Below, in pieces: positions 1 to 64,000 of a DNA stretch of 64,000 bases. A program made the translations under genes and the position numbers. Source of the DNA: Nitrospirota bacterium (GTDB lineage Bacteria > Nitrospirota > Thermodesulfovibrionia > Thermodesulfovibrionales > UBA6898); NCBI GenBank assembly GCA_021783515.1, contig JAJXTV010000001.1, positions 62,001 to 126,000 on the forward strand, in the 5' to 3' direction. Position 1 is the stretch's first letter. Each line of letters opens with the position of its first letter. The notes under the pieces are model-generated. The model worked only from the letters and a program-made list of their open reading frames with translations, had not been told where the DNA came from and searched no databases.

Positions 1-1110
1 TCCGAGGAGGCGAGACAGGAGATCCTCAGGCGCACCGAGGAAGAATCTAAGTTCGAGGTGGCGAAGCTCGTCAAGAAGATCGAGGACGAGGCGAAGGAGA
101 ACGCCGACAGAAAGGCGAAGGAGATCATGGGCTCGGCGATCCAGCGGTACGCGAGCGACTATGTGGCCGACGCCACCGTCACCGCGGTGAGCCTTCCGAA
201 CGACGAAATGAAGGGCAGGATCATCGGCAGGGAGGGCCGCAACATCAGGGCGCTCGAGGCAGCGACCGGAGTCGATCTGATCGTCGACGACACACCCGAG
301 ATGGTGACGCTCTCGGCCTTCGACCCGGTCAGGAGGGAGGTCGCGAGGCTCTCGCTCGAACGGCTGATCTCGGACGGCCGCATCCATCCGACGAGGATCG
401 AGGAGATCGTCGAGAAGGTGAGGAAGGAAGTCGAGATCAACGTCCGGGAGGAAGGAGAGAAGGCGGTCTTCGACCTGGGGCTCTCCGGCATCCACCCGGA
501 GCTCGTCAGAACGCTCGGCAGGCTCAAGTACCGGACCTCTTACGGACAGAACATGCTGCAGCACTCCCGCGAGGTGGCGTATATCGCCGGCATGATGGCG
601 GGAGAGCTCGGAGTGGACGCAAAGCTGGCGAAGCGGTCGGGGCTTCTGCATGACATCGGCAAGGCGGTCGACCACGAGATCGAAGGGACGCACCAGGAGA
701 TCGGCGCCAATCTCGTCCGGAAGTTCGGCGAGAACAACAAGGTGGTAAACGCCGTCCTCGTCCATCACGGCGAAGGGGAGCCGATCACGGTGGAAGCGGC
801 CCTTGTCGCAGCCGCCGACGCCCTTTCCGCCGCCCGGCCGGGAGTGAGGAGGGAGAGCATCGAGCATTACCTCAAGAGGCTCGAGACTCTCGAGAAGATG
901 GCGCTTTCCTTCAAGGGCGTGGACAAGTGCTACGCCATCCAGGCGGGCAGGGAGATCAGGATTATCGTCAAGCCCGAAGACGTCAACGACGAGATGTCCT
1001 CGATGCTCGCCAGGGACCTCTCGAAAAAGATCGAGGCCGAGATGTCCTACCCCGGCCAGATCAAGGTGACAGTGATCAGGGAGGCGAGATACGTGGAATA
1101 TGCGAAATAA
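1..1110 (+). CDS. rny: Ribonuclease Y (5' end outside window)
   Basis: This is the C-terminal 369 residues of RNase Y, the membrane-anchored endoribonuclease that starts mRNA decay. The reading frame is open from base 1, so the N-terminal membrane segment and most of the coiled coil lie upstream of the window (full-length enzymes are about 520 aa). What is visible is the end of a charged coiled coil, a KH domain with the GRIIGREG loop near bases 214-237, and an HD phosphohydrolase domain with its His-Asp pair (LLHDIGKA) at 649-654. It sits 21 bp upstream of ymdB, a pairing seen in many bacteria. Apart from the missing start it looks intact. Confidence 0.97.
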
Positions 1111-1131
1111 GGTTGCGGCACGGTTCAGGGC

Positions 1132-1914
1132 ATGAAAGTCCTTTTTATCGGAGACATCGTCGGAAAGCCGGGCAGGACTGCCGTCAAGGCGCTCCTGCCG
1201 GGGCTGGTCGACAAATGCAAGATCGACTTCGTGATCGCCAACGGCGAGAATGTCGCGGGGGGGTTCGGCCTGACCGAGTCGCTCGTGGCCGAGCTTTTCA
1301 GGACCGGCATCCATATCATCACCACCGGCAACCACGTCTGGGACAAGAAGGATTTCATCCCCTATATATCTAAGGACGACAGGGTGGTGCGGCCCCTCAA
1401 TTATCCACCTGGCGTCCCCGGCAACGGAAGCGTCGTTTTCACCCTTCCGGGCGGCCTCAAGGCCGCGGTCCTGAATCTCTCCGGCAGGGTATTCATGACC
1501 GGCATGGACTGCCCGTTCAGGACAGCCGGCCCCGAGATCGAAAGGCTCTCGGCCGAGACGAAGATCATCATCGTCGACTTCCACGCCGAGGCGACCTCCG
1601 AAAAAATCGCCTTCGGCTATTATGTCGACGGCAGGGTGAGCGCCGTCGTCGGCACGCACACCCACGTCCAGACCGCCGACGAAAAGGTACTCAGGAACGG
1701 AACCGCCTATATCACCGACGTCGGCATGACTGGGCCTTCGTATTCGGTAATCGGGATGGACGTCGACCAGATCATCGGGCGCTTCCTTACCAGCATGCCC
1801 GTGAGGTTCGAGACGGCACAGGGGCCGGTAGTGCTGTCTGCGGTCACGATCGACATCGATAACGAGACCGGCCGGGCGTCCGGCATCCAGAGGCTCCAGC
1901 TGACATATCCGTAA
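1132..1914 (+). CDS. ymdB: YmdB-family metallophosphoesterase
   Basis: This 260-aa protein belongs to the YmdB family of calcineurin-like phosphodiesterases; characterised members hydrolyse cyclic nucleotides. The metal-binding motifs run in order: GDIVGKPG at residues 7-14, ANGEN near 37, TGNHVWD near 66, and the C-terminal GTHTHVQTAD. The length is normal for the family. It directly follows rny and is probably co-transcribed with it. In Bacillus, YmdB has been linked to RNase Y activity, so the pairing suggests a role in RNA turnover or signalling. The identification is firm; the substrate in this organism is unknown. Confidence 0.93.
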   Translation: MKVLFIGDIVGKPGRTAVKALLPGLVDKCKIDFVIANGENVAGGFGLTESLVAELFRTGIHIITTGNHVWDKKDFIPYISKDDRVVRPLNYPPGVPGNGSVVFTLPGGLKAAVLNLSGRVFMTGMDCPFRTAGPEIERLSAETKIIIVDFHAEATSEKIAFGYYVDGRVSAVVGTHTHVQTADEKVLRNGTAYITDVGMTGPSYSVIGMDVDQIIGRFLTSMPVRFETAQGPVVLSAVTIDIDNETGRASGIQRLQLTYP

Positions 1915-1936
1915 GGGGCTATCGGCGGGCGAGGGA

Positions 1937-2086
1937 GTGGAGCGGCTGAAGGAGGGCGACCGCGTATATGTCGCCGGCGCGCTCCGTCCCTTTGTCGGGA
2001 GGGAAATGCCGCTTTCGGAGGCACCGCGCGGTCATCGAGAAATCATCGAAGAGAGCTCATACGGGAAGATCGTGCTAATACCATAA
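1937..2086 (+). CDS. Possible small ORF or gene remnant
   Basis: This is a 49-codon frame from a GTG, in a different frame from ymdB and 22 bp after it. The peptide (for example RVYVAGALRPFVGREMPL, then SYGKIVLIP at the end) reads like the tail of an OB-fold-like domain, and codon use is typical of the region. There is no convincing ribosome-binding site. It may be a small protein, a remnant, or the tail of a once-fused protein. No function can be assigned. The rest of the gap up to 2226 shows nothing recognisable except the ribosome-binding site of the next gene. Confidence 0.3.
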   Translation: MERLKEGDRVYVAGALRPFVGREMPLSEAPRGHREIIEESSYGKIVLIP

Positions 2087-2226
2087 AGAATTCTCAGTCG
2101 CCGTATTTCGCCGTCCTCTTTTACCGTTTTTCTCTCCTTGCTCTTTCCCGCCGGACTGACGTAAGATTATGAAAGAGCCGGCCGTCGGGGAACGCGGCGC
2201 GGCCGAAAAATCACGGAGGACCTGCT

Positions 2227-4116
2227 GTGAAGATATCGCAATTCGGAAAGAAGACCGGCATATATCTGGCGCTCGCGGCGGCGCTCGGAATATTCGTCCT
2301 GTCCGCGGCGGAGGCCGCGGAGGCGAAATGGGAGGAGGCCTACAAAGACGAGCCGTATGTCGTCCTCAAGTCGGAACGGACGGTTGAGCTGCGGAAGGAC
2401 TTTACGACGCTCACCACGGTGCATATGGTCGCCAGGGTCCAGAAGGAAGACGGGAAGAACCTCGGCGAGATACCGCTCAGCTACGACAAGAGCCGGGAAG
2501 AAGTGAAGGAGATCGAGGCCTTCACCGTCACCCCTGAAGGCGGGAAGCTGAAATATAAGGACATCCAGGAGCTCACGCCGAAAAAGGACTACGCCGTATA
2601 TTCCGACGAGCGGACGAAGATGATCACGATGCCGCACGTGGTGGTCGGCAGCACCATCGAATGGAAGGCGACGGTCGAATCGAAGAGGCCGATGATCCCC
2701 CACAACTTCTACGACCTCGTCTATTTTTCTTCCACCTCGCCGGTCAAGTACCAGAAATATACGCTGATCGTGCCGAAGGACGTGCCGCTGCGCTTCGCCT
2801 GCCTCAACGGCGAAAGAAAGCCGTCGGTCACGCTCAAAGGGGATACGGTCGTCTACGTGTGGGAGGCCGACAACATCGGGAAGGTGGAGCAGGAAGAGTA
2901 CATGCCCCCGTGGGACGAGGTCGCAGAGGCGGTGGCGGTCACCACGCTCCCTTCCTGGGAGGAGATGTCGAAATGGGCCTGGGGCCTCTTTGCGAAGAAC
3001 CTGCGCCTCACCGCGGAGATGAAGGAGAAAGTGGCCGAAGTCACGAAGGACGCGAAGACGACCGACGAGAAGATCCAGGCGATCATCGAATACCTCCAGA
3101 ACGACCTCCGCTACGTCGCGATGGACATCAACTTCCACAGCTACGAGCCCCATCCCGCCGACCAGGTCTTTGCGAACAAATACGGCGACTGCAAGGACTA
3201 TACGCTCCTGGGCATGGCGATGCTTTCCGGCATCGGGGTGAAGGCCTATCCGGTGCTCTTTCCCTCGTCGCGCTCCTTCGACGCCCAAAAACTTCTGCCG
3301 ATGCCGACCTATTTCAACCACGCGATCCTTTTTTTCGAGACCGGAGGAAGACAGTATTACACCGACCTCCTCCGCAAGGGATACTATTTTCGTGAGGTGC
3401 CCGACGCCCTCTCGGAGATGAACGTCTGCGTCATCACCGATAAGGGCGGCTTCTTCGCCCGGATTCCCAAAATGGACCCGGCCGAATCGGTCTCGGTCGC
3501 GGAAGAGAATGCGGTGATCGACCGTGAGGGAAACGCAGTCGTCGACATGAGCCTGCATGTCCCCATAGACATCTCGATCAGCATGAGAGAACAGTTCCGG
3601 AGCATTCCGGGAGACCGGAGAGAAAAGGTCTTTTCGTCGTTCGAATCGAAGACCTCCAACGGAGGAAAGGTGCTCGAGAGGGAATGGAAGTACCTCGACA
3701 CGCCGCACAAGAAGATCACCGTCCGGCTCAAATACGAGAATGCCCACTGGGTACAGCGCGTCGGCGATATGATGATCTTCGGCATGCCGCAGAGGGAAAG
3801 AGGAACCCTTTTCACCGCGTCGAAGCGGACCTACCCGATCGTGTTTCAGGCCTCCTCCCGCGAGGAAAGACGGGAGACCTACAGGATACCCGAAGGATAC
3901 GAAATCATGAACCTTCCGAAGGACGTCGTGCTGGAGCGGACCTTCGCGTCCTACGAGCGGCGGTACCGTGCGGACGGCGGCACGATCACCGGAGAAGAGA
4001 GCGTTTCCTACAAGGAATCGCGGACGGCGGCGGCGCAGTACCGGAAGGTGCAGGACTTTTTCGACGACGTCACGAAGCTTACGAACGACCTGATCATGAT
4101 CAGGAAGAAGAACTGA
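2227..4116 (+). CDS. Secreted DUF3857/transglutaminase-like protein
   Basis: This 629-aa exported protein has a hydrophobic signal segment at residues 11-31, an N-terminal DUF3857 beta domain (about 50-250) and a central transglutaminase-like domain. The papain-like triad is visible as C322 (YGDCKDY), H365 (FNHAI) and D380 (YTDL), so it may be catalytically competent. A third beta-rich domain follows. The start is GTG, chosen for the GGAGG about 8 bases upstream and the signal peptide. Proteins of this architecture are common in Gram-negative envelopes, but their substrates are unknown. The small secreted protein downstream is probably co-transcribed. Confidence 0.85.
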   Translation: MKISQFGKKTGIYLALAAALGIFVLSAAEAAEAKWEEAYKDEPYVVLKSERTVELRKDFTTLTTVHMVARVQKEDGKNLGEIPLSYDKSREEVKEIEAFTVTPEGGKLKYKDIQELTPKKDYAVYSDERTKMITMPHVVVGSTIEWKATVESKRPMIPHNFYDLVYFSSTSPVKYQKYTLIVPKDVPLRFACLNGERKPSVTLKGDTVVYVWEADNIGKVEQEEYMPPWDEVAEAVAVTTLPSWEEMSKWAWGLFAKNLRLTAEMKEKVAEVTKDAKTTDEKIQAIIEYLQNDLRYVAMDINFHSYEPHPADQVFANKYGDCKDYTLLGMAMLSGIGVKAYPVLFPSSRSFDAQKLLPMPTYFNHAILFFETGGRQYYTDLLRKGYYFREVPDALSEMNVCVITDKGGFFARIPKMDPAESVSVAEENAVIDREGNAVVDMSLHVPIDISISMREQFRSIPGDRREKVFSSFESKTSNGGKVLEREWKYLDTPHKKITVRLKYENAHWVQRVGDMMIFGMPQRERGTLFTASKRTYPIVFQASSREERRETYRIPEGYEIMNLPKDVVLERTFASYERRYRADGGTITGEESVSYKESRTAAAQYRKVQDFFDDVTKLTNDLIMIRKKN

Positions 4117-4156
4117 TGACGCGCCGGACGGACCTCTTCTTCGGCCCGGAATCGAA

Positions 4157-4525
4157 ATGAAAAGGGCGGTCTTCATGGCCTCGCTGGCCCTCCTTCTTTC
4201 CTCCGCAGACTGCCTCGCGGGGAGATACTGCGAGGTCGTCGATTTCTCCTCCTACGAGAGCCCCGGAATCGCGACAGTGGACGGCATGATCGTCCAGGTG
4301 ATCAGGAGATGCGCAGTCGTCACGATCCGGAACACCGACGACAGGAGCCGGTATGCGACGGACTACGACCTGACCGCCTTCTTCGAAAACGGAGAAAAGG
4401 CGTCGAGCCACGTCGACCGGGAGGAAGACCGCCTCAAGAGCGTCCCCCCGGGAGAGAAGTACGCCACGTCGGCATGCTTCGGACCGGGCGACTCCCCGAT
4501 CGTGCGGGTGGATTGCGGGTACTGA
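4157..4525 (+). CDS. Small secreted hypothetical protein
   Basis: I do not recognise this 122-aa protein. It has a clear signal peptide (MKRAVFMASLALLLSSADCLAG), with cleavage likely after LAG. The mature part is about 100 residues with cysteines near residues 25, 52, 108 and 120, which could form disulfides, and predicted beta strands (VVTIRNTDDRSRYATDYDLTA) like a small immunoglobulin-like fold. It starts 40 bp after the transglutaminase-like gene on the same strand and may be its partner in the periplasm. The function is unknown. Confidence 0.65.
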   Translation: MKRAVFMASLALLLSSADCLAGRYCEVVDFSSYESPGIATVDGMIVQVIRRCAVVTIRNTDDRSRYATDYDLTAFFENGEKASSHVDREEDRLKSVPPGEKYATSACFGPGDSPIVRVDCGY

Positions 4526-4650
4526 TCCTTCAGTCGCACAGGTATCACCTCAAGGGCGGGGAGAGCGGCCCGGGAAACCTTCCGTAGCGACTCCTTAGCG
4601 CATCGCCACGCAGGCAACCGCTGAGAAGGAGGGAACATTCCATGATGCTA

Positions 4651-4684
4651 CCTCAAATCCTGCCGCATCAGGAAGGATTTGAGG
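4651..4684. repeat. 11-bp perfect inverted repeat at MFS gene end
   Basis: CCTCAAATCCT at 4651-4661 is matched by AGGATTTGAGG at 4674-4684 with a 12-base loop. The stop codon of the minus-strand MFS gene lies in the loop. It sits between convergent genes, where a hairpin could stop transcription or protect the mRNA 3' end. No T-run follows on either strand, so it is not a typical intrinsic terminator. Confidence 0.55.
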
Positions 4685-5960
4685 GATGCTCTCCCCGCAG
4701 GTATTCAGCAACAGGGCGGACCCTCGGTTTCCTCAAAAACGCCGTCAGCAGGATCGCCAACCCCGCAAAGGCGGCCGCCATCCAGAAGCTGGACCTGAAG
4801 CTGCCGGTCTTTTCTGCGAGCATTCCGGCCACCGCCGGCCCGGTGATCTGGCCGAAGCCGAAGATGAACGTCACGAGCCCGAATGCGGCTGCCGCCCTCC
4901 GCGCGCCGACATAGTCGCCGACTGCAGCCGCCATGATCGAAGGGATGCTCCAGGCGACGATCCCGTAAAAGAAGATCGAGAGGTAGAGAAATATCCCCGG
5001 CAGTCCGGATGCGGCCAGAAGATACGACAGCGCCTGGAAGAGAAAGACGATGATCAGACCGGCCTTCCTGCCGAGACGGTCGGAGAGCGTTCCGAAGACA
5101 GGGCCGGAGAAGAGACTGAGAAACCCGACCCAGGCCCAGAAGTTGCCGGCGACCCCCTCCGAGAAACCCCGCTCTTTGACGAGTGTCGTCACGATGAAGG
5201 TGGCGTAGATCACATAGGTGTACCCGAAGAAGAAGTATATCGCCCCTAGATAATACATGACGCCCTCTTTATAGATATTCACCTGTTCTTTCTCATGCGG
5301 CCGGTTTCCGGCGTCTTGCCGCTCCCCTTCACCCGCACCCAGCGGCCGGAGCCCTTTTTCCTCGGGCCGGTCCCGCAGGAGGGCATATCCCGCGAAGGCG
5401 ATGGCCAGCACCGCCCCGCTTATGATCAACCAGTTCATCCTCCATCCCTCCGGCCCCACGATGCGGTTGACGAAAGGAATAAGCTTGCCGGATATGATGA
5501 TCGCAAACCCGCTGCCGATGACGATGAACCCGGCCGCCCTTCCCCTTTTGTTGCTCGCGAACCAGGAAGAAACGAGCCCCATAACCGGAACGTTCGTGGC
5601 TCCGCTTCCCATCCCGGTGAGCGCATAGAGGCTGAGGACGGGCAGGAAACCCTTCGCCCGGCTGATGAGCGCCATCGAGACTCCGACCGCCAGCAGCGCA
5701 AAGAAGATGAGACGCCTCGGCCCGATCCTGGCCGCCAGGAAACCGCTCAGCAGCACCGCAACGAGATATCCGAGGAAATTCATCGTGCTGATGAAGCCCA
5801 TCTGGGAATAGGTGAGGTGCAGCGTCGAGGCCATCGAGGGAAGCAGCATGCCGAGCGCAAAGCGGCCGAACCCGAGGCAGGCCATGATGCAGAGCATACC
5901 GGTGCCGACGACGACCCATCCGTAATGGAAGGGCAGTTTCCTCTGCTGCAAATTTCCCAT
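4668..5960 (-). CDS. Major facilitator superfamily transporter
   Basis: This 430-aa inner-membrane transporter has about twelve hydrophobic segments and the usual MFS break between helices 6 and 7 (charged stretch near residues 190-220). The loop between helices 2 and 3 carries ARIGPRR, and DRLGRK lies in the equivalent C-terminal loop; both match the MFS signature. The N-terminus resembles YbfB/YjiJ-like carriers, but the substrate cannot be read from sequence. I chose the ATG at 5960, although in-frame ATGs exist at 5975 and 5981. A TATATT -10 box ends only 5 bases before it, so the transcript may be leaderless. It is divergent from pheA. Confidence 0.85.
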   Translation of the reverse strand: MGNLQQRKLPFHYGWVVVGTGMLCIMACLGFGRFALGMLLPSMASTLHLTYSQMGFISTMNFLGYLVAVLLSGFLAARIGPRRLIFFALLAVGVSMALISRAKGFLPVLSLYALTGMGSGATNVPVMGLVSSWFASNKRGRAAGFIVIGSGFAIIISGKLIPFVNRIVGPEGWRMNWLIISGAVLAIAFAGYALLRDRPEEKGLRPLGAGEGERQDAGNRPHEKEQVNIYKEGVMYYLGAIYFFFGYTYVIYATFIVTTLVKERGFSEGVAGNFWAWVGFLSLFSGPVFGTLSDRLGRKAGLIIVFLFQALSYLLAASGLPGIFLYLSIFFYGIVAWSIPSIMAAAVGDYVGARRAAAAFGLVTFIFGFGQITGPAVAGMLAEKTGSFRSSFWMAAAFAGLAILLTAFLRKPRVRPVAEYLRGEHPSNPS

Positions 5961-5965
5961 CCGAG

Positions 5966-5975
5966 AATATACCAT
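5966..5975 (-). promoter_or_regulatory. Extended -10 promoter of MFS gene
   Basis: On the minus strand ATGGTATATT supplies a TG-N-TATATT extended -10 element. Its last base is 5 bases before the chosen start codon at 5960. No good -35 is visible; TTCCAA at 5995-5990 is the nearest. Confidence 0.35.
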
Positions 5976-6104
5976 TAACATTCGATGTCTTGGAAGTTCC
6001 GCGACGCCCCGGTTATGGGCCCGGAGCCGGCGGCGGCTTCGTTGTGACAATCGACCGCAGAGCCGGCGGGGTACGGACGAAACGGAGGTAGGGGTTACTG
6101 CCCC

Positions 6105-6126
6105 CTTGTGCTACGCGGCACACAAG
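6105..6126. promoter_or_regulatory. Short inverted repeat upstream of pheA
   Basis: CTTGTG at 6105-6110 is matched by CACAAG at 6121-6126, ending 3 bases before the proposed pheA -35 box. The position suits an operator. Six matched base pairs are few, and no known regulator site is recognised. Confidence 0.2.
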
Positions 6127-6129
6127 CTC

Positions 6130-6159
6130 TTGAAAAAATAAGAAAAAATGGATTATCAT
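6130..6159 (+). promoter_or_regulatory. Sigma-70-like promoter for the pheA operon
   Basis: TTGAAA at 6130-6135 and TATCAT at 6154-6159 are separated by 18 bases. Transcription would begin near 6166, which puts the ATG at 6161 upstream of the transcript start and supports the pheA start at 6215. Confidence 0.5.
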
Positions 6160-6214
6160 TATGCCTAATCCCATGCGGAGCGCTGCGGACAGCGCCGCAG
6201 GATTTCGATACAAT

Positions 6215-7288
6215 ATGGAAGAGCTCAAGAAATTAAGAAACGGCATCGACGGAATCGATGACGAGATGCTCACGCTCCTGAACAGGCGGGCGGAGTTCGT
6301 CATCGAGGTCGGCAAGATCAAGCGCCAGAAGAAGTCGACCTTCTACAAACCGGACCGCGAACGCCAGATCCTCGAAAGGCTCGCGAAAAACAACAAAGGC
6401 CCCTTCCCCAGCGATGCGCTCAAGGCGATCTACCGAGAGGTCCTGGCGGCGTCGCTTGCGCTCGAGGAGCCGCTCAAGGTCTCCTGTCTCGGGCCGCTCG
6501 GCACCTTCACGCACCTCGCCGCCCTGCGCCACTTCGGATCGTCGGCGTCTTTCCTGCCTGAAGACAGCATCAAGAAGGTCTTCGAGAACGTCGAGTCGAA
6601 CAAGGCCGAATACGGCGTCGTGCCGATCGAAAACTCCAATGAAGGGGTGGTGAGCCATACGCTGGACATGTTCATGGACTCGGAACTGCAGGTTGTCGCC
6701 GAGATCATCCTCGAGGTCTCTCACAATCTGTTGTCACGCCAGACGAAGCGGGCGAAGATCAGGAAGATCTTCTCGCACCCGCAGGCGCTGGCCCAGTGCA
6801 GGGGCTGGCTTGAGGCGAACATGCCGGGAGTGCCCGTAGCGGAGTCGACCAGCACCTCGCGCGCGGCAGAGCTCGCCTCGAAGGACCCTCATGCCGGGGC
6901 GATTGCCAGCGAGATCGCGGCCCGCATGTACGACCTGAACATCGTCGAGCGGGACATCCAGGACAGCAGACGAAACATCACGCGCTTTCTCGTCATCTCG
7001 AAGGAGTTCCCCCACAGGACCGGCGCCGACAAGACGTCGATCATGTTTTCGATCAAGCATAAGCCTGGCTCTCTTTACGAGGTGCTTCTGCCGTTCAAGC
7101 GGTCGAAGATCAATCTCACCAAAATAGAATCCAGGCCCTCGAAGCGGAAGGCCTGGGAATATATCTTTTTCGTCGACATGGAAGGACATATCGAGGACAG
7201 GAAGGTGAAGAAGGCGGTCGACGCGCTGACCGAAAACTGCCTCTACCTCAAGATACTCGGGTCCTATCCCCAGGGGAGCATACAATGA
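6215..7288 (+). CDS. pheA: Chorismate mutase / prephenate dehydratase (P-protein)
   Basis: This 357-aa bifunctional enzyme converts chorismate to prephenate and then to phenylpyruvate, committing carbon to phenylalanine. It has an AroQ chorismate mutase domain (1-90, beginning MEELKKLRNGIDGIDDEML), a prephenate dehydratase domain with the catalytic T256-R257-F258 motif, and a C-terminal ACT domain with ESRP at 305-308 that normally binds phenylalanine for feedback inhibition. The ATG at 6215 is preferred because the domain begins there and the promoter lies just upstream. It is the first gene of the aromatic operon and overlaps hisC as ATGA. Confidence 0.96.
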   Translation: MEELKKLRNGIDGIDDEMLTLLNRRAEFVIEVGKIKRQKKSTFYKPDRERQILERLAKNNKGPFPSDALKAIYREVLAASLALEEPLKVSCLGPLGTFTHLAALRHFGSSASFLPEDSIKKVFENVESNKAEYGVVPIENSNEGVVSHTLDMFMDSELQVVAEIILEVSHNLLSRQTKRAKIRKIFSHPQALAQCRGWLEANMPGVPVAESTSTSRAAELASKDPHAGAIASEIAARMYDLNIVERDIQDSRRNITRFLVISKEFPHRTGADKTSIMFSIKHKPGSLYEVLLPFKRSKINLTKIESRPSKRKAWEYIFFVDMEGHIEDRKVKKAVDALTENCLYLKILGSYPQGSIQ

Positions 7289-8367
7289 TACGACCGCCTG
7301 ATTACGTGCTCGGAATACAGCCCTATGTGCCGGGCAAGCCGATCGAGGAGCTCGAGCGCGAGCTCGGCATCTCGAACTCGGTGAAGCTCGCTTCGAATGA
7401 AAATCCGGTGGGCCCCTCGCCCGCCGCGCTGAAGGCGATCGTCACAGTCTCAGCCGACCTGAACCGTTACCCGGATGGCGCGGGTTTTTATCTCAAAAAA
7501 GCGCTCTCGGAAAAACTCGGCGTAAGCGACGAGGAGATCATCCTTGGCAACGGTTCCAACGAGCTGCTCGACCTCGCCGCGAAGACATTCATGAAAGACG
7601 GCGACGAGGCGGTTATGGCGACCCCTTCCTTCGTCGTCTATTTCATGGCGGTCCAGGGGATCGGCGGAAAGTCGGTGCAGGTGCCGCTCAAAGACCACCG
7701 GCACGACCTCGCCGCCATGGCGGAAGCGATCACCCCCTCGACAAAGATCGTCTTCATCGCGAACCCGAACAACCCGACCGGCACGATGAACGGCAAAGAA
7801 GAGTTCGACCGGTTCATGGAGAGGGTTCCGGAGAGCGTCCTCGTGGTCGTCGACGAGGCGTACTTCGAATACGTCTCGGACCCCGGATACGCCGACAGCA
7901 TGAAATATCTCCATCAGAAAAAGGACCTGCTCATCCTCAGGACGTTCTCGAAGATATACGGTCTGGCGGGACTCAGGATCGGATACGGCATCGCAAAGAA
8001 GGAACTCCTCTCCGATATGAACCGGCTGCGCGAGCCCTTCAATACGAACTCGATCGGGCAGAAGGCGGCGATCGCCGCGCTTTCCGACACCGACCATGTC
8101 GCCCGTTCCCGCAAAGTGAACGAGGAAGGCAAGGAATATCTCTACCGCGAGATCGGGGCGCTCGGGTTGGCGTTCGTCCCCACCCAGGCGAACTTCATCT
8201 ATATGCCGGTGGAAGGCCCGATGGCGCTCTACGAGAACCTCCTGAAACTGGGCGTCATCATCCGGCCGATGGGGCCGAAGGCGGTCAGGGTGACGATCGG
8301 CCTGCCGGAGGAGAACAGGAGATTCATCGAGGCGCTGAAGGCGGTGACCGGCGCGGGCCGCCGGTGA
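7285..8367 (+). CDS. hisC: Histidinol-phosphate / aromatic aminotransferase
   Basis: This 360-aa PLP-dependent class I/II aminotransferase is of the HisC type. The PLP lysine is K223 (RTFSKIYGLAGLRIGY), and the substrate-side motifs SNENPVGPSP, ANPNNPTGT and DEAYFEY are present. Between pheA and aroF, such an enzyme most likely transaminates phenylpyruvate and hydroxyphenylpyruvate, and may also serve histidine synthesis. Its start overlaps the pheA stop by 4 bp. The family is certain; the division between the two roles is not. Confidence 0.93.
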   Translation: MIRPPDYVLGIQPYVPGKPIEELERELGISNSVKLASNENPVGPSPAALKAIVTVSADLNRYPDGAGFYLKKALSEKLGVSDEEIILGNGSNELLDLAAKTFMKDGDEAVMATPSFVVYFMAVQGIGGKSVQVPLKDHRHDLAAMAEAITPSTKIVFIANPNNPTGTMNGKEEFDRFMERVPESVLVVVDEAYFEYVSDPGYADSMKYLHQKKDLLILRTFSKIYGLAGLRIGYGIAKKELLSDMNRLREPFNTNSIGQKAAIAALSDTDHVARSRKVNEEGKEYLYREIGALGLAFVPTQANFIYMPVEGPMALYENLLKLGVIIRPMGPKAVRVTIGLPEENRRFIEALKAVTGAGRR

Positions 8368-8405
8368 CGAGCCGCGGGAGGCAGTGTAAGTGCTGCGTGA
8401 TGGGT

Positions 8406-8551
8406 GCATGCTGAAAAAGTCCATAAATTCGGCGACTGATTATTGCGATTCGCGTAAACGCCGCACCTCTGCTCAATGACCTTCAGGATACGCTTTCCGT
8501 TTCATGCGGGGGACGTGCGGTGCTTCAGATTATGGACCTTTTTCATCATGC
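8406..8551. repeat. 146-bp element with imperfect inverted ends (MITE-like)
   Basis: The left end (8406-8426) carries GCATGCTGAAAAAGTCCATAA and the right end (8530-8551) carries nearly the same sequence inverted, differing at one base plus one inserted base. The interior of about 100 bp has no coding sequence. The TGAAAAAGTCC core resembles transposon termini. The element fills most of the 244-bp gap between hisC and aroF and could be a small non-autonomous element or a long-range hairpin affecting operon expression. No target duplication is obvious. Confidence 0.5.
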
Positions 8552-8611
8552 GTCCATCCCTTTATATCCATTTGGCAGCGCAAAACAAGTGAAGGTGCAA
8601 CGGAGGAATAG

Positions 8612-9637
8612 ATGGACATAATCGTACTGAAGCGAGGCGCCACCGAAGAAGAGATGCGCCACGTAGTCAAGAAACTCGAGAGCCGCGGGCTCAGGGTCAA
8701 CATATCGGCCGGCACCGAGCGGACTATCATCGGCGTCATCGGCGACACCTCGAAGGTGACCGAAGAAGAGGAAGACTCGATCCGCGCCGCCTCGGGAGTA
8801 GAAAACGTCGTCAGGATCCTGAAGCCCTACAAGCTCGCCAGCCGGGAATTCAAGAGGGAAAATACCGAGATAGACGTCCGGGGCGTCTTGATCGGCGGGA
8901 AGAAGATACCGGTCATGGCCGGCCCCTGCGCGGTAGAGAACAAGACGGTGCTCACGGCGATCGCGGAGAAGGTGAAGGCGGGAGGGGCGGCCTTCCTGAG
9001 GGGCGGGGCCTATAAGCCCAGGACGTCGCCCTACTCCTTCCAGGGGCTCGGAGAGGAGGGGCTCGAATACCTTGCCGAGGCGAGGGAGAAATCCGGCCTC
9101 CCGATCGTCACCGAGATCATGGACCCGCGCGACCTCGACGTGATCGTCAGATATGCCGACATCATCCAGATCGGCGCCAGGAACATGCAGAACTTCAGGC
9201 TTCTTCTTGAGGTCGGCTCGGCGCAGAAGCCGGTGCTGCTGAAGAGGGGGCTCTCCTCGACGATCAAGGAATGGCTGATGTCCGCCGAGTACATCATGTC
9301 GAGGGGCAACCACCAGGTGATGCTCTGCGAAAGGGGCATCCGCACCTTCGAGACCGCCACGAGAAACACGCTCGACCTGAGCGCCGTGCCGGTCCTGAAA
9401 CAGCTCACCCACCTGCCGGTGGTAGTAGACCCGAGCCACGGCGTCGGCAAGAGAGACCTCGTTGCGCCGATGACAAAGGCTGCCGTGGCCGCCGGCGCAG
9501 ACGCCCTGATCATCGAGGTGCATACCAATCCCGAGGAGGCTATGTCCGACGGCGATCAGTCGCTGAAGCCGGAGCAGTTCGAGCAGCTGATGCGGGAGCT
9601 TGGGGCGGTCGCCCGGGCAGTCGGAAGGGAAATATAG
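8612..9637 (+). CDS. aroF: 3-deoxy-7-phosphoheptulonate synthase (type I beta)
   Basis: This 341-aa DAHP synthase condenses phosphoenolpyruvate and erythrose-4-phosphate in the first shikimate-pathway step. An N-terminal ferredoxin-like regulatory domain (1-75) precedes the TIM barrel, the architecture of the Thermotoga-type enzyme. Barrel motifs include [40 protein letters not shown] and [15 protein letters not shown] ribosome-binding site lies about 8 bases upstream. It resumes the aromatic operon after the MITE-like element and is 3 bp from tyrA. Confidence 0.96.
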
Positions 9638-9640
9638 CGC

Positions 9641-10495
9641 TTGGCCTTCGATAAGATCACGGTAATGGGAGTCGGGCTGATCGGCGCCTCCTTCGCCCTT
9701 GCGGCGAGGAAGCAGGGTCTCGCCGGCCACATTGCGGGCTTCGGCCGGAGCGAGGATAACCTCCGTAAGGCGAAGGAACGGGGGATCATCGACTCCTATG
9801 ACCTCGATCCGGCTGCGGCATGCCGGGATTCCGATCTTGTCATGCTGTCGACTCCCGTCGGATATTTTACCGAGCTTGCGCGGAAGTGCGCGGGGTCTCT
9901 GAAAGACGGCGCGATCGTCACCGACGCTGGCAGCGTCAAGGGCAGGCTCGTTTCCGAGCTCGAGGCGCTCATGCCGGCCGGCGTCCGCTATGTCGGTGGC
10001 CATCCGATCGCCGGGAGCGAACGCTCCGGCAGTGAAGCGGCTGACGCAGAGCTCTTTAGGGACGCCAAATGCATCCTCACCCCGACGTCCTGCTCGGACA
10101 AAAGAGCGGTCGAGATGGTGGCGGGCATCTGGCGGCGGCTCGGCGCGCAGGTGATAACGATGGACCCTGACGCCCATGACCGGATTTACGCAGCGGTGAG
10201 CCATCTGCCGCATCTGCTCGCCTACGCCATGATCAATGCCGTTGCCGATACAGACCCTGCATACCTTGCATACGGAGGGCAGGGGCTCAAGGACACGACG
10301 AGGATCGCGGCGAGCTCTCCAGAGATGTGGCGGGACATCTGTCTGCTCAACAGGGACAATCTCCTCGATCTGATGCTTGTTTTTCAGAAGCAGCTCGATT
10401 CTCTGGGCCGCCATCTCAGGGCCGGCGATTCCGCCTCCCTCGAAAGGGAGTTCGAACGGGCCCGCGCATTGAGGGAGACACTTGGACAGGGTTGA
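9641..10495 (+). CDS. tyrA: Prephenate dehydrogenase
   Basis: This 284-aa NAD(P)-dependent enzyme oxidatively decarboxylates prephenate to 4-hydroxyphenylpyruvate for tyrosine. The N-terminal Rossmann fold shows GVGLIGASFA, and GGHPIAGSERSGSEAA contains the prephenate-binding histidine region; the C-terminal half is helical. The start is a TTG, the only good choice: the Rossmann strand begins immediately and GGAAGGG lies upstream. It overlaps aroA by 14 bp. No ACT domain is present, so this enzyme probably lacks that type of feedback control. Confidence 0.95.
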   Translation: MAFDKITVMGVGLIGASFALAARKQGLAGHIAGFGRSEDNLRKAKERGIIDSYDLDPAAACRDSDLVMLSTPVGYFTELARKCAGSLKDGAIVTDAGSVKGRLVSELEALMPAGVRYVGGHPIAGSERSGSEAADAELFRDAKCILTPTSCSDKRAVEMVAGIWRRLGAQVITMDPDAHDRIYAAVSHLPHLLAYAMINAVADTDPAYLAYGGQGLKDTTRIAASSPEMWRDICLLNRDNLLDLMLVFQKQLDSLGRHLRAGDSASLEREFERARALRETLGQG

Positions 10496-11771
10496 GATAA
10501 GGCCTGCACGGCATTTCAAAGGAGAGTTTTTTCCGCCCGCCGACAAATCCATTTCGCACCGGGCGGTCATCCTTTCTTCTCTGGCCTCGGGCAGGAGCGT
10601 GGTGAAGAACTTTCTCAGGGCACAGGACACCGAAAGCACTATGAACGCCTTCCGCAGGCTCGGGGTCGGGATCACCGGCGAAGGCGGAACGCTCACGATA
10701 AACGGCAAAGGGCTTCACGGCCTGTCGGAGCCCTCCGACGTCATCGACTGCGGGAACTCCGGCACGACGATACGCCTCATCTCGGGGGTGCTCTCCGGAA
10801 ACCCCTTCTTTTCGGTGCTCACCGGCGACGACTCGCTCAGGAGCAGGCCGATGGCGCGGGTGATCGGACCGCTCGGCATGATGGGCGCGCAGATATCGGC
10901 GAGGTCCGACAACCGCTTTCCGCCGCTCGCCATAAAAGGGGGCGCGCTGCGGCCGCTCCGCTACGAGATGCCCGTTGCGAGCGCGCAGGTGAAATCGTCG
11001 CTCCTTCTTGCCGGGCTGTACTGCGAGGGGGAGACCGAGATCAGCGAACCGACACAGTCCCGCGACCATACCGAGAGGATGCTGCCGGCGCAGGGGGCCG
11101 ACCTGCGCACCGAAGGGCTCCGGGTCTTTGTCAGGGGCGGCAGGGAGCTCTCTCCGATGGAAATGGAGGTGCCGGGGGACTTCTCCTCTGCGGCGTTCTT
11201 TATCGTGGCGGCGCTGCTCGTTCCCGGCTCCGAGATCATTGCGAGAAACGTGGGCATCAACCCCACCCGCACCGGCCTCCTCCGGGCGCTCTCGATGATG
11301 GGGGCGGCGGTCGAGATACAGAATGCCCGGGAGATGTCGGGCGAACCGGTCGCGGACCTCCGTTGCACGTCTCCGGCAGGACTCAAGGCGGTCGGCCTTA
11401 CGGAAGAGATCATCCCCTCTCTGATCGACGAATTCCCCGTCCTCTGCATCGCCGCCGCCCATGCAGAGGGGTTCACGACGATCCGCGGCGCCGGGGAGCT
11501 GCGGGTGAAGGAATCGGACAGGATACGGGCGATGGCCTCGGAGCTGAAAAAGATGGGCGTGAAGGTGGAGGAATATCCCGACGGGATAGGGATACAGGGC
11601 GCGGCGGGACTGAAAGGGGCCGAGGTCGACAGCCACGGCGATCACAGGATCGCGATGGCGATGGCGGTAGGCGCGCTCGCGGCGGAAGGGGTGACGACGA
11701 TCCGCAATGCATCGGCCGTCGGCATATCGTTCCCGTCGTTCTTTGATACCCTTGCGAGGCTGTCGTCATAG
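10482..11771 (+). CDS. aroA: 3-phosphoshikimate 1-carboxyvinyltransferase (EPSP synthase)
   Basis: This 429-aa enzyme adds the enolpyruvyl group of PEP to shikimate-3-phosphate, the sixth shikimate step. Motifs include PADKSISHRA near the N-terminus, DCGNSGTTIRL for PEP binding, SAQVKSSLLLAGL, and the C-terminal KESDRI and DSHGDHRIAMA. The start is a TTG inside tyrA, with GAGGGAG just before it, which indicates translational coupling. The length is normal for the family. Confidence 0.96.
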   Translation: MDRVEIRPARHFKGEFFPPADKSISHRAVILSSLASGRSVVKNFLRAQDTESTMNAFRRLGVGITGEGGTLTINGKGLHGLSEPSDVIDCGNSGTTIRLISGVLSGNPFFSVLTGDDSLRSRPMARVIGPLGMMGAQISARSDNRFPPLAIKGGALRPLRYEMPVASAQVKSSLLLAGLYCEGETEISEPTQSRDHTERMLPAQGADLRTEGLRVFVRGGRELSPMEMEVPGDFSSAAFFIVAALLVPGSEIIARNVGINPTRTGLLRALSMMGAAVEIQNAREMSGEPVADLRCTSPAGLKAVGLTEEIIPSLIDEFPVLCIAAAHAEGFTTIRGAGELRVKESDRIRAMASELKKMGVKVEEYPDGIGIQGAAGLKGAEVDSHGDHRIAMAMAVGALAAEGVTTIRNASAVGISFPSFFDTLARLSS

Positions 11772-11776
11772 GAAAA

Positions 11777-12424
11777 GTGATCGCGATAGACGGCCCCTCG
11801 GGGTCCGGCAAGAGCACGATGGCGAAACTGGTCGCCGGAGAGCTCGGATACGCATACCTCGACACGGGCGCGCTCTACCGTGCGACGGCCCTCGGCCTTG
11901 TGAGACTCGGTCTTCATGAAGACGCCTCGGACGAAGAGATCGCCGCCGCCCTCGAAAAGACGGCCGTTGCCTTCGCTGACGGCAGGGTGCTGCTGAACGG
12001 CAGCGACGTGTCCGGGGAGATCCGCCTGCCCGAGTCCGGCCACTATGCCTCTGTCTTCTCGGCGCGTCCGCCGGTGCGCCGCTACCTGCTCGGGATCCAG
12101 AGGGAGGCCGCCCGCGACGCAGACCTCGTCGCAGAGGGACGGGACATGACGACGGTCGTTTTCCCGGGGGCCTACCGCAAGATCTATCTCGATGCGTCGG
12201 TTGATGAACGGACGAGGAGGCGGACGGAGGAGCTCCTCGCGAAGGGCTTTTCCCTCAACGCCGAGAAGATACGCAGAGAAATCATCGAGCGGGACGAGCG
12301 GGACTCAGGAAGGAAGATCGCTCCGCTGCGACGGGCGGAGGACGCGGCATACATCAATTCGACCGGGCTTTCAAAGGAGGAAGTGCTCCTCCTCATCCTG
12401 AACGTGGTCCGGTCCGGTGAATAA
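11777..12424 (+). CDS. cmk: Cytidylate kinase
   Basis: This 215-aa kinase phosphorylates CMP and dCMP. The P-loop GPSGSGKST spans residues 5-13, followed by YLDTGALYR, the CMP-binding GRDMTTVVFP and the lid-type DERTRRR. It starts with GTG 5 bp after the aroA stop. An aroA-cmk-rpsA order is widespread in bacteria. Confidence 0.95.
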   Translation: MIAIDGPSGSGKSTMAKLVAGELGYAYLDTGALYRATALGLVRLGLHEDASDEEIAAALEKTAVAFADGRVLLNGSDVSGEIRLPESGHYASVFSARPPVRRYLLGIQREAARDADLVAEGRDMTTVVFPGAYRKIYLDASVDERTRRRTEELLAKGFSLNAEKIRREIIERDERDSGRKIAPLRRAEDAAYINSTGLSKEEVLLLILNVVRSGE

Positions 12425-12478
12425 CGGCCGGACCGAAAAAGCGGCGGCAAAAAAACGAAAGTGCGCTAAAATACTACT

Positions 12479-13396
12479 ATGGCTGCCATAAAGAGGGAGA
12501 AAAAACAAAAGAGCAAAGCGGCGACTTCCCGGAAAGGGCCTGAGATCAAGACCGCCCGGAGGGCGGGGTTCTGTTTCGGCGTGAAGCGGGCGCTCGACAT
12601 CACGTTCGATATCGCCGGGAAAGACACGCGGGGCGTATTTACCCTCGGCCCGATCATCCATAACCCCCAGGTGATCGAAAAACTCAGGGAAAAGGGCATC
12701 CTCTCGATCGAGCCGGACGATATCGGCCGGAAAAAGATCAGAGACCTGATCATCCGGACGCATGGCATACCCAGAGAGCTCTATGATAATATATCGGCCG
12801 GCGGCTACAGGGTCATCGACGCCACCTGCCCCTTCGTGAAAAAGGCGCAACATTATGCTAAACTTCTTAAGGAAAACGGTTATCAGGTGGTAATACTCGG
12901 CGACCGGGACCATCCCGAAGTGAGGGGACTGATGAGTTACGCGGGCGACGACGTCATCGTCGTGAGCGAGCATTCCCCGCTCGAAGGTCTCAGGTCGAAG
13001 GTGGGGCTTGTCGTCCAGACGACCCAATCGGTCGAGGCGCTGAAGAAAGTCCTTTCGCGGATCATCGAAAAGGCCAAGGAGGTGAAGGTCTATAACACGA
13101 TCTGCAACTCCACAGCGCTGAGGCTGAAGGAGACTGAGGATATGGCGCGCAAGGCGGACGTGATGATCGTCGTCGGGGGCAAGAACAGCGCCAACACCAC
13201 GCAACTTGCGAACCTTTGCAAGGGCCTGTCGGTCGAGACGCACCACATCGAGACCGCCGCCGAGATACGCGACGAGTGGCTCGAGGGCGCCAGGCAGGTG
13301 GGTATCACCGCCGGCGCTTCAACGCCCGACTGGCTCATTAGGGAAGTAGAGAAGAGAATCAGAGATAGAGGAGGGAAATCCGGTAATGGATATTAA
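12479..13396 (+). CDS. ispH: 4-hydroxy-3-methylbut-2-enyl diphosphate reductase
   Basis: This 305-aa iron-sulfur enzyme performs the last step of the MEP isoprenoid pathway, making IPP and DMAPP from HMBPP. The three cluster-binding cysteines are C32 (AGFCFGVKRA), C117 (DATCPF) and C209 (TICNS). The diphosphate-binding histidine motif IHNPQ near residue 60 and TTQSVEAL are also present. About 20 lysine-rich residues precede the core. TAAAAT at 12467-12472 lies 6 bases before the ATG, so an internal promoter giving a near-leaderless transcript is possible. It overlaps rpsA by 11 bp. Confidence 0.96.
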   Translation: MAAIKREKKQKSKAATSRKGPEIKTARRAGFCFGVKRALDITFDIAGKDTRGVFTLGPIIHNPQVIEKLREKGILSIEPDDIGRKKIRDLIIRTHGIPRELYDNISAGGYRVIDATCPFVKKAQHYAKLLKENGYQVVILGDRDHPEVRGLMSYAGDDVIVVSEHSPLEGLRSKVGLVVQTTQSVEALKKVLSRIIEKAKEVKVYNTICNSTALRLKETEDMARKADVMIVVGGKNSANTTQLANLCKGLSVETHHIETAAEIRDEWLEGARQVGITAGASTPDWLIREVEKRIRDRGGKSGNGY

Positions 13397-14966
13397 CAAC
13401 AACGAGATGGAGAGGCTCTACGCCGAATCTTTCCACAGCATCGAGGAAGGGGCGATACTGTCCGGGAAGGTGGTGTCGGTCAAGTCCGACGGCGTCATCG
13501 TCGATATCGGATATAAGTCCGAAGGGGTCATCCGGATCGAGGAATTTACCGAAGAGGAACTCCGCAGTCTGAAGCCCGGCAGCCCGATCGAGGTCTATGT
13601 CGTGAACATGAGAGACTCCGAAGGGGTTCTCAGCCTCTCGAAAGAGCGCGCATCCAAGATCAAGGTATGGGACGTCCTCGAAAAAGCGGCGCAGGAAGGC
13701 ACCGCGGTCGAAGGGGTCGTGACCGAAAGGACCAAGGGCGGACTGACCGTCGACGTCGGGGGCGTTAAGGCATTTCTGCCGGGGTCCCAGATCGACATCA
13801 AGATCACGAAAGACATGGACGGTCTCCTGGGCCGCAAGATGCTGTTCAGGGTGCTCAAGATAAACAACAAGCGGTCGAACGTGATCGTCTCCCGCCGCGC
13901 CATCCTCGAAGACGAGCGGGCAAAGAAGAAGGGCGAAACGATCGGACGGATCAAGGAAGGCGCGGTGATGGAAGGGACGGTAAAGAATATCACCGACTAC
14001 GGCGTCTTCGTCGACCTCGGCGGAATCGACGGCCTCCTCCATATATCCGACATCTCCTGGGGGAGGATCACCCATCCCTCCGAATTCTTCGCGATAGGCG
14101 ACACCATCGAGGTAGTCGTCCTTAAATATGACCAGACGAGCGAGAGGATTACCCTCGGCTACAAGCAGAGACAGACCGATCCCTGGTCGAACGTCCTCGA
14201 AAAATATCCGGTCGGCGCCACCGTGAAGGGAAAGGTCGTCAGCATCACCGACTACGGAGCGTTCATCGAACTCGAGGAGGGACTCGAAGGGCTCGTGCAT
14301 ATCTCGGAGATAGACTGGGCGCCGAAGCCGAAGCACCCCTCCAAGTATCTGTCGATCGGGGAGACGGTCGAGGCGCTCGTGCTGAAGGTCGACCCGGTGG
14401 AGAGAAAGCTTTCTCTCAGCGTCAAGCAGTGCAAGCCGAGCCCCTGGGAGCTGATCAAGGATAATTACACCGTCGGCCAGAGGATTTCCGGCAAGGTGAA
14501 GAGTCTCACCGATTTCGGGGCCTTTGTCGGACTGCCGGAGGGCGTCGACGGCCTCATCCATATCTCCGACCTCTCCTGGACAAAGCACGTCAAACATCCC
14601 TCCGAGGTCCTCAAGAAAGGGCAGAAGGTGGAAGCGATCGTCCTGGCGGTCGATCCCGAAAACGAGAAGATGTCGCTTGGGCTCAAACAGCTCGAACAGG
14701 ACCCCTGGGTCGAGACGATACCCTCACGGTTCAGGCTCGGCGACGTGATGCAGGGAACGGTGCTGAGAGTGACCGACTTCGGGATATTTCTGGAACTCGA
14801 AGGCGGGGTCGAGGGCCTCGTATATTCCTCCGAAGTGGTGCAGCCCTTCGCAGAAGAGGGGCAGCTTCAGGAAGGGAACACGGTCGTCGCCCGGATAATC
14901 AAGATAGACCTCGATGAGAGAAAGATCGGGCTCAGCATGAAAAACGTCAAAAGGACGGATGAATGA
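13386..14966 (+). CDS. rpsA: 30S ribosomal protein S1
   Basis: This 526-aa protein has six S1 RNA-binding repeats spaced about 85 residues apart, beginning at roughly residues 20, 105, 190, 275, 362 and 449. The last four carry the strong TDYG/TDFG and GL(V/L/I)HIS-type motifs; the first two are more divergent, as usual for the ribosome-docking repeats. S1 helps recruit mRNA to the 30S subunit. A GGAGGG ribosome-binding site lies in the end of ispH. The gene overlaps sppA as ATGA. Confidence 0.96.
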   Translation: MDINNNEMERLYAESFHSIEEGAILSGKVVSVKSDGVIVDIGYKSEGVIRIEEFTEEELRSLKPGSPIEVYVVNMRDSEGVLSLSKERASKIKVWDVLEKAAQEGTAVEGVVTERTKGGLTVDVGGVKAFLPGSQIDIKITKDMDGLLGRKMLFRVLKINNKRSNVIVSRRAILEDERAKKKGETIGRIKEGAVMEGTVKNITDYGVFVDLGGIDGLLHISDISWGRITHPSEFFAIGDTIEVVVLKYDQTSERITLGYKQRQTDPWSNVLEKYPVGATVKGKVVSITDYGAFIELEEGLEGLVHISEIDWAPKPKHPSKYLSIGETVEALVLKVDPVERKLSLSVKQCKPSPWELIKDNYTVGQRISGKVKSLTDFGAFVGLPEGVDGLIHISDLSWTKHVKHPSEVLKKGQKVEAIVLAVDPENEKMSLGLKQLEQDPWVETIPSRFRLGDVMQGTVLRVTDFGIFLELEGGVEGLVYSSEVVQPFAEEGQLQEGNTVVARIIKIDLDERKIGLSMKNVKRTDE

Positions 14967-15811
14967 AGAAGCTCTGCGTCGTCATCGGCGCGCTCATCCT
15001 CGTGCTTGTCGCGATCAGTCTTGTCCTCACGCTCTTCGAGAAGAACATTCCCCTGAAGGACAGGATCGCCCTCGTCCGGATCGAAGGTCCGATACTCGAT
15101 TCGCAAAATGCCGTCGATGAGATAAAAGATTACGGGAAAGACAGCTCGGTCAAGGCGATACTCCTCAGGATCGACAGCCCCGGAGGCGCCGTGGCGCCCT
15201 CGCAGGAGATCTACTCCGAGGTAAAGAAGGTGGCGGCCAGGAAGCCGGTCGTGGTCTCGATGGGGTCGGTGGCGGCGTCAGGCGGCTACTATATCGCCTG
15301 CCCGGCCACCCGGATAGTCGCGAACCCCGGGACGCTGACCGGATCGATCGGCGTGATCATGGAGATACCGAACATCGAGGGCCTTCTGAACAAGATCGGC
15401 GTCAAGACCGAGGTTATCAAGAGCGGGAAGAACAAGGACATCGGCTCCATGTTCCGCGCGATGAAGCCACAGGAGCGGCAACTCCTGCAGGGAGTCATGG
15501 ACAACGTGCATGAGCAGTTCATCAGGGCGGTCGCCGAAGGCAGGAAGATGAAGACAGAAGACGTCAGGGCGATCGCCGACGGCAGGATATTCACCGGCGA
15601 ACAGGCGGTCGGAGAAGGGCTCGTGAACGAGCTCGGGACGCTCGAGGACGCGACAAGGGTCGCCGCAAAACTTGCGGGGATCAAGGGCGAGCCCGAGATC
15701 GTCACAAAGAAAGACAAATTCTCCTTTGTCGATATCCTGAGAAACAAATTCCCGAAGGAAATCCTGGACGTGTTTCCGACAGTAAAGATAAAATATCTCT
15801 TTGCACCGTAA
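14963..15811 (+). CDS. sppA: Signal peptide peptidase SppA
   Basis: This 282-aa membrane-bound serine protease degrades signal peptide remnants. It has an N-terminal membrane anchor (residues 3-23), the nucleophile S106 (VAASGGYY) and the general base K158 in the KSGKNKDIG motif, 52 residues apart as in the short Bacillus-type enzyme. It is the short single-domain form. It is coupled to rpsA by a 4-bp overlap and followed after 9 bp by the HU/IHF gene. Confidence 0.94.
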   Translation: MKKLCVVIGALILVLVAISLVLTLFEKNIPLKDRIALVRIEGPILDSQNAVDEIKDYGKDSSVKAILLRIDSPGGAVAPSQEIYSEVKKVAARKPVVVSMGSVAASGGYYIACPATRIVANPGTLTGSIGVIMEIPNIEGLLNKIGVKTEVIKSGKNKDIGSMFRAMKPQERQLLQGVMDNVHEQFIRAVAEGRKMKTEDVRAIADGRIFTGEQAVGEGLVNELGTLEDATRVAAKLAGIKGEPEIVTKKDKFSFVDILRNKFPKEILDVFPTVKIKYLFAP

Positions 15812-15820
15812 GGAGGTCGT

Positions 15821-16105
15821 ATGACAAAATCGGTTCTTATCGAAAAGGTCGCGGAAAAAGTCGAGGGGCTTACGAGAAACCAGACGGAGATCGTCGTCGA
15901 CACGGTGTTTGACAGCATCAAAAAGGCCCTGATGTCGGGTGACAAGATAGAGATCAGGGGCTTCGGCAACTTCCGGCTCAAGACGAGGAACCCACGCAAG
16001 GCGAGGAACCCCAAGACCGGCGAGGCCGTCGAAGTTCCGGGCAAGAAGGTCCTCTACTTCAAGGTCGGCAAGGCCCTCAAGGAAGAACTGAACAAACAGC
16101 AGTAA
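15821..16105 (+). CDS. HU/IHF-family nucleoid protein
   Basis: This 94-aa DNA-bending protein has the full bacterial histone-like fold. The flank motif GDKIEIRGFGNF and the DNA-binding arm RNPRKARNPKTGE with the arm-tip proline are intact. The sequence is closer to IHF-type than to classical HU, but the two cannot be separated reliably by eye. The ribosome-binding site AAGGAGG lies 5 bases before the ATG. It is the last gene of the operon, followed directly by a terminator. Confidence 0.95.
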   Translation: MTKSVLIEKVAEKVEGLTRNQTEIVVDTVFDSIKKALMSGDKIEIRGFGNFRLKTRNPRKARNPKTGEAVEVPGKKVLYFKVGKALKEELNKQQ

Positions 16106-16126
16106 GAGTCGTCTTCGCACATCCGG

Positions 16127-16153
16127 AAGGGCGGGCATGGTCCGCCCTTTTTT
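16127..16153 (+). terminator. Intrinsic terminator after the HU/IHF gene
   Basis: An 8-bp stem, AAGGGCGG (16127-16134) with CCGCCCTT (16142-16149), encloses a 7-base loop and runs into a stretch of T residues to 16153. It ends the long pheA-to-HU operon. Confidence 0.9.
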
Positions 16154-16187
16154 GTTCCCGGCGGCCGAAGATCTTCTCGCCGCGCCT

Positions 16188-16931
16188 TCAGCGCTTCCGT
16201 TCTTTCAGCAGCAGCCTCGCCCACGAAATCCCCAGGCCGTAGGTCGCATAGGTCATCGCAATGCCGGCAAGAAAAGACACCGCGACGACCGAGACATCGA
16301 GCGGTCCTGCGCCGGAGGCAGCCAGAGACTTCGCAAGCTTGAAAAGATCGTCGCTCCTCCAGCGGTCGGGCCCCACGGGGACGAGTAAAGAGGCGCTCCG
16401 CGATACCACGATGGACCCCATTTCGTAATAATCTCCCGGCAGCGAGATGAAAGGGGCATAGGCGAGCGGCATCGCGAGCCCAAACCTGACGCTCCTCCGG
16501 AGCGGGGACAACCCGGGAGAGCCGGAAGATTTCAGGAGGGGAATGCCGACCAGGACCGTGAGCGTAAAAGGCATCAGGTCGGTAAGCAGATAGGTCACGT
16601 CGCTGCCGTTGGTGCTGAAGCCGCTCAGCCTGCCTGCATATTCGGACCCGACCGAGACGAAGGGAAATATCCGTTTCAGCAGCGCCGCCCCATAGATCGC
16701 GGAAATGTCGAGTCTCGTCACCTCTCCGCCTCCCAGGACGCATCCGAAGGCATGCAGCAGCTCATGCGCCGGCACATAGATCCACCACGAAACGGCCGAC
16801 CAGAAGAGAATCACCAGGGCATTCGCCGGCTTCCCGTCGGCCAGGCAGGCCTCCATACCGGAGAGGAAATCGCGCGCCGGCGCTGCGACCCATCCGGCCG
16901 GAGCGGGCGACGCCTCCCCGGAGCGAGTCAT
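16188..16931 (-). CDS. Membrane protein with HExxH motif
   Basis: This 247-aa protein has about four to five hydrophobic segments. At the end of the first lies H56-E57-L58-L59-H60 (VPAHELLHAFG), a zinc-metalloprotease-like motif in a membrane context, as in M50 or DUF3267-type proteins. No second classical M50 motif (NxxPxxxLDG) is visible, so protease activity is unproven. The ATG directly abuts the stop of the YdcF-like gene upstream, so it is the last gene of the rhamnose-module operon. The substrate is unknown. Confidence 0.6.
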   Translation of the reverse strand: MTRSGEASPAPAGWVAAPARDFLSGMEACLADGKPANALVILFWSAVSWWIYVPAHELLHAFGCVLGGGEVTRLDISAIYGAALLKRIFPFVSVGSEYAGRLSGFSTNGSDVTYLLTDLMPFTLTVLVGIPLLKSSGSPGLSPLRRSVRFGLAMPLAYAPFISLPGDYYEMGSIVVSRSASLLVPVGPDRWRSDDLFKLAKSLAASGAGPLDVSVVAVSFLAGIAMTYATYGLGISWARLLLKERKR

Positions 16932-17564
16932 CTAGGCCCCTCCTTTCGCCGCCTGAGAGGTCGCGCCGTTCCGCATGCCGAAGACCCAGAGCCTGATAAG
17001 CTTCCCGAATTCGCTCAGCACGGTGTCCCTGTCCCGTCCCCTCATCCACCAGCCGCCGAAACGGAACCAGCTCTTGTCGGCCGGTGCGCTGACGATCCTG
17101 ACATCCGGCACCAGTCGCCGGAAATAGAGCAATGCCCTCTTGCTGTGATACGGAGAAGTGACGAGGATCAAGGAACGGTACCCCCGCTTCTTCACGATAT
17201 CCCCCGTTTCCCTGGCATCCTCCTCGGTCGACATGGAGCGGTCGGCAAGCAAAATATCCTTCCCGGATACTCCCAGCGCCTCGGCCTGCTCCTTCATCAT
17301 CCCGGCGAGGGTATGCGTCCCCACCACGGGGCCTCCGGTCAGGATGATCCGGTCCTTCCTCGCCCATCCTTCCTTGAAGAGCTTCACCCCATATTCGACG
17401 CGTTCTGTCTGCTCACCCCCGAGGACCACGATTACGTCGGCCGGTTTCAGCTCGTCCTTTGCATACAGATATCGGCCGGCCTTTTCAAGAAGAAACCCGT
17501 GGCCGAAGTAAACGGCCCCCGCAAGGACGAAGAACAGGATGAGCAGTTTGATGCAGCGGAACAT
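16932..17564 (-). CDS. YdcF/SanA-like DUF218 protein
   Basis: This 210-aa protein has one N-terminal membrane helix (residues 4-24) and a DUF218 domain beginning ADVIVVLGGE, with LTGG, SMSTEEDA and SPYHSKRAL as the usual conserved blocks. Family members are implicated in envelope integrity and polysaccharide or lipid-carrier steps. I placed the start at the ATG 4 bases after the rfbD stop because the membrane helix begins there; a longer frame reaches into rfbD. Its place in the rhamnose operon fits an envelope role. Confidence 0.8.
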   Translation of the reverse strand: MFRCIKLLILFFVLAGAVYFGHGFLLEKAGRYLYAKDELKPADVIVVLGGEQTERVEYGVKLFKEGWARKDRIILTGGPVVGTHTLAGMMKEQAEALGVSGKDILLADRSMSTEEDARETGDIVKKRGYRSLILVTSPYHSKRALLYFRRLVPDVRIVSAPADKSWFRFGGWWMRGRDRDTVLSEFGKLIRLWVFGMRNGATSQAAKGGA

Positions 17565-17568
17565 ATGG

Positions 17569-18393
17569 TCAGGCCAGATATTCCCCGAGTGCCTCTTCCC
17601 AGTGGCGCGTATCGTCAAGCCCCTCGAGCCTCAGCATCGTATGCGCAAGCACCGAGTTCGCCGGTCTCTTCGCGGGCCGCGTGAACATCTCCGACGTGAC
17701 AGGCGTGATCCTCTTGCCGATCCCTTTCCTCCGGGCGATCGCGGCTGCAAACTCGTACCAGGAACATGTCCCCGAGTTCGTGACATGATAGACTCCGTAT
17801 CCCCTGCCGATGATCTCTTTCAGTTTTTTCGCCAGGTCAACGGTATAGGTGGGGGAGCCGATCTGGTCGTGCACCACATCAAGCCCGTCCCGCTCCGAAA
17901 GGAGCCTTCCGATCGTATCGACGAAGTTCTTCCCGTTCTTCCCGTACAGCCACGAGGTGCGCACAATGTAATACCGGTTCGTGTGGGACATGACGAACCG
18001 CTCCCCCATGAGCTTCGAAAACCCGTATTGGTTCACAGGGTTGGTCTCGTCCCATTCGTGATAAGGACCGCTCTTGCTGCCGTCAAAAACGTAATCGGTG
18101 CTGATCTGGACCACCGGACATCCTGTCTCATCGCAGGCGATAGCGATGTTCCTCGCACCGAGTCCGTTGACCCGGCACGCGAGGTCCGGCTCAGACTCGC
18201 ACCGGTCGACGTCGGTGAAAGCGGCCGCGTTGATCACGTAGTCCGGCCTCACCTCCCGGACCCGCCTGACAGTCGCATCGAGATCGGTAATGTCAAGCGA
18301 TTCGTAGGTGAGGCCGACGATCTCCACGTCCGAAAAGACACGCAGGATATCGCAGCCGAGCATGCCCTCTGACCCGGTCACCGCGATTCTCAT
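17569..18393 (-). CDS. rfbD: dTDP-4-dehydrorhamnose reductase
   Basis: This 274-aa extended SDR reduces dTDP-4-keto-L-rhamnose to dTDP-L-rhamnose. The Rossmann motif TGSEGMLG is at residues 6-13, STDYVFDG carries the catalytic threonine/aspartate region, and the YxxxK pair is in YGFSKLMGE. The ATG follows AGAGGG and overlaps the rfbB stop by 4 bp. It is the last rhamnose enzyme of the module. Confidence 0.92.
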   Translation of the reverse strand: MRIAVTGSEGMLGCDILRVFSDVEIVGLTYESLDITDLDATVRRVREVRPDYVINAAAFTDVDRCESEPDLACRVNGLGARNIAIACDETGCPVVQISTDYVFDGSKSGPYHEWDETNPVNQYGFSKLMGERFVMSHTNRYYIVRTSWLYGKNGKNFVDTIGRLLSERDGLDVVHDQIGSPTYTVDLAKKLKEIIGRGYGVYHVTNSGTCSWYEFAAAIARRKGIGKRITPVTSEMFTRPAKRPANSVLAHTMLRLEGLDDTRHWEEALGEYLA

Positions 18394-19415
18394 AAGATAG
18401 CCCTCTTTCCGTACTGCAGGTCGTAATACTCCCGGTATGCGCCCGAGATGATCCGCTCCCACCAGGGTCTGTGACTAAGATACCAGTCAACCGTCCCGTC
18501 GATGCCGCTTTCAAACGGCGTCGAGGGCCGCCAGCCCAGCTCCCTCTCTATTTTTGATGGATCGATCGCATACCTCCTGTCGTGGCCGGGCCTGTCTTTC
18601 ACAAAGGCGATAAGGCCGAGGAGCGACTCCTCCGGAGCGCCTGTCTTGCGGGCCACCGCAATAAGAAGTCTTCTCACAATGCCGATGTTCGCCTGTTCGT
18701 TCCTGCCGCCGATATTATAGACCTCTCCCGCACCGCCTTTATGGAACGCGGCATCCACCGCCGTGCAGTGGTCCCCGACGTAAAGCCAGTCGCGCACATT
18801 CAGCCCGTCCCCGTATACCGGCACCGGTCTGCCCTGCAGCGCATTGGCGATGACGAGCGGGATCAGCTTCTCGGGAAACTGGTAGGGCCCGTAATTATTC
18901 GAGCACCGCGTAATCACGACGTCGAGGCCGTAGGTCTCGCAGTAGGCCCTGGCGATGAGGTCCGATGAAGCCTTGCTCGCCGCATACGGGCTGTTCGGCA
19001 TAAGAGGGGAGGTTTCGTGAAAAGCCCCTTCCGCGAGCGAGCCGTATACCTCGTCGGTCGAGACATGGACCATCCTGCAGCCCCTCCTCCTCGCCTCCTC
19101 AAGCAGTGCCTGCGTCCCGAGCACGTTGGTCTGAAGAAAGGGCGCCGAGTCGAGAATGCTCCTGTCGACATGGCTCTCTGCGGCGAAATGGATAACGGCG
19201 TCGAAATCAAGCTTTTCCAGCAGCCCTTTGTCGCAGATGTCTCCCTTCACAAAACGGTATTTCTGGAGGGTCTCGATGTCAGAAAGGTTTTCGAGATTTC
19301 CGGCGTAGGTGAGCAGATCGAGATTGACGATCGTGTAGCCGGGATGGGCGGCGAGCATATGACGGATGAAATTCGAGCCGATAAACCCGGCCCCTCCCGT
19401 GACGAGGACCTTCAT
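18390..19415 (-). CDS. rfbB: dTDP-glucose 4,6-dehydratase
   Basis: This 341-aa NAD-dependent extended SDR makes dTDP-4-keto-6-deoxyglucose. Motifs are TGGAGFIGSN at residues 7-16, the active-site region STDEVYG, and YAASKA with the catalytic Tyr/Lys; RCSNNYGPYQFPEKLIP is diagnostic. The ATG at 19415 shares a base with the preceding stop (TGATG). A TTG one codon upstream is an alternative. Confidence 0.95.
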   Translation of the reverse strand: MKVLVTGGAGFIGSNFIRHMLAAHPGYTIVNLDLLTYAGNLENLSDIETLQKYRFVKGDICDKGLLEKLDFDAVIHFAAESHVDRSILDSAPFLQTNVLGTQALLEEARRRGCRMVHVSTDEVYGSLAEGAFHETSPLMPNSPYAASKASSDLIARAYCETYGLDVVITRCSNNYGPYQFPEKLIPLVIANALQGRPVPVYGDGLNVRDWLYVGDHCTAVDAAFHKGGAGEVYNIGGRNEQANIGIVRRLLIAVARKTGAPEESLLGLIAFVKDRPGHDRRYAIDPSKIERELGWRPSTPFESGIDGTVDWYLSHRPWWERIISGAYREYYDLQYGKRAIL

Positions 19416-19858
19416 CAATCGATCCTGAACGGCGAGCCCGGATCGTCTTCATATCGGATCTCGTCCACCGGCCCCGACCTGCCCTCCCCCCGGTACAGCC
19501 TGTCCGGCAGGTTCAGGACGAGGGCCGCGGAATCCCCGGTGTTCTTGTACGCATGCACCACGCCGGGCGGCACCACCGCGATAAACGGGGCCTCCCCGCC
19601 GCCGTCATGGACGATATTCTTCCCGAAAGTCGCCGACCCTTTTCTGTTGTCCCACAGATAGAGTCTGAACCTCCCGAAAAAACAGAACAGATCGGTCTGC
19701 TCGACATGTTCGTGCGGCCCCCTGGCCACCCCCGGTTTCGTCATCGAGACGTACGACATGACCGCCCGGTAATCCGTTTCGTCGTTCCTGAATATCTCTG
19801 CAAGCCAGCCCCGGCCGTCGGTATAGACGGCAAGCTCCCTGATCACCAGGCCTTCCAT
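19415..19858 (-). CDS. dTDP-4-dehydrorhamnose 3,5-epimerase-like cupin
   Basis: This 147-aa cupin has features of the RfbC/RmlC family (RGWLAEIFR, GVARGPHEHVEQTDLF, VPPGVVHAY). Classical RmlC is about 180 aa and has RGLHxQ where this protein has RGPHEH, so it belongs to a shorter subfamily. Its position between rfbA-like and rfbB genes argues for epimerase or isomerase action on the dTDP-4-keto sugar, but a variant 6-deoxysugar product is possible. It begins 5 bp after the thymidylyltransferase gene. Confidence 0.7.
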   Translation of the reverse strand: MEGLVIRELAVYTDGRGWLAEIFRNDETDYRAVMSYVSMTKPGVARGPHEHVEQTDLFCFFGRFRLYLWDNRKGSATFGKNIVHDGGGEAPFIAVVPPGVVHAYKNTGDSAALVLNLPDRLYRGEGRSGPVDEIRYEDDPGSPFRID

Positions 19859-19863
19859 GTTTC

Positions 19864-20928
19864 CTACACCTCCATGACCGAATCGTCGCCCAGCATGAGT
19901 CTGAGCGCGCCGTGCCTGCTGTTCTTTACTATCCTGACCCTCCTGCCGATGAGGCTCTCGTCCAGACGCTCGATATTGAGCACCTCGCTGCCGTTCATCA
20001 CGACGGAGTGTTCTATCGAGGAGTTGACCACCCGCACGTTGTCGCCGATGCTCGTGTGCGGTCCGATAAAGGAGTTCTCGATGATCGTATGCTCCCCGAT
20101 CACGACCGGGCCGCGTATGGTGCTGCCCTTCACGAGGGACGTCTCGTGAAGCGACACCCTCCCCAAGATCCTGCTCGACTTGTCGACAGTGCCGGCGACG
20201 TCTTTTTTGCCCCATTCGTCCAGGACGATCGCGTTGGCCGTCAAAAGGTCGTCCTTCTTGCCGGTGTCGAGCCACCAGGAATCGAGCACGAAGCTTCTCA
20301 CCCGCTTCCCCATGAGAATCAGTTCCTGGATCGCATCGGTGATCTCGAGCTCTCCCCTCTTGGAGGGTTTGATCCGGCCGATCGCAGCGTGTATCTTAGG
20401 CGAAAAAATATACACTCCCACCAGCGCAAGGTTCGAGGGAGGTTCGTCAGGCTTTTCGATCAGCCTGATGATATTGCCCTTGTCAGAGACCTCTGCGACG
20501 CCGAACTGTTTCGGATTGTCCACTTCCTTCAGAAGAATGAGCGCGTCTGACTTCTTTTTCGAAAAATCCTCGACGAACTTTCCGATGTCCCTGCCGATGA
20601 GGTTGTCGCCGAGATACATTACAAACGGGGACTTCTTCAAAAACGGCAGCGCCGTCTTCACCGCGTGCGCGAGGCCCGCCGGCGCGGCCTGGGGGATATA
20701 ACTTATCTTCGCGCCCCACCTCCGGCCGTCGCCGACCGTCTCGCGTATCTCTTCGCCCGTCTCCGGAGAAATAATGATGCCGATATCCCTGATCCCCGCA
20801 CGCACGATATTGTCGATGCAGTAAAAAAGGATGGGCCTGTTGGCAACCGGGACAAGCTGCTTTGCGCCTGAATAGGTAAGCGGCCTGAGGCGAGTTCCCT
20901 TCCCGCCGCTCAAAATCAACGCCTTCAT
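19864..20928 (-). CDS. rfbA: Glucose-1-phosphate thymidylyltransferase, long form
   Basis: This 354-aa enzyme makes dTDP-glucose from dTTP and glucose-1-phosphate. The N-terminal nucleotidyltransferase domain starts with ILSGGKGTRLRPLT and contains EKPDEPPSNLALVGVY. A C-terminal left-handed beta-helix follows (hexapeptide pattern near residues 255-350), so this is the long archaeal/actinobacterial-type enzyme, not the 290-aa enterobacterial RmlA. It is the first gene of the rhamnose module. A promoter lies so close that the mRNA may be leaderless. Confidence 0.92.
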   Translation of the reverse strand: MKALILSGGKGTRLRPLTYSGAKQLVPVANRPILFYCIDNIVRAGIRDIGIIISPETGEEIRETVGDGRRWGAKISYIPQAAPAGLAHAVKTALPFLKKSPFVMYLGDNLIGRDIGKFVEDFSKKKSDALILLKEVDNPKQFGVAEVSDKGNIIRLIEKPDEPPSNLALVGVYIFSPKIHAAIGRIKPSKRGELEITDAIQELILMGKRVRSFVLDSWWLDTGKKDDLLTANAIVLDEWGKKDVAGTVDKSSRILGRVSLHETSLVKGSTIRGPVVIGEHTIIENSFIGPHTSIGDNVRVVNSSIEHSVVMNGSEVLNIERLDESLIGRRVRIVKNSRHGALRLMLGDDSVMEV

Positions 20929-20935
20929 GCGGTAT

Positions 20936-20965
20936 ATGATAGCCGAAGGAAAGACGGAAATTCAA
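20936..20965 (-). promoter_or_regulatory. Sigma-70-like promoter of the rhamnose module
   Basis: On the minus strand TTGAAT (20965-20960) and TATCAT (20941-20936) are spaced by 18 bases. The -10 ends 7 bases before the rfbA-like ATG at 20928, which would place the transcript start at or next to the start codon. Confidence 0.45.
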
Positions 20966-21000
20966 TTCTGCTCAGGAAGACGCGCCTCCCGCGCGGCATT

Positions 21001-21687
21001 CTAATCCTGCGGGACCCGCGGAGGAATATAGGCGGGCACCTTTTCGGATGGTTCGGAAGGGGTTTCTTCCTTATATCCCTCCTCATTCGCAGGCTCATCG
21101 GCCGGTTCCGGCTTCGGACGGACCGCCTCTTTTTCCCCGAAGGGCGGCAGTATCCTCCTGGAGGCGGGCGGGTTCTTCCTGATCCGCGGCATGCTCCCCG
21201 CCGGCACCGTCGAGGCCGAGACGGCGCGCCTTTCCGCGGGAGCCGCGGCATCCGGTCCGGCGGTCGCGGAGGGTGCCGTCCCCGAGCCGTATATCTCGAC
21301 CTTGCTCACCGCGCCGGCCGAGTCATACCGTATCAAGTAGTTTTTCTCCTGGACCAGCGCCAGGAGTCTGGAGAGCCCCCTTTCGAGACCGAGCCCCCTG
21401 AACGAGGTCGTCACCTTCTTTGCGTACACACCGCTGCTGATCTCGACCTTGATCCCGGATTTTGCCGCGATCGCCTTCATCACGTCTCCGAAACCGGCGT
21501 CGACAAGTTCCACGCTGAGGCGGCCGTCGGCGAATGCGATCCGGGAAAGAGGTTTCGCTTCTTCGGCCTGAGGGGCCGGCGCCCCGTCTTCAGAACCGGC
21601 GGAGGCCCCGTCGGGCGTCCCTGCATAAGCCGGGACGCAGACAAGACATGCCAGACAGAAGAAAACGGACAGGCTCCAACTACGCAT
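21001..21687 (-). CDS. Secreted STN-like domain protein
   Basis: This 228-aa protein has a signal peptide (to about residue 22, VPAYAG). A domain of about 75 residues (51-127; LSVELVDAGFGDVMKAIA, then YLIRY) matches the secretin/TonB short N-terminal (STN) pattern. The rest is a proline/glutamate-rich low-complexity tail ending IPPRVPQD. STN domains normally precede a secretin or TonB barrel; none is present or adjacent. The gene overlaps fusA by 8 bp. It may be an adapter for a periplasmic partner encoded elsewhere; its role is unknown. Confidence 0.65.
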   Translation of the reverse strand: MRSWSLSVFFCLACLVCVPAYAGTPDGASAGSEDGAPAPQAEEAKPLSRIAFADGRLSVELVDAGFGDVMKAIAAKSGIKVEISSGVYAKKVTTSFRGLGLERGLSRLLALVQEKNYLIRYDSAGAVSKVEIYGSGTAPSATAGPDAAAPAERRAVSASTVPAGSMPRIRKNPPASRRILPPFGEKEAVRPKPEPADEPANEEGYKEETPSEPSEKVPAYIPPRVPQD

Positions 21688-23776
21688 GCTTTTCTTCTTT
21701 TTGTGCCTGCCTCTCGCTGATGATCTTCTGCGACAGATGGGCAGGGACCTCGTCGTAATGCGAAAATTCCATCGAGTAGAGTCCCCTCCCGGAGGTGAGA
21801 CTATGGAGCTGGTTGGCGTAGGTGAGCATCTCGGACATCGGGACGAGCGCCATGATCTTCTGGTTCCCTCCGGCCTGGGGCTCGACGCCCTGGACCTTCC
21901 CCCTCTTGGAGTTGAGGTCGCCGATCACCGCCCCGAGTGCATCGTCGGGCGTAGTCACCTCCACCTTCATCACCGGCTCGAGAAGGACCGGCTTTGCCTC
22001 GGTCACCGCCTTCTTGATCGCCATCGAGCCGGCGATCTTGAACGCCATTTCGGAGGAGTCGACCGTATGGTAGGAGCCGTCAAAGAGCGTGACCCGAAAG
22101 TCGACAAGCGGATACCCGGCGATCACTCCTTCGTGCATAGCCTCGACGATCCCCTTTTCGACAGCCGGGATATACTGTCTCGGGATAGCGCCGCCGACGA
22201 TCTTGTCGACGAATTCGAAGCCCGTTCCCCGCGCCAGCGGTTCCACCTTGATATGGCAGTCGCCGTACTGGCCCTTGCCGCCGGACTGCTTCTTGTACTT
22301 GCCCTGGACGCTCGTGGCGCCCTTTATCGTCTCCCGGTAGGGGATCTTCGGCATCTTCATCTCGACCTCGACCCCGAACCTCCTCTTGAGGCGTTCGAGC
22401 GAGACCTCGACGTGGACCTGCCCCATGCCGGACAGCAGCATCTCCTTCGTCTCCTCGTCGCGGGAAAACCGCAGAGTAGGGTCTTCTTCGAGTACGCGGT
22501 GCAGGCTCTGGCTCACCTTCTCTTCATCCCCCTTGCTCTTCGGAGCGATCGCATAGGAGATTATCGGGTCGGCAAATTTCACTTTCTCGAAGACGAGCGG
22601 CTTCGCCTCGTCGCAGAACGTATCCCCGGTGTTCGTCCCTTTCAGCTTCGCCACGACGCCGATCTCGCCCGCCCCGAGCGCCTGCGCCGGGGTCTGCTTC
22701 TTGCCGAGCAGATAGAAAATCTGTCCGACGCGCTCCTTGGCGTCCGCCGTCGAGTTATACACCGTCGAGTCGGCCTTCAGCGTGCCGGAATAGACCCTGA
22801 AGAGGGAAAGCTTCCCCGCATAGGGGTCGGCGATCGTCTTAAAGACGTATGCGGACAGGGGCTCGTTCTCGGCCGGCTTCCTCACGACATCCGCCTGGTC
22901 TTTGGGGTTCTTTCCCTTAACCGGCGAGATGGACGCCATCTCCACCGGAGAGGGCAGGCAGAGAATGATCGAATCCAGGAGGCTGGGTATCCCGATATTC
23001 TTCACGGCAGACCCGCAGGCGACCGGGATGAACTTCCTCGTCAGGGAGCCCTCTTTGATCCCGTTTATGATCTCGTCCTGGGTCAGCACGCCGCCCTCGA
23101 GATACTTTTCAAGAAGCTTGTCGTCGGATTCGGCGATCTTTTCGATCAGCTTCTTGCGGTACGCGTCCGCCTCCGCCTTCATTTCAGCCGGGATCTCCGT
23201 CTCCTCGGCCTTGCCGTTTGCAAAGCGGTAGGCCTTCATATTTACCACGTCGATCACGCCGGAAAAGCTTTCGCCCGCGCCTATCGGTATCTGAAGCGGG
23301 ATCCCCTCCGTGTCGAACGATTTTTCGAGCTCGCCCAGCGCCCGCTCGAAGTTCGCAGTTTCCTTGTCCATCTTGTTGACGAAGACGATCCGCGGCACCT
23401 CGACCTCGCAGGCGTATTTCCAGACCTTCTCGGTCTCGGCCTTGACGCCTGACATGGCGCTGACGATAATCACCGCGCCGTCGGCCACCCGGAGGCACGC
23501 CCTCGTGTCCTCGATGAAATTGATGAAGCCGGGCGTGTCCATCAGGTTGATCCGGTGCTTGTCCCAGTCGCAGTAGGCGAGCGAAGAGGTGATCGTGATC
23601 TTCCGGTCGATCTCCTCCGGCTCGTAATCGGTGACCGTGGTGCCGTCCTGGACGTTGCCGAGCCTGTCGGTCATGCCCGCATCGTAGAGCATCGCCTCGA
23701 CCAGAGACGTCTTCCCCGCGCCTCCGTGGGCGATCACCGCCACATTCCTGATCTTCGCTACCTCAACGTTTGCCAT
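21680..23776 (-). CDS. fusA: Elongation factor G-like GTPase
   Basis: This 698-aa translational GTPase has all EF-G domains: G domain with P-loop AHGGAGKTS, switch region, DTPGF and NKMD; then domains II-V. The P-loop (GGAGKT) and the sequence place it in the EF-G2/FusA2 group found beside canonical EF-G in many anaerobes; no rpsL/rpsG/tuf neighbours are seen. Functions of EF-G2 proteins vary, and translocation or ribosome recycling is possible. The ATG follows AAGGGGG. A canonical EF-G is probably encoded elsewhere. Confidence 0.92.
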   Translation of the reverse strand: MANVEVAKIRNVAVIAHGGAGKTSLVEAMLYDAGMTDRLGNVQDGTTVTDYEPEEIDRKITITSSLAYCDWDKHRINLMDTPGFINFIEDTRACLRVADGAVIIVSAMSGVKAETEKVWKYACEVEVPRIVFVNKMDKETANFERALGELEKSFDTEGIPLQIPIGAGESFSGVIDVVNMKAYRFANGKAEETEIPAEMKAEADAYRKKLIEKIAESDDKLLEKYLEGGVLTQDEIINGIKEGSLTRKFIPVACGSAVKNIGIPSLLDSIILCLPSPVEMASISPVKGKNPKDQADVVRKPAENEPLSAYVFKTIADPYAGKLSLFRVYSGTLKADSTVYNSTADAKERVGQIFYLLGKKQTPAQALGAGEIGVVAKLKGTNTGDTFCDEAKPLVFEKVKFADPIISYAIAPKSKGDEEKVSQSLHRVLEEDPTLRFSRDEETKEMLLSGMGQVHVEVSLERLKRRFGVEVEMKMPKIPYRETIKGATSVQGKYKKQSGGKGQYGDCHIKVEPLARGTGFEFVDKIVGGAIPRQYIPAVEKGIVEAMHEGVIAGYPLVDFRVTLFDGSYHTVDSSEMAFKIAGSMAIKKAVTEAKPVLLEPVMKVEVTTPDDALGAVIGDLNSKRGKVQGVEPQAGGNQKIMALVPMSEMLTYANQLHSLTSGRGLYSMEFSHYDEVPAHLSQKIISERQAQKEEKHA

Positions 23777-23831
23777 GAAGCCCCCTTATATCAAGAAATT
23801 GCTTCCGGGACCGTTCGAGGAACGGCCGGTA

Positions 23832-24260
23832 TTAATTCAATATCTCTTCGATGATAGGTCTGGACTCCGTCTTTTCGGCCGCACGACCCGCCCAGATCTT
23901 TACGATGAAGAACGACAGGATAAACGCTGCAAATCCGAAAATCGCGGACAGGACATCGGGGTCTCTGCCGGGAAGGAATCTGCTCATCACTTCCTTGCCG
24001 AAGACGGCGCCGGCCACGAGCATGACCGCGGGAAGCCCGTATACCAGCATCGTGCCCTTCATATAGACATAGGATTTTATCGAAACCTTCACCCTCTGGC
24101 CGACCTTCGCGCCGACCTCGTTGAAAGCCTCGATCTCCATCCCCTGGTCTTCGGGCTTACAGACGCCCATCGTGCAGCCCTCGCAGGCGCTCTTCTTCGC
24201 GATCTGGACCATGGCGGTCACGCCCTGAACGCTCCTGACAACCCCGATTTCTTCTACCAC
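23832..24260 (-). CDS. rseC: RseC/MucC-like SoxR-reducing family protein
   Basis: This 142-aa inner-membrane protein has an N-terminal beta domain with a cysteine cluster (SACEGCTMGVC, C25, C28, C34) and two membrane helices (about 70-90 and 100-122). The family includes RseC of the sigma-E operon and partners of Rnf-type reduction of SoxR. No sigma-E or rnf genes are adjacent. The GTG start at 24260 lies 6 bases from an extended -10 box, so the mRNA may be leaderless. It is followed by fusA. Confidence 0.82.
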   Translation of the reverse strand: MVEEIGVVRSVQGVTAMVQIAKKSACEGCTMGVCKPEDQGMEIEAFNEVGAKVGQRVKVSIKSYVYMKGTMLVYGLPAVMLVAGAVFGKEVMSRFLPGRDPDVLSAIFGFAAFILSFFIVKIWAGRAAEKTESRPIIEEILN

Positions 24261-24266
24261 ATAAGC

Positions 24267-24277
24267 ATTTTACCACA
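24267..24277 (-). promoter_or_regulatory. Extended -10 promoter of rseC
   Basis: The minus strand reads TGTGGTAAAAT, a TG-N-TAAAAT extended -10 box. Predicted initiation coincides with the GTG start at 24260. No -35 of note. Confidence 0.45.
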
Positions 24278-24340
24278 GCGAGTTTTAAAAAATCTGTGGG
24301 AGGCGGAAGATCACCGGCAGGGACGAGATCACGCGGAATG

Positions 24341-26761
24341 TTATCGGCGGCTCTCCCGCCTGCCCAGGAAAGAGAGGAAGATTATCATCCCGGAAGCGGT
24401 CAGGAGACCGGCATAATACAGCACCAGACCTATTTTGTAATGCACCGGGTCAAAGACAAACCGCACCGTGTGTAAGCCCTTTTTCAGATACACCGCCTTC
24501 GAGTTATAGTTCGCTATCTCTACCGGAATCTCGCTTTCTCCGTCAAAAGCCCTCCAGTATCTGCTCCACCCGTCCCCGTAAAGAAGGTAGCCGTCTTTGT
24601 CATTTTTCACCGATATCGCAATATCGTTCGGGGAAAACTCCTGCACGGAAAGGGAATATCCCTTGGTGTTGAGAAACCGGCCTGCGTCGGACCTGGCATC
24701 TTCCATGAGCGTCCGGTTCCGCAGGAGATATTGCGAGACGAAATCCCTAAGTGGGAAAGGAGAGAGCCCCGTCACGTCTTCGTATCGGGAAAGGTCCTTC
24801 ACTTCTTCCTGCCCTTCACGCAGCCAAGCGGCGTCTTCGACCACCAAACCGCCGGCGGCCCCCTCTTCGGAGGCCCTCTCGAAGTATTCGAGGGCCTGCC
24901 TTCTGGTCATCGTCCTGACCTCACTGCCGGAAGGGAAGAACCGTACGACCGGCTCGCGCACACCGCCGATCCCCAACTGAGTCGGGAGGGGGACGTTGGT
25001 CAGAAGATCATAGTACCTCTTTGTCGAGAAAAGACTATTGTTATTGCCGTAGATCAGGACCCCCTTCACCTTCATGATACTCTCTCCAAACGCCAGCCCG
25101 GGCAGGGATGCGACCGGCTCGCGAAAATACTGAAAACCGTCCATCGGACGGCTGCCGATCCCGACAATACGGTCGAGCTGTCCCCTGTCCGTCAGCATGT
25201 CCCGCTTATAGAGGTAGTTATAAAGAAAGAGGTCTGCGAAGATGAGCGACACAAGTACGAGACAAACCGTCTTGGGGGTCGTCCTGCCGTTGGCAAAGAG
25301 AACGATAACGACAACAAAAAAAGCGAGCTGGGCCATCGCAAAGAGGTCCTGATTCGAGGCGGCGACGATCTTCCCCCCGAAAAACCAAGTGATCGCGACC
25401 TTCAGGAGAAGAATGACGGCGGCTAGCGCAAGGATCTGTTGGTATTTCTCACTCACCAGCTTCGTAAATCTGTCCCCCTCGACCAGCAGTCGCAGCCCAA
25501 TGCTCAGAAGCATGCAGAGGTAGAAGAGGGAAAACGCGGTCAGCGTTTCCCTCACGTCGATCATCCTGAGCGGTGGGAATATGGCGTTGAAGATCTGCTG
25601 GAGCGCATTATAGGGATGGCCGCTCATCCCTTCGAAGCTGAACATATTGACCGTGACAAGCGCCAGCATGATGACCGCAAGCCACCGATAGCGGGACCTG
25701 GAATAAAGAAGTCCCAGAATGCAGAAGATAAGAGGGATCAGGCCGATATACTGGTTGATTTCGGCCATATAATCGTTCTGCGCAAAGTACGGCAGGTCCC
25801 ACATCTCGGGATAGAGCAGGTTCACGATATTGCCGTATGAATCGAATACTCCCTTTTCGCCGTAGAATCTTTCTGAGAGACTCGAACTCCCCACGTCAGA
25901 CGCGACGATTTTCTTCAGATTGCCGTCATTCTTCTGGGCGATCCTGAGGACGGGGAAAAGTTCTCCCCCCGATGCGTCTCGGGCCATGACCGCAAGGGGC
26001 GGGGCGGCCATCATCCCCGCAACCAGGAGCACCCCTGCAAAGGGCAGCCAGACTTTTCTTCTGCGGAAGGAGACGGCAAATTCCCCGAAACGGACTATCC
26101 CGAGCAGGAACAACACGATACTGAAGCATATGATATTGAAAAGATAATAGGCGGGTATGTAGACATTCATGCTGATACCGGAGACGAGGGCAAGACAGGC
26201 CAGATAGAAAAGCCTTCGTCTTCCCGAGGGATCCTCGGCGAACCGCAGAAGGAAATAGAGCGCAAACGGCGTCAGATAAATGACGTCGACCTCGCCGTAC
26301 TGCTTGAAATATCCCGGCGGCAGCGCGAAAAAAAAGACCAGCGCCGCGATCAGGGCGGAGACGCCCGATCCGGAGATGTGCCGGTAAAGAACGAACGCCC
26401 CGGCCGCCAGAATGAACAGCCGGAAGAGGCGGAAATAGACGTACAGCGTCAGCGTCGAAACGCCTGCCGTCTTCCCTATCAGCGCGAAGAACAGGACAAG
26501 CGGATCCAGAAGACCGTGGTGTGAGATATTCGGATAAAAATACGTCCCCGTCATCAGGTAAGGGTCCCAATAGGGGAAATGACCGGCAAGAAGGCTCTCG
26601 ATATAAAAATGGAAGCTCCCATACCAGGTGATCGAGTCATGGACGAAGACCTCCCTGCCGGCAAGCAATCCGTAAAAGATGAAACAGAACGCGGCGAGTG
26701 CGGCGATCACCACCCATCTCGAGAGAGAGGCGTCGAAAGAGGACGGCCGACCCTCTGTCAT
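24341..26761 (-). CDS. YfhO-like polytopic membrane protein
   Basis: This 806-aa protein has about twelve hydrophobic segments in its first 560 residues and a soluble C-terminal portion with one or two more helices at the end. The first loop contains VFVHDSITW and YWDPYLMTG, resembling the YfhO/GT-C group, whose members transfer sugars from lipid carriers. I read the C-terminal region as a periplasmic domain. The ATG at 26761 overlaps the SDR stop (ATGA), which favours it over a slightly longer start. The sugar donor and acceptor are unknown. Confidence 0.75.
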   Translation of the reverse strand: MTEGRPSSFDASLSRWVVIAALAAFCFIFYGLLAGREVFVHDSITWYGSFHFYIESLLAGHFPYWDPYLMTGTYFYPNISHHGLLDPLVLFFALIGKTAGVSTLTLYVYFRLFRLFILAAGAFVLYRHISGSGVSALIAALVFFFALPPGYFKQYGEVDVIYLTPFALYFLLRFAEDPSGRRRLFYLACLALVSGISMNVYIPAYYLFNIICFSIVLFLLGIVRFGEFAVSFRRRKVWLPFAGVLLVAGMMAAPPLAVMARDASGGELFPVLRIAQKNDGNLKKIVASDVGSSSLSERFYGEKGVFDSYGNIVNLLYPEMWDLPYFAQNDYMAEINQYIGLIPLIFCILGLLYSRSRYRWLAVIMLALVTVNMFSFEGMSGHPYNALQQIFNAIFPPLRMIDVRETLTAFSLFYLCMLLSIGLRLLVEGDRFTKLVSEKYQQILALAAVILLLKVAITWFFGGKIVAASNQDLFAMAQLAFFVVVIVLFANGRTTPKTVCLVLVSLIFADLFLYNYLYKRDMLTDRGQLDRIVGIGSRPMDGFQYFREPVASLPGLAFGESIMKVKGVLIYGNNNSLFSTKRYYDLLTNVPLPTQLGIGGVREPVVRFFPSGSEVRTMTRRQALEYFERASEEGAAGGLVVEDAAWLREGQEEVKDLSRYEDVTGLSPFPLRDFVSQYLLRNRTLMEDARSDAGRFLNTKGYSLSVQEFSPNDIAISVKNDKDGYLLYGDGWSRYWRAFDGESEIPVEIANYNSKAVYLKKGLHTVRFVFDPVHYKIGLVLYYAGLLTASGMIIFLSFLGRRESRR

Positions 26762-27462
26762 CGCAGGAACCACCTGATCGCCCCGTCAGGGAAGAAACGT
26801 GCCACCCGGTAGAGCCAGCCCGCTGAACGAGGATAGCAGAACTGTCCTTTTGTCTTTCCTGATTCCAGTGTCGAGATGATCTTCGCCGCCGCATCGCCGT
26901 AGGAGGCAGAGACGAGGGGCAGCCGTCTCTTTTCCGCCAGAGGGCCGAGATTCACGGTCGCAAACCTGACCTTTCCTCCGCCACACTGGATACGCAGCCC
27001 CTCGAACATCATGTCCATTGCGGCCTTGCTTGCCGGATAGGCGACCTTCCGGCGCACCACCGCCCTGAAAGAGGCTGCTGAAGAGATATTCAGAAAGACG
27101 GCGCCGTCCGGCTTCTCCTTGAGGAGGGGCAGAAACAGCGTCAGCCAGTAGAGATTGCCGAAGAGGTTCGTCTCGAAGGTCTCGCGCACGGCCTCCAGAT
27201 CCAGTCCGCCGTCGAAATCCTCCCTTATCGCTGCCGCGTTCAATACGAATACGTCGGGGATAAAACCGGCGTCCCTCATCTCTTCGGCCGCGCGGCTGAC
27301 CTCGGGAAGCGCCGCAATATCGCACTGCAGGTAGTGCAGGCGGCCTGTGCCCGAAGAGGGGACGGAACGCGAGACACCCCATACCTCGTGTCCTCTGCCG
27401 AGACATTCCTCGGCAAGCGCCTTGCCCAGCCCCCGCGACGCGCCGGTAATAAGAACCTTCAT
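26758..27462 (-). CDS. Short-chain dehydrogenase/reductase
   Basis: This 234-aa classical SDR has the cofactor motif TGASRGLG (6-13), NAAA, the catalytic serine in ISSAAS and YPASK with the Tyr/Lys pair, so it should be active. The C-terminus (residues 195-234) is basic and hydrophobic and may sit at the membrane. It lies between the radical SAM gene upstream and the YfhO-like gene downstream, with which it overlaps, suggesting work on the same glycan or lipid product. The substrate is unknown. Confidence 0.85.
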   Translation of the reverse strand: MKVLITGASRGLGKALAEECLGRGHEVWGVSRSVPSSGTGRLHYLQCDIAALPEVSRAAEEMRDAGFIPDVFVLNAAAIREDFDGGLDLEAVRETFETNLFGNLYWLTLFLPLLKEKPDGAVFLNISSAASFRAVVRRKVAYPASKAAMDMMFEGLRIQCGGGKVRFATVNLGPLAEKRRLPLVSASYGDAAAKIISTLESGKTKGQFCYPRSAGWLYRVARFFPDGAIRWFLR

Positions 27463-27474
27463 GGCCCCGACCGC

Positions 27475-28536
27475 TCAGAGCTTATGGAACACCTCCTTCA
27501 GATGAAGCCTCACCTGATTCAGGAGAAACGAAGGAGAAAGCGTCATCATAAAACTCCAGTCGTTCTGGGTCAGAAAGGGACAGAGCACGCAGCGGGTGTC
27601 CCTGACGACGTGCTCGAAGGCCCGTTTCACGCCGACCTCCTTGACGTTGAGCGCATCGAAGGAATCCATAAGTGGGAAACACGGAAAGGCCCGTCCGTCG
27701 GCGTCTATCGTGAACTTGTGACGCGTATAGCCGCAGGGGATGGGCCTGACGCCGGCCGGCACTTGATCCTTCGTGAGCGTCGGCGTCCTGAAACTGACCG
27801 GCCATCGCAGGGCGAGGGTAAGGGATTCGTCGCTGATGAACACGGGAAATCCCTCGCGTTTCACCGCGATGATCTCCCGTATCGCGTCGCGGATTGCCGC
27901 GTCCGAAAGAGACAGCTCCTCCATCGCCGGGGTGCTAGGAAACAATATGCTGAACTCCAGATGGAACCCGCGCTCCTCCGCAAGCTCCGCCATATACCGG
28001 ATGTCTCCGGCGGTATGACGCGTAAGAGTGCTCTGGACACGAAGCGGCATCCCTTGCTCCTTCGCGACCTCTATCGCACGCATTGCCTTTCGGTAGCTCC
28101 CCTGCCCTCTGTTACGGTCGTTGTTTTCTTCGCGTCCGTCAAGACTGATGCAGAGACCGTCAACCAGCCTGATCTCCTCTATCTTTTGCGGCAGAAGCGT
28201 CCCGTTGGTGATCAGGTTGACGCACCAGCCTCTTTCCTTCATATACCGGACTATCTCCCCGATATCCTCTCTCAGAAGCGTCTCGCCGCCGTGAACGGTG
28301 GCATACAATGTCCCGTTATTGTCCAGGTCGTCAATGATCGCCTTCAATTCCTCTGTCGTAAAATCGCCGGCCGCGCTCCGCCGGTGGTACGATCCGAAGC
28401 AGTATTTGCATCTGAAATTGCATGCGTTATTTACGACAAGAACGACGATTCTCGGAAGGTTCCTTCTCATGAGCTTGTCGAAAAAAAGGACGACCGGGAT
28501 ACGTGCCCGGCTGATAATCTGTCTAAGGACGCCCAA
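27475..28536 (-). CDS. Radical SAM protein
   Basis: This 353-aa radical SAM enzyme has C39, C43 and C46 (CNFRCKYC) for the [4Fe-4S] cluster, VHGGETLL for the SAM-binding GGE region, and a C-terminal cysteine set (IPCGYTRH, FPCFPL, CVLCPF) like a SPASM or twitch domain with one or two auxiliary clusters. It is the first gene of a three-gene unit with the SDR and the YfhO-like protein. A promoter box lies about 33 bases upstream. It may modify a peptide or a carbohydrate; the sequence does not say which. Confidence 0.85.
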   Translation of the reverse strand: MGVLRQIISRARIPVVLFFDKLMRRNLPRIVVLVVNNACNFRCKYCFGSYHRRSAAGDFTTEELKAIIDDLDNNGTLYATVHGGETLLREDIGEIVRYMKERGWCVNLITNGTLLPQKIEEIRLVDGLCISLDGREENNDRNRGQGSYRKAMRAIEVAKEQGMPLRVQSTLTRHTAGDIRYMAELAEERGFHLEFSILFPSTPAMEELSLSDAAIRDAIREIIAVKREGFPVFISDESLTLALRWPVSFRTPTLTKDQVPAGVRPIPCGYTRHKFTIDADGRAFPCFPLMDSFDALNVKEVGVKRAFEHVVRDTRCVLCPFLTQNDWSFMMTLSPSFLLNQVRLHLKEVFHKL

Positions 28537-28568
28537 CTGTCTCCACTTTCAGGCGGTTCATCCGCGAC

Positions 28569-28579
28569 AGTTTACCACA
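28569..28579 (-). promoter_or_regulatory. Extended -10 promoter of radical SAM gene
   Basis: The minus strand reads TGTGGTAAACT, nearly identical to the box before rseC. Transcription would begin near 28562 and serve the radical SAM/SDR/YfhO-like unit. Confidence 0.4.
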
Positions 28580-28626
28580 GATCGGGCTGAAACTTCCCTC
28601 CGGCAAAAGGTAAACCGCACGTTTCT

Positions 28627-29163
28627 TCATGCGCCCTTCCTTTGCAGTCCGAGCAGACGCCTCCAGGCCACTACCGCCTGCGCCGCCCTCAGCATCGTCT
28701 TCCCTCTGACGGCATACCGTCCGTCTTCCAGCCTGAGTTGCTTCATCGCAATCAGTCTTCCCAGCCTGACGCCGATGATACCAGTCGTCTTATAGAGGGA
28801 CTCGAACTCCTCGGGAGAAAGTGTCCCCGCCCTGTAGACCTCATAGAGGATGCGTATTCTTCTTGCAGTCTCGCTCATGTTAAATAAATGGAAGTAGGTG
28901 TTCGCCAGGCCGCCGTATACGATCACGGCGTAAAGGCCTGCGGGGACCGCCTCCTTCGCGGGAAGGTCCCTCAGGGAAACCTGCCAGGCGAGAGCCGCGA
29001 CAGGCACGGCACCCGCCAGCGCCGCCTGTAGCGCAACCAACTGCCGGGATGCGCGGGGCCGGAGCCTCGCGGCGGCGACGTGAACAAGAAAAATGATGCC
29101 CGGAGCGGCCGCAAGAGCAAACATCAGACGCACCGCCGGCAGAGAATAGACGCCGCTCATCAT
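28627..29163 (-). CDS. Small membrane protein, paralogue A
   Basis: This 178-aa protein has about three or four N-terminal hydrophobic helices (to about residue 90) and a cytoplasmic C-terminal half of winged-helix type (LSPEEFESLYKTTGIIGVRL, then LRLEDGRYAV). It ends WRRLLGLQRKGA. The neighbouring protein has the same layout and a matching tail (YRKMLGLPEGEG), so the two look like paralogues. The genes overlap as ATGA. No known family is recognised. It is the last gene of the long operon. Confidence 0.6.
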   Translation of the reverse strand: MMSGVYSLPAVRLMFALAAAPGIIFLVHVAAARLRPRASRQLVALQAALAGAVPVAALAWQVSLRDLPAKEAVPAGLYAVIVYGGLANTYFHLFNMSETARRIRILYEVYRAGTLSPEEFESLYKTTGIIGVRLGRLIAMKQLRLEDGRYAVRGKTMLRAAQAVVAWRRLLGLQRKGA

Positions 29164-29687
29164 CCCTCCCCCTCAGGGAGCCCCAGCATTTTTCGGTAAA
29201 AGACAAAACCGCGGATAATAAACCTTCCGAAGTGCGTAAGCGCATAACGTCCCCCCCTGACGGTCAAAAGGCGATAGATCATCAGGTCGTCCACCCGTGC
29301 ATTCACCAACGTCGTATCGGTAAACTTCTTCGCGATCTCCCGTTCCGTCAACTTCCTTTCGGGAGAAGATCCGATGTAGAGCATGATCTCCAGAGAAGGC
29401 GAGACGGCGCGCACCGCCGGATAACTGGAGATATAAACGAGAGACAGGGAAAGGTGCAGGGAAAAGATTTCGACAAGCTCCACAGGCCCTGCCGCGCCTT
29501 GCGCGGCCCCGGGAAAGACACCCTCCGCAAGAATGATCAGAAGAAAACCCGCCGACGGCACGACCATGAATATCACCACGAGCACCAGGGATGAGATCAT
29601 CGAAAGTCTCACCCTCCAGGCTAAGACATGGAGCGCCAGGCATGCAAAGAAAACGCAAAAGGCCGGCAAAAAAATGGAGAAGCTCAT
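29160..29687 (-). CDS. Small membrane protein, paralogue B
   Basis: This 175-aa protein has three or four N-terminal hydrophobic helices, then a winged-helix-like cytoplasmic part (KLTEREIAKKF, LTVRGGRYALT) and the tail RKMLGLPEG. The start at 29687 (MSFSIFL) is chosen because the first helix begins there; a longer frame adds 12 polar residues. It resembles paralogue A in layout and tail. It lies 49 bp after the GT-C gene, so the pair probably helps or regulates the membrane glycosyl step. No known family is recognised. Confidence 0.6.
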   Translation of the reverse strand: MSFSIFLPAFCVFFACLALHVLAWRVRLSMISSLVLVVIFMVVPSAGFLLIILAEGVFPGAAQGAAGPVELVEIFSLHLSLSLVYISSYPAVRAVSPSLEIMLYIGSSPERKLTEREIAKKFTDTTLVNARVDDLMIYRLLTVRGGRYALTHFGRFIIRGFVFYRKMLGLPEGEG

Positions 29688-29736
29688 AGGCTGGAGGCCC
29701 CGCTCTTCCGCCGTCTTCCGCAAACCGACTTTTTGT

Positions 29737-31572
29737 TCATCCCCCTCCCCATCTCACGTAATCCGACAAATCGAGTATCCGGCGTCCCATGATCACCTGT
29801 CCTCCCAGGGGGGGGCTGCTGAATACCCCCTTTCGCTGGAGCGCCTCGACGACCCGGTTCATGACGGCAGGATCGCCGATGACGAGCACAGGGGAAAAAC
29901 GGTACGGACTCTTCTTCACCATGTATACGAGGTCCGAAACGAGGCCGTCGACGGCGTCGAAACAGAGGACCGGTCTGCTGCCGGCATAGTATTCGGTGAT
30001 CGGCATGATCTGGGGATAGCCCTTTACGTATTCGGGGTCCCAGTACAAACGAAAGCCGTCGACGCTGAAGTAGACCGGCTCGAAGGCCGTCGGAATATTC
30101 CCCAGTTGCTGCGCAAAGAGGACGTCGTCCCGGAGGGTATGGAATTTCATCAGGCCGCTTCCGGAGCCGGATTCGATCACGGTCGAATACGCCGCGTCCG
30201 TACTTGCATCCGGAATGTAATACACCGGCTTCCGGTCGAGCAGCGCAAAGCGGTACCAGAAGACGACGCAGAGCACTCCGCAAAACAGCAGATAGACCGG
30301 TCGGAGGACCCCGGCGCGCTTCGGCTCCCGGGGGCCGGCGGCCCCCCGGAGCCCGTTTTCGAACTCGATAACAAACGACCAGATGAAGCCGCCCGCGAGC
30401 ACCGCCGCAAACGGCAGCAATTGTCTCGCCTCGTAGGGCATCCTCGCCGCATGCGGGAGGACAAGGACGAACGAGAGCCCGCAGAAAAACAGCACGATCA
30501 ACAGCCTCACCGAGGGCAGCCGCCCCTCATCGGGAGCTTTGACGAACCACGAGTATACGGCATAGAGCCCGAACAATAGTGCGATGAGCATGCCGGGATT
30601 GTACAGGTTGTTGAGCAGAATCCCGATAGACAGGAGGATGACGACCGGTCTGCTCTGCCCCAAATTATAGTCCGCGTCCGCACCGGCCTTCAGGAGAAAG
30701 GCGTCCTTGATGTCGACGACCGCATCGTGAAACCCGAGATACCAGACATTCTGAAGAAACTGAAGCGAATGGGCGGTAACGGGCGCGAGGCCGTAGAGAA
30801 GATAGGTCTTCCATCGGAGACCCCTCTCCTCCAGGATGTCCCATCCGATCAGCCACGCAAAAAGGAAAAAGACCGAATCGAAGGATGCCAGCGACAGCAC
30901 GAACTCGAGGCCCCACGCGGACACGGCCCACCATCTTCTCTGCCGGGGCGATCCGGCCCGCGTCGAAAGGACGACGGCGAGCATGAAGGCGAACCTCAGC
31001 AGGTCGTCAAGGGGCTGGTTCGCGAGGGCATCGGCGTAGCCGAGAAAGGCGGGAGAAAGGCCGTAAAAAAGGACCGCAAGAAACGCGACGGAGGGGCCTG
31101 TAATCTTCGAGAAGACAACGTACATCAGGAAGAGACCGAAGACCGAAAACAGTATCGACAACATTCTCACGTCGAAGAGGCTGTCGAGGCCGAGTCGGAA
31201 CAGGATCGCATAGGGGACCAGGTATCCGGCCGGATAATGCGTATACCGGAGCCGCGGCCCCACCCTCGGGGAACTGCCCGGGCAGGTGCCGTGCGCATGG
31301 TGCCGCAAAGGCGAATCGTCAAAGAGCGCGCCGGCCTTTGCATAGCCCTGGGGAACGAAGAGAAGGTTGTTCGAAAGCCATCCGCCTTCTTCCCACTGGC
31401 GAAGCGACAGCATCGTCTGGGCGTCGCCGAAGCCCCAGTCGGACCACCGGTACTGGTCCGACGCGCGCACCGACAAAAAGACCAGCAGGCAGGCCAGAAA
31501 GAAACCGAGCGCCCCATGCCAGGGCACTGCACCGGCGGCCGCAGAGCCGGAACCCCTGCGCAAAAAAGTCAC
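29737..31572 (-). CDS. Polytopic membrane protein, GT-C-like
   Basis: This 611-aa protein has about ten to twelve hydrophobic helices in its first 430 residues and a periplasmic C-terminal region. The first periplasmic loop has WSDWGFGDAQTM and RYTHYPAGYLVP, like the acidic catalytic loop of GT-C glycosyltransferases that use lipid-phosphate sugars. It starts at GTG with GGGGAG upstream, 22 bp after the radical SAM gene. With the GT2 enzyme two genes upstream it would form a donor-synthesis and transfer pair. Acceptor unknown. Confidence 0.65.
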   Translation of the reverse strand: MTFLRRGSGSAAAGAVPWHGALGFFLACLLVFLSVRASDQYRWSDWGFGDAQTMLSLRQWEEGGWLSNNLLFVPQGYAKAGALFDDSPLRHHAHGTCPGSSPRVGPRLRYTHYPAGYLVPYAILFRLGLDSLFDVRMLSILFSVFGLFLMYVVFSKITGPSVAFLAVLFYGLSPAFLGYADALANQPLDDLLRFAFMLAVVLSTRAGSPRQRRWWAVSAWGLEFVLSLASFDSVFFLFAWLIGWDILEERGLRWKTYLLYGLAPVTAHSLQFLQNVWYLGFHDAVVDIKDAFLLKAGADADYNLGQSRPVVILLSIGILLNNLYNPGMLIALLFGLYAVYSWFVKAPDEGRLPSVRLLIVLFFCGLSFVLVLPHAARMPYEARQLLPFAAVLAGGFIWSFVIEFENGLRGAAGPREPKRAGVLRPVYLLFCGVLCVVFWYRFALLDRKPVYYIPDASTDAAYSTVIESGSGSGLMKFHTLRDDVLFAQQLGNIPTAFEPVYFSVDGFRLYWDPEYVKGYPQIMPITEYYAGSRPVLCFDAVDGLVSDLVYMVKKSPYRFSPVLVIGDPAVMNRVVEALQRKGVFSSPPLGGQVIMGRRILDLSDYVRWGGG

Positions 31573-31594
31573 GTATTATCTCCCCTGTCCATGA

Positions 31595-32701
31595 TCAGAT
31601 AAAATTGCCGTGCATCGGCGGAGCGCCTTCGGGTCTGACCAAAGAGGAGGCTCCCTGTTTGAGGTCCCACAAAAACTCATTCACCTTGTGCTGGAGGCAG
31701 AGGGACCCGCACATGGTACGTGCATCGAACCGTTCGGAAGCGATGAGACGGATCACCTCCCAATAGCGCTCCCCTTTCCAGAGCTCCCTGAACGGCGTCT
31801 CGGCTATATTGCCGATATGATATTTCCGGTACTTGTTGTTAAAGAGCATCCCGCACGGCGCCACGAGGCCGGAGCCGGAAAACTGCATGATGAAAGGCGG
31901 GCCGTAGCACCGGGAATAACACCGCTTACCTCCGCTGAGGATCTTCGACCACTTCGCCTTCACCATATAAGCATCAGTCGAAAACGACTCGGCCAGTCTG
32001 AGCAGGTCGACAAGATCATGGTATTTCGCATAATCGACGCCGAGGCTCGATTTCTCGTCATCGCTGCAGTGCTTGATGACGAGATAGTCGACGCCCAACT
32101 CCCCCCCGAGCTTCGCGAGAGGGACGACCTGGTCCGCGAATTCCGGCAGCAGCACCATCTGGAGGCCTATTGTCACTTCCCGCGCGCGGGCTTTCTTGAC
32201 CGCTACCGCGTTTCTGACCGTCGACAGAACCTTATGATAGGCAGACTCGGGGCAGCCATGGATTTCCGAATACCGTTTCGGGTCGGCCGCCGAGATATTG
32301 AATCTGAGATACGTCAGGGCGGGCAGGATGTCCCCGAGTCTGTCGTCCCTCAGGAGAAACCCGTTCGTGCCGAGCGCCATGTCGAGGCCGTTCGCCCTGC
32401 CCCGGAGCACCGCGTCATAGAGATGGGGCGAACACGTGCTCTCGCCGTCGCTCACAAAGCTTATCGCCTTCACCCCGATTTCGGCGGCATCGTCGAGAAA
32501 ACGAAATATGACATCCTTCGTCATCCTTTTCTCGTCATTCGCCTGCAGTTGCCCGTAGCAGTAGACGCAACGGTAGCCGCAGGCCCTCGTAAGCGCGCAG
32601 TCGATCGTAATCGGCGCGATCCTCTCGCCCCGGAGCCAGGCCTCGACGCGGTCCGCGTGCCACTGCAGCTTATGCCCGTCCAGTATCAGCCTTTCTTCCA
32701 T
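31595..32701 (-). CDS. Radical SAM/SPASM protein A
   Basis: This 368-aa enzyme has C41, C45 and C48 (CGYRCVYC) for the radical SAM cluster and a C-terminal SPASM-like region (CYSRCYGPP, APCGMLF, MCGSLCLQ) for auxiliary clusters. The first 35 residues (DGHKLQWH, then AWLRGE) and the C-terminal NFI match the radical SAM protein encoded at 35529-36596, so the two are paralogues. Its ATG shares a base with the GT2 stop. The substrate is unknown; the context suggests action on a sugar, alditol or lipid-linked intermediate. Confidence 0.85.
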   Translation of the reverse strand: MEERLILDGHKLQWHADRVEAWLRGERIAPITIDCALTRACGYRCVYCYGQLQANDEKRMTKDVIFRFLDDAAEIGVKAISFVSDGESTCSPHLYDAVLRGRANGLDMALGTNGFLLRDDRLGDILPALTYLRFNISAADPKRYSEIHGCPESAYHKVLSTVRNAVAVKKARAREVTIGLQMVLLPEFADQVVPLAKLGGELGVDYLVIKHCSDDEKSSLGVDYAKYHDLVDLLRLAESFSTDAYMVKAKWSKILSGGKRCYSRCYGPPFIMQFSGSGLVAPCGMLFNNKYRKYHIGNIAETPFRELWKGERYWEVIRLIASERFDARTMCGSLCLQHKVNEFLWDLKQGASSLVRPEGAPPMHGNFI

Positions 32702-33507
32702 CAGCGAACCCCCTTTCCTTCATCCGCCGCTTCCGCGATGCCGCCCTCACCCGTCCGGCCCCTCCTCTTCGCCGTCACCGAATCGGGGGCGATACCGCCG
32801 CCTGCCCCGCCTTTCAGATATATATCCGCCAGGACTGTCATGTAATTCCTCGTCACCTTCAGGAGAGAGGCAAGGGTCGTCGCTTTCGATGCGCCGGCCG
32901 CCCGCCGCTCGAGGGCGTACGGGACCTCGGCGTAGAGATAGCCCTTCCTGATGCATTTGATCAGGAGCTCGGTCTGATAGAAGAAGCCCCTGCTCCTGAA
33001 GGTAATGCCCTGAAGCACACATCTGCGGTACATCACCGTGCCGTTCATGTAGTTGAGAGTCAGGCCGAAAGAGGTGTTAACGATCCCCCGGTAGAGTGCC
33101 GAAAGCAGCCTGCGGCCGGCAGAACGGACCTCCTTGTTGAATACGTACGGCACAACGATATCGACGTGCTCCATCACCGGAAGATACCTGAGCGTTTCAG
33201 CAGCGTCATTTTCGCCGTCGCCGGGGATCATCGTCACGATCTCGCCCCCCGCATTTCCGACGCCGTCCCAGAAGGACGCACCGATCCCCTGGGGCTTCTC
33301 ATGACGGAGGACCCTCAGGAAGGGATGCTTTGCCGCAAGGCCGGCTGCAATGAGGCCGGTATCGTCGGTGCTGCCGTCGTTGACGATGATGATCTCGCCC
33401 TCGATCCCGTACCGCTCGAATGCCTGGGCCACGTTCCGGACCGCCCGCCCGATATTCTCCGCCTCGTTCAGCGAAGGCATAATGACGCTTATCCGGTATC
33501 CGCTCAT
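32701..33507 (-). CDS. Family 2 glycosyltransferase, dolichyl-phosphate-mannose-synthase-like
   Basis: This 268-aa GT-A enzyme has IMPSLNEAENIG at the N-terminus, NDGSTDDT, and the metal-binding region PGDGENDA at about residue 95, in place of the usual DADLQ. It has no C-terminal membrane pair, like cytosolic dolichyl- or polyprenyl-phosphate sugar synthases; the 30-residue tail is charged and low in complexity. It probably charges a polyprenyl phosphate for the downstream GT-C protein. It overlaps the genes on both sides. Confidence 0.85.
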   Translation of the reverse strand: MSGYRISVIMPSLNEAENIGRAVRNVAQAFERYGIEGEIIIVNDGSTDDTGLIAAGLAAKHPFLRVLRHEKPQGIGASFWDGVGNAGGEIVTMIPGDGENDAAETLRYLPVMEHVDIVVPYVFNKEVRSAGRRLLSALYRGIVNTSFGLTLNYMNGTVMYRRCVLQGITFRSRGFFYQTELLIKCIRKGYLYAEVPYALERRAAGASKATTLASLLKVTRNYMTVLADIYLKGGAGGGIAPDSVTAKRRGRTGEGGIAEAADEGKGVR

Positions 33508-34544
33508 ACCATCCCTTTCGCCGCTCTCACGATAGCCTCAATACCGGGATAATATGCCTTTTCGAGCGAGACGCTCGCCGGAGTCGGCGCGGCCGGAAGG
33601 CAGATCCTCTTTACCGGCGCCTTCAGAGCGTCATGGGCATATTCCGAGGCCACTGCCGCCACCTCGGCGCTGACTCCGCAGACCTTCCACCCGGTGTCCG
33701 CAACGATCAGCCGCCCCGTCTTCTTCACCGATCCGACGATCAGCCCCTCATCCAGCGGCTGCACGGAGCGAATGTCGACCACCTCCGCGCTGATGCCCTC
33801 GCCTTCGAGCTCGGACGCAGCCCGCAAGGCCTCATACACCATATATGACGTCGCGGCGATGGTGACATCTGTCCCCTCGCGCCTTATGGCGCCTTTTCCG
33901 GCATGGATCACATACGGCCCTTCGGGCACGCCCTCTTTCTGGTCGTACAGCCATCGGTGCTCGATCACCACGGTGGGACCGTCTCCCGCGATGCTTCCGA
34001 GAAGGAGGCCCTTTGCGTCGTACGGGGAGGCCGGCATCACCACCTTCAGGCCGGGGATATGGGCGAACAGCGCCTGGAGGCTCTGCGAATGCTGGGCCGC
34101 CGAACCCCATCCCCTCCCGATCACCGCCCTGATCGTAAGCGGGACCTTCACCCTCCCTCCTGTCATATAGCTCCATTTTGCGGCGTGGTTGATGATCTGG
34201 TCCATGCACATCGGGAGAAAGTCGACCCTCATATGGATAAACACCGGCCGCATGCCGGTCATCGCGGCCCCGATCGCCACGCCGGTCATGCCGTTTTCCG
34301 CGATCGGACTGTCCATCACCCGCCCCGCCCCGAATCTCTCCCTGAGGCCTGCGGTCGTGCCGAAAACCCCGCCGGGGTCGTCTATCCCTTCGCCGATAAG
34401 AAATACCCTGTCGTCCGTCTCGATCGCCTGAGAAAGCGCTTCGCGGATCGCCTCCCGGTAGGAAAGCTCCCTCTCCGGCCGTTCGCCGCCTCCGAACCGC
34501 ACCCGGCCCCTTGAATCGTCCGCCTGGATCTTCGTCCACGGCAT
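33504..34544 (-). CDS. TPP-dependent 2-oxoacid dehydrogenase E1, beta subunit type
   Basis: This 346-aa protein has a transketolase pyrimidine-binding domain (about 25-205; DSPIAENGMTGVAIGAAMTG, AVIGRGWGSAAQHSQS) and a C-terminal transketolase domain (about 215-340; SVQPLDEG). It matches E1 beta of pyruvate, acetoin or branched-chain dehydrogenases. It lies 19 bp after the alpha-subunit gene, with no E2 or E3 gene nearby. In a sugar-biosynthesis cluster the pair may instead transfer a C2 unit or decarboxylate a keto acid. An N-terminal extension of about 25 residues is polar and unassigned. Confidence 0.87.
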   Translation of the reverse strand: MPWTKIQADDSRGRVRFGGGERPERELSYREAIREALSQAIETDDRVFLIGEGIDDPGGVFGTTAGLRERFGAGRVMDSPIAENGMTGVAIGAAMTGMRPVFIHMRVDFLPMCMDQIINHAAKWSYMTGGRVKVPLTIRAVIGRGWGSAAQHSQSLQALFAHIPGLKVVMPASPYDAKGLLLGSIAGDGPTVVIEHRWLYDQKEGVPEGPYVIHAGKGAIRREGTDVTIAATSYMVYEALRAASELEGEGISAEVVDIRSVQPLDEGLIVGSVKKTGRLIVADTGWKVCGVSAEVAAVASEYAHDALKAPVKRICLPAAPTPASVSLEKAYYPGIEAIVRAAKGMV

Positions 34545-34563
34545 CTTTCAGCACCGCCCTCTG

Positions 34564-35532
34564 CTACACATACTCGGTCAGCTCCGATGCATCGGGATAG
34601 GGGCTGTTCTTGCCGAACACGACCGCCTCGTCGATCTCCCTATCTACACGAACGGATATACGCTCCAGTTCTTCCGCCGATACCGCCGCATGCTCCAACA
34701 GATACCTCTGGAACATCTCCAGGGGACATTTCTTCAGCCATCGCTCGTGTGCGCCGGCCGGCCTGCATCCCTCGTCGATGTCGGAATTCGGGCCTACATG
34801 GGCCTTCCAGCGATAGGTCGTAAACTCCAGAAGCGTCGGCCCCCCGCCGGACCGCGCCCTCATGACCGCCTCCTCCGCGGCCTGATGGACAAGAAGCACG
34901 TCATTTCCGTCGACGGTTATGCCCGGTATTGCGTAGCCCCGGCCCTTTTCGGCGATCGGGATATCGGGCTGGCGCGCGCTCCGGGGAGAATTCGTCGCGT
35001 AATAATTATCTTCGCAGACAAAGACCACCGGCAGTTTCTTCAGTGAGGCAAAATTCAGACTCTCGTGAAACGTCCCTTCGTCCGCCGCCCCGTCTCCGAA
35101 GAACGCAACCGAAACCCTTGCATGTCCCTGCATCACAGACGAAAGCCCGGCGCCGACTGCCAGAGGAATGCAGCCCCCGACGATCGCGGAGGTCCCGGGA
35201 ATGCCATGCTCCGGATCGGCGAGGTGCATCGATCCTCCCCTGCCCCTGCTGCAGCCGTCGGACCTCCCATAAAGCTCCGCTGCGATCGGCTTCAGGTCCA
35301 TCCCCTTTGCGATGCAATGGCCGTGGGAGCGGTGGGTGCTGAAGATATAGTCCTCTGTTCCCAGATGGGCGCAGACGCCCGCCGCGATCGCCTCCTGGCC
35401 GATGCAGAGGTGCACGGGGCATTTCATCTCCTGCTCCGGATAAAGAGAGACGACCCTCTCTTCGAAGCGCCTGATGGTAAGCATCACGGCGTACAACCGC
35501 TTCAGCGCATCTTTGGACAGATCGTTTCTCAT
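34564..35532 (-). CDS. TPP-dependent 2-oxoacid dehydrogenase E1, alpha subunit type
   Basis: This 322-aa protein is an E1 alpha subunit. It has the TPP motif starting GDGAADEG and ending with the metal-binding asparagine in CEDNYYA, STHRSHGHCIAKG, RGRGGSMHL and YRWKAHVGP. The ATG at 35532 overlaps the radical SAM stop (ATGA). A longer open frame extends upstream but is only a shadow of that gene. With the beta subunit it should bind TPP at the interface. No lipoyl E2 is encoded nearby, which sets it apart from pyruvate dehydrogenase operons. Confidence 0.87.
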   Translation of the reverse strand: MRNDLSKDALKRLYAVMLTIRRFEERVVSLYPEQEMKCPVHLCIGQEAIAAGVCAHLGTEDYIFSTHRSHGHCIAKGMDLKPIAAELYGRSDGCSRGRGGSMHLADPEHGIPGTSAIVGGCIPLAVGAGLSSVMQGHARVSVAFFGDGAADEGTFHESLNFASLKKLPVVFVCEDNYYATNSPRSARQPDIPIAEKGRGYAIPGITVDGNDVLLVHQAAEEAVMRARSGGGPTLLEFTTYRWKAHVGPNSDIDEGCRPAGAHERWLKKCPLEMFQRYLLEHAAVSAEELERISVRVDREIDEAVVFGKNSPYPDASELTEYV

Positions 35533-36596
35533 ATGAAGTTCACATGGGCCGACGGATGGGTCAGCTCCCAGAGATAAAGGTTGATCTCGTCCATCCTGCA
35601 GTTCATCCTGCAGCCCTCGGGATCGAGGTCGGTACATACCATCTCCATGCATCTCCTTCTGCGTTCTCCCCGCCAGATCTCCTCGAAAGACTGCTCGTGG
35701 ATATTCCCGTATCGAAACGCATCGTCTCCCAGATAGGCGCTGCAGCCCCAGACGTTGCCTCCGGAATCGAGATAAGCCCAGAAGGGAAGAGCCAGGCATC
35801 GCTCGTATCCCCGCCTTTCCCGCTTCATCTTCTTCATCGTCCGCTCCCTGAAGATCACGCTGAACCCGGCGTCACTGAATCGTGCGAGCGCGGCCCGGAG
35901 ATGCGAAAAGGCGGCATAGTCCACGCCCGCGTATGTGCTGGTGCGGCTCTTGTGATGCTGCGAATAGGGCTTGACGACCAGGTACCGCAGCCCTATCCGC
36001 TTTGCGGTTTCGGCAAGCGCCTCTATCGTCCCGGCGTTCTCCGGAAGCAACACCGCCTGCGCCCCGATGGTGCAGCCGGCGCCGGTCCTGTCGTTTATTC
36101 GCACCGCCTCGGCCAGATTATGGATAACGCGGTCAAAATCGCCGGGCTTCGTCCTGTGAACAGCCGCATACGTCTCCCTGTCTCCGGCGTTCAGACTCAC
36201 CTTGATCCATGCTGTGCTGCCGAGCACCCGTTCGGCCAGCTCCGGGGCCAGCAGCACGCCGTTCGTCGTTACCCCCACATCGATGCCGGCCCGCTTCGTC
36301 GAAACGATGATCTCGCCGATCTGCCTGTGGAGAAACGGCTCTCCCTCTCCGCCGAACATGACGCTCTTTATCCCGAGCCGCCCCATTTCGCCGAGGCGCT
36401 CCCCGAGTATCGCGGCATCCAGAAAGCGGGGTCTGTACTCCATGAAATCCAGAGCGCAGAACGTGCAGCGATGATTGCAGGCGCCGGAAGGGGATATCTC
36501 GACATAAAGCGGATACACGTCTTCGCCGGAAAGCCACCTGGCCACCTCCTTCGGGTGAAATATCAGCTTGTGGCTGTCTATCCTGAATTCATCCAT
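35529..36596 (-). CDS. Radical SAM/SPASM protein B
   Basis: This 355-aa enzyme has C40, C44 and C47 (CNHRCTFC), FGGEGEPFLH for the SAM-binding region, and a SPASM-like C-terminal part (VWGCSAYLGDD, GCRMNC). The N-terminal block (IDSHKLIFHP, RWLSGE) and the end HVNFI match the protein at 31595-32701. The start at 36596 lies within the sugar isomerase gene with an 8-bp overlap; a longer frame is not needed. It precedes the E1 alpha gene by a 4-bp overlap. The substrate is unknown. Confidence 0.85.
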   Translation of the reverse strand: MDEFRIDSHKLIFHPKEVARWLSGEDVYPLYVEISPSGACNHRCTFCALDFMEYRPRFLDAAILGERLGEMGRLGIKSVMFGGEGEPFLHRQIGEIIVSTKRAGIDVGVTTNGVLLAPELAERVLGSTAWIKVSLNAGDRETYAAVHRTKPGDFDRVIHNLAEAVRINDRTGAGCTIGAQAVLLPENAGTIEALAETAKRIGLRYLVVKPYSQHHKSRTSTYAGVDYAAFSHLRAALARFSDAGFSVIFRERTMKKMKRERRGYERCLALPFWAYLDSGGNVWGCSAYLGDDAFRYGNIHEQSFEEIWRGERRRRCMEMVCTDLDPEGCRMNCRMDEINLYLWELTHPSAHVNFI

Positions 36597-37188
36597 TGCA
36601 GGCGGCAGCCCCTCTTCCTCCCCTCCCCCGGATAACCGCATCCAAAATGCAGTGACAGATGGAATGGTGGATGACCTCGACAGGGCCGTATGCATGCGAC
36701 GGCACATAAAAATTGTAATCCCCCATGGAAGTAAGGGGATTATGGTTATCAAACCCCGAAAGGGTCACCACCTTACAGTCTTTCGTCCTCGCGGCCCTGA
36801 CCCCGCGCAGAATGTTTTCGGACCTCCCCGAACTGCTTATTGCAAAGAGAATGTCGCCCCCGTCAGCAAACATTTCTATCGGCTTTTCAAAGATATTGTC
36901 GTAACCACAGTCGTTGCCGACACAGGTCAAAAGAGAGCTGTCATTGAAGGCAACCGCGCGTATGCGGCCGTTTTTCCAAAAGTCGACCGCCATGTGACTA
37001 GAAATCGCAGCGCTTCCGCCATTGCCGATAAACATAACCTTGCAACCTTCCCGCAGAGACAGTATCAAATCTATTACGGCATCGACACCGACGGCAAAGT
37101 CGGTCGCTTTTCCGTCAGCACCCGTCACCATTACCCCTCCCACACACTGCAGAAGCTCGCGATAGTAATGTGAAGCATGGCGGTCCAT
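36589..37188 (-). CDS. SIS-domain phosphosugar isomerase, GmhA-like
   Basis: This 199-aa SIS protein resembles sedoheptulose-7-phosphate isomerase GmhA. FIGNGGSAAISSHMAVDF and SSSGRSENI are the phosphosugar-binding loops, and EVIHHSICH contains the C-terminal histidine expected for the family. It lies 10 bp after the kinase/nucleotidyltransferase fusion, so a heptose-like route (isomerase, kinase, nucleotidyltransferase) is plausible. The phosphatase GmhB is not seen. The exact ketose substrate cannot be decided. Confidence 0.85.
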   Translation of the reverse strand: MDRHASHYYRELLQCVGGVMVTGADGKATDFAVGVDAVIDLILSLREGCKVMFIGNGGSAAISSHMAVDFWKNGRIRAVAFNDSSLLTCVGNDCGYDNIFEKPIEMFADGGDILFAISSSGRSENILRGVRAARTKDCKVVTLSGFDNHNPLTSMGDYNFYVPSHAYGPVEVIHHSICHCILDAVIRGRGGRGAAACNG

Positions 37189-37198
37189 TTCTCCCCCG

Positions 37199-38734
37199 TT
37201 ATTTCAATATTGCGTCGATGAACGCCAACAGTTCGTATTTTTCGACCGCTTTCTTGTTGCCGACGATCTGTACCGCAAGAGCGCCCACCGCGTTTCCGAT
37301 GAAGGACGCCAGGTCGAGCGGCAGTTCCCGGGCAAAACACGGCGCGGTGAACGCAAAGAAAGCGTCGCCGGCACCTATCGTATCTATAACCTTCGAGGAA
37401 AATACCGGCGTGTTGTTCATCGTGTCCCGCTGGTCGATACCGAACGACCCCTTCTTTCCCAACGTCACCATGAGGTAATCGGCATTCACCCGGCGCTTTA
37501 TCGCCAGGGCGACATCCTGGATATTGGAAAACCTCTCCTGGGCGGCCAGCCTGATCTCGGGCTCGTCGAGACAGACGTAATAGGGCCTGCGGTATTTCGT
37601 AATCATGTTATATCCGGCATTTGCCGCGTTCGTCTGGGTAGTAACCGCATACCGCTTGGCGTTCTTTTCGATCGCCCCAATGATCCCGGGGGTTACGAAA
37701 CCGTGTCCGAAGTCCGACACCAGCACGATGTCGAAGAGGCCGGCGGTCTTCTCGATATATGCGAGTATCTCGGCCTCGCGCTCTCCCCCGATAAACTCGT
37801 CGTTGAGATAATTCACCTCGAAAATTTTCTGGTTCAGGTACTGGTCGATGTACCGCTTCTTTACAATCGTCGGGCCGTCGTCCCTATAAAAGAATTTGGC
37901 CTTCACGTTCTGTTTCAGGCCCTTCGCGATCTCGCGGTCCCGCGAGGAGTTTTCGCTCCCCAGAAGCGTCACTAACTGCACGTCCTCACAAAGCCCCGCA
38001 ATATGGTTTGCGATGGCGAAGGCGCCCCCGTAGAAAACCTCATGGGTAAGGTATTTGCTCACCACGAGATGCGACTTTGCCGACTTTCCCATGGCGGCGC
38101 AATAATGGTATTCGTCTATGATTCCATCGCCGATGAGAAGCACCTTCAAATCTTTGAGGCTGTTCAGTGTCTCCGCTATCCCCGAAAAGGTATATCGCAT
38201 CGAGAAGTCTTTGAGAAAGGATTTCGTATCCTCCGGGTAGATGTCGAGGAAGTTATTGACGATCTGAGAAGAGCTGAAAGAAAATCCGTCCGTTTCGAAG
38301 ATCCTGCTTTTGCCGAAATAAAGCTCCCTCTCCTCCTCGAATATCTTTTCGTGGATCTTCCTGTGGCGCTCCTTATAGGCCTGGCCTTTTGCGAACACGT
38401 CGGGAGCAATCATCTTGACACACTCAAACGGTATCTCGTCGTCAACCGCGCAGGCAAAATCGACCAACTGGAGCGCCGCCACGTTTTCGACCCTCATCGC
38501 GTCGGGGAAGACCGGCCTCCCCGGCCCTCTGCGGACGTCCTTGTCCTTGATCACCGTGACGACGAGCACGTCTCCCTGCCTTTTCGCCTTCTCGAGGTGA
38601 TTGATGATGCCGGGATGGATGAGGTCGAAGACCCCGTGGCTCTGGACGATCGTCCTGCCCTGCGCCCTCAGTTCCCCGAGCCTTGCGATCAGCTCGTGCA
38701 GGGGGAGGATTTTATGTCCCACCGATTCGATCAC
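37199..38734 (-). CDS. Nucleotidyltransferase-PfkB kinase fusion (HldE-like, reversed order)
   Basis: This 511-aa protein has an N-terminal cytidylyltransferase-like domain (about 25-165) and a C-terminal PfkB-family sugar kinase domain (about 195-505, with the anion-hole motif DTIGAGDAFF). E. coli HldE has the same two parts in the opposite order. The nucleotidyltransferase signature reads H40-P-G-I43, so the second histidine of HxGH is replaced by isoleucine and that half may be inactive or altered; the kinase half looks intact. It overlaps the separate nucleotidyltransferase gene by 4 bp. Confidence 0.85.
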   Translation of the reverse strand: MIESVGHKILPLHELIARLGELRAQGRTIVQSHGVFDLIHPGIINHLEKAKRQGDVLVVTVIKDKDVRRGPGRPVFPDAMRVENVAALQLVDFACAVDDEIPFECVKMIAPDVFAKGQAYKERHRKIHEKIFEEERELYFGKSRIFETDGFSFSSSQIVNNFLDIYPEDTKSFLKDFSMRYTFSGIAETLNSLKDLKVLLIGDGIIDEYHYCAAMGKSAKSHLVVSKYLTHEVFYGGAFAIANHIAGLCEDVQLVTLLGSENSSRDREIAKGLKQNVKAKFFYRDDGPTIVKKRYIDQYLNQKIFEVNYLNDEFIGGEREAEILAYIEKTAGLFDIVLVSDFGHGFVTPGIIGAIEKNAKRYAVTTQTNAANAGYNMITKYRRPYYVCLDEPEIRLAAQERFSNIQDVALAIKRRVNADYLMVTLGKKGSFGIDQRDTMNNTPVFSSKVIDTIGAGDAFFAFTAPCFARELPLDLASFIGNAVGALAVQIVGNKKAVEKYELLAFIDAILK

Positions 38735-39243
38735 TTTCCCTTCGTCCCCCCGTTGCTGCCGCCGAAATATCGCTCCAGCAGCGCCGTGGAAGAAAAGACG
38801 ATCTCGTGGGTAAAGCGCATCTCCGCCCCGATCTCCTTCACCACTTCATGCTCCTTCTGCATCTTTCCCGTCTTGTCCTTCATCCTCTCGAACTCCTGCC
38901 CTTTGACGTAATAGTCCGGCCGGATAAGCCGCAGCGTCTCTTCCGCCGTCGGCCACATGTTGACCGAGACATAATCGACGCACTCCAGGGCCGCGATCGA
39001 TTCCGCCCGGAGCGACTGATCGAAGACCGGCCTGCCCGGCCCCTTGTCCACGTATACATCCGGAGTCACCGTCACTACCAGTATGTCGCCCATCTTCTTT
39101 GACGCCTGCAAATACCTGATATGTCCCGGGTGCATCAGATCGAAGCAGCCGTGGCAGAGCACGACCTTCTTCCCCTGCGCCTTCAGTCCCTTCAGAACCT
39201 CCGCAAGCTCCGCGATCTCGTATATCTTTACGCCGTTCACCAT
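38731..39243 (-). CDS. Sugar-phosphate nucleotidyltransferase, RfaE2-like
   Basis: This 170-aa cytidylyltransferase-like protein resembles the HldE C-terminal (RfaE2) domain, which makes ADP-heptose; relatives use CTP. The signature H38-P39-G40-H41 is complete, and the C-terminal ERYFGGSNG is the end of the fold. I placed the start at MVNGVKI (39243), since the upstream part of the frame is unlike a protein. It precedes the fusion gene and could supply the activity that the fusion's degenerate domain lacks. Confidence 0.85.
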   Translation of the reverse strand: MVNGVKIYEIAELAEVLKGLKAQGKKVVLCHGCFDLMHPGHIRYLQASKKMGDILVVTVTPDVYVDKGPGRPVFDQSLRAESIAALECVDYVSVNMWPTAEETLRLIRPDYYVKGQEFERMKDKTGKMQKEHEVVKEIGAEMRFTHEIVFSSTALLERYFGGSNGGTKGK

Positions 39244-39257
39244 ATCACGAATCTTTT

Positions 39258-40211
39258 CTACCTCTCGCGCTCCCTGAGCGCCGTCCAGAGCGCCGGGATG
39301 GTGTCCGCATGATCGCCCCTCACATAGAAACTCTCCCCGCCGTCGGCCACCGTCCTTACGAGCATCGTCTTCCACGGCCTGAAATAATATGCCGGGTCGC
39401 CCTTCGGCGGCTCCTTCCGGAAGTCCTCCGGCAGCGGATACAGGTCGCTGACCAGCGTCGCAAAATGCCTGATTTCACGCCCTTCGCTCGACGCCGCGTT
39501 CCGCGCCATGCTGAGGGCCTTCAGGAAGACCTCCGGGGCGGTAACCGCGCTCCCGAAGTTCATGACGACACCTCCCTCGAGGTTTTCGATCGCTCCGGTG
39601 AGCGTCAGGAAATCGTGATACGACAACGCCCCGGACGCCGCCCCGTCGAAATTGGGAAGCTCGTGGATGATATCGTGCCCGATGCCGACATGCACGGTGG
39701 CCGGAATGCCAAGCCGGTAACAGGCGGCGAGTATACTGATATCCTTGCGGGGATAGTCGCCCTCCTGGATAGACCTGCCGACCGCACTCCCCATGCCTTC
39801 TCCGTTCCGGCGATAGGCCTCATTCACGATGTCGTTTATCCTGCCCGTTTCATGCCAGAGGCCGAAACGGCCCTCGCGAATGTACCGCCCGACGCTCTCG
39901 GTAGTCGCCCCGACAAGGGCGAATTCGAAGTCATGGATCATGACCGCGCCGTTCATCGCCAGACAGGTGACATAACCCTTTTCGAGCAGGTCGATAAGGA
40001 ACCGTTGCACCCCCGCCCTTATCACATGGCCGCCCGCGAACATGATCACTTCACTCCCCCGGCTCCTGGCCGAGGCTATGCGCGACGCAATCTCATCGAT
40101 CGCCCGGCCGCGGAAGGAAGCGGGGACAAGAGACATGATCACACCCGCATCCAGATCGTGGGCCCTCTCGGCGAGGGGCCTCAGCCTTAATTTCGATCTG
40201 TCGAACATCAT
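39258..40211 (-). CDS. Deoxyhypusine-synthase-like conserved protein
   Basis: This 317-aa protein has no clear signal peptide and reads like the bacterial deoxyhypusine-synthase-like group. FAGGHVIRAGVQRFLI, MNGAVMIHDFEFALVG and NFGSAVTAPEVF look like NAD-binding Rossmann elements. No eIF5A substrate exists in such bacteria, and the lysine active site of true deoxyhypusine synthase is not evident, so the function is probably different. It lies between the TMTC-like glycosyltransferase and the nucleotidyltransferase, with overlap to the former. Confidence is moderate for the family and low for function. Confidence 0.6.
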   Translation of the reverse strand: MMFDRSKLRLRPLAERAHDLDAGVIMSLVPASFRGRAIDEIASRIASARSRGSEVIMFAGGHVIRAGVQRFLIDLLEKGYVTCLAMNGAVMIHDFEFALVGATTESVGRYIREGRFGLWHETGRINDIVNEAYRRNGEGMGSAVGRSIQEGDYPRKDISILAACYRLGIPATVHVGIGHDIIHELPNFDGAASGALSYHDFLTLTGAIENLEGGVVMNFGSAVTAPEVFLKALSMARNAASSEGREIRHFATLVSDLYPLPEDFRKEPPKGDPAYYFRPWKTMLVRTVADGGESFYVRGDHADTIPALWTALRERER

Positions 40212-41935
40212 TTCGTTGCCGCCTTCTGTCCGCCTGCCGCCCGGGTACCCTCTTCCGGCCCGGCGGGGTCCGCGGGAGCGTCGAGGAGCAGCCGCCTCGC
40301 CGCGGCAAAATCCTCCTCCGCCCGCTTTGTATCGCCCATCTTTTCATACACCTGCCCGCGGCTGACATAGGTCTTCGCCATGTTGGACGGCGTAAAGTCG
40401 GCGCCCTCCCAGGAAAGCCTGCCGCCGGGGCGGGGAAACGCTCCGATCACCCTGTTCAGGTCGCGCAGGGCGAGCCCGTATTCCCCCCTCTTGCTGTACA
40501 CGCTGCCTCTGTTATTGTACCCTATCGCCTTTCCTGTTTTCCTTACCACATCGTCCCAGAATTTCAGCTCGTCCGTCCAGACAATGTTTCTCGCATAGGT
40601 GGCGGCTGAAAGCGGCAGGGCGATCAGCAGGACCAGCGCCGCGGCCTTCTTCCGAAGGTCCGCACCGGGCTGGATCTTCCTCGCCGCAAGGACGAGCAGC
40701 GCCGTGCACGAAGCGAAGAAGCCGGCGCTCGGCAGATACGCCCGGTGTTCGAAGATGAGGTCCTTGATCGGGATCACTGAAGACTCCACCGAGATCGTGA
40801 CGAAGAACCATATCACCCCTATCGAGAAGAGCCGATAATATGCGGCCTCCGGCGCCTGCGCCTTCTCTGCCCTGCGCCATGAATAAAGCGCCGCGCCCCC
40901 GGCCGCAAGCAGCCCCGCGGCGGACAACAAGACCCGCGGTTCAAGAAATGAGCGCGACGCGGGATAGTCGTATACCGCCCTCTGGCCAGCAGGAAAGACC
41001 AGGAGTCTTATATATGTCACAATGACCCTGAACTGGGTGACCAGGTATTCGTAGGGGGACCGGCGGAAAAGATCATAGAGCTTGTTCCTGCGGGTGATCT
41101 CATCTATGGCGACACCCGGGGCGGCCAGTCCGAGGCGGGGGCCGAAGAGAGAAAGCGGGATGATCACGAGCGTTGCGGCGAAAGGGATGAGGAAATAAAA
41201 CCTCCTCTTCTCATATTTCGAGCCCGCAAACAACAGCAGTTCGAGAATCGCGATCATGAACGGGGCCGTGAAGGCGATCTCTTTCGTCTTCATAGCCAGC
41301 ACGGCAGCCGCCACCGAAGAGATATACAGCGCGAACCCCGGCCCGCGCTCCTCCCGCCTCTCTTCGATCCGGGCCCGCGCCTCAAGGTACAGGACGACGC
41401 TCAGCAGATAGAACAGGGAGCAGAGGGACGTAAACCGCTGGGTGATGTAGGAGACGGCCTGCGTTTCGACCGGGTGAACGAGAAAGACGAGACCCGTAAA
41501 GAAGGCGACGACCGCATGCCCCCCCGGGTCACCTTCACCTTCGCGTGAAAGGAGCGCCAGGACCCGCTTCGTCAACGCGAAGACAAGCAACGCGTTGATT
41601 ATGTGGATCAGTACGTTCGTCAGATGGAACCAGACCGGGTTTTCTCCCCCCAGCGCATAGTTGACCGCAAAGCTGAGATAGCCGAAGTACCTGGCCTCCG
41701 AGATGTTCGTGAAATAGGAAAGATTTCTCACCATCGGGTTGCCGACGATATATTCGAAGTCGTCGAAGAGAAAAGGGCCGCTGAGAATTACCTTGCCGTA
41801 GAGAAGAACTCCTGCAGCGACGAAGAGAAGGAAGACGCCGCCGGGAGCAAGGAGTCTTCTTTTCCCGGTTGAAGATGTCAGGCCGCCTTTCCGAGTACCG
41901 CCGGCAAGACCTTCCTGGGCATCGCTGCCGCCCAT
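40208..41935 (-). CDS. TMTC-like membrane glycosyltransferase with TPR
   Basis: This 575-aa protein has about ten transmembrane helices, the acidic pair D58-D59 in FLFDDFEYI (as in TMTC/DUF1736-type O-mannosyltransferase-like proteins), VHPVETQAVSYI, and a C-terminal TPR-like region (about 475-545, NNRGSVYSKRGEYGLA). It starts 4 bp after the SPASM gene stop at an ATG at 41935. A longer frame covers the radical SAM gene in shadow and was rejected. It is likely a lipid-carrier-dependent glycosyltransferase of the GT-C fold. Confidence 0.8.
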   Translation of the reverse strand: MGGSDAQEGLAGGTRKGGLTSSTGKRRLLAPGGVFLLFVAAGVLLYGKVILSGPFLFDDFEYIVGNPMVRNLSYFTNISEARYFGYLSFAVNYALGGENPVWFHLTNVLIHIINALLVFALTKRVLALLSREGEGDPGGHAVVAFFTGLVFLVHPVETQAVSYITQRFTSLCSLFYLLSVVLYLEARARIEERREERGPGFALYISSVAAAVLAMKTKEIAFTAPFMIAILELLLFAGSKYEKRRFYFLIPFAATLVIIPLSLFGPRLGLAAPGVAIDEITRRNKLYDLFRRSPYEYLVTQFRVIVTYIRLLVFPAGQRAVYDYPASRSFLEPRVLLSAAGLLAAGGAALYSWRRAEKAQAPEAAYYRLFSIGVIWFFVTISVESSVIPIKDLIFEHRAYLPSAGFFASCTALLVLAARKIQPGADLRKKAAALVLLIALPLSAATYARNIVWTDELKFWDDVVRKTGKAIGYNNRGSVYSKRGEYGLALRDLNRVIGAFPRPGGRLSWEGADFTPSNMAKTYVSRGQVYEKMGDTKRAEEDFAAARRLLLDAPADPAGPEEGTRAAGGQKAATK

Positions 41936-41939
41936 GGTA

Positions 41940-42836
41940 TCAGAAGCGCCTGCATGCGGGGTCGCGGAGTTCCAGAGAGCCCGCCGCTGCGAACGCCCTG
42001 CCCCTGCAGCCTCCCAGACATGCGGCGACTCTTTCGCATGGGCCGCATTCCCCCGGCGGATCGAGCAGGGAACGCCTGACTTCCTTCTTCGCGGAGGAGA
42101 GGATGATCTCCAACAGTGTCGTTTCATGCAGGTCGCCCAGTTCCCCCGGCATCGCAGGACAGGGATAGACCTTGTAGTCCGGGGACACATAGAGCATGCT
42201 GTTGGCCGCCTGGCAGCCGCCTTCGTGATAGTCGGCGTCGGGATAAAAGAGCTGCCAGAGAAAAGGGTCATGGATCGCGATCCGCAGCGCCCGGTAATCG
42301 ATCTTGCGCAAAGCGGCAGCCAGCGCCTCTTCCTCCTCACGCTCCGCACAGACGCACGGGCCGTTCAGTGCAAGTCTCTGGATCGGAAAGATGATGTCTG
42401 GTATTCCCTTCTCCAGACAAAAGGCGATCAGCTCCGGTATCTCGCGGTAGAGGCCTTTGCCGATTTCGAAGGAGACGCCGTGAAGCACGCCGGATTTCCC
42501 CCCTCCTTCTTTCCCTCCGTAAAAGGATCTCACCTCCTCCATCGAAGAGGTATCGACAAAAATTGAGGCCCCGGCCTCAACCGTATCTTCGAGGAGAGAA
42601 GGCTCCGCTGCAGCCGGTCGGACTGTCAGGGATATCCCGATCATGCCGCCGCCAAGGCCCCCGAGGACGGCCCGGCAGCATTCGCCCACCGGCACGGCCG
42701 GCTCCCGCAGACTCAGAAACAGGATCTTCGCGGCTTTTATCTCTTCACAGAGCCGGAGGCAGAGCGCCTCATCGGAAGCCGCATCCGGCAGGTCCCAGTA
42801 TATCCGTATCGGAGAAAGCAACTCCCTAAGATTCAT
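41940..42836 (-). CDS. SPASM-domain protein without radical SAM motif (GeoRSP-like)
   Basis: This 298-aa protein has a C-terminal cysteine-rich SPASM domain (EGGCQAANS, YPCPAMPG, CGPCERVAACLGGCRG, DPAC). Its N-terminal half has barrel-like segments but no CxxxCxxC. It therefore resembles the SPASM-only component of the GeoRSP system described from Geobacter-type genomes. With the full radical SAM enzyme and the PqqD protein upstream it completes the trio. The function is unknown; it may be a partner or scaffold. It overlaps the radical SAM gene by 11 bp. Confidence 0.75.
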   Translation of the reverse strand: MNLRELLSPIRIYWDLPDAASDEALCLRLCEEIKAAKILFLSLREPAVPVGECCRAVLGGLGGGMIGISLTVRPAAAEPSLLEDTVEAGASIFVDTSSMEEVRSFYGGKEGGGKSGVLHGVSFEIGKGLYREIPELIAFCLEKGIPDIIFPIQRLALNGPCVCAEREEEEALAAALRKIDYRALRIAIHDPFLWQLFYPDADYHEGGCQAANSMLYVSPDYKVYPCPAMPGELGDLHETTLLEIILSSAKKEVRRSLLDPPGECGPCERVAACLGGCRGRAFAAAGSLELRDPACRRF

Positions 42837-43839
42837 TTCTCCAGCAGTGGGGATCCGGGTTGTTCATGTCGCCGGTAAGGGCCAGGGTCCTTGCCGTGCA
42901 TCCGCCGAGACACTCGGAATGGCTCTTGCAGCTTACGCACTTCCCCTTCGGCACCTTGTTCCGCATCATATGAAGGACCGGTGAGTTGTCCCAGACCTCG
43001 ATCAGGTCGTCCCTGCAGATGTTCCCGACGACGATCGGGATAAAACCGCACGGGGTAATATCCCCGTTCGACTTGATATTGAGAGAGAGTTTTCCGCAAA
43101 CCGACCCCTTCACGAGCGAGTCGCCCTCCTTGTGCCCCAGCAGGGCGATGATCGGATCTTCGAGAGAGATGCGGAGGCCTTTCACCGTCCCCTTCATCGC
43201 GATCGCCTTGATATAAAAGTCGCGCCACTCCGCGGGACTAAGGTCGAGCATGTCTTTGTTGGCAAAGCCGAGTCCTGAGCACTTGAAGTTGTGAAAATTG
43301 ATATTGGAAACACCGGAGGAACGGGCCATTTCCACAAGACCGTCGACATCGTCAATATTGATCTTGCAGATGACGGAGGAAATCGACGTCTCGATGCCCG
43401 CCTCCTTCAGATGGGCAAGCGCGGCCAGCGCCCGCTCATGGCTCTTCTTAATGCCCCTGAACCGGTCGTGCACCTCGGCCTTCGGGCTGTCGACGCTGAT
43501 GCCGACCTTCGCGAACCCCGCCTCTTTCAGAAGGCGCGCCTTCTCCCGGTCGATCAGAAACCCGTTGCTGTTCATCGAGACCGAGAGCCCGCGGTCCGCC
43601 GCAAAGCGGGCGACCTCAAGCAGGTCCTTTCTCAGAAGCGGCTCGCCGCCCCCGAAGTTCACCGAGAAGACCTTCGCGGCCGCCAGTTTTTCGACGATCC
43701 CGCATACGGTATCAAAATCCAGTTCTTCGCTGACATCGGCCCTGCTGTAACAATGGCTGCACTGAAAGTTGCAGCGGTTCGTCACGGCCCAGTTGACCGT
43801 GAGGGGGGCGGCAGGTATCACACTATCTTTCATCGACAA
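42826..43839 (-). CDS. Radical SAM/SPASM protein (GeoRSP-like)
   Basis: This 337-aa enzyme has C23, C27 and C30 (CNFQCSHC), FGGGEPLLRKD, and a SPASM tail (GKLSLNIKSNGDITPCGF, KCVSCKSHSECLGGC, HCWRN). Together with the PqqD-like and SPASM-only genes it forms the GeoRSP-type set. Radical SAM/PqqD pairs usually modify ribosomal peptides, but no precursor peptide is obvious here. The start could be 6 bases further in (43833). It overlaps the PqqD gene by up to 17 bp, a sign of coupled translation. Confidence 0.85.
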   Translation of the reverse strand: MSMKDSVIPAAPLTVNWAVTNRCNFQCSHCYSRADVSEELDFDTVCGIVEKLAAAKVFSVNFGGGEPLLRKDLLEVARFAADRGLSVSMNSNGFLIDREKARLLKEAGFAKVGISVDSPKAEVHDRFRGIKKSHERALAALAHLKEAGIETSISSVICKINIDDVDGLVEMARSSGVSNINFHNFKCSGLGFANKDMLDLSPAEWRDFYIKAIAMKGTVKGLRISLEDPIIALLGHKEGDSLVKGSVCGKLSLNIKSNGDITPCGFIPIVVGNICRDDLIEVWDNSPVLHMMRNKVPKGKCVSCKSHSECLGGCTARTLALTGDMNNPDPHCWRNES

Positions 43840-44131
43840 GTCCTTCCTCCTTCAGATGCTCCAGGAACGCCACGACGTCGTTTCTGAGGACCTCCTCTTC
43901 CACGTCGAACTGCAGCTTCAGTTCGGAAACGATGTCGTCCACCGTCCTTCCGTCGCAGAGTTTCCATATCTCGGTGCCGAGAAGATTGAAAGAGTGCATC
44001 TTGCCGGAACAGAGGATGATCGACGTTCCCACGTCGGCCACGTCCTCGCCCTTGCCGAGCCCGGCGTATGCTTCCTCCTTATACCGGTCCTCCTCCCGCC
44101 ACTTCGCACCGGGATTTCTGTATATCTTCAT
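43823..44131 (-). CDS. PqqD-family protein (GeoRSP-like)
   Basis: This 102-aa protein has the PqqD wing fold: SIILCSGKMHSFNLLGTEIW, then CDGRTVDDIVSEL and FLEHLKEEGLV. PqqD proteins bind precursor peptides and present them to a radical SAM enzyme. It is encoded directly before the GeoRSP-like radical SAM gene. The sequence up to residue 35 is unusual for the family and includes KGEDVADVG. No precursor peptide gene is seen within the operon, so its client is unknown. Confidence 0.82.
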   Translation of the reverse strand: MKIYRNPGAKWREEDRYKEEAYAGLGKGEDVADVGTSIILCSGKMHSFNLLGTEIWKLCDGRTVDDIVSELKLQFDVEEEVLRNDVVAFLEHLKEEGLVDER

Positions 44132-44135
44132 TCCG

Positions 44136-44456
44136 TCAGTCGCCGTGGGCAGTGATCGAGGCGATCACAAGGTCTTCGCTCGTTGCGTTGCGTATCCCGT
44201 GATCCACCAGCGGCGGCACAACCACGATCTTGCCGCTCTCGATGACCTGCGTCTCCTTGCCCGACCTGAACTCTCCCTTGCCCTCAATGACGATCCAGAG
44301 ATGGTTGCCGTGGTGGGTATGGGTCACAATCTCCTGCCCCGGCTTCATGCAAAGAAGGTTTATCTTGGAGTGTTCGTCCGTCCATATGGTCTCCTGGTGG
44401 CGCTTTTCATCGCTGAACTTCTTGAGTTTCTGAACGTCCAGGATAGTCGTTTTCAT
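44136..44456 (-). CDS. Small cupin-domain protein
   Basis: This 106-aa single-domain cupin has THTHHGNHLW with the metal-binding histidines, E at ARL-like positions (IVIEGKGEF), and the second motif VVPPLVDHGIRNA. The ATG at 44456 has GGGAG 5 bases before it; a longer frame is rejected for lack of any such site. It stands 4 bp before the PqqD gene and is presumably part of that operon. Cupins of this type may be small isomerases, sensors or metal-binding regulators. Confidence 0.8.
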   Translation of the reverse strand: MKTTILDVQKLKKFSDEKRHQETIWTDEHSKINLLCMKPGQEIVTHTHHGNHLWIVIEGKGEFRSGKETQVIESGKIVVVPPLVDHGIRNATSEDLVIASITAHGD

Positions 44457-44534
44457 AGTCTCCCTCGATTCTTGCGGATTCATTCCGGCGCTTCCGCCAA
44501 GCCTGGCATCCACGCCGGCGCAACACGAACCATG

Positions 44535-46451
44535 TCACGCCTTATGCACAACCTTCAGGATGCTGCCTATGACCCTGGCAGCCCGGCTGAAAAAGTACGC
44601 CGCAGTCGCCGCAGGAAGCTCTTCCCCGTTTTGCACGGAGCCGGCAAAGAGGACCCCGTACCGCGAAGACACCTCGTTCGCCGCGGCCAGATCATTGACG
44701 CCGCCTCTCTGCGTTCCCGCCACGATCAACATGCTCCTTCCGTCTCCGGTGAACTGCGAGATCGCCTCCAGTTCGGCGCCGGAGAGGTAGCTCCCTCCCG
44801 CGTCGTTGCCAAAGAGCATCCAGATCTGGCTGTATTCGCCGAGCAGACCCCCGGTAATCACCGGGGTTTCGCGTCTGTCGGTAAGCCTGACCCTGAACCC
44901 CTTTTTCTCCAGGAGCGAAACGGCCTTCCTGCTGAACGCATCCGCCGCCAGTCCGGACCCGTGAAAGGTATCGTAAATGAGGATGCTCTTCTTCGCCGCA
45001 GAGGTATTGTTCTGCTCGAGCCACGCGGCGACATTGCCGATATATCTCTGGGTATCGTACTTGTCGGCCGGACCGTTCAAAAACCTCCCGAAGCCTGAAT
45101 CGAAGACGACACCTCCCTGCCCTTCGACGTCGTTGGTATAGGTGGCGATCATATTCTTGCCGTTGGGGTCCATTACGATCCGCACATGCTCGTCATTCTT
45201 CTGGATGGCCGTCGAGGTCCCGCCCGATACCGCGGAGACGCCCTTCAAGAGAGGATTGCCGGTGTCTGCGTAAGGGACGAAGACCAAAAACTGAAACGCG
45301 TAGGAGATGAGGATCGTGCCGGCCAGGCAGACGAAGAGATAGAGAAAAAACGCCCTCTTCTTGAATATCGTCCAGAACATTACCAGCGTCGGCACCGCCG
45401 TAACCGGGCCGCCTATCATAAACGCAAGCGCGGCGCCGCCGTCAATCGTGCCGTGCAGAGAGCTCTTTATATGATACACGATGCTCGATGCGCTGATCTG
45501 GTGCAGAAAAAGGGGGACAGACGCGAGCGCAACCCATATGACGCTCAGAGGGTCTTTTTCTCCGAAGAACCGGTAAATCCATTCGTACGGCATGTACCGT
45601 TCGACGATGATCCCCATCACCACGCCGACGAGGACATACTTGCCGACAAGCCAAAGCATCTCGGACGACTTCGCCAGGAAGATGACGAACATGCTGTCGG
45701 TCTTCGCCGCCACCCTGTGGCCGAACTTCTCCTTGCAGTTGCACCGAAGGCGCTCGTCCGGATAGGCCTCGTCGTGGAAATCGCCCCTCGGGATCGCCCC
45801 CTCGATAAAAATATCCTCGGTCCGGAACCCTTTGTTCCTCAGCAGATGGGTTATCGTCCCGGCGAAAATACCCATCGAGAAGGCCGCGATCGTCCTGATC
45901 ACCGTCCATTCCGGTCCGAGTTCGCTCATGGTTAGCAGGTAGGTCGAGGGGCTCATAAGGGGAGAGGTCACCAGAAGCGACATCACCGGGGCCAGAGGAA
46001 GGCCCGCAAACAGCAGGCTCACCGCTGTCGTAAGCGTACCGCAGGCGCACAAAGGGGTAAGGATGCCGACCAGAGACGCCAGAAACACGCTCAAATAACC
46101 GTATTTTCTGAGGCTGGCCTGGAGTTTCACGGCGATCTTGTAGGTGCGGATATAGCCGGCAATGAGTATCCCGACGATGAAGTACGGGAAGATGTCCCGC
46201 AGCTCAGCGGCAATGCCGTGCGGGTTGAACAACATATCCCACATCTCTCTCCCCAAACGCACCACGAACGAGCGCTCCATCAATGCGGGGTTCGCCGTCT
46301 GAAGGGTAGGGCCGAAACTCCATACATGCCATGCGATCAGAGAAAAAGAGGCGAGCAGCATGAGAAGGAGCGTCTTATTGGCCGCCCGGGATGGAGCACC
46401 GTGGACCTGGCATTCTTCTGTTTTTTTCATGCCGGCTGTTCGTAACGACAT
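44535..46451 (-). CDS. ArsP-like permease with fused C-terminal domain
   Basis: This 638-aa protein has an N-terminal permease part of the DUF318/ArsP family (about eight to ten helices; LTPLCACGTLTTA and FMIGGPVTAVPT are characteristic), with a cytoplasmic loop containing RCNCKEKF. Residues 430-638 form an extra alpha/beta domain (ILIYDTFHGSG, WMLFGNDAGGSYLS) resembling glutaminase-like/ThuA folds. I know of no established substrate for this fusion. The start is uncertain (46451 or 46430). It lies 9 bp after the YedE gene. Confidence 0.75.
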   Translation of the reverse strand: MSLRTAGMKKTEECQVHGAPSRAANKTLLLMLLASFSLIAWHVWSFGPTLQTANPALMERSFVVRLGREMWDMLFNPHGIAAELRDIFPYFIVGILIAGYIRTYKIAVKLQASLRKYGYLSVFLASLVGILTPLCACGTLTTAVSLLFAGLPLAPVMSLLVTSPLMSPSTYLLTMSELGPEWTVIRTIAAFSMGIFAGTITHLLRNKGFRTEDIFIEGAIPRGDFHDEAYPDERLRCNCKEKFGHRVAAKTDSMFVIFLAKSSEMLWLVGKYVLVGVVMGIIVERYMPYEWIYRFFGEKDPLSVIWVALASVPLFLHQISASSIVYHIKSSLHGTIDGGAALAFMIGGPVTAVPTLVMFWTIFKKRAFFLYLFVCLAGTILISYAFQFLVFVPYADTGNPLLKGVSAVSGGTSTAIQKNDEHVRIVMDPNGKNMIATYTNDVEGQGGVVFDSGFGRFLNGPADKYDTQRYIGNVAAWLEQNNTSAAKKSILIYDTFHGSGLAADAFSRKAVSLLEKKGFRVRLTDRRETPVITGGLLGEYSQIWMLFGNDAGGSYLSGAELEAISQFTGDGRSMLIVAGTQRGGVNDLAAANEVSSRYGVLFAGSVQNGEELPAATAAYFFSRAARVIGSILKVVHKA

Positions 46452-46460
46452 TGCGCCACG

Positions 46461-47639
46461 CTAGTCAAGCCCCGCCTGAAATTCCGGCGCAAACGTTTCG
46501 CCCCGCCTCCGGTAGAGAAGCCCGATAATCAGGAGAGCGCAGAAACCGAAGAGGACCGCCACCTGGCCTTCATAGGGAGTACCCGCCGCGGTGCCGCCGA
46601 GCCCCCAGTCCTGAACGAGCGCAGCTCCCGTCAGCATCCCGAGCACCGCGGCGCCGGCATCGGTATCGCCCTGTCCCGCGGATATCAGCTGCCTGAAAGG
46701 GCATCCCCTGATCAGCACCGACCCGAAGCCTACGACGAGCATGCCGAGAAAATTCCATACGTGGCTCTCGTTCGAGCTGGGCTGGCCGTACCAGCCGAGC
46801 GAAAACTGGCCGGTAAGAAGACTCGCGACGAGCGCGAACCCGAAAAACGAGGAGATCCCGATCGCCAGACCGGTCGTCCTCGGACAGACCGTAAATTCCC
46901 TCGGTCCCCAGAGGAAGAATCTCGACATCCCCCCGGTTATGCAGAAGCCGGTCCTCTGGCCGATCGCGCCGACCGCAAGACCGACGATGAGGGAAAGGGC
47001 GAGGGGTGCATACTCGGCCCCGGACCCCCTGGTACTCGTCGCGATAAAACCGGGTTTCCACAGAAGGGCGACGAGCAGGAACGCCATGAATATCGGTATC
47101 AGCAGGCCGTTGGCGTACGGCACGCGGCCGGGCTTCCCGAGGCTGAATCCGTGTTCGAGAAATTTCAGGCCGATATACACTCCCGCGGCAAGTCCGACGA
47201 CGCCGATCCATGCCGTCAGGTCGCCGGCAGCGATCCTGAAGACCATCTTGATGGGGCATCCCATGAAGACCGCGCACCCGATAATCAGGAGTATCCCGAC
47301 GAGATACCGCAGCAGGGGAGAGCTTCCTCCGGTGGCGACGAACTCCTTGCGCTGAACCGACATCAGGAACGCGCCGAGCACGAACCCGATGATCTCGGGC
47401 CTCAGGTACTGCATGCGGACGTTTCCGTGAAGGCCGAGCGCCCCGGCGATATTCTCCATGAAGCACGACACGCAGAACCCGGTGTTGGCCGGATTTCCGT
47501 AATAACTCAGCATCACCCCGCCGATACCGATCACCGCGCCCGCAAGAACAAACAGGTACTTGGGATAGCATGACTGTTCGGCGGGCAACGCCGCCTTTTC
47601 TCCTATCTCTGTCTTTCTCAGCGCCTTCATCTCGTTCAT
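46461..47639 (-). CDS. yedE: YedE/YeeE-type transporter (selenium/sulfur related)
   Basis: This 392-aa membrane protein has about nine to ten helices. Four cysteine motifs lie in line with YeeE/YedE proteins: TGFCVSCF, MGCPIKMV, RTGFCITGG and RGCPFRQL. YeeE imports thiosulfate, and YedE-related members have been associated with selenium metabolism. No selD or selA is near, so the substrate is left open. The ATG at 47639 is chosen from three options; a longer frame would overlap the TPR gene. Confidence 0.8.
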   Translation of the reverse strand: MNEMKALRKTEIGEKAALPAEQSCYPKYLFVLAGAVIGIGGVMLSYYGNPANTGFCVSCFMENIAGALGLHGNVRMQYLRPEIIGFVLGAFLMSVQRKEFVATGGSSPLLRYLVGILLIIGCAVFMGCPIKMVFRIAAGDLTAWIGVVGLAAGVYIGLKFLEHGFSLGKPGRVPYANGLLIPIFMAFLLVALLWKPGFIATSTRGSGAEYAPLALSLIVGLAVGAIGQRTGFCITGGMSRFFLWGPREFTVCPRTTGLAIGISSFFGFALVASLLTGQFSLGWYGQPSSNESHVWNFLGMLVVGFGSVLIRGCPFRQLISAGQGDTDAGAAVLGMLTGAALVQDWGLGGTAAGTPYEGQVAVLFGFCALLIIGLLYRRRGETFAPEFQAGLD

Positions 47640-47658
47640 ATGCGAGAGCCGTGCCGTC

Positions 47659-48189
47659 TTAGGAGCAGCTTCCCGCAATCCTCCTCTGGAGATAATAAAT
47701 GGTCTTTCTCTCCTTCTTCAGCGTCTCATCCGCGGGGTTGCGGACGAGGCCCGCCTCGAGTTCCGCCAGGGCCTCCCTGACCGCCACCTTCAGTTTCTTC
47801 CCCTGAAAGGAGGGGGTTTTCTTGTCGAGGTAATCGGGGTTCAGGTCGACCGCCTCCTTGTACTGGAGGACCCCTTTGACCGACTCCTGCTTTCTCATAT
47901 AAATATCTCCCATCACCATGCGGGCACCTCCCTCGTACGGGTGTTTCCGGAGCAGTTCTTCTGCCAGCGGCTCCGCCTTGGCGAGGTTGCCCGCCTCCAT
48001 GAGATTTCTGATCGCCCTCACCTGCGAGGCGACTTCTCCCCCCGCCGCGGCAGAGTCGGTCGCAGCTGCCTTCTGCTGCTGGAGGCTCTTATCCAGCCGC
48101 GCCTCTCCCATATGGCCGCTGATAAGCGCAAACGAGCTGATGATGAGAATCACGATCGCCCAGATCGATATCCGATCGAGCCAGTCCAT
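47659..48189 (-). CDS. Membrane-anchored TPR protein
   Basis: This 176-aa protein has one N-terminal membrane helix (residues 8-25), a short linker, and TPR-like helices (about 55-120; MEAGNLAKAEPLAEELLRKHPYE). It starts on the shared TGATG with the substrate-binding protein upstream, so translation is coupled. It probably scaffolds a periplasmic complex with that lipoprotein and the ResB-like protein. No enzyme motif is seen. Confidence 0.75.
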   Translation of the reverse strand: MDWLDRISIWAIVILIISSFALISGHMGEARLDKSLQQQKAAATDSAAAGGEVASQVRAIRNLMEAGNLAKAEPLAEELLRKHPYEGGARMVMGDIYMRKQESVKGVLQYKEAVDLNPDYLDKKTPSFQGKKLKVAVREALAELEAGLVRNPADETLKKERKTIYYLQRRIAGSCS

Positions 48190-49085
48190 CAGTACCTCTG
48201 GTAGGGGGGCATGTTCGTCCTCTTCGCCATCTCCCTCACGCTGTCGTAATCCTTGTCCCTGACGTCCTCGTATCCGTCGATGTTCGCCTGTTCGAGCACC
48301 CGCACGACCTGTCCGTCGACCTCGACGGTATCGTCCTTCTTCAGATCAAGGAGGGCCTTCTTGACCTTCTGCGCAAGGCCTTCGTCCGTCTTCTGCGTCA
48401 CCCCGAAGGTGCAGTACGGGATCGGCAGCCCTTCGCCGACCACCGTGAATTCATTGCGGTCGATCTTGCCCTCTTCGATCATCCGGTCGAAATCGGTGAC
48501 CGGAACGGCGCCGGCGTCGTATTTCCCGAACAGGACGCCGTAAATGACCTTTTCATGCTTGAACGCGCCCGAGGGGATAGTATAAAAAGCAAGATCATTG
48601 TCCGGATTGAGTCCGCCCTTCTGGAGAAGATCCAGCTGGGACATATACGCCGTAGGACCGAGGGACGGACCGAAGATCATCGACTTCCCCTTCAGGTCCT
48701 TGATGGTCTTGATGCCGCTCTTCTTCAGCGCGATGATCGCGCCCTGCGACCTGCCCCCGAGAGGCCCTGATTTTTCGGCGGCGAGCACGTCCACGCCGTA
48801 ATCGCGGTTCATGATGATATACAGGAGCGAATTGGTGTGGGTGAAGTCGAGCGTGCCGACCTGCTTGACGAAGTCGACCGTGTCGATCGGGACCATCTCG
48901 AAATTCACGCCGACCTTTTTGGAAAGATACGCCGTCAGCGGCCTGAACCGGTGCATCGTCTCCTGTTCGCTGTTGCAGATCATATAGCCGATCCGGTAGG
49001 TCTTCTTCTGCTGTTTCGGCGCCGGCGCGTTGCAGGAGACCGCAAAAAGAATAAGGAAACCCGCCAGAAGAATGCGACGCGTCAT
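48189..49085 (-). CDS. Phosphonate-binding-like (PhnD family) lipoprotein
   Basis: This 298-aa protein has a lipoprotein signal with lipobox FAVSC (Cys18) from the start at 49085, then a periplasmic binding domain (YRIGYMIC, LTAYLSKKVGVNFEMVPI, GKSMIFGPSLGPTAYM). It matches PhnD-type binding proteins, but there is no ABC permease or ATPase in the cluster. It probably works as a sensor or ligand carrier for the adjacent TPR and ResB-like proteins. The ligand is unknown. Confidence 0.82.
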   Translation of the reverse strand: MTRRILLAGFLILFAVSCNAPAPKQQKKTYRIGYMICNSEQETMHRFRPLTAYLSKKVGVNFEMVPIDTVDFVKQVGTLDFTHTNSLLYIIMNRDYGVDVLAAEKSGPLGGRSQGAIIALKKSGIKTIKDLKGKSMIFGPSLGPTAYMSQLDLLQKGGLNPDNDLAFYTIPSGAFKHEKVIYGVLFGKYDAGAVPVTDFDRMIEEGKIDRNEFTVVGEGLPIPYCTFGVTQKTDEGLAQKVKKALLDLKKDDTVEVDGQVVRVLEQANIDGYEDVRDKDYDSVREMAKRTNMPPYQRY

Positions 49086-49125
49086 CCTGCCGACCCTGAT
49101 AAGCCACTTCCCCGGCGCTCCGAGA

Positions 49126-50043
49126 TTACCGTTTTCCATACACCTTCCTCACGAAATACATTCCGGACCCGAGACCTATCACTGCAAACCCCCAATACAC
49201 GAAAGGCTTTCCGGGGTCGTAGGTTATCTGAATACCCGCGAACCGATTACCATAACGGTCCGCGTCCAATGAAGTATTATAAAAATTAAGTTTTTCCCAT
49301 GTCAACGGACTGTTCACCGCGGAGGTCCCCTCGACGACGCGATCCCCCTTCGTAAGCGTCAGGTCGACCCATACCCGCTTCATCGCGGGGTCCTTGAAGG
49401 CAACGAGTTCGAACGAATACGGAAAACCCGAAGGAAGGTTGCGTTCCCCCCCGGTCCAGGCGTCGCCGATGCGCTCGCCCCCGTTCGTCACGACAAGATG
49501 GAGGTTCTCCGCCGGAAATTCTATCGAATCGGCGGCGACGGTATAGCGGTCGAGACGAAAGTCCTGCCCGGTCTTCAGTTCGAACAGTGCGACCTTTTCG
49601 TTCCCCCTGAGCACCCCCACCTTCACCGGCACCGGATAATACTCGACATGGACCTTCCGCAGGCCAAGCTTGAAACCCAGGGGCGTCTCTCTTTTCAGGT
49701 CCCACCGGTACGCGCTATTCACCGACGTCCCCTCATAGACATTCACCGTCGAGACGAAACCGTAGGAACTGATCACGGCGCCGGTCAGCGTCACGATCGT
49801 ACCGATATGGATCACGAGCACCGCCTTTGAGAAGGACCTCGCCCTCCTGACGGTGCAGAAGACCAGGTTCAGGGCGAGACATCCGAAGAGGATGCGGGGG
49901 AGCAGCCCCAGCGAAATCTCCTCGGTCTCCCGAAGCGTCCGGGGGATGAGCGCCACGCACAGAAGTATCAGCAGGACCGCCGCCAGTTCTTTCGATGCGA
50001 GGAAGCGGAAGGCCCGGCCGAAGATATTCGACTGTCCCGACAC
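49126..50043 (-). CDS. ResB-like cytochrome c biogenesis protein
   Basis: This 305-aa membrane protein resembles ResB, which with ResC (CcsA) attaches haem to c-type cytochromes. Helices are near residues 20-37, 45-62 and 74-95, and a last helix near 285; between them lies a periplasmic beta domain. It is shorter than the full ResB of about 450-550 aa. No ResC/CcsA gene is adjacent, so a separate role with the two binding proteins is possible. It begins 11 bp after the upstream binding protein. Confidence 0.75.
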   Translation of the reverse strand: MSGQSNIFGRAFRFLASKELAAVLLILLCVALIPRTLRETEEISLGLLPRILFGCLALNLVFCTVRRARSFSKAVLVIHIGTIVTLTGAVISSYGFVSTVNVYEGTSVNSAYRWDLKRETPLGFKLGLRKVHVEYYPVPVKVGVLRGNEKVALFELKTGQDFRLDRYTVAADSIEFPAENLHLVVTNGGERIGDAWTGGERNLPSGFPYSFELVAFKDPAMKRVWVDLTLTKGDRVVEGTSAVNSPLTWEKLNFYNTSLDADRYGNRFAGIQITYDPGKPFVYWGFAVIGLGSGMYFVRKVYGKR

Positions 50044-50054
50044 CCGAGCTGCCG

Positions 50055-50639
50055 TCAGATGAGTCTCTTTGCCTTAAGGAAATCCCGTGCGACTTTTTTG
50101 GGTTTCTCGCCGGATTCGACCGACTTGACAAGCCTCGTGTAGGCCTCGTCGCTGATGCTGCTGCAGAGCTTATTGATAACTCTCGGAAGCGCCGGAAAAT
50201 TGGTGAGCACCGCCGACCGGAGGAGGGCAGCCGTATAGGAAGGGGCGCCGCCGTTGCCGTTGAGAAATCCGAAGGGCCTCAGCCAGACCATTCCCCTCTC
50301 CTTTTCATAGGCAGCCTTCACCACCTCGTATGCCTTTTTGGCGTCCTGCTCCGCAGGTCTGTTCAGCACACGCAATGCCCTCACGGTATTTTCGAAGGAG
50401 ATGTCCACCTTCTCCTTCTTCATCGCCTCATCAAGTTCCTGGTCATTCCTGAAGAATTGTATCGTGACCGTCGTGCCGGTCCTCTCCGTGATGAGCGTCG
50501 AAAGCAGTTCCGAAAGCACCTGCCCTTCAGGGGAATTGAGAACACCGACGTTCAGCACCTTCCCGACGCAGGCGTCCGCCGCCGGGGCAAGAAACACCGC
50601 CGCTATCATTATCACCGCCGTCACAATCGCCTTTTTCAT
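50055..50639 (-). CDS. Secreted substrate-binding-like protein (OpuAC/PBP type)
   Basis: This 194-aa protein has a signal peptide (to about residue 24, PAADA) and a short PBP-like domain (KVLNVGVLNSPEGQVLSELL, TVTIQFFRNDQEL, KEKVDISFENTV). The sequence resembles the first lobe of glycine-betaine-type binding proteins, but it is too short for two full lobes. GGAGG lies 9 bases before the ATG. It precedes the ResB-like gene and may be the ligand-binding partner of that protein. Confidence 0.72.
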   Translation of the reverse strand: MKKAIVTAVIMIAAVFLAPAADACVGKVLNVGVLNSPEGQVLSELLSTLITERTGTTVTIQFFRNDQELDEAMKKEKVDISFENTVRALRVLNRPAEQDAKKAYEVVKAAYEKERGMVWLRPFGFLNGNGGAPSYTAALLRSAVLTNFPALPRVINKLCSSISDEAYTRLVKSVESGEKPKKVARDFLKAKRLI

Positions 50640-50713
50640 ATTCGTTGCCTCCTTTGCATCCGGCGTTCGTCCCTCCCGGCCGCCTTTGTTATTATAAAAC
50701 ATCCGCCCTCCGG

Positions 50714-51451
50714 TTATCTTCCCTTGCGGACGTCCCGTACAATATCCATGCCGGCCTTGTCTCCGTCCACCGTGACTGCCGGCCCCGCGACGTACGTCTC
50801 ACCCGGGGGGAATGCCGCGGCGCTTCCGAGGTGATACTTCCCCTTCGTGACGTAGAGCGTATAGCGGCCGTCCGCATCGGACCACGCCGAGAGATACTCC
50901 GGCACCCCCGAGACCTTTTCGCGCCTTCCGGCAACCGCGTATACCCCCGCAAGCGGGGTCCCCTTCCCGTCGACGATCCGCCCGGTCAACCTGACCGCAA
51001 CTTCCCTCGTCTTCTCCCTCAAATTCATCGCTTCCTTCAGATCCACCACGGTAAAATCGAGCGTAACTTCCTTTTCCATGGCCAGATCGACTTCCACTGG
51101 CTCGCCCGAATGCTTGTCCCCCGGCATCAGCGGCCCGAACCCTATGGACTTCTTCAGGCGTGCGACCGCCCAGTATCTCCCCGGGGGCAGAAGCAGCCGG
51201 TATATACCGTCCTTCTCCGTGGGCGCGGACATGAAATCGGCGGATTGCCGCACCGCCGGGCTGCTGTAGATGAAGACCATCGCGCCTTCGACCGACAACC
51301 CGGAGGCATCGCTGACCTTTCCCGTCAACATGGCACTGTTGCCCCGGGAAACGGTATCCGCCGCGACAGCCCTCCCGCAGCACAGCACGAAAAAGACGCA
51401 GGATGCAATCCAAAGCCCTCCTACGCGCCTATGCAGCAGGAGTCCTTTCAT
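50714..51451 (-). CDS. Secreted carboxypeptidase-regulatory-like protein 1
   Basis: This 245-aa protein has a signal peptide (to about residue 30, RAVAA) and two beta-sandwich units of the carboxypeptidase-regulatory-like type (LTGKVSDASGLSVEGAMVFI, LTGRIVDGKGTPLAGVYAV). Each unit ends in a G-x-Y motif (PPGRYWAVARL, KGKYHLGSAA). The first unit is followed by GFGPLMPGD, also seen in related proteins downstream. The start overlaps the NosD-like stop (ATGA). No catalytic site is present; a structural role at the surface is likely. Confidence 0.72.
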   Translation of the reverse strand: MKGLLLHRRVGGLWIASCVFFVLCCGRAVAADTVSRGNSAMLTGKVSDASGLSVEGAMVFIYSSPAVRQSADFMSAPTEKDGIYRLLLPPGRYWAVARLKKSIGFGPLMPGDKHSGEPVEVDLAMEKEVTLDFTVVDLKEAMNLREKTREVAVRLTGRIVDGKGTPLAGVYAVAGRREKVSGVPEYLSAWSDADGRYTLYVTKGKYHLGSAAAFPPGETYVAGPAVTVDGDKAGMDIVRDVRKGR

Positions 51452-53934
51452 TTTGCCACGCCTATCCCCTGAGGAACCGCCAGAGGAAAAGGACGGCTCG
51501 CAGGATGGTCCCACACGACCCTGCCGATGCCTTCCTCTCTCCTGTCGTCATATATAGTCCCCGACGGCGAATCGCTGCCCCACCAGTTGTCTTTCGCGTC
51601 CACGTCCTCGGTATTGAAATCCCCCATCCTGATATTGTAATCGCCGTTGGCAAAGAGATTATTTTTCCGCAGGGTCAGCCCTCCTCCTTTTTCTCTGACA
51701 AAGATGCCGATGCGGTTTCCGGTGATTACGTTCCCGGTGAACTGCGCGACGCCCCTGAACGCCCTGATCCCGATATCGTTCTTCGTGAAATACGAATCCC
51801 TGACTTCTATCGGCCCGCTGGTGAAACGAATGCCTCCGCCGTTGTTCACGAAAGCGCAATCCTCCACACGGAGGTCGGTAAAGTGACTGTGCAGAGCCCA
51901 GGTCGCGTTTTCAAAAAAGGTGTAGGCAAATATGCTCCCCTGCGCGTGATCGATGAGTACCTCGCCCCATTCGGCCGCCTTGTTCCCATCCGCCGCCGCA
52001 AAAAGAATGCGTGAGGCCTTTTCGCCCCGCGCGGTTATCCTTCCTTTGACGTGAAGCCCCTTCCCCTTCGCAAAGAAGACCCTCGCGCCGGGGAATACCG
52101 CAAGCTCGACGCCGGGATCAACGGTCACCTCGTTATCCACGGCAATGTCCCCGCGCCATTTCGCGTCCGCGGTGACCTCCCTGAGGGGCCATACCAGCCT
52201 GACCGGCCCTTCCCGCAGGGGCTGCCAGACCGCCCTGCCCTTGGAGGGATCGGAATCCTTGTCCGAGATCGTCTTCTTCATATCGGCCCCGCCCCACCAG
52301 TTCATCGGCGCCGAGACGTCCTTCTCCCCCTCGATGCCGAGATTGTACCGGCCGTTTTCGAGGATATTGTTGGCGGTGATCTCCCCATAAAAGGTCAGGA
52401 CCCCGACTCCACGCTCCGCGTTGTCGGAAATCAGGTTGTTCCGGATGATGCCGCCCGAGCCCTGGATATGTATGCCGTCGATGCCGTTGGACTGGATGAC
52501 ATTGCCGCTGATCTCGATATTGTCCGTGCCTTTCAGCGACAGCCCGGATTCGAGATTGTGCGAGATCATGTTCGAGCTGAACTTCCCGTAGACCGAATCG
52601 ACGACCATGATCCCGTAGCGGTTGCCGTCCATGAGATTCCCTTCGACGACCGGGACGCCTTCTCTGACCCTCAGGCCTTCCAGGAAATTGTTCATGATTA
52701 TGTTGTCCTTCATCGCAAGGGTATTCCGGAAGACGTTCATCCCGGTATCGTTTCCGGAAACTACGTTATTCCGGAAGAGGATCTCCGAATCGCGAGCCTG
52801 AAGGCCGCTCTTGTTCCCGTAAAGATCGGAATCCCTGATCTCGACAATCGACTCCTGGAACTGCACTCCCCGATAATTATTCCGGATGACCGAATTCGTC
52901 ACGGTCACATTTGCGAAATGGAAGTGAAGCCCCCGGTAACCGTCCTCGATCTGGCAATATTCGATGAGGTTTCCGACCTTGTCGCTATTCATGATATTGA
53001 TCGAATCCCAGTCGCCCATTCTTCTGTGCTTCTCAGCAGACCTGAAGAAAATGGGGTGTTCCCTCGTGCCCTTGGCGATAATGGTCCCCTGGATCAGGAT
53101 GCCGTTCTCACCGATGCCGTCTCCGTTGGTGTCCTTCTTCGTGAACTCCACGATCGTGCCGGGCAGGATGATCAGACGAGCGTCCTCCGGCACACGGACG
53201 ATACCTTCCACGGTGACCCTGCCCTGCCAGATCACTTCCCCTCGCAGCGCCGTATCGTCGACCATCTTGCTAACCTCTTTCCGTGGAGCGCGGTATTCCC
53301 TTTCCGAAACGGGATACTCTTTCACGTTCGGAGAAAAGAGGTCCTTCTTCTCGTTGCCCTTTACGACGCAGCCTTCGCCTTCGATCTTCGCCCCGCGCAT
53401 CAGCACCGCGCCGTAATCATTTCCGCTGACATCGCTTGAAGAGATCCTGACCGCCGCCTCCCTGCCCTGTACCGCAAGCCCGTAATGGTTCTTCGTCAAG
53501 AGCGCTCCGTCCATCTCGATTGTGCCCCGCATTGCGTAGACGCCCGTCTCGGCGTCGCGGACCGTAGTGGAAGTCAGCCTCGCCTTTCCTCCGTCTACGA
53601 GGATGCCCGCCCACGTTGCCTTCTTCCCGCCCCGGGCGGCAAAGATGACTGGCGCATCCTTGTTCCCGTCGGAGATGAGCGTGCCCCTTACCGTGATCTC
53701 GGTCAACGGGGATATGTATTCGGGATCGGTCTTGGTACTCTCCGAGGGCGTCACGGTTATGACCGTGCCGGGAGAGATCGTAAGCGTCGCGCCTTCGGCA
53801 ACCAGAACGTCTTCATCGACCGAGACGGCCCCCGACCAGACAGTGTCGGAATGGATCAGCGTAGCGGCGGCTACGGCAGGAAGCAGGATGAGAACAAGGC
53901 AGAGGGACCCGAGACAGGCAACACATTTACTCAT
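51448..53934 (-). CDS. Secreted NosD-like right-handed beta-helix protein
   Basis: This 828-aa exported protein has a signal peptide (to about residue 24) followed by many parallel beta-helix coils with N-N and G-N-x-I repeats (IISDNAER-like, VIRNNYRGVQF, NVISGNDTG). Four or five blocks beginning WxGxVxVEG or similar (DTVWSGAVSVDED, GEVIWQGRVTVEG, DAKWRGDIAVDNE) mark successive caps. Members of this family include carbohydrate-binding or lyase-like proteins and NosD. No nitrous-oxide reductase genes are near, so this is a surface protein of unknown ligand. Confidence 0.8.
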   Translation of the reverse strand: MSKCVACLGSLCLVLILLPAVAAATLIHSDTVWSGAVSVDEDVLVAEGATLTISPGTVITVTPSESTKTDPEYISPLTEITVRGTLISDGNKDAPVIFAARGGKKATWAGILVDGGKARLTSTTVRDAETGVYAMRGTIEMDGALLTKNHYGLAVQGREAAVRISSSDVSGNDYGAVLMRGAKIEGEGCVVKGNEKKDLFSPNVKEYPVSEREYRAPRKEVSKMVDDTALRGEVIWQGRVTVEGIVRVPEDARLIILPGTIVEFTKKDTNGDGIGENGILIQGTIIAKGTREHPIFFRSAEKHRRMGDWDSINIMNSDKVGNLIEYCQIEDGYRGLHFHFANVTVTNSVIRNNYRGVQFQESIVEIRDSDLYGNKSGLQARDSEILFRNNVVSGNDTGMNVFRNTLAMKDNIIMNNFLEGLRVREGVPVVEGNLMDGNRYGIMVVDSVYGKFSSNMISHNLESGLSLKGTDNIEISGNVIQSNGIDGIHIQGSGGIIRNNLISDNAERGVGVLTFYGEITANNILENGRYNLGIEGEKDVSAPMNWWGGADMKKTISDKDSDPSKGRAVWQPLREGPVRLVWPLREVTADAKWRGDIAVDNEVTVDPGVELAVFPGARVFFAKGKGLHVKGRITARGEKASRILFAAADGNKAAEWGEVLIDHAQGSIFAYTFFENATWALHSHFTDLRVEDCAFVNNGGGIRFTSGPIEVRDSYFTKNDIGIRAFRGVAQFTGNVITGNRIGIFVREKGGGLTLRKNNLFANGDYNIRMGDFNTEDVDAKDNWWGSDSPSGTIYDDRREEGIGRVVWDHPASRPFPLAVPQGIGVAK

Positions 53935-54025
53935 GAGATAATACGTCCTTGAACGTTGGAGGGAACGGCTATGCAATTTCGTTTCTTCACCGGCATCAAA
54001 AGATATTCCATGCGGAAACTCGATT

Positions 54026-54036
54026 ATTTTACCACA
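54026..54036 (-). promoter_or_regulatory. Extended -10 promoter upstream of beta-helix gene
   Basis: The minus strand reads TGTGGTAAAAT, identical to the rseC box, about 90 bases before the start at 53934. The gap 53935-54178 otherwise shows only the upstream gene's end and an imperfect CCCTTT/AAAGGG pair without a T-run. Confidence 0.4.
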
Positions 54037-54178
54037 CCGGCCGGAGCATTCTCAACGTTGCCCTCAGCGGCATGTCCGAGCAGGCAGACCGAAACCCCGC
54101 CGTCATCCCTTTCGCCGCAAAAGGGACGCACGGCCGGGGCGAGACAGTTGTGGCGCGGGGCAGGGAAAAGACCCGCCG

Positions 54179-54988
54179 TTACTCCTCTTCCTGCTGAAAC
54201 CACTCCAGATACTTCTTCACCAGCAGGTCGATCCCTTTTTTCACCTCTTTTGTCCCGACGCTCACCGGCGCGCCGTAGTTGTAGACTCCGATCAGCTCGT
54301 CGGGAGCGGGGGGCCCGCCGCCATATCCGGCACGGACAGTCAGATAATACGTGCCGCCGCCGGAGAGCCTCAGCGAGAATTTGCCGTCCTTGCCCGACCG
54401 CTCCGATACAAAGAGCGGCCGGCCGAACATTACCGATGTCGGGTACGCAAACACCACCATCCCCCCGACCGGCTTGCCCTGACCGTCGCGAACGACGCCG
54501 TCTATTGCGGTAATGCCCTCCTGCTCAAGCATCGTATGGCGGAACTTCACCGCGTCATTCAGCACGCCGAGATCGACGACGGAGTTCTTCCAGACGGTGA
54601 GCATCTTCGGGTTCCCCTTCTTGTCCTGACTGATAAAGAAATAGTCCCCTTCTTCGGGAGGGCCGAGTATCTCCGGCGAACGCCGCTCTATCGCCCCGAT
54701 ATAATACGTGCCTTCGGGGACGACGGCCTTGAATGCCGCGTTATCGTCGAGCACATACACATAGGAAGGGACGAGCCAGTATTTCGTCGCCGAAGGCGGC
54801 GTACCTGCCTCCGCATCGATCAGAAATACGGTCCCTCCTATCATCGGTCCCACTCCCTTTATGACCACCCGGCCGGTAACGGTGCCGCCGTTGACGAATG
54901 GACGGTGATACTCCCCGTAGGCAAAGGCGGAGCAGTGCAGGACAAGACCAAGTATCAGCGACGTCGCCATCAAGAACTTTTTCCTCAT
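54179..54988 (-). CDS. Secreted carboxypeptidase-regulatory-like protein 2
   Basis: This 269-aa protein has a signal peptide (about 22 residues) and two beta-sandwich units. They end PEGTYYIGA and GGTYYLTVRAGYGGGP, and the first is followed by GPPEEGDYFF. These features match the proteins at 50714 and 58390. The start is the ATG at 54988; a GTG 4 codons earlier is an alternative. No enzyme motif is seen. It may bind or stabilise surface polysaccharide. Confidence 0.7.
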   Translation of the reverse strand: MRKKFLMATSLILGLVLHCSAFAYGEYHRPFVNGGTVTGRVVIKGVGPMIGGTVFLIDAEAGTPPSATKYWLVPSYVYVLDDNAAFKAVVPEGTYYIGAIERRSPEILGPPEEGDYFFISQDKKGNPKMLTVWKNSVVDLGVLNDAVKFRHTMLEQEGITAIDGVVRDGQGKPVGGMVVFAYPTSVMFGRPLFVSERSGKDGKFSLRLSGGGTYYLTVRAGYGGGPPAPDELIGVYNYGAPVSVGTKEVKKGIDLLVKKYLEWFQQEEE

Positions 54989-55019
54989 CTTCAAACTCAC
55001 CTTTCCGCCTCGGGAGCGC

Positions 55020-56279
55020 TCACGGTTCCTCAAACGGAGGCGCATCCTCCGATAGCCGGTCTACGACAATCTCAATGTCCGATCGAACCTCTCCAAACCT
55101 GACATGGATCGAGTGGTCAGCGCTCCCCTTCCATGGGCCGAACCATGATCCCGCCAGCGGCCGCCCATAAACGCTTCTCGAACACAGAAAATATCCTCCC
55201 TGGACAGGCACGGAAAGATCGAACCGGCCATCGGCTCCCGTAAACCCAGAAATAAACACGGGCATGCCGACCATTTTAGGGTTCAAATAGAGTGCTGCAT
55301 ATACGCCATGCACCGGGTGGCCGTCGCTGTCGACGATGCGTCCTTTGATCGTCGCAGGCGGCAAAGCGGAGGATGCGCCGCGCGTCTTTTCCATCCTGAG
55401 TTTGAACATCGGTATCGCCGACGCCGCGTAGCGCTCTGTCTCTACAACAACCGGATTACGTGGATCGTACCCGAGAAGATCCCCTTTATGCATAGGACCT
55501 ATGTACACGCCCTTGTCGGTCCTCAGCCGGGCCAAAAGATAGTAACGGTTCGGAGGGAGATGAAGCGCAAACTCCCCTTTCTCATTTGTACGAACCATTG
55601 CCTGGTAATCGTCAGCCCTCAACCACGTGCCGGTCTTGGCATATGCAAAGACCCCGGCGTCAGCCACAGGGGCGCCGTCATACATCACTACGCCGTAGAC
55701 TCCCGATCCAGCTTTAGGAGCAGCGGATTCTGCAGGAAGCGAAGGGACTTCCTGAAGCAGCATGGTGATCTCTTCGCTGTTCTCGGCCGAAATCAGCCAA
55801 GGACTCCCGCCGAACCAGGCGAAACGGTCGCCGGGCTTCAGCGGCCTTGCATAATCGCCGTCAGACCGCCATTCAGCAGTCAAATAATAGGCCCCGGACT
55901 CCGGATGGAAAATCGCAGTGCCCATGCCTTTAGTAATCGCGGTAAGGGCAGGAACCTTGTCCCGCAGATGCCGGCGCCATTCGACACGGACACCGGACAG
56001 GGGAGTGTTATCCCAGATCGTCCTGACCACGTATGTCCCGGGCTTAACCGTTGCCCAATACGTCGCGGGCTTGGGCCGCTCCATAAGCGGACCACCTGGG
56101 AAGGCCGAACCCGCCTCCGCCGAAGGTCCACCGTCCGCTGCGCCGGTCTTTCCTGCCTGCACCGGACTGGGATCAGCACCCCGGCCTGTCGTATCCGCAC
56201 AGGCTGGACGAACCCCGATCAAAATGATCGCCAGCACTGCCGCAGCTGCGGCCAGCCCGGCTTTCCCTTGGCATCGCAT
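55020..56279 (-). CDS. Secreted carboxypeptidase-regulatory-like protein 3
   Basis: This 419-aa exported protein has a signal peptide (GLAAAAAVLAIILIG, cleavage near PACADT), a low-complexity linker, and three or four beta-sandwich units, each with a G-x-Y/x-Y-Y element (SGAYYLTAEW, PNRYYLLARL, QGGYFLCSR). The second is followed by GPMHKGDLLGYD. I placed the start at 56279, where the signal peptide begins; an upstream ATG at 56375 has a better ribosome-binding site but adds about 32 polar residues. Confidence 0.65.
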   Translation of the reverse strand: MRCQGKAGLAAAAAVLAIILIGVRPACADTTGRGADPSPVQAGKTGAADGGPSAEAGSAFPGGPLMERPKPATYWATVKPGTYVVRTIWDNTPLSGVRVEWRRHLRDKVPALTAITKGMGTAIFHPESGAYYLTAEWRSDGDYARPLKPGDRFAWFGGSPWLISAENSEEITMLLQEVPSLPAESAAPKAGSGVYGVVMYDGAPVADAGVFAYAKTGTWLRADDYQAMVRTNEKGEFALHLPPNRYYLLARLRTDKGVYIGPMHKGDLLGYDPRNPVVVETERYAASAIPMFKLRMEKTRGASSALPPATIKGRIVDSDGHPVHGVYAALYLNPKMVGMPVFISGFTGADGRFDLSVPVQGGYFLCSRSVYGRPLAGSWFGPWKGSADHSIHVRFGEVRSDIEIVVDRLSEDAPPFEEP

Positions 56280-56388
56280 CCCGATGAGATCGAACGCGCC
56301 TATGAAAAACAGATAAGTAACCCCGCGATTATGGCCGTCTTCTCTTTGCCTGACAATGTCGGAAAGCATTCGCATTCGATCATACCTC

Positions 56389-58080
56389 TCATGGATAGGG
56401 GATGATATACCGTTTTTCTCCGGACTTGTGGTACGGCGCCTTCCTCTTTTCGATTTCGGCATCCCACGCCATCAGCTTCGCCTTGAGCTCCGCGGCGATC
56501 TCCGGATGCTCCGCCACTACATCGTGCATCCCGGCCGGGTCTGCGGTCAGATCGTACAGCTCCATGTTCGTGATTTTAACCGGCTTCCCGGTAATGAAGG
56601 CAGGCCATGAGACCTTCTCGAGCAACCGTGGGTTTTTCCGGAGGATCAGCTTCCAGTGTGTCGTCCGGATCGCGACATCGCCGGGCGGATACGCACCCTC
56701 CGGCAATTCCTTAAGGAGCATATTCTCATACGCGGCTATCGCCTTATCCTCCGACGGAGGGTGGTTCCTCTTCAGGGGATCCTGGAATTTAAACTCAAGA
56801 AAGAACCGGCTCATCCAGTGTTCCCACCAGGGCATTCTGTCAATGTAGGCGTAGGGGCTTCCCTTGGCCCCGGCCTCTCCGCGGACCAGCGGCATCAAAT
56901 CGGTGCCCTGCAAGTCTGCCGCGACCGGGATGCCGAGATACCCGAGAATGGTCGGCAGAAGATCCACTCCCTGTACCTGATCGGTAATCCGCCGGCCGGC
57001 GTACCTGCCGTCGGGAAAATCGATCATCAGCAAATTCTTCAAGACTGATTCATAGAGGTCGTAGTTGATAAAGATACCCTGCTCCCCGAGGGCTTTCCCG
57101 TGAATCGAATAAAATATTACAACGGTGTTTTTATCGAGTCCCGTCTCCTTGAGCTTGTTCATCAGCTCGCCGATGAACTTGTCCGTGTAATGAATGCCTG
57201 CGTCGTATCTCGCCTTGATGTATTCGGCGTCCGCCGGCTTAAGGTGATACACGGGTTTGAAGCCCTCGTAAAAATCGTTGTTCCATATCCTCAGCAGGAG
57301 GTCGATCGTGGGGTCGTCCGGGCCCCCTTCGTTGCCGGAGACCGGATAAAAGTTCTGCCAAAACGGCTTGTACGCGGGAGGATCATACGTCGATTTGTCA
57401 GGCTCAGGGACAGTAGCGGCATACGGCGGGTGTATGGAGCCCGAAGCTATCCAAAGGAAAAACTTTTTCGACTTGTTCTTGCCGAGCCAATCGAGGGCCT
57501 CGGTCGGCACCACGCGCATCGACCTGCCGACATGGCGCTTCGGCCAGATGTAGTCGTCGAACCCCCTCGAGAAAACATCACGGAGATCGATAGTCTTGCC
57601 GGATGCGCTGTCGAAACGCAGAACAAACTCCGGCGAGGTCACGACCGCAGCCGTCTTATAGCCGTAGTACTTCAGGATCTCCGGGATCGTCCGTGAGGGC
57701 ACCGAATCCTTCGTCACGTCGAAGGTGACCAACCCGTTGACCCGCGGGTATTGCCCTGTCAGCGCGGACATCATGGCGACCGGAGTCAGGTTCGTCTGCG
57801 CGATCGAGTTCTGGAACACGACCGACGACTTCGCGATCCGGTCGAGGTTCGGGGTCGTGTCCCGGGAGTATCCGTTCATACCCATGTGGTCTGGCCGCAG
57901 GCATTGCAATGACACAAGAATGACGTTGGTGTTTTCGAACCCCGGGACCTTCGCCTTTTCAGCTGCCAGGGAGGGCCCCGCAAAGGACCCTGCAATAACG
58001 GCACAAAAAAGAAGCGCCATCCCAACAGGCGCCGCGAACCTCAAGATACTCACCTTGCTCATTCCGTTTTCCCATCTCAT
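56389..58080 (-). CDS. Exported sulfatase-fold protein, probable pseudoenzyme
   Basis: This 563-aa exported protein has an alkaline-phosphatase/sulfatase fold. The typical V-x-x-D-x-L-R metal motif reads SLQCLRPDHMG (the first Asp is Gln), the formylglycine site C/S-x-P-x-R is replaced by TNLTPVAMM, and the metal Asp-His of SDHG reads SIHGKALGEQG. So at least two metal-site aspartates and the usual nucleophile are missing, and a classical sulfatase reaction is unlikely. The ATG at 58080 has AAGGAG 7 bases before it. It may be a binding protein or a variant enzyme. Confidence 0.82.
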   Translation of the reverse strand: MRWENGMSKVSILRFAAPVGMALLFCAVIAGSFAGPSLAAEKAKVPGFENTNVILVSLQCLRPDHMGMNGYSRDTTPNLDRIAKSSVVFQNSIAQTNLTPVAMMSALTGQYPRVNGLVTFDVTKDSVPSRTIPEILKYYGYKTAAVVTSPEFVLRFDSASGKTIDLRDVFSRGFDDYIWPKRHVGRSMRVVPTEALDWLGKNKSKKFFLWIASGSIHPPYAATVPEPDKSTYDPPAYKPFWQNFYPVSGNEGGPDDPTIDLLLRIWNNDFYEGFKPVYHLKPADAEYIKARYDAGIHYTDKFIGELMNKLKETGLDKNTVVIFYSIHGKALGEQGIFINYDLYESVLKNLLMIDFPDGRYAGRRITDQVQGVDLLPTILGYLGIPVAADLQGTDLMPLVRGEAGAKGSPYAYIDRMPWWEHWMSRFFLEFKFQDPLKRNHPPSEDKAIAAYENMLLKELPEGAYPPGDVAIRTTHWKLILRKNPRLLEKVSWPAFITGKPVKITNMELYDLTADPAGMHDVVAEHPEIAAELKAKLMAWDAEIEKRKAPYHKSGEKRYIIPYP

Positions 58081-58245
58081 TTCTGTTCTCCTTGCCGCCC
58101 GGATACGGGCATAAGCCGCCTCTTGAAACAAGCACCAAAGTCTCTGAATGTTATGCCCTATTCATCAGTATCGATAACAGATGTCGCAATCACACCTGAA
58201 TGGCTATCTTTCGGGGAACGGGGATCAGTCTATTCATATTGATTA

Positions 58246-58275
58246 TAGATAACACACAAGTCGCAGACCTGTCAA
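58246..58275 (-). promoter_or_regulatory. Sigma-70-like promoter of the surface-protein operon
   Basis: On the minus strand TTGACA (58275-58270) and TATCTA (58251-58246) are separated by 18 bases. Transcription would begin about 160 bases before the sulfatase-like start. The 58081-58389 gap shows nothing else. Confidence 0.45.
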
Positions 58276-58389
58276 ATCAGTTCAGTCCTGCGGATATAAC
58301 TGAGCCGGATCCTTCCCGGCAATGCTTGACATACCATTGTCACAGACATGATCACCACGGCGGCCTTTCCGAAAAAGCCCCGGCAAAGT

Positions 58390-59199
58390 TCACCGGGAGA
58401 TCAGTGGGGGCCTGTTAGCAGGCTTTTTGTCTACAAATGGATGAACCTGGATGTCAATCCCTTCAACCAATTTATGTTCTTCCACAGTAACCGGCCTCAT
58501 CGTCTCACCTCCATAAACGCCGACCAAACCTCCGGCCTTTGGGCGGCCACCCTTTTCGTCAAACGTACGGGCAGTCAAAAAAAAGGTTCCCCCCCGGTCA
58601 ACCTTGACAGTATATTTTCCATCCTTTCCCGTTGCACGCGATACAAAGTTCGGCTTGCGCTTGACATCGGGATTATCATAAACGAGGACTACTACACCGG
58701 CCAAAGGCGTGCCGTCTACAGTTTTGACCACGCCCGCTATTGCGGTCGTCCCTTCAGGCATCTTTATGGCGCGCGATTTAAAGACGGTAGCCCCCTGGAG
58801 AACGCCGACATCGGTCGTCTCGCCGCGTTTCACCGCATACTTAATTAACTCCCCTCTTTGATCGCGGACAAGGCCGTACAAATCTCCCTCCTGAGGAGGC
58901 CCCGGTATGTCCCCATGCGCCTGCTTCCTGGTTGACAGGAAGTATGTGCCTTCCGGAAGCTCCAGAGCAAATTTACCTGCAGCGTCTGTCACGGCTATGC
59001 CGACTGGGCTATGCAGAGGACGATCGCGTTGCGGCGGAGGACCGGAAGTCGCATCGAAGGCATAGATCAGCCCATCGGAGATTGGGCCGAGACCCGGGGG
59101 GACCCAGGAGCCCGATAAGTGTCCGGTAACATTTTCGCCAGCAACAGCTGCCGAACTCCAAACAACTATCAGAATTATGACTGACAGGCAACGGTTCAT
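58390..59199 (-). CDS. Secreted carboxypeptidase-regulatory-like protein 4
   Basis: This 269-aa protein has a signal peptide (to about residue 20) and two beta-sandwich units ending PEGTYFLSTRKQ and GGTFFLTARTFDEKGG. The first is followed by GPPQEGDLYG, close to the protein at 54179-54988, with which it also shares length and domain order, so the two are paralogues. It lies upstream of the sulfatase-like gene on the same strand but has its own possible promoter. It ends HPFVDKKPANRPPLISR. Confidence 0.7.
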   Translation of the reverse strand: MNRCLSVIILIVVWSSAAVAGENVTGHLSGSWVPPGLGPISDGLIYAFDATSGPPPQRDRPLHSPVGIAVTDAAGKFALELPEGTYFLSTRKQAHGDIPGPPQEGDLYGLVRDQRGELIKYAVKRGETTDVGVLQGATVFKSRAIKMPEGTTAIAGVVKTVDGTPLAGVVVLVYDNPDVKRKPNFVSRATGKDGKYTVKVDRGGTFFLTARTFDEKGGRPKAGGLVGVYGGETMRPVTVEEHKLVEGIDIQVHPFVDKKPANRPPLISR

Positions 59200-59254
59200 G
59201 ATCTGACCTCGCAGCTAGATTCGTTTACTCGATAGAAACGCCCTAGACAGCTGT

Positions 59255-59286
59255 ATTATATCAAAAAAACTGGCATTTATTCACAA
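59255..59286 (-). promoter_or_regulatory. Possible promoter of secreted protein 4
   Basis: TATAAT on the minus strand at 59260-59255 is a perfect -10 hexamer. The nearest -35 candidate TTGTGA (59286-59281) is 20 bases away, longer than optimal. Confidence 0.35.
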
Positions 59287-59328
59287 GGCGGCAGGCGCAA
59301 GCCTAGAGTTTGCATTATCAACCCCGAA

Positions 59329-60626
59329 TTGACTCACAAAAAATGTTACCCAAAGGAGTAAACAAAGAGGATCGTTGACTCATAATGCATATTACCGAAA
59401 AAACATGCATAAGAAGGGACGGGTTTAATGAGTTCACGATCGAAGCGAGAGTATCTTGAAGCAATTCATCAAAGGTACAAAGAAGGCACCAGGAGGCAAG
59501 AGAAGCTTATCCTGGATGAATTCTGTGCTGCCTGTGGGTACCATCGCAAGCATGCCATACGGCTGCTAAAGAAATTCAGACGGTTTAGTAAGCCGAAAGA
59601 GAAAAAGAAAGGCAGAGCACCCAAATACCAGGCGGAGGAGATAATAGCTCCTCTGAAACGCATATGGCTTGCGGCGAACCTTCCCTGTTCCAAGAGGCTC
59701 AAAGCAGTGCTCCCGCTTTGGCTGCCAGGATATGCGCAGCAGTATGGTTGTCTTACCGCGGAGGTGACGAAAGCCCTGCAGGCGATCTCTCCTTCAAGCA
59801 TTGACAGGCTTTTGAAGCCGGTCAGGGTGAAGTATAAAGGGCGCGGCAAGTCCACCACAAAACCCGGCACCCTCCTAAGGAAACAGATACCTATAGACGA
59901 ACCAGTGGTACGAATCCCGTCCCGGATTCTTGGAGGCCGATACGGTTGCCCATTGTGGCACATCCATGGCAGGCATGTTTGCCTTCACCATCGACTGCGT
60001 GGATATCGCCACCGGCTGGACAGAGCAGAGGGCCGTGTGGGGCAAAGGAGAAACTGACGTTGTAGCTAAGGTAAAGGACATAGAGACTTCATTGCCGTTT
60101 CCGTTACTGGGATTTGACAGTGACAACGGCTCTGAGTTCCTGAATCATCATCTCTTGAGACACTTCACCGACAGAAAGCATCCCGTGCAGTTTACCCGCA
60201 GCAGGGCCTATCACAAGGATGACAACGCCCATGTGGAACAGAAGAACTGGACCCACGTCAGACAGTGGCTTGGGTATCACCGCTTCGACAACCCTCAGGT
60301 CGTCCCTCTGCTCAATGAGCTCTACACTACCGAATGGAGGCTCTTCCATAACTTCTTCTGCCCTTCGGTGAAACTCCTCAAAAAAGACAGGGTTGTCTCA
60401 AAAACGATTAAACGATATGATACTCCCAAGACGCCTTATCAGAGAGTCATGGAGTCGGAGGATATACCGCCCGGGGTTAAGAAGGAGCTCACCGATCTGT
60501 TCCAAACGCTTAACCCCTTCCACCTGAGAAAGGCCATAGAGAAGAGGCTCAGCAAGATCTTCCAGTTGCACTGTAAAAACTCACGTTGAGTCACCGACCC
60601 TTCGGTAACATTTTCCTATGAGTCAA
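59329..60626 (+). mobile_element. Insertion sequence, about 1.3 kb
   Basis: The 1,298-bp element is bounded by terminal inverted repeats of 22 and 23 bp: TTGACTCACAAAAAATGTTACC at 59329-59350 and its near-complement at 60604-60626 (mismatches and one indel in the middle, with eight identical outer and eight identical inner bases). It holds one integrase-type transposase gene that is frameshifted. No direct target repeat is evident in the flanking bases. It has interrupted the region between the surface-protein operon and the tRNA genes. Confidence 0.85.
59428..60589 (+). pseudogene. Integrase-core transposase, frameshifted
   Basis: The N-terminal part reads as a helix-turn-helix transposase start (MSSRSKREYLEAIH). 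The integrase (DDE-type) core is in the second frame (GFDSDNGSEFLN, with EADTVAHCG before it and HVEQKNW after). A frame change near 59896 (around CCTATAGACG) separates them: one base gained or two lost relative to the expected IPIRTNQW. The second frame has a stop just before that point, so the product is not made in one piece unless ribosomes shift. The element is probably inactive. Confidence 0.85.
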
Positions 60627-60639
60627 CTGGATGAGCCCG

Positions 60640-60785
60640 GGACGCGAAAAGCGGTGGTAAACGTCCCTGCAGAAGGCATGGTGAAAGACGCCGGCTATCC
60701 AGTCCGAGCCGAGGAGATCAGCAGAATGAGGGAGACGTCACCGGTTCCCCCGGATACGACGGGGAGTACGGCAAGATAAGCCTGT
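60640..60785 (+). pseudogene. Probable PHP-domain gene remnant
   Basis: The strand reads GYPVRAEEISRMRE in one frame and then, after a shift of one frame, PGYDGEYGKISLFEH, which fits the conserved C-terminal PGYDGxYG of PHP-domain/endonuclease-Q-like proteins. There is no complete frame and no start. It adjoins the right IS end and may be a gene truncated by the IS and other decay. Confidence 0.35.
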
Positions 60786-60803
60786 TCGAGCACAAAAGAA
60801 GTT

Positions 60804-60879
60804 TGGCGGTCCCAACGGGAGTCGAACCCGTGTTTTAGCCTTGAGAGGGCCACGTCCTAGGCCACTAGACGATGGGACC
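60804..60879 (-). tRNA. tRNA-Glu (CTC)
   Basis: The minus strand folds as a standard tRNA: 7-bp acceptor stem (GGTCCCA...), anticodon loop CTCTCAA with anticodon CTC, T-loop GTTCGACTC, and an encoded CCA at 60806-60804. It reads GAG codons for glutamate. Confidence 0.95.
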
Positions 60880-60985
60880 TTTATGCTGAATAGCAAAACG
60901 CGAAAAATGGGCAGCAAAAAAGAACGACCCGGGGAGAACCGCTCCTTTTACCGACTGCCCTTCACCGTTTACTCATAACAGTCAA

Positions 60986-61059
60986 TGGCTGGGGAGAGAG
61001 GATTCGAACCCCTATAAGCAGATCCAGAGTCTACCGTCCTGCCATTGGACGACTCCCCA
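60986..61059 (-). tRNA. tRNA-Gln (CTG)
   Basis: The minus strand shows a 7-bp acceptor stem TGGGGAG, anticodon loop CTCTGGA with anticodon CTG, T-loop GTTCGAATC, and an encoded CCA at 60988-60986. It is upstream of tRNA-Glu with a 106-bp spacer and probably shares its transcript. Confidence 0.95.
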
Positions 61060-61078
61060 AGCGCTACTGGCAAAATAG

Positions 61079-61090
61079 TTTTATACCACA
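61079..61090 (-). promoter_or_regulatory. Extended -10 promoter of tRNA genes
   Basis: The minus strand reads TGTGGTATAAAA, with TG-N-TATAAA. Initiation would fall near 61073, about 14 bases before the tRNA-Gln 5' end. It shares the TGTGGTA core with three other promoter boxes in the window. Confidence 0.55.
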
Positions 61091-61268
61091 AAACGGCCCC
61101 CTTTGTAAACTTTACCCGCGCAGCAGGCCCCGCCCGCCCGTGCCCCTCAGGAGCCCCGGTATTGATTTTTCCTTTTCGTACGCGCTATCCTGAAAGAAGG
61201 ATAACGTGCGCCTCAAAAATACAATATAAGAACAGCGTTATTCGCGACGCGCGAGGGAGAAAGCAACC

Positions 61269-64000
61269 ATCAAAAGCCTCAGCAGACAGCTCTTCTGGAT
61301 ACTTTTTTTCGGCGTCATCTTCTTTTTCGGGATCCTCACCTTTCTCATCCTCCAGCGGGAAAAAGCGATCATTTATTCCCTGTACGAAGAAGATTCCCTC
61401 CGCGCCGCCAACATCGTCGCGCAGAACATCACCCTCATGATGCTTGACTCCGACCCCGATGTCCTCGCCGGCAACATGAAGGCAATAAACGGCACGGGGG
61501 CGATGACCGTGGGAGTGGTCGGAACGCAGGGGCGGCCCGCCTTCGGCACCTCCCTTGCCGTGCCGGAAGAGATCCTGCGACTCGATCGTGACTATCATGT
61601 CGCCACCGCAGAGGAGCTGACCCTCTACCGGCCGATCCCGAACGACCGGAGGTGCCATCGCTGCCATTCCGCAAAGGACAGCAAAAGGGGGATGATGGTG
61701 GTCAGGACCTCGCTCGCCGGGGCGCAGAACGCAGTTTCTGAAACGGCCCGGCGGCTCCTCCTCTTTGCCATCATCCTGGGTCTTGCCAGCGAAGCGTTCC
61801 TCGTGGCGGCCCTGAGGAAGAAGGTCCTCGAACCGCTGGGGGTGCTGCACCGGGGCGCACTGCGCCTGAAATCGGGAAAGCTCGGCCACAGGATACAGCT
61901 GAAACACCACGATGAGATCGGCGCGCTGGCGTCCTGCTTCAACGAGATGGCCGAGAGCATCGAGCGCTCCCATACGGACCTCGAAAATGCCGTGCAGGAG
62001 CGGACAGACGAGTTGAGGGTGGCCGCCGAACTCTCCTCCGAGGTTTTCAGGGGCGACCTCGCGCTGGAAGACATCATCGAGCGCTTCCTCCGCGCCATAA
62101 CAGACGAGTTGGGCTATGGCTACGCTTCGCTCTGTCTTGTCGACAGGGAAACGGGACTTCTCTCCCATGAATTCAAGAAGGGCGGCGGCGAGGGGTTCTG
62201 CGCGATGGGGATCCTGCTCTCGGACGAGCATCCCCTCACAAAGACGATCCGCGAGGCGGTGCCCTCGGTCAAAAGGGCTGAGGAACTCGGGGCGTCCTCT
62301 TCTGACGCCAATGTCGCGGTCGTTCCGATACTGTCCCGACAAAGGAGAAGGTGCAGGGATATCAACCTCTGCCGGCACGAAACCTGCCCCGCGTTTTTCG
62401 CCGATGACGACAGGTGCTGGCTGATAGACGGCACCCTCTGCCGGAGCCCCCAGTCGGTCGCAGGGAAAGACAAGATTTGCGGGTGTCTCCATTGCCCGGC
62501 ATTTCCGGTCCTCGGGGTGCTGATCGCCGGCAGGGGGGAGGAGATCGGTGCTACCTCCCTGCATTCCTTCGAGGTCCTCGCCTCCGAACTGGCTTCTGCG
62601 ATGGAAAATCAGAACTTCATCGAGGCGAAGAAGGCCGATATCTCAAAGCTCGTGCGGTTGCACGACGTGTCTGTCGGGTCTCTGCAGAGCCCCGGCGGCG
62701 ATCTGGAACATATCATCGTCACGTCCGCGTTGGCCTTTTCGAACGCAGACGCCGCGGTCCTGTGGCGCCTCTGGAAGGACGGAATGCTGCATCCTGCGGA
62801 TTCGGCGGGAATCGATCCGGGCCAGGTCCCCTCGCCGCTGCGGCCTGACGATTCCTTTGTCGGCAGGGCGTTCTCGGAAGGAGGGGCAGAAACCGTCGAG
62901 ATGCAGGAAGTAAAGGGGTTGGAAGATATGATCAGGGGGCATGGCTTCCTGTATGCCGCCTCAATTCCGCTTACCTTCAAGGATACCGCCCTTGGCTGTC
63001 TGACGCTGTTCAGGAAATCGGATTTCCCCATGAACGACTCCGAAAGGGCGATCATCCTGCTGTTTGCAAGCCAGGCCGCGGCGGCGATGAACACCATGCA
63101 GATATACAACGAGCTGAAGACCGAGAAGGAATTTTCGGATGCTATCTTCTCCTGCGCGTCAAGCGGCATCATGGTCCTGGACGGGGACGGCCGCGTCCTG
63201 AAGATGAACGCCGTCGGTGCGGAGATCCTCCGGGTGGATGCCGGTGACGCCGTCGGGCAAAAGATAACCGGGATATATCCGGAAATGGAGGATATGCGTG
63301 CGCTCAGCGAGGGGCTCGGGAGGGAGATGACGATAACCCTTCCGACGGGGGAGGCACTGCCGATCGGCTTCGCCAACTCGCGCCTCTTAGCGTCCGGCGA
63401 CGACGAGAAGGGAGTAATCGTTCTTTTCAGGAATCTGGCCGAGATAAAGAGGCTCCAGGCGGAAGTCCGGAAGAAAGAGCATTTCGCCACGATGGCAAAA
63501 GTGATTTCGGGAGTTGCTCACGAGATACGAAACCCGCTTTTCGGAATATCCTCCATCGGCCAGATACTCGAGCGGGAGCTGGATTCACCCCAGCATAAAG
63601 CGCTGGCGCAGGCGATGCTGAGAGAGTCGGACAGGATGAAGAGGCTCATCGAGGAACTGCTCCTGTACACGAAACCTTCCCGCCTCGAAATAAAAGAGGT
63701 GGACCTGGCAACCCTGTTCGAAGAGCTCGGCCACTACATGAAGGCAAAGAGGGAGGCCCTGTCGCTGTCGATTGCCGTGCCGCCGCTTACGACCATCAAG
63801 GCCGATCCGGACAAGATCACCCAGGTGTTCCTGAACCTTCTCAACAACGCAGTCGACGCCGCCAGAAAAGAAATTCTCCTATCGGCGAGGACATCAGGCA
63901 ACGACGTGGAAGTCCGGATTACGGATGACGGCCCGGGGATCAAAGAGGCAGACCTCGTCAGGGTATTCGACCCTTTCTTCACCACCAAGAAGGGGGGGAC
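61269..64000 (+). CDS. Membrane histidine kinase with haem-type sensor (3' end outside window)
   Basis: The frame encodes a sensor kinase of which 910 codons are visible. It has membrane helices near residues 8-28 and 155-177. The periplasmic part between them holds C129-H-R-C132-H133, a CxxCH haem c motif. A HAMP region, a GAF-like domain with a cysteine-rich insert (about 362-410), a second GAF, a PAS and a HisKA domain with H751 (VAHEIRNPL) follow; the HATPase has its N box (NLLNNAVDAA) and DDGPGI, and the window ends inside it. No ATG, GTG or TTG lies between the in-frame stop at 61227 and residue 56. ATC at 61269, with GAGGGAG upstream, is the best start. Confidence 0.88.
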   Translation, partial: MKSLSRQLFWILFFGVIFFFGILTFLILQREKAIIYSLYEEDSLRAANIVAQNITLMMLDSDPDVLAGNMKAINGTGAMTVGVVGTQGRPAFGTSLAVPEEILRLDRDYHVATAEELTLYRPIPNDRRCHRCHSAKDSKRGMMVVRTSLAGAQNAVSETARRLLLFAIILGLASEAFLVAALRKKVLEPLGVLHRGALRLKSGKLGHRIQLKHHDEIGALASCFNEMAESIERSHTDLENAVQERTDELRVAAELSSEVFRGDLALEDIIERFLRAITDELGYGYASLCLVDRETGLLSHEFKKGGGEGFCAMGILLSDEHPLTKTIREAVPSVKRAEELGASSSDANVAVVPILSRQRRRCRDINLCRHETCPAFFADDDRCWLIDGTLCRSPQSVAGKDKICGCLHCPAFPVLGVLIAGRGEEIGATSLHSFEVLASELASAMENQNFIEAKKADISKLVRLHDVSVGSLQSPGGDLEHIIVTSALAFSNADAAVLWRLWKDGMLHPADSAGIDPGQVPSPLRPDDSFVGRAFSEGGAETVEMQEVKGLEDMIRGHGFLYAASIPLTFKDTALGCLTLFRKSDFPMNDSERAIILLFASQAAAAMNTMQIYNELKTEKEFSDAIFSCASSGIMVLDGDGRVLKMNAVGAEILRVDAGDAVGQKITGIYPEMEDMRALSEGLGREMTITLPTGEALPIGFANSRLLASGDDEKGVIVLFRNLAEIKRLQAEVRKKEHFATMAKVISGVAHEIRNPLFGISSIGQILERELDSPQHKALAQAMLRESDRMKRLIEELLLYTKPSRLEIKEVDLATLFEELGHYMKAKREALSLSIAVPPLTTIKADPDKITQVFLNLLNNAVDAARKEILLSARTSGNDVEVRITDDGPGIKEADLVRVFDPFFTTKKGG

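Follow-up and report, generated by a model that had tools for sequence, protein, structure and literature searches.

A conserved sulfatase-fold family with lost metal ligands, mostly encoded beside an intact relative, in Geobacter-type and Nitrospirota bacteria

Why should a bacterium keep an exported protein of the sulfatase fold in which residues of the metal site have been replaced? The question is raised by a gene, here called A, of the window, the 64,000-nucleotide stretch of DNA analysed here. The Pfam family Sulfatase (PF00884) matches residues 52-384 of its product with an E-value of 7.1e-38 and 131 bits against a cut-off of 25, and the sequence has an N-terminal signal peptide with no membrane domain ahead of the sulfatase domain. 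The AlphaFold model, made from an alignment of 50 sequences, has a pLDDT of 86.6 and a pTM of 0.87; it superseded a first model (22 sequences, pLDDT 70.8) in which the active-site loops were poor. Among solved structures Foldseek ranks S1 sulfatases and phosphonate monoester hydrolases highest (best E-value 1.9e-24), with moderate TM-scores of 0.5-0.7, which is what an identity of about 20% would lead one to expect. A preliminary description had called A a secreted protein of the sulfatase fold, and signal peptide, Pfam match, model and structural search agree with it. Its coordinates for the gene are correct, with the coding sequence on the minus strand, and the three motifs that it pointed out, SLQCLRPDHMG, NLTPVAMM and SIHG, are all present. 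In the model, Q59-C60 lies directly behind strand 52-58, helix 99-108 starts at T99, and I326-H327 lies directly behind strand 319-325.

Table 1 Features of gene A and its surroundings, in window coordinates.
Feature	Coordinates	Strand	Evidence
CarboxypepD_reg-like protein, 269 aa, upstream of A	58390..59199	-	PF13620 2e-07, slightly below cut-off
A: predicted pseudo-sulfatase, alkaline-phosphatase-superfamily fold, signal peptide, 563 aa	56389..58080	-	ORF analysis (ATG start at 58080), Pfam, model
Q59-C60, replacing first metal Asp and next residue	57901..57906	-	Q 22/22, C 22/22 in class A
T99, nucleophile position, kept	57784..57786	-	T in 50/50 aligned sequences
I326-H327, SIHG instead of SDHG	57100..57105	-	326 is I/M/S, H327 universal in class A
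CarboxypepD_reg/DUF4198-like protein	55020..56375	-	PF13620 1.2e-09
CarboxypepD_reg-like protein, 288 aa	54179..55045	-	Pfam 7e-06, below cut-off
Right-handed beta-helix / NosD-like protein, 842 aa	51448..53976	-	PF13229 4.9e-33
CarboxypepD_reg protein, 266 aa	50714..51514	-	Pfam 9.8e-13
OpuAC-like substrate-binding protein	50055..50702	-	PF04069 1.4e-11; family f6, beside GeoRSP in 6 genomes
ResB-like membrane protein	49126..50043	-	PF05140 2.6e-09; family f8, in 6 genomes
PhnD-like binding protein, TPR protein, YedE-type transporter	46461..49139	-	Pfam; TIGR04112 380 bits
ArsP-type permease and cupin protein	44139..46451	-	families f7 and f4, in 6 genomes
GeoRSP PqqD-family chaperone TIGR04302	43826..44164	-	132.8 bits, cut-off 100
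GeoRSP radical SAM/SPASM protein TIGR04303	42826..43839	-	550 bits, cut-off 400
GeoRSP SPASM-domain protein TIGR04304	41940..42836	-	273 bits, slightly below cut-off 300

The substitutions at the metal site are a property of the whole group of close relatives, hereafter referred to as class A. Besides the residues listed in Table 1, H217 is found in 22 of the 22 aligned members, as is T99. Position 326 is Ile in 16 members, Met in 5 and Ser in 1, and in none is it Asp. C60 is the sole Cys of the mature protein throughout these 22 sequences. Furthermore, H334 is gone from all members but one, and H339 has additionally been lost from the sub-branch to which the window copy belongs. The proposed loss of metal ligands, Asp to Gln at position 59 and Asp to Ile in the SDHG motif, is thereby confirmed for the class. 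Many of the relatives came from a pattern scan in which LQCLRPDH was one of two probes, and that set is hence biased to the signature; profile-HMM genome searches, which are free of this bias, recovered no full-length copy that departs from the signature. The substituted positions are invariant over about 29 distinct copies.

Pairwise dN/dS within class A is about 0.07-0.1, a range that refers to the pairs with usable dS, many dS values being saturated. The window copy and that of locus L013 differ with a dN of 0.12 and a dS of 1.87, and the copies of L013 and L015 with a dN of 0.10 and a dS of 0.93. A decaying gene heading for loss might be suspected from an internal stop in one relative copy (L068), but with such ratios and such invariance this reading is scarcely credible, and random decay is ruled out. 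A combines a conserved fold, a fixed loss of catalytic residues and purifying selection, by which a pseudoenzyme is recognised. Since the substituted residues are invariant and dN/dS is low, class A is, as judged from its sequences, a conserved pseudoenzyme family and not a product of decay, and the suggestion that the gene is under selection for something else stands.

The nucleophile position tells a different story from the one first proposed. The formylglycine motif C/S-x-P-x-R, which was said to have been lost, is indeed absent, the local sequence being T99-P-V-A-M. However, all aligned relatives have Thr at this position, the intact ones included, which points to a lineage without formylglycine from its origin; the A lineage probably never had it, and a loss within that lineage is ruled out. 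A profile search of the window's own genome for the anaerobic-type sulfatase maturase (TIGR03942) gave no match over the cut-off. Of the preliminary description, then, the fold, the ligand loss, the selection and a nucleophile-position Thr that lacks the customary metal ligands (T99, with Q59 and I326) were upheld, while the loss of formylglycine was not.

Two known types of enzyme can be compared with A. With the S1 sulfatases of PF00884 (BuS1_11, 7lha/7lj2; PsS1_19B, 6prm) it shares the fold, the domain order and the substrate-side His (H217), but it differs from them in lacking the formylglycine motif and in the replaced metal Asp residues. Weak NCBIfam matches link A to the Thr-type phosphotransferases EptA/MCR and LtaS, with which it shares the Thr at the nucleophile position. 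That type has a Thr nucleophile, metal ligands and an N-terminal membrane domain. A lacks the membrane domain, and of the metal ligands two Asp residues and one metal-side His have gone; in place of the acidic residue before the nucleophile and of the Asp of the D-H pair A has Q59 and I326. The positions that we take to correspond to K123 and H125 of S1 enzymes, in arylsulfatase A numbering, are likewise replaced.

The relatives could be divided into three classes. Class S keeps D59, T99, D326, H327, H334 and H339 in 12 of 12 sequences. Class B occurs in Geobacteraceae and Desulfuromonadaceae; it has retained D59, H334 and H339 but carries I326 in place of the Asp. D59 is present in all members of both S and B, and C60 is absent from B. 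In the tree each class forms one clade with a support of 100/97 or better; A groups with B, and S lies elsewhere. The loss of only D326 in class B, compared with the larger loss in class A, shows that the ligands were lost stepwise, class B being an intermediate state. As A and B lie together on a branch separate from that of S, a recent tandem duplication that gave rise to neighbouring S and A genes is ruled out. A deep set of relatives (L035:1224-9587) has S-like proteins with a degenerate look (SINNVG, IGFEPLG) and an A-like protein that keeps D59.

The window's own genome (48 contigs) has three sulfatase-fold genes. One is a paralogue of A on contig C24, 53% identical and with the same substitutions; directly upstream of it lies the third, an intact-looking class S gene whose stop overlaps the start of the paralogue. 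Close relatives of A were found, in a scan of the genome collection, in Geobacter, other Geobacteraceae, Desulfuromonadaceae, Desulfobulbaceae, Nitrospirae and unclassified Deltaproteobacteria assemblies. By our own count, S adjoins A on the same strand in 22 of the 26 copies of A with usable flanks, sometimes with a B gene or a small protein between them. In the Geobacteraceae assembly Cfx3-08 (L016:6453-9569), S and then A are read in a single 1039-aa frame from which A's signal peptide is absent. Such a fusion occurs in one species only, and no other observation hints as strongly at the two proteins forming a physical complex. As adjacency does not prove contact, the neighbourhood alone does not establish this complex.

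Given that the metal-site loss is fixed and conserved, and that S nearly always adjoins A and is once fused to it, A probably serves as the non-catalytic half of an enzyme pair and is not a decayed gene. We put at about even the chance that A is an exported pseudoenzyme serving as a non-catalytic subunit of a hetero-oligomer with a catalytic class S protein. In such an oligomer S, the intact Thr-nucleophile member, would be the putative catalytic subunit and might hydrolyse or transfer a phosphate or sulfate ester, the substrate presumably being a polymer of the envelope or of the extracellular space. A would retain a metal-free anion pocket formed by T99, H217 and H327 together with Q59-C60, and most likely it would position the substrate for S or stabilise S, in what we infer to be a physical complex.

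Four copies sit uneasily with this arrangement: the window copy, L022, L031 and L033 have no adjoining S, and near the window gene neither S nor a remnant of it could be detected. The window copy may use the S protein encoded on contig C24, or it may have switched to its CarboxypepD_reg and beta-helix neighbours. Alternatively, A could be a stand-alone, lectin-like binder whose empty pocket holds a sulfated or phosphorylated surface polymer, S being unnecessary; the binding of such a polymer had been suggested in the preliminary description. A is exported, and H217, T99 and H327 are invariant; like the window copy, L031 and L033 carry A without an S beside it, and the beta-helix and CarboxypepD_reg proteins beside the window copy are typical extracellular modules. 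However, the pairing with S in most copies, and the fusion, make a partner-subunit role the likelier one, and we regard a stand-alone binder as rather unlikely.

The invariant pocket allows two further readings, both of which we consider improbable. In one, a new active site that works without the usual metals would be built from Q59, C60, T99, H217 and H327. The lone, invariant Cys, the Thr and the two invariant His residues would suit a repurposed enzyme of this kind, but no known chemistry fits, the metal Asp and H334 are lost, and class B does without C60. In the other, A is a regulator or sensor in the manner of YejM/PbgA: with its hydrolase domain inactive, it would detect a lipid or polymer of the envelope and pass a signal on to a partner. 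YejM/PbgA, which has the arylsulfatase/LtaS fold, is described as a pseudo-hydrolase scaffold that lacks catalytic residues (PMC13125744, PMC7773988). A is likewise exported with a conserved pocket. Papers disagree on the activity of YejM, one of them reporting that it is a phosphatase with bound metal (PMC7576196). YejM/PbgA/LapC has an exported domain of A's superfamily, but it is anchored in the membrane, and its lineage and context differ; A itself carries a signal peptide but lacks a membrane domain, and no cytoplasmic partner is evident. Among proteins of the superfamily whose catalytic activity is in doubt, YejM/PbgA comes closest as a precedent.

The surroundings of A differ among its relatives. 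A hydrolase of the metallo-beta-lactamase fold with the motif HLHSDH lies near the S-A pair in 15 loci, and proteins of one cluster (c2), mostly with eight CxxCH motifs and thus octaheme cytochromes, in 14 loci. In Geobacter sp. OR-1 (L019:177-3512), two sulfotransferase-like genes and an arginine-deiminase-like gene lie upstream of a set of hydrolase, S, B and A genes. The sub-branch of the window copy is accompanied by CarboxypepD_reg proteins instead. For one of these (55020..56375), the longest open reading frame starts at 56462, within gene A, and starts at 56375, 56369 or 56279 are likelier. Just upstream of the cluster, two overlapping transposase-like frames (59428-60589, plus strand), the first without a Pfam match, may be a frameshifted insertion element. 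They are followed by a probable sensor kinase (61230-63998, plus strand) with one CxxCH in its input region, possibly a haem-binding sensor.

Downstream, the window contains a complete GeoRSP cassette of PqqD-like, radical SAM/SPASM and SPASM proteins (41940-44164, minus strand). The gene order beta-helix, CarboxypepD_reg, OpuAC-like, ResB-like, permease, cupin and GeoRSP is repeated in five other genomes. In one genome, a 1456-aa open frame with 20 CxxCH motifs stands directly upstream of the row of beta-helix and GeoRSP genes (G402:C61:89047-93414). In six genomes A is near the GeoRSP system (TIGR04302-04304), at 8-30 kb from the radical-SAM gene, but it lies outside the defined cassette. 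Among 141 genomes of Geobacterales, A is present in 15, GeoRSP in 35 and both in 13 (Fisher p=1.4e-7); among 396 genomes of the window's phylum, A is present in 4 and GeoRSP in 24, and all 4 have both (p=1.1e-5). As these tests ignore shared ancestry and lifestyle, the co-occurrence is an association and not a functional link.

GeoRSP as an obligate partner of A is ruled out, 5 of 23 searched genomes having no match over the cut-off. We located no paper on the GeoRSP target. It could be imagined that the lone, invariant Cys60 is a new kind of modified or catalytic residue whose maturation might depend on the linked radical-SAM/SPASM system; A would then combine the sulfatase fold with a novel cofactor-like residue. 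We think this very unlikely, as GeoRSP gives no match over the cut-off in several A-bearing genomes, and most GeoRSP genomes do without A.

To our knowledge, pseudoenzymes of the sulfatase/alkaline-phosphatase fold have rarely been described besides YejM, and our literature search found nothing on point for the A family, for inactive sulfatases or for Geobacter sulfatase clusters. Class A offers a whole conserved family of apparent pseudoenzymes; the intermediate forms, the intact gene as its partner and the naturally occurring fusion allow the step from enzyme to partner subunit to be tested directly. Furthermore, octaheme cytochromes and GeoRSP are linked to the family, which gives a new handle on both systems in Geobacter-type and Nitrospirota bacteria.
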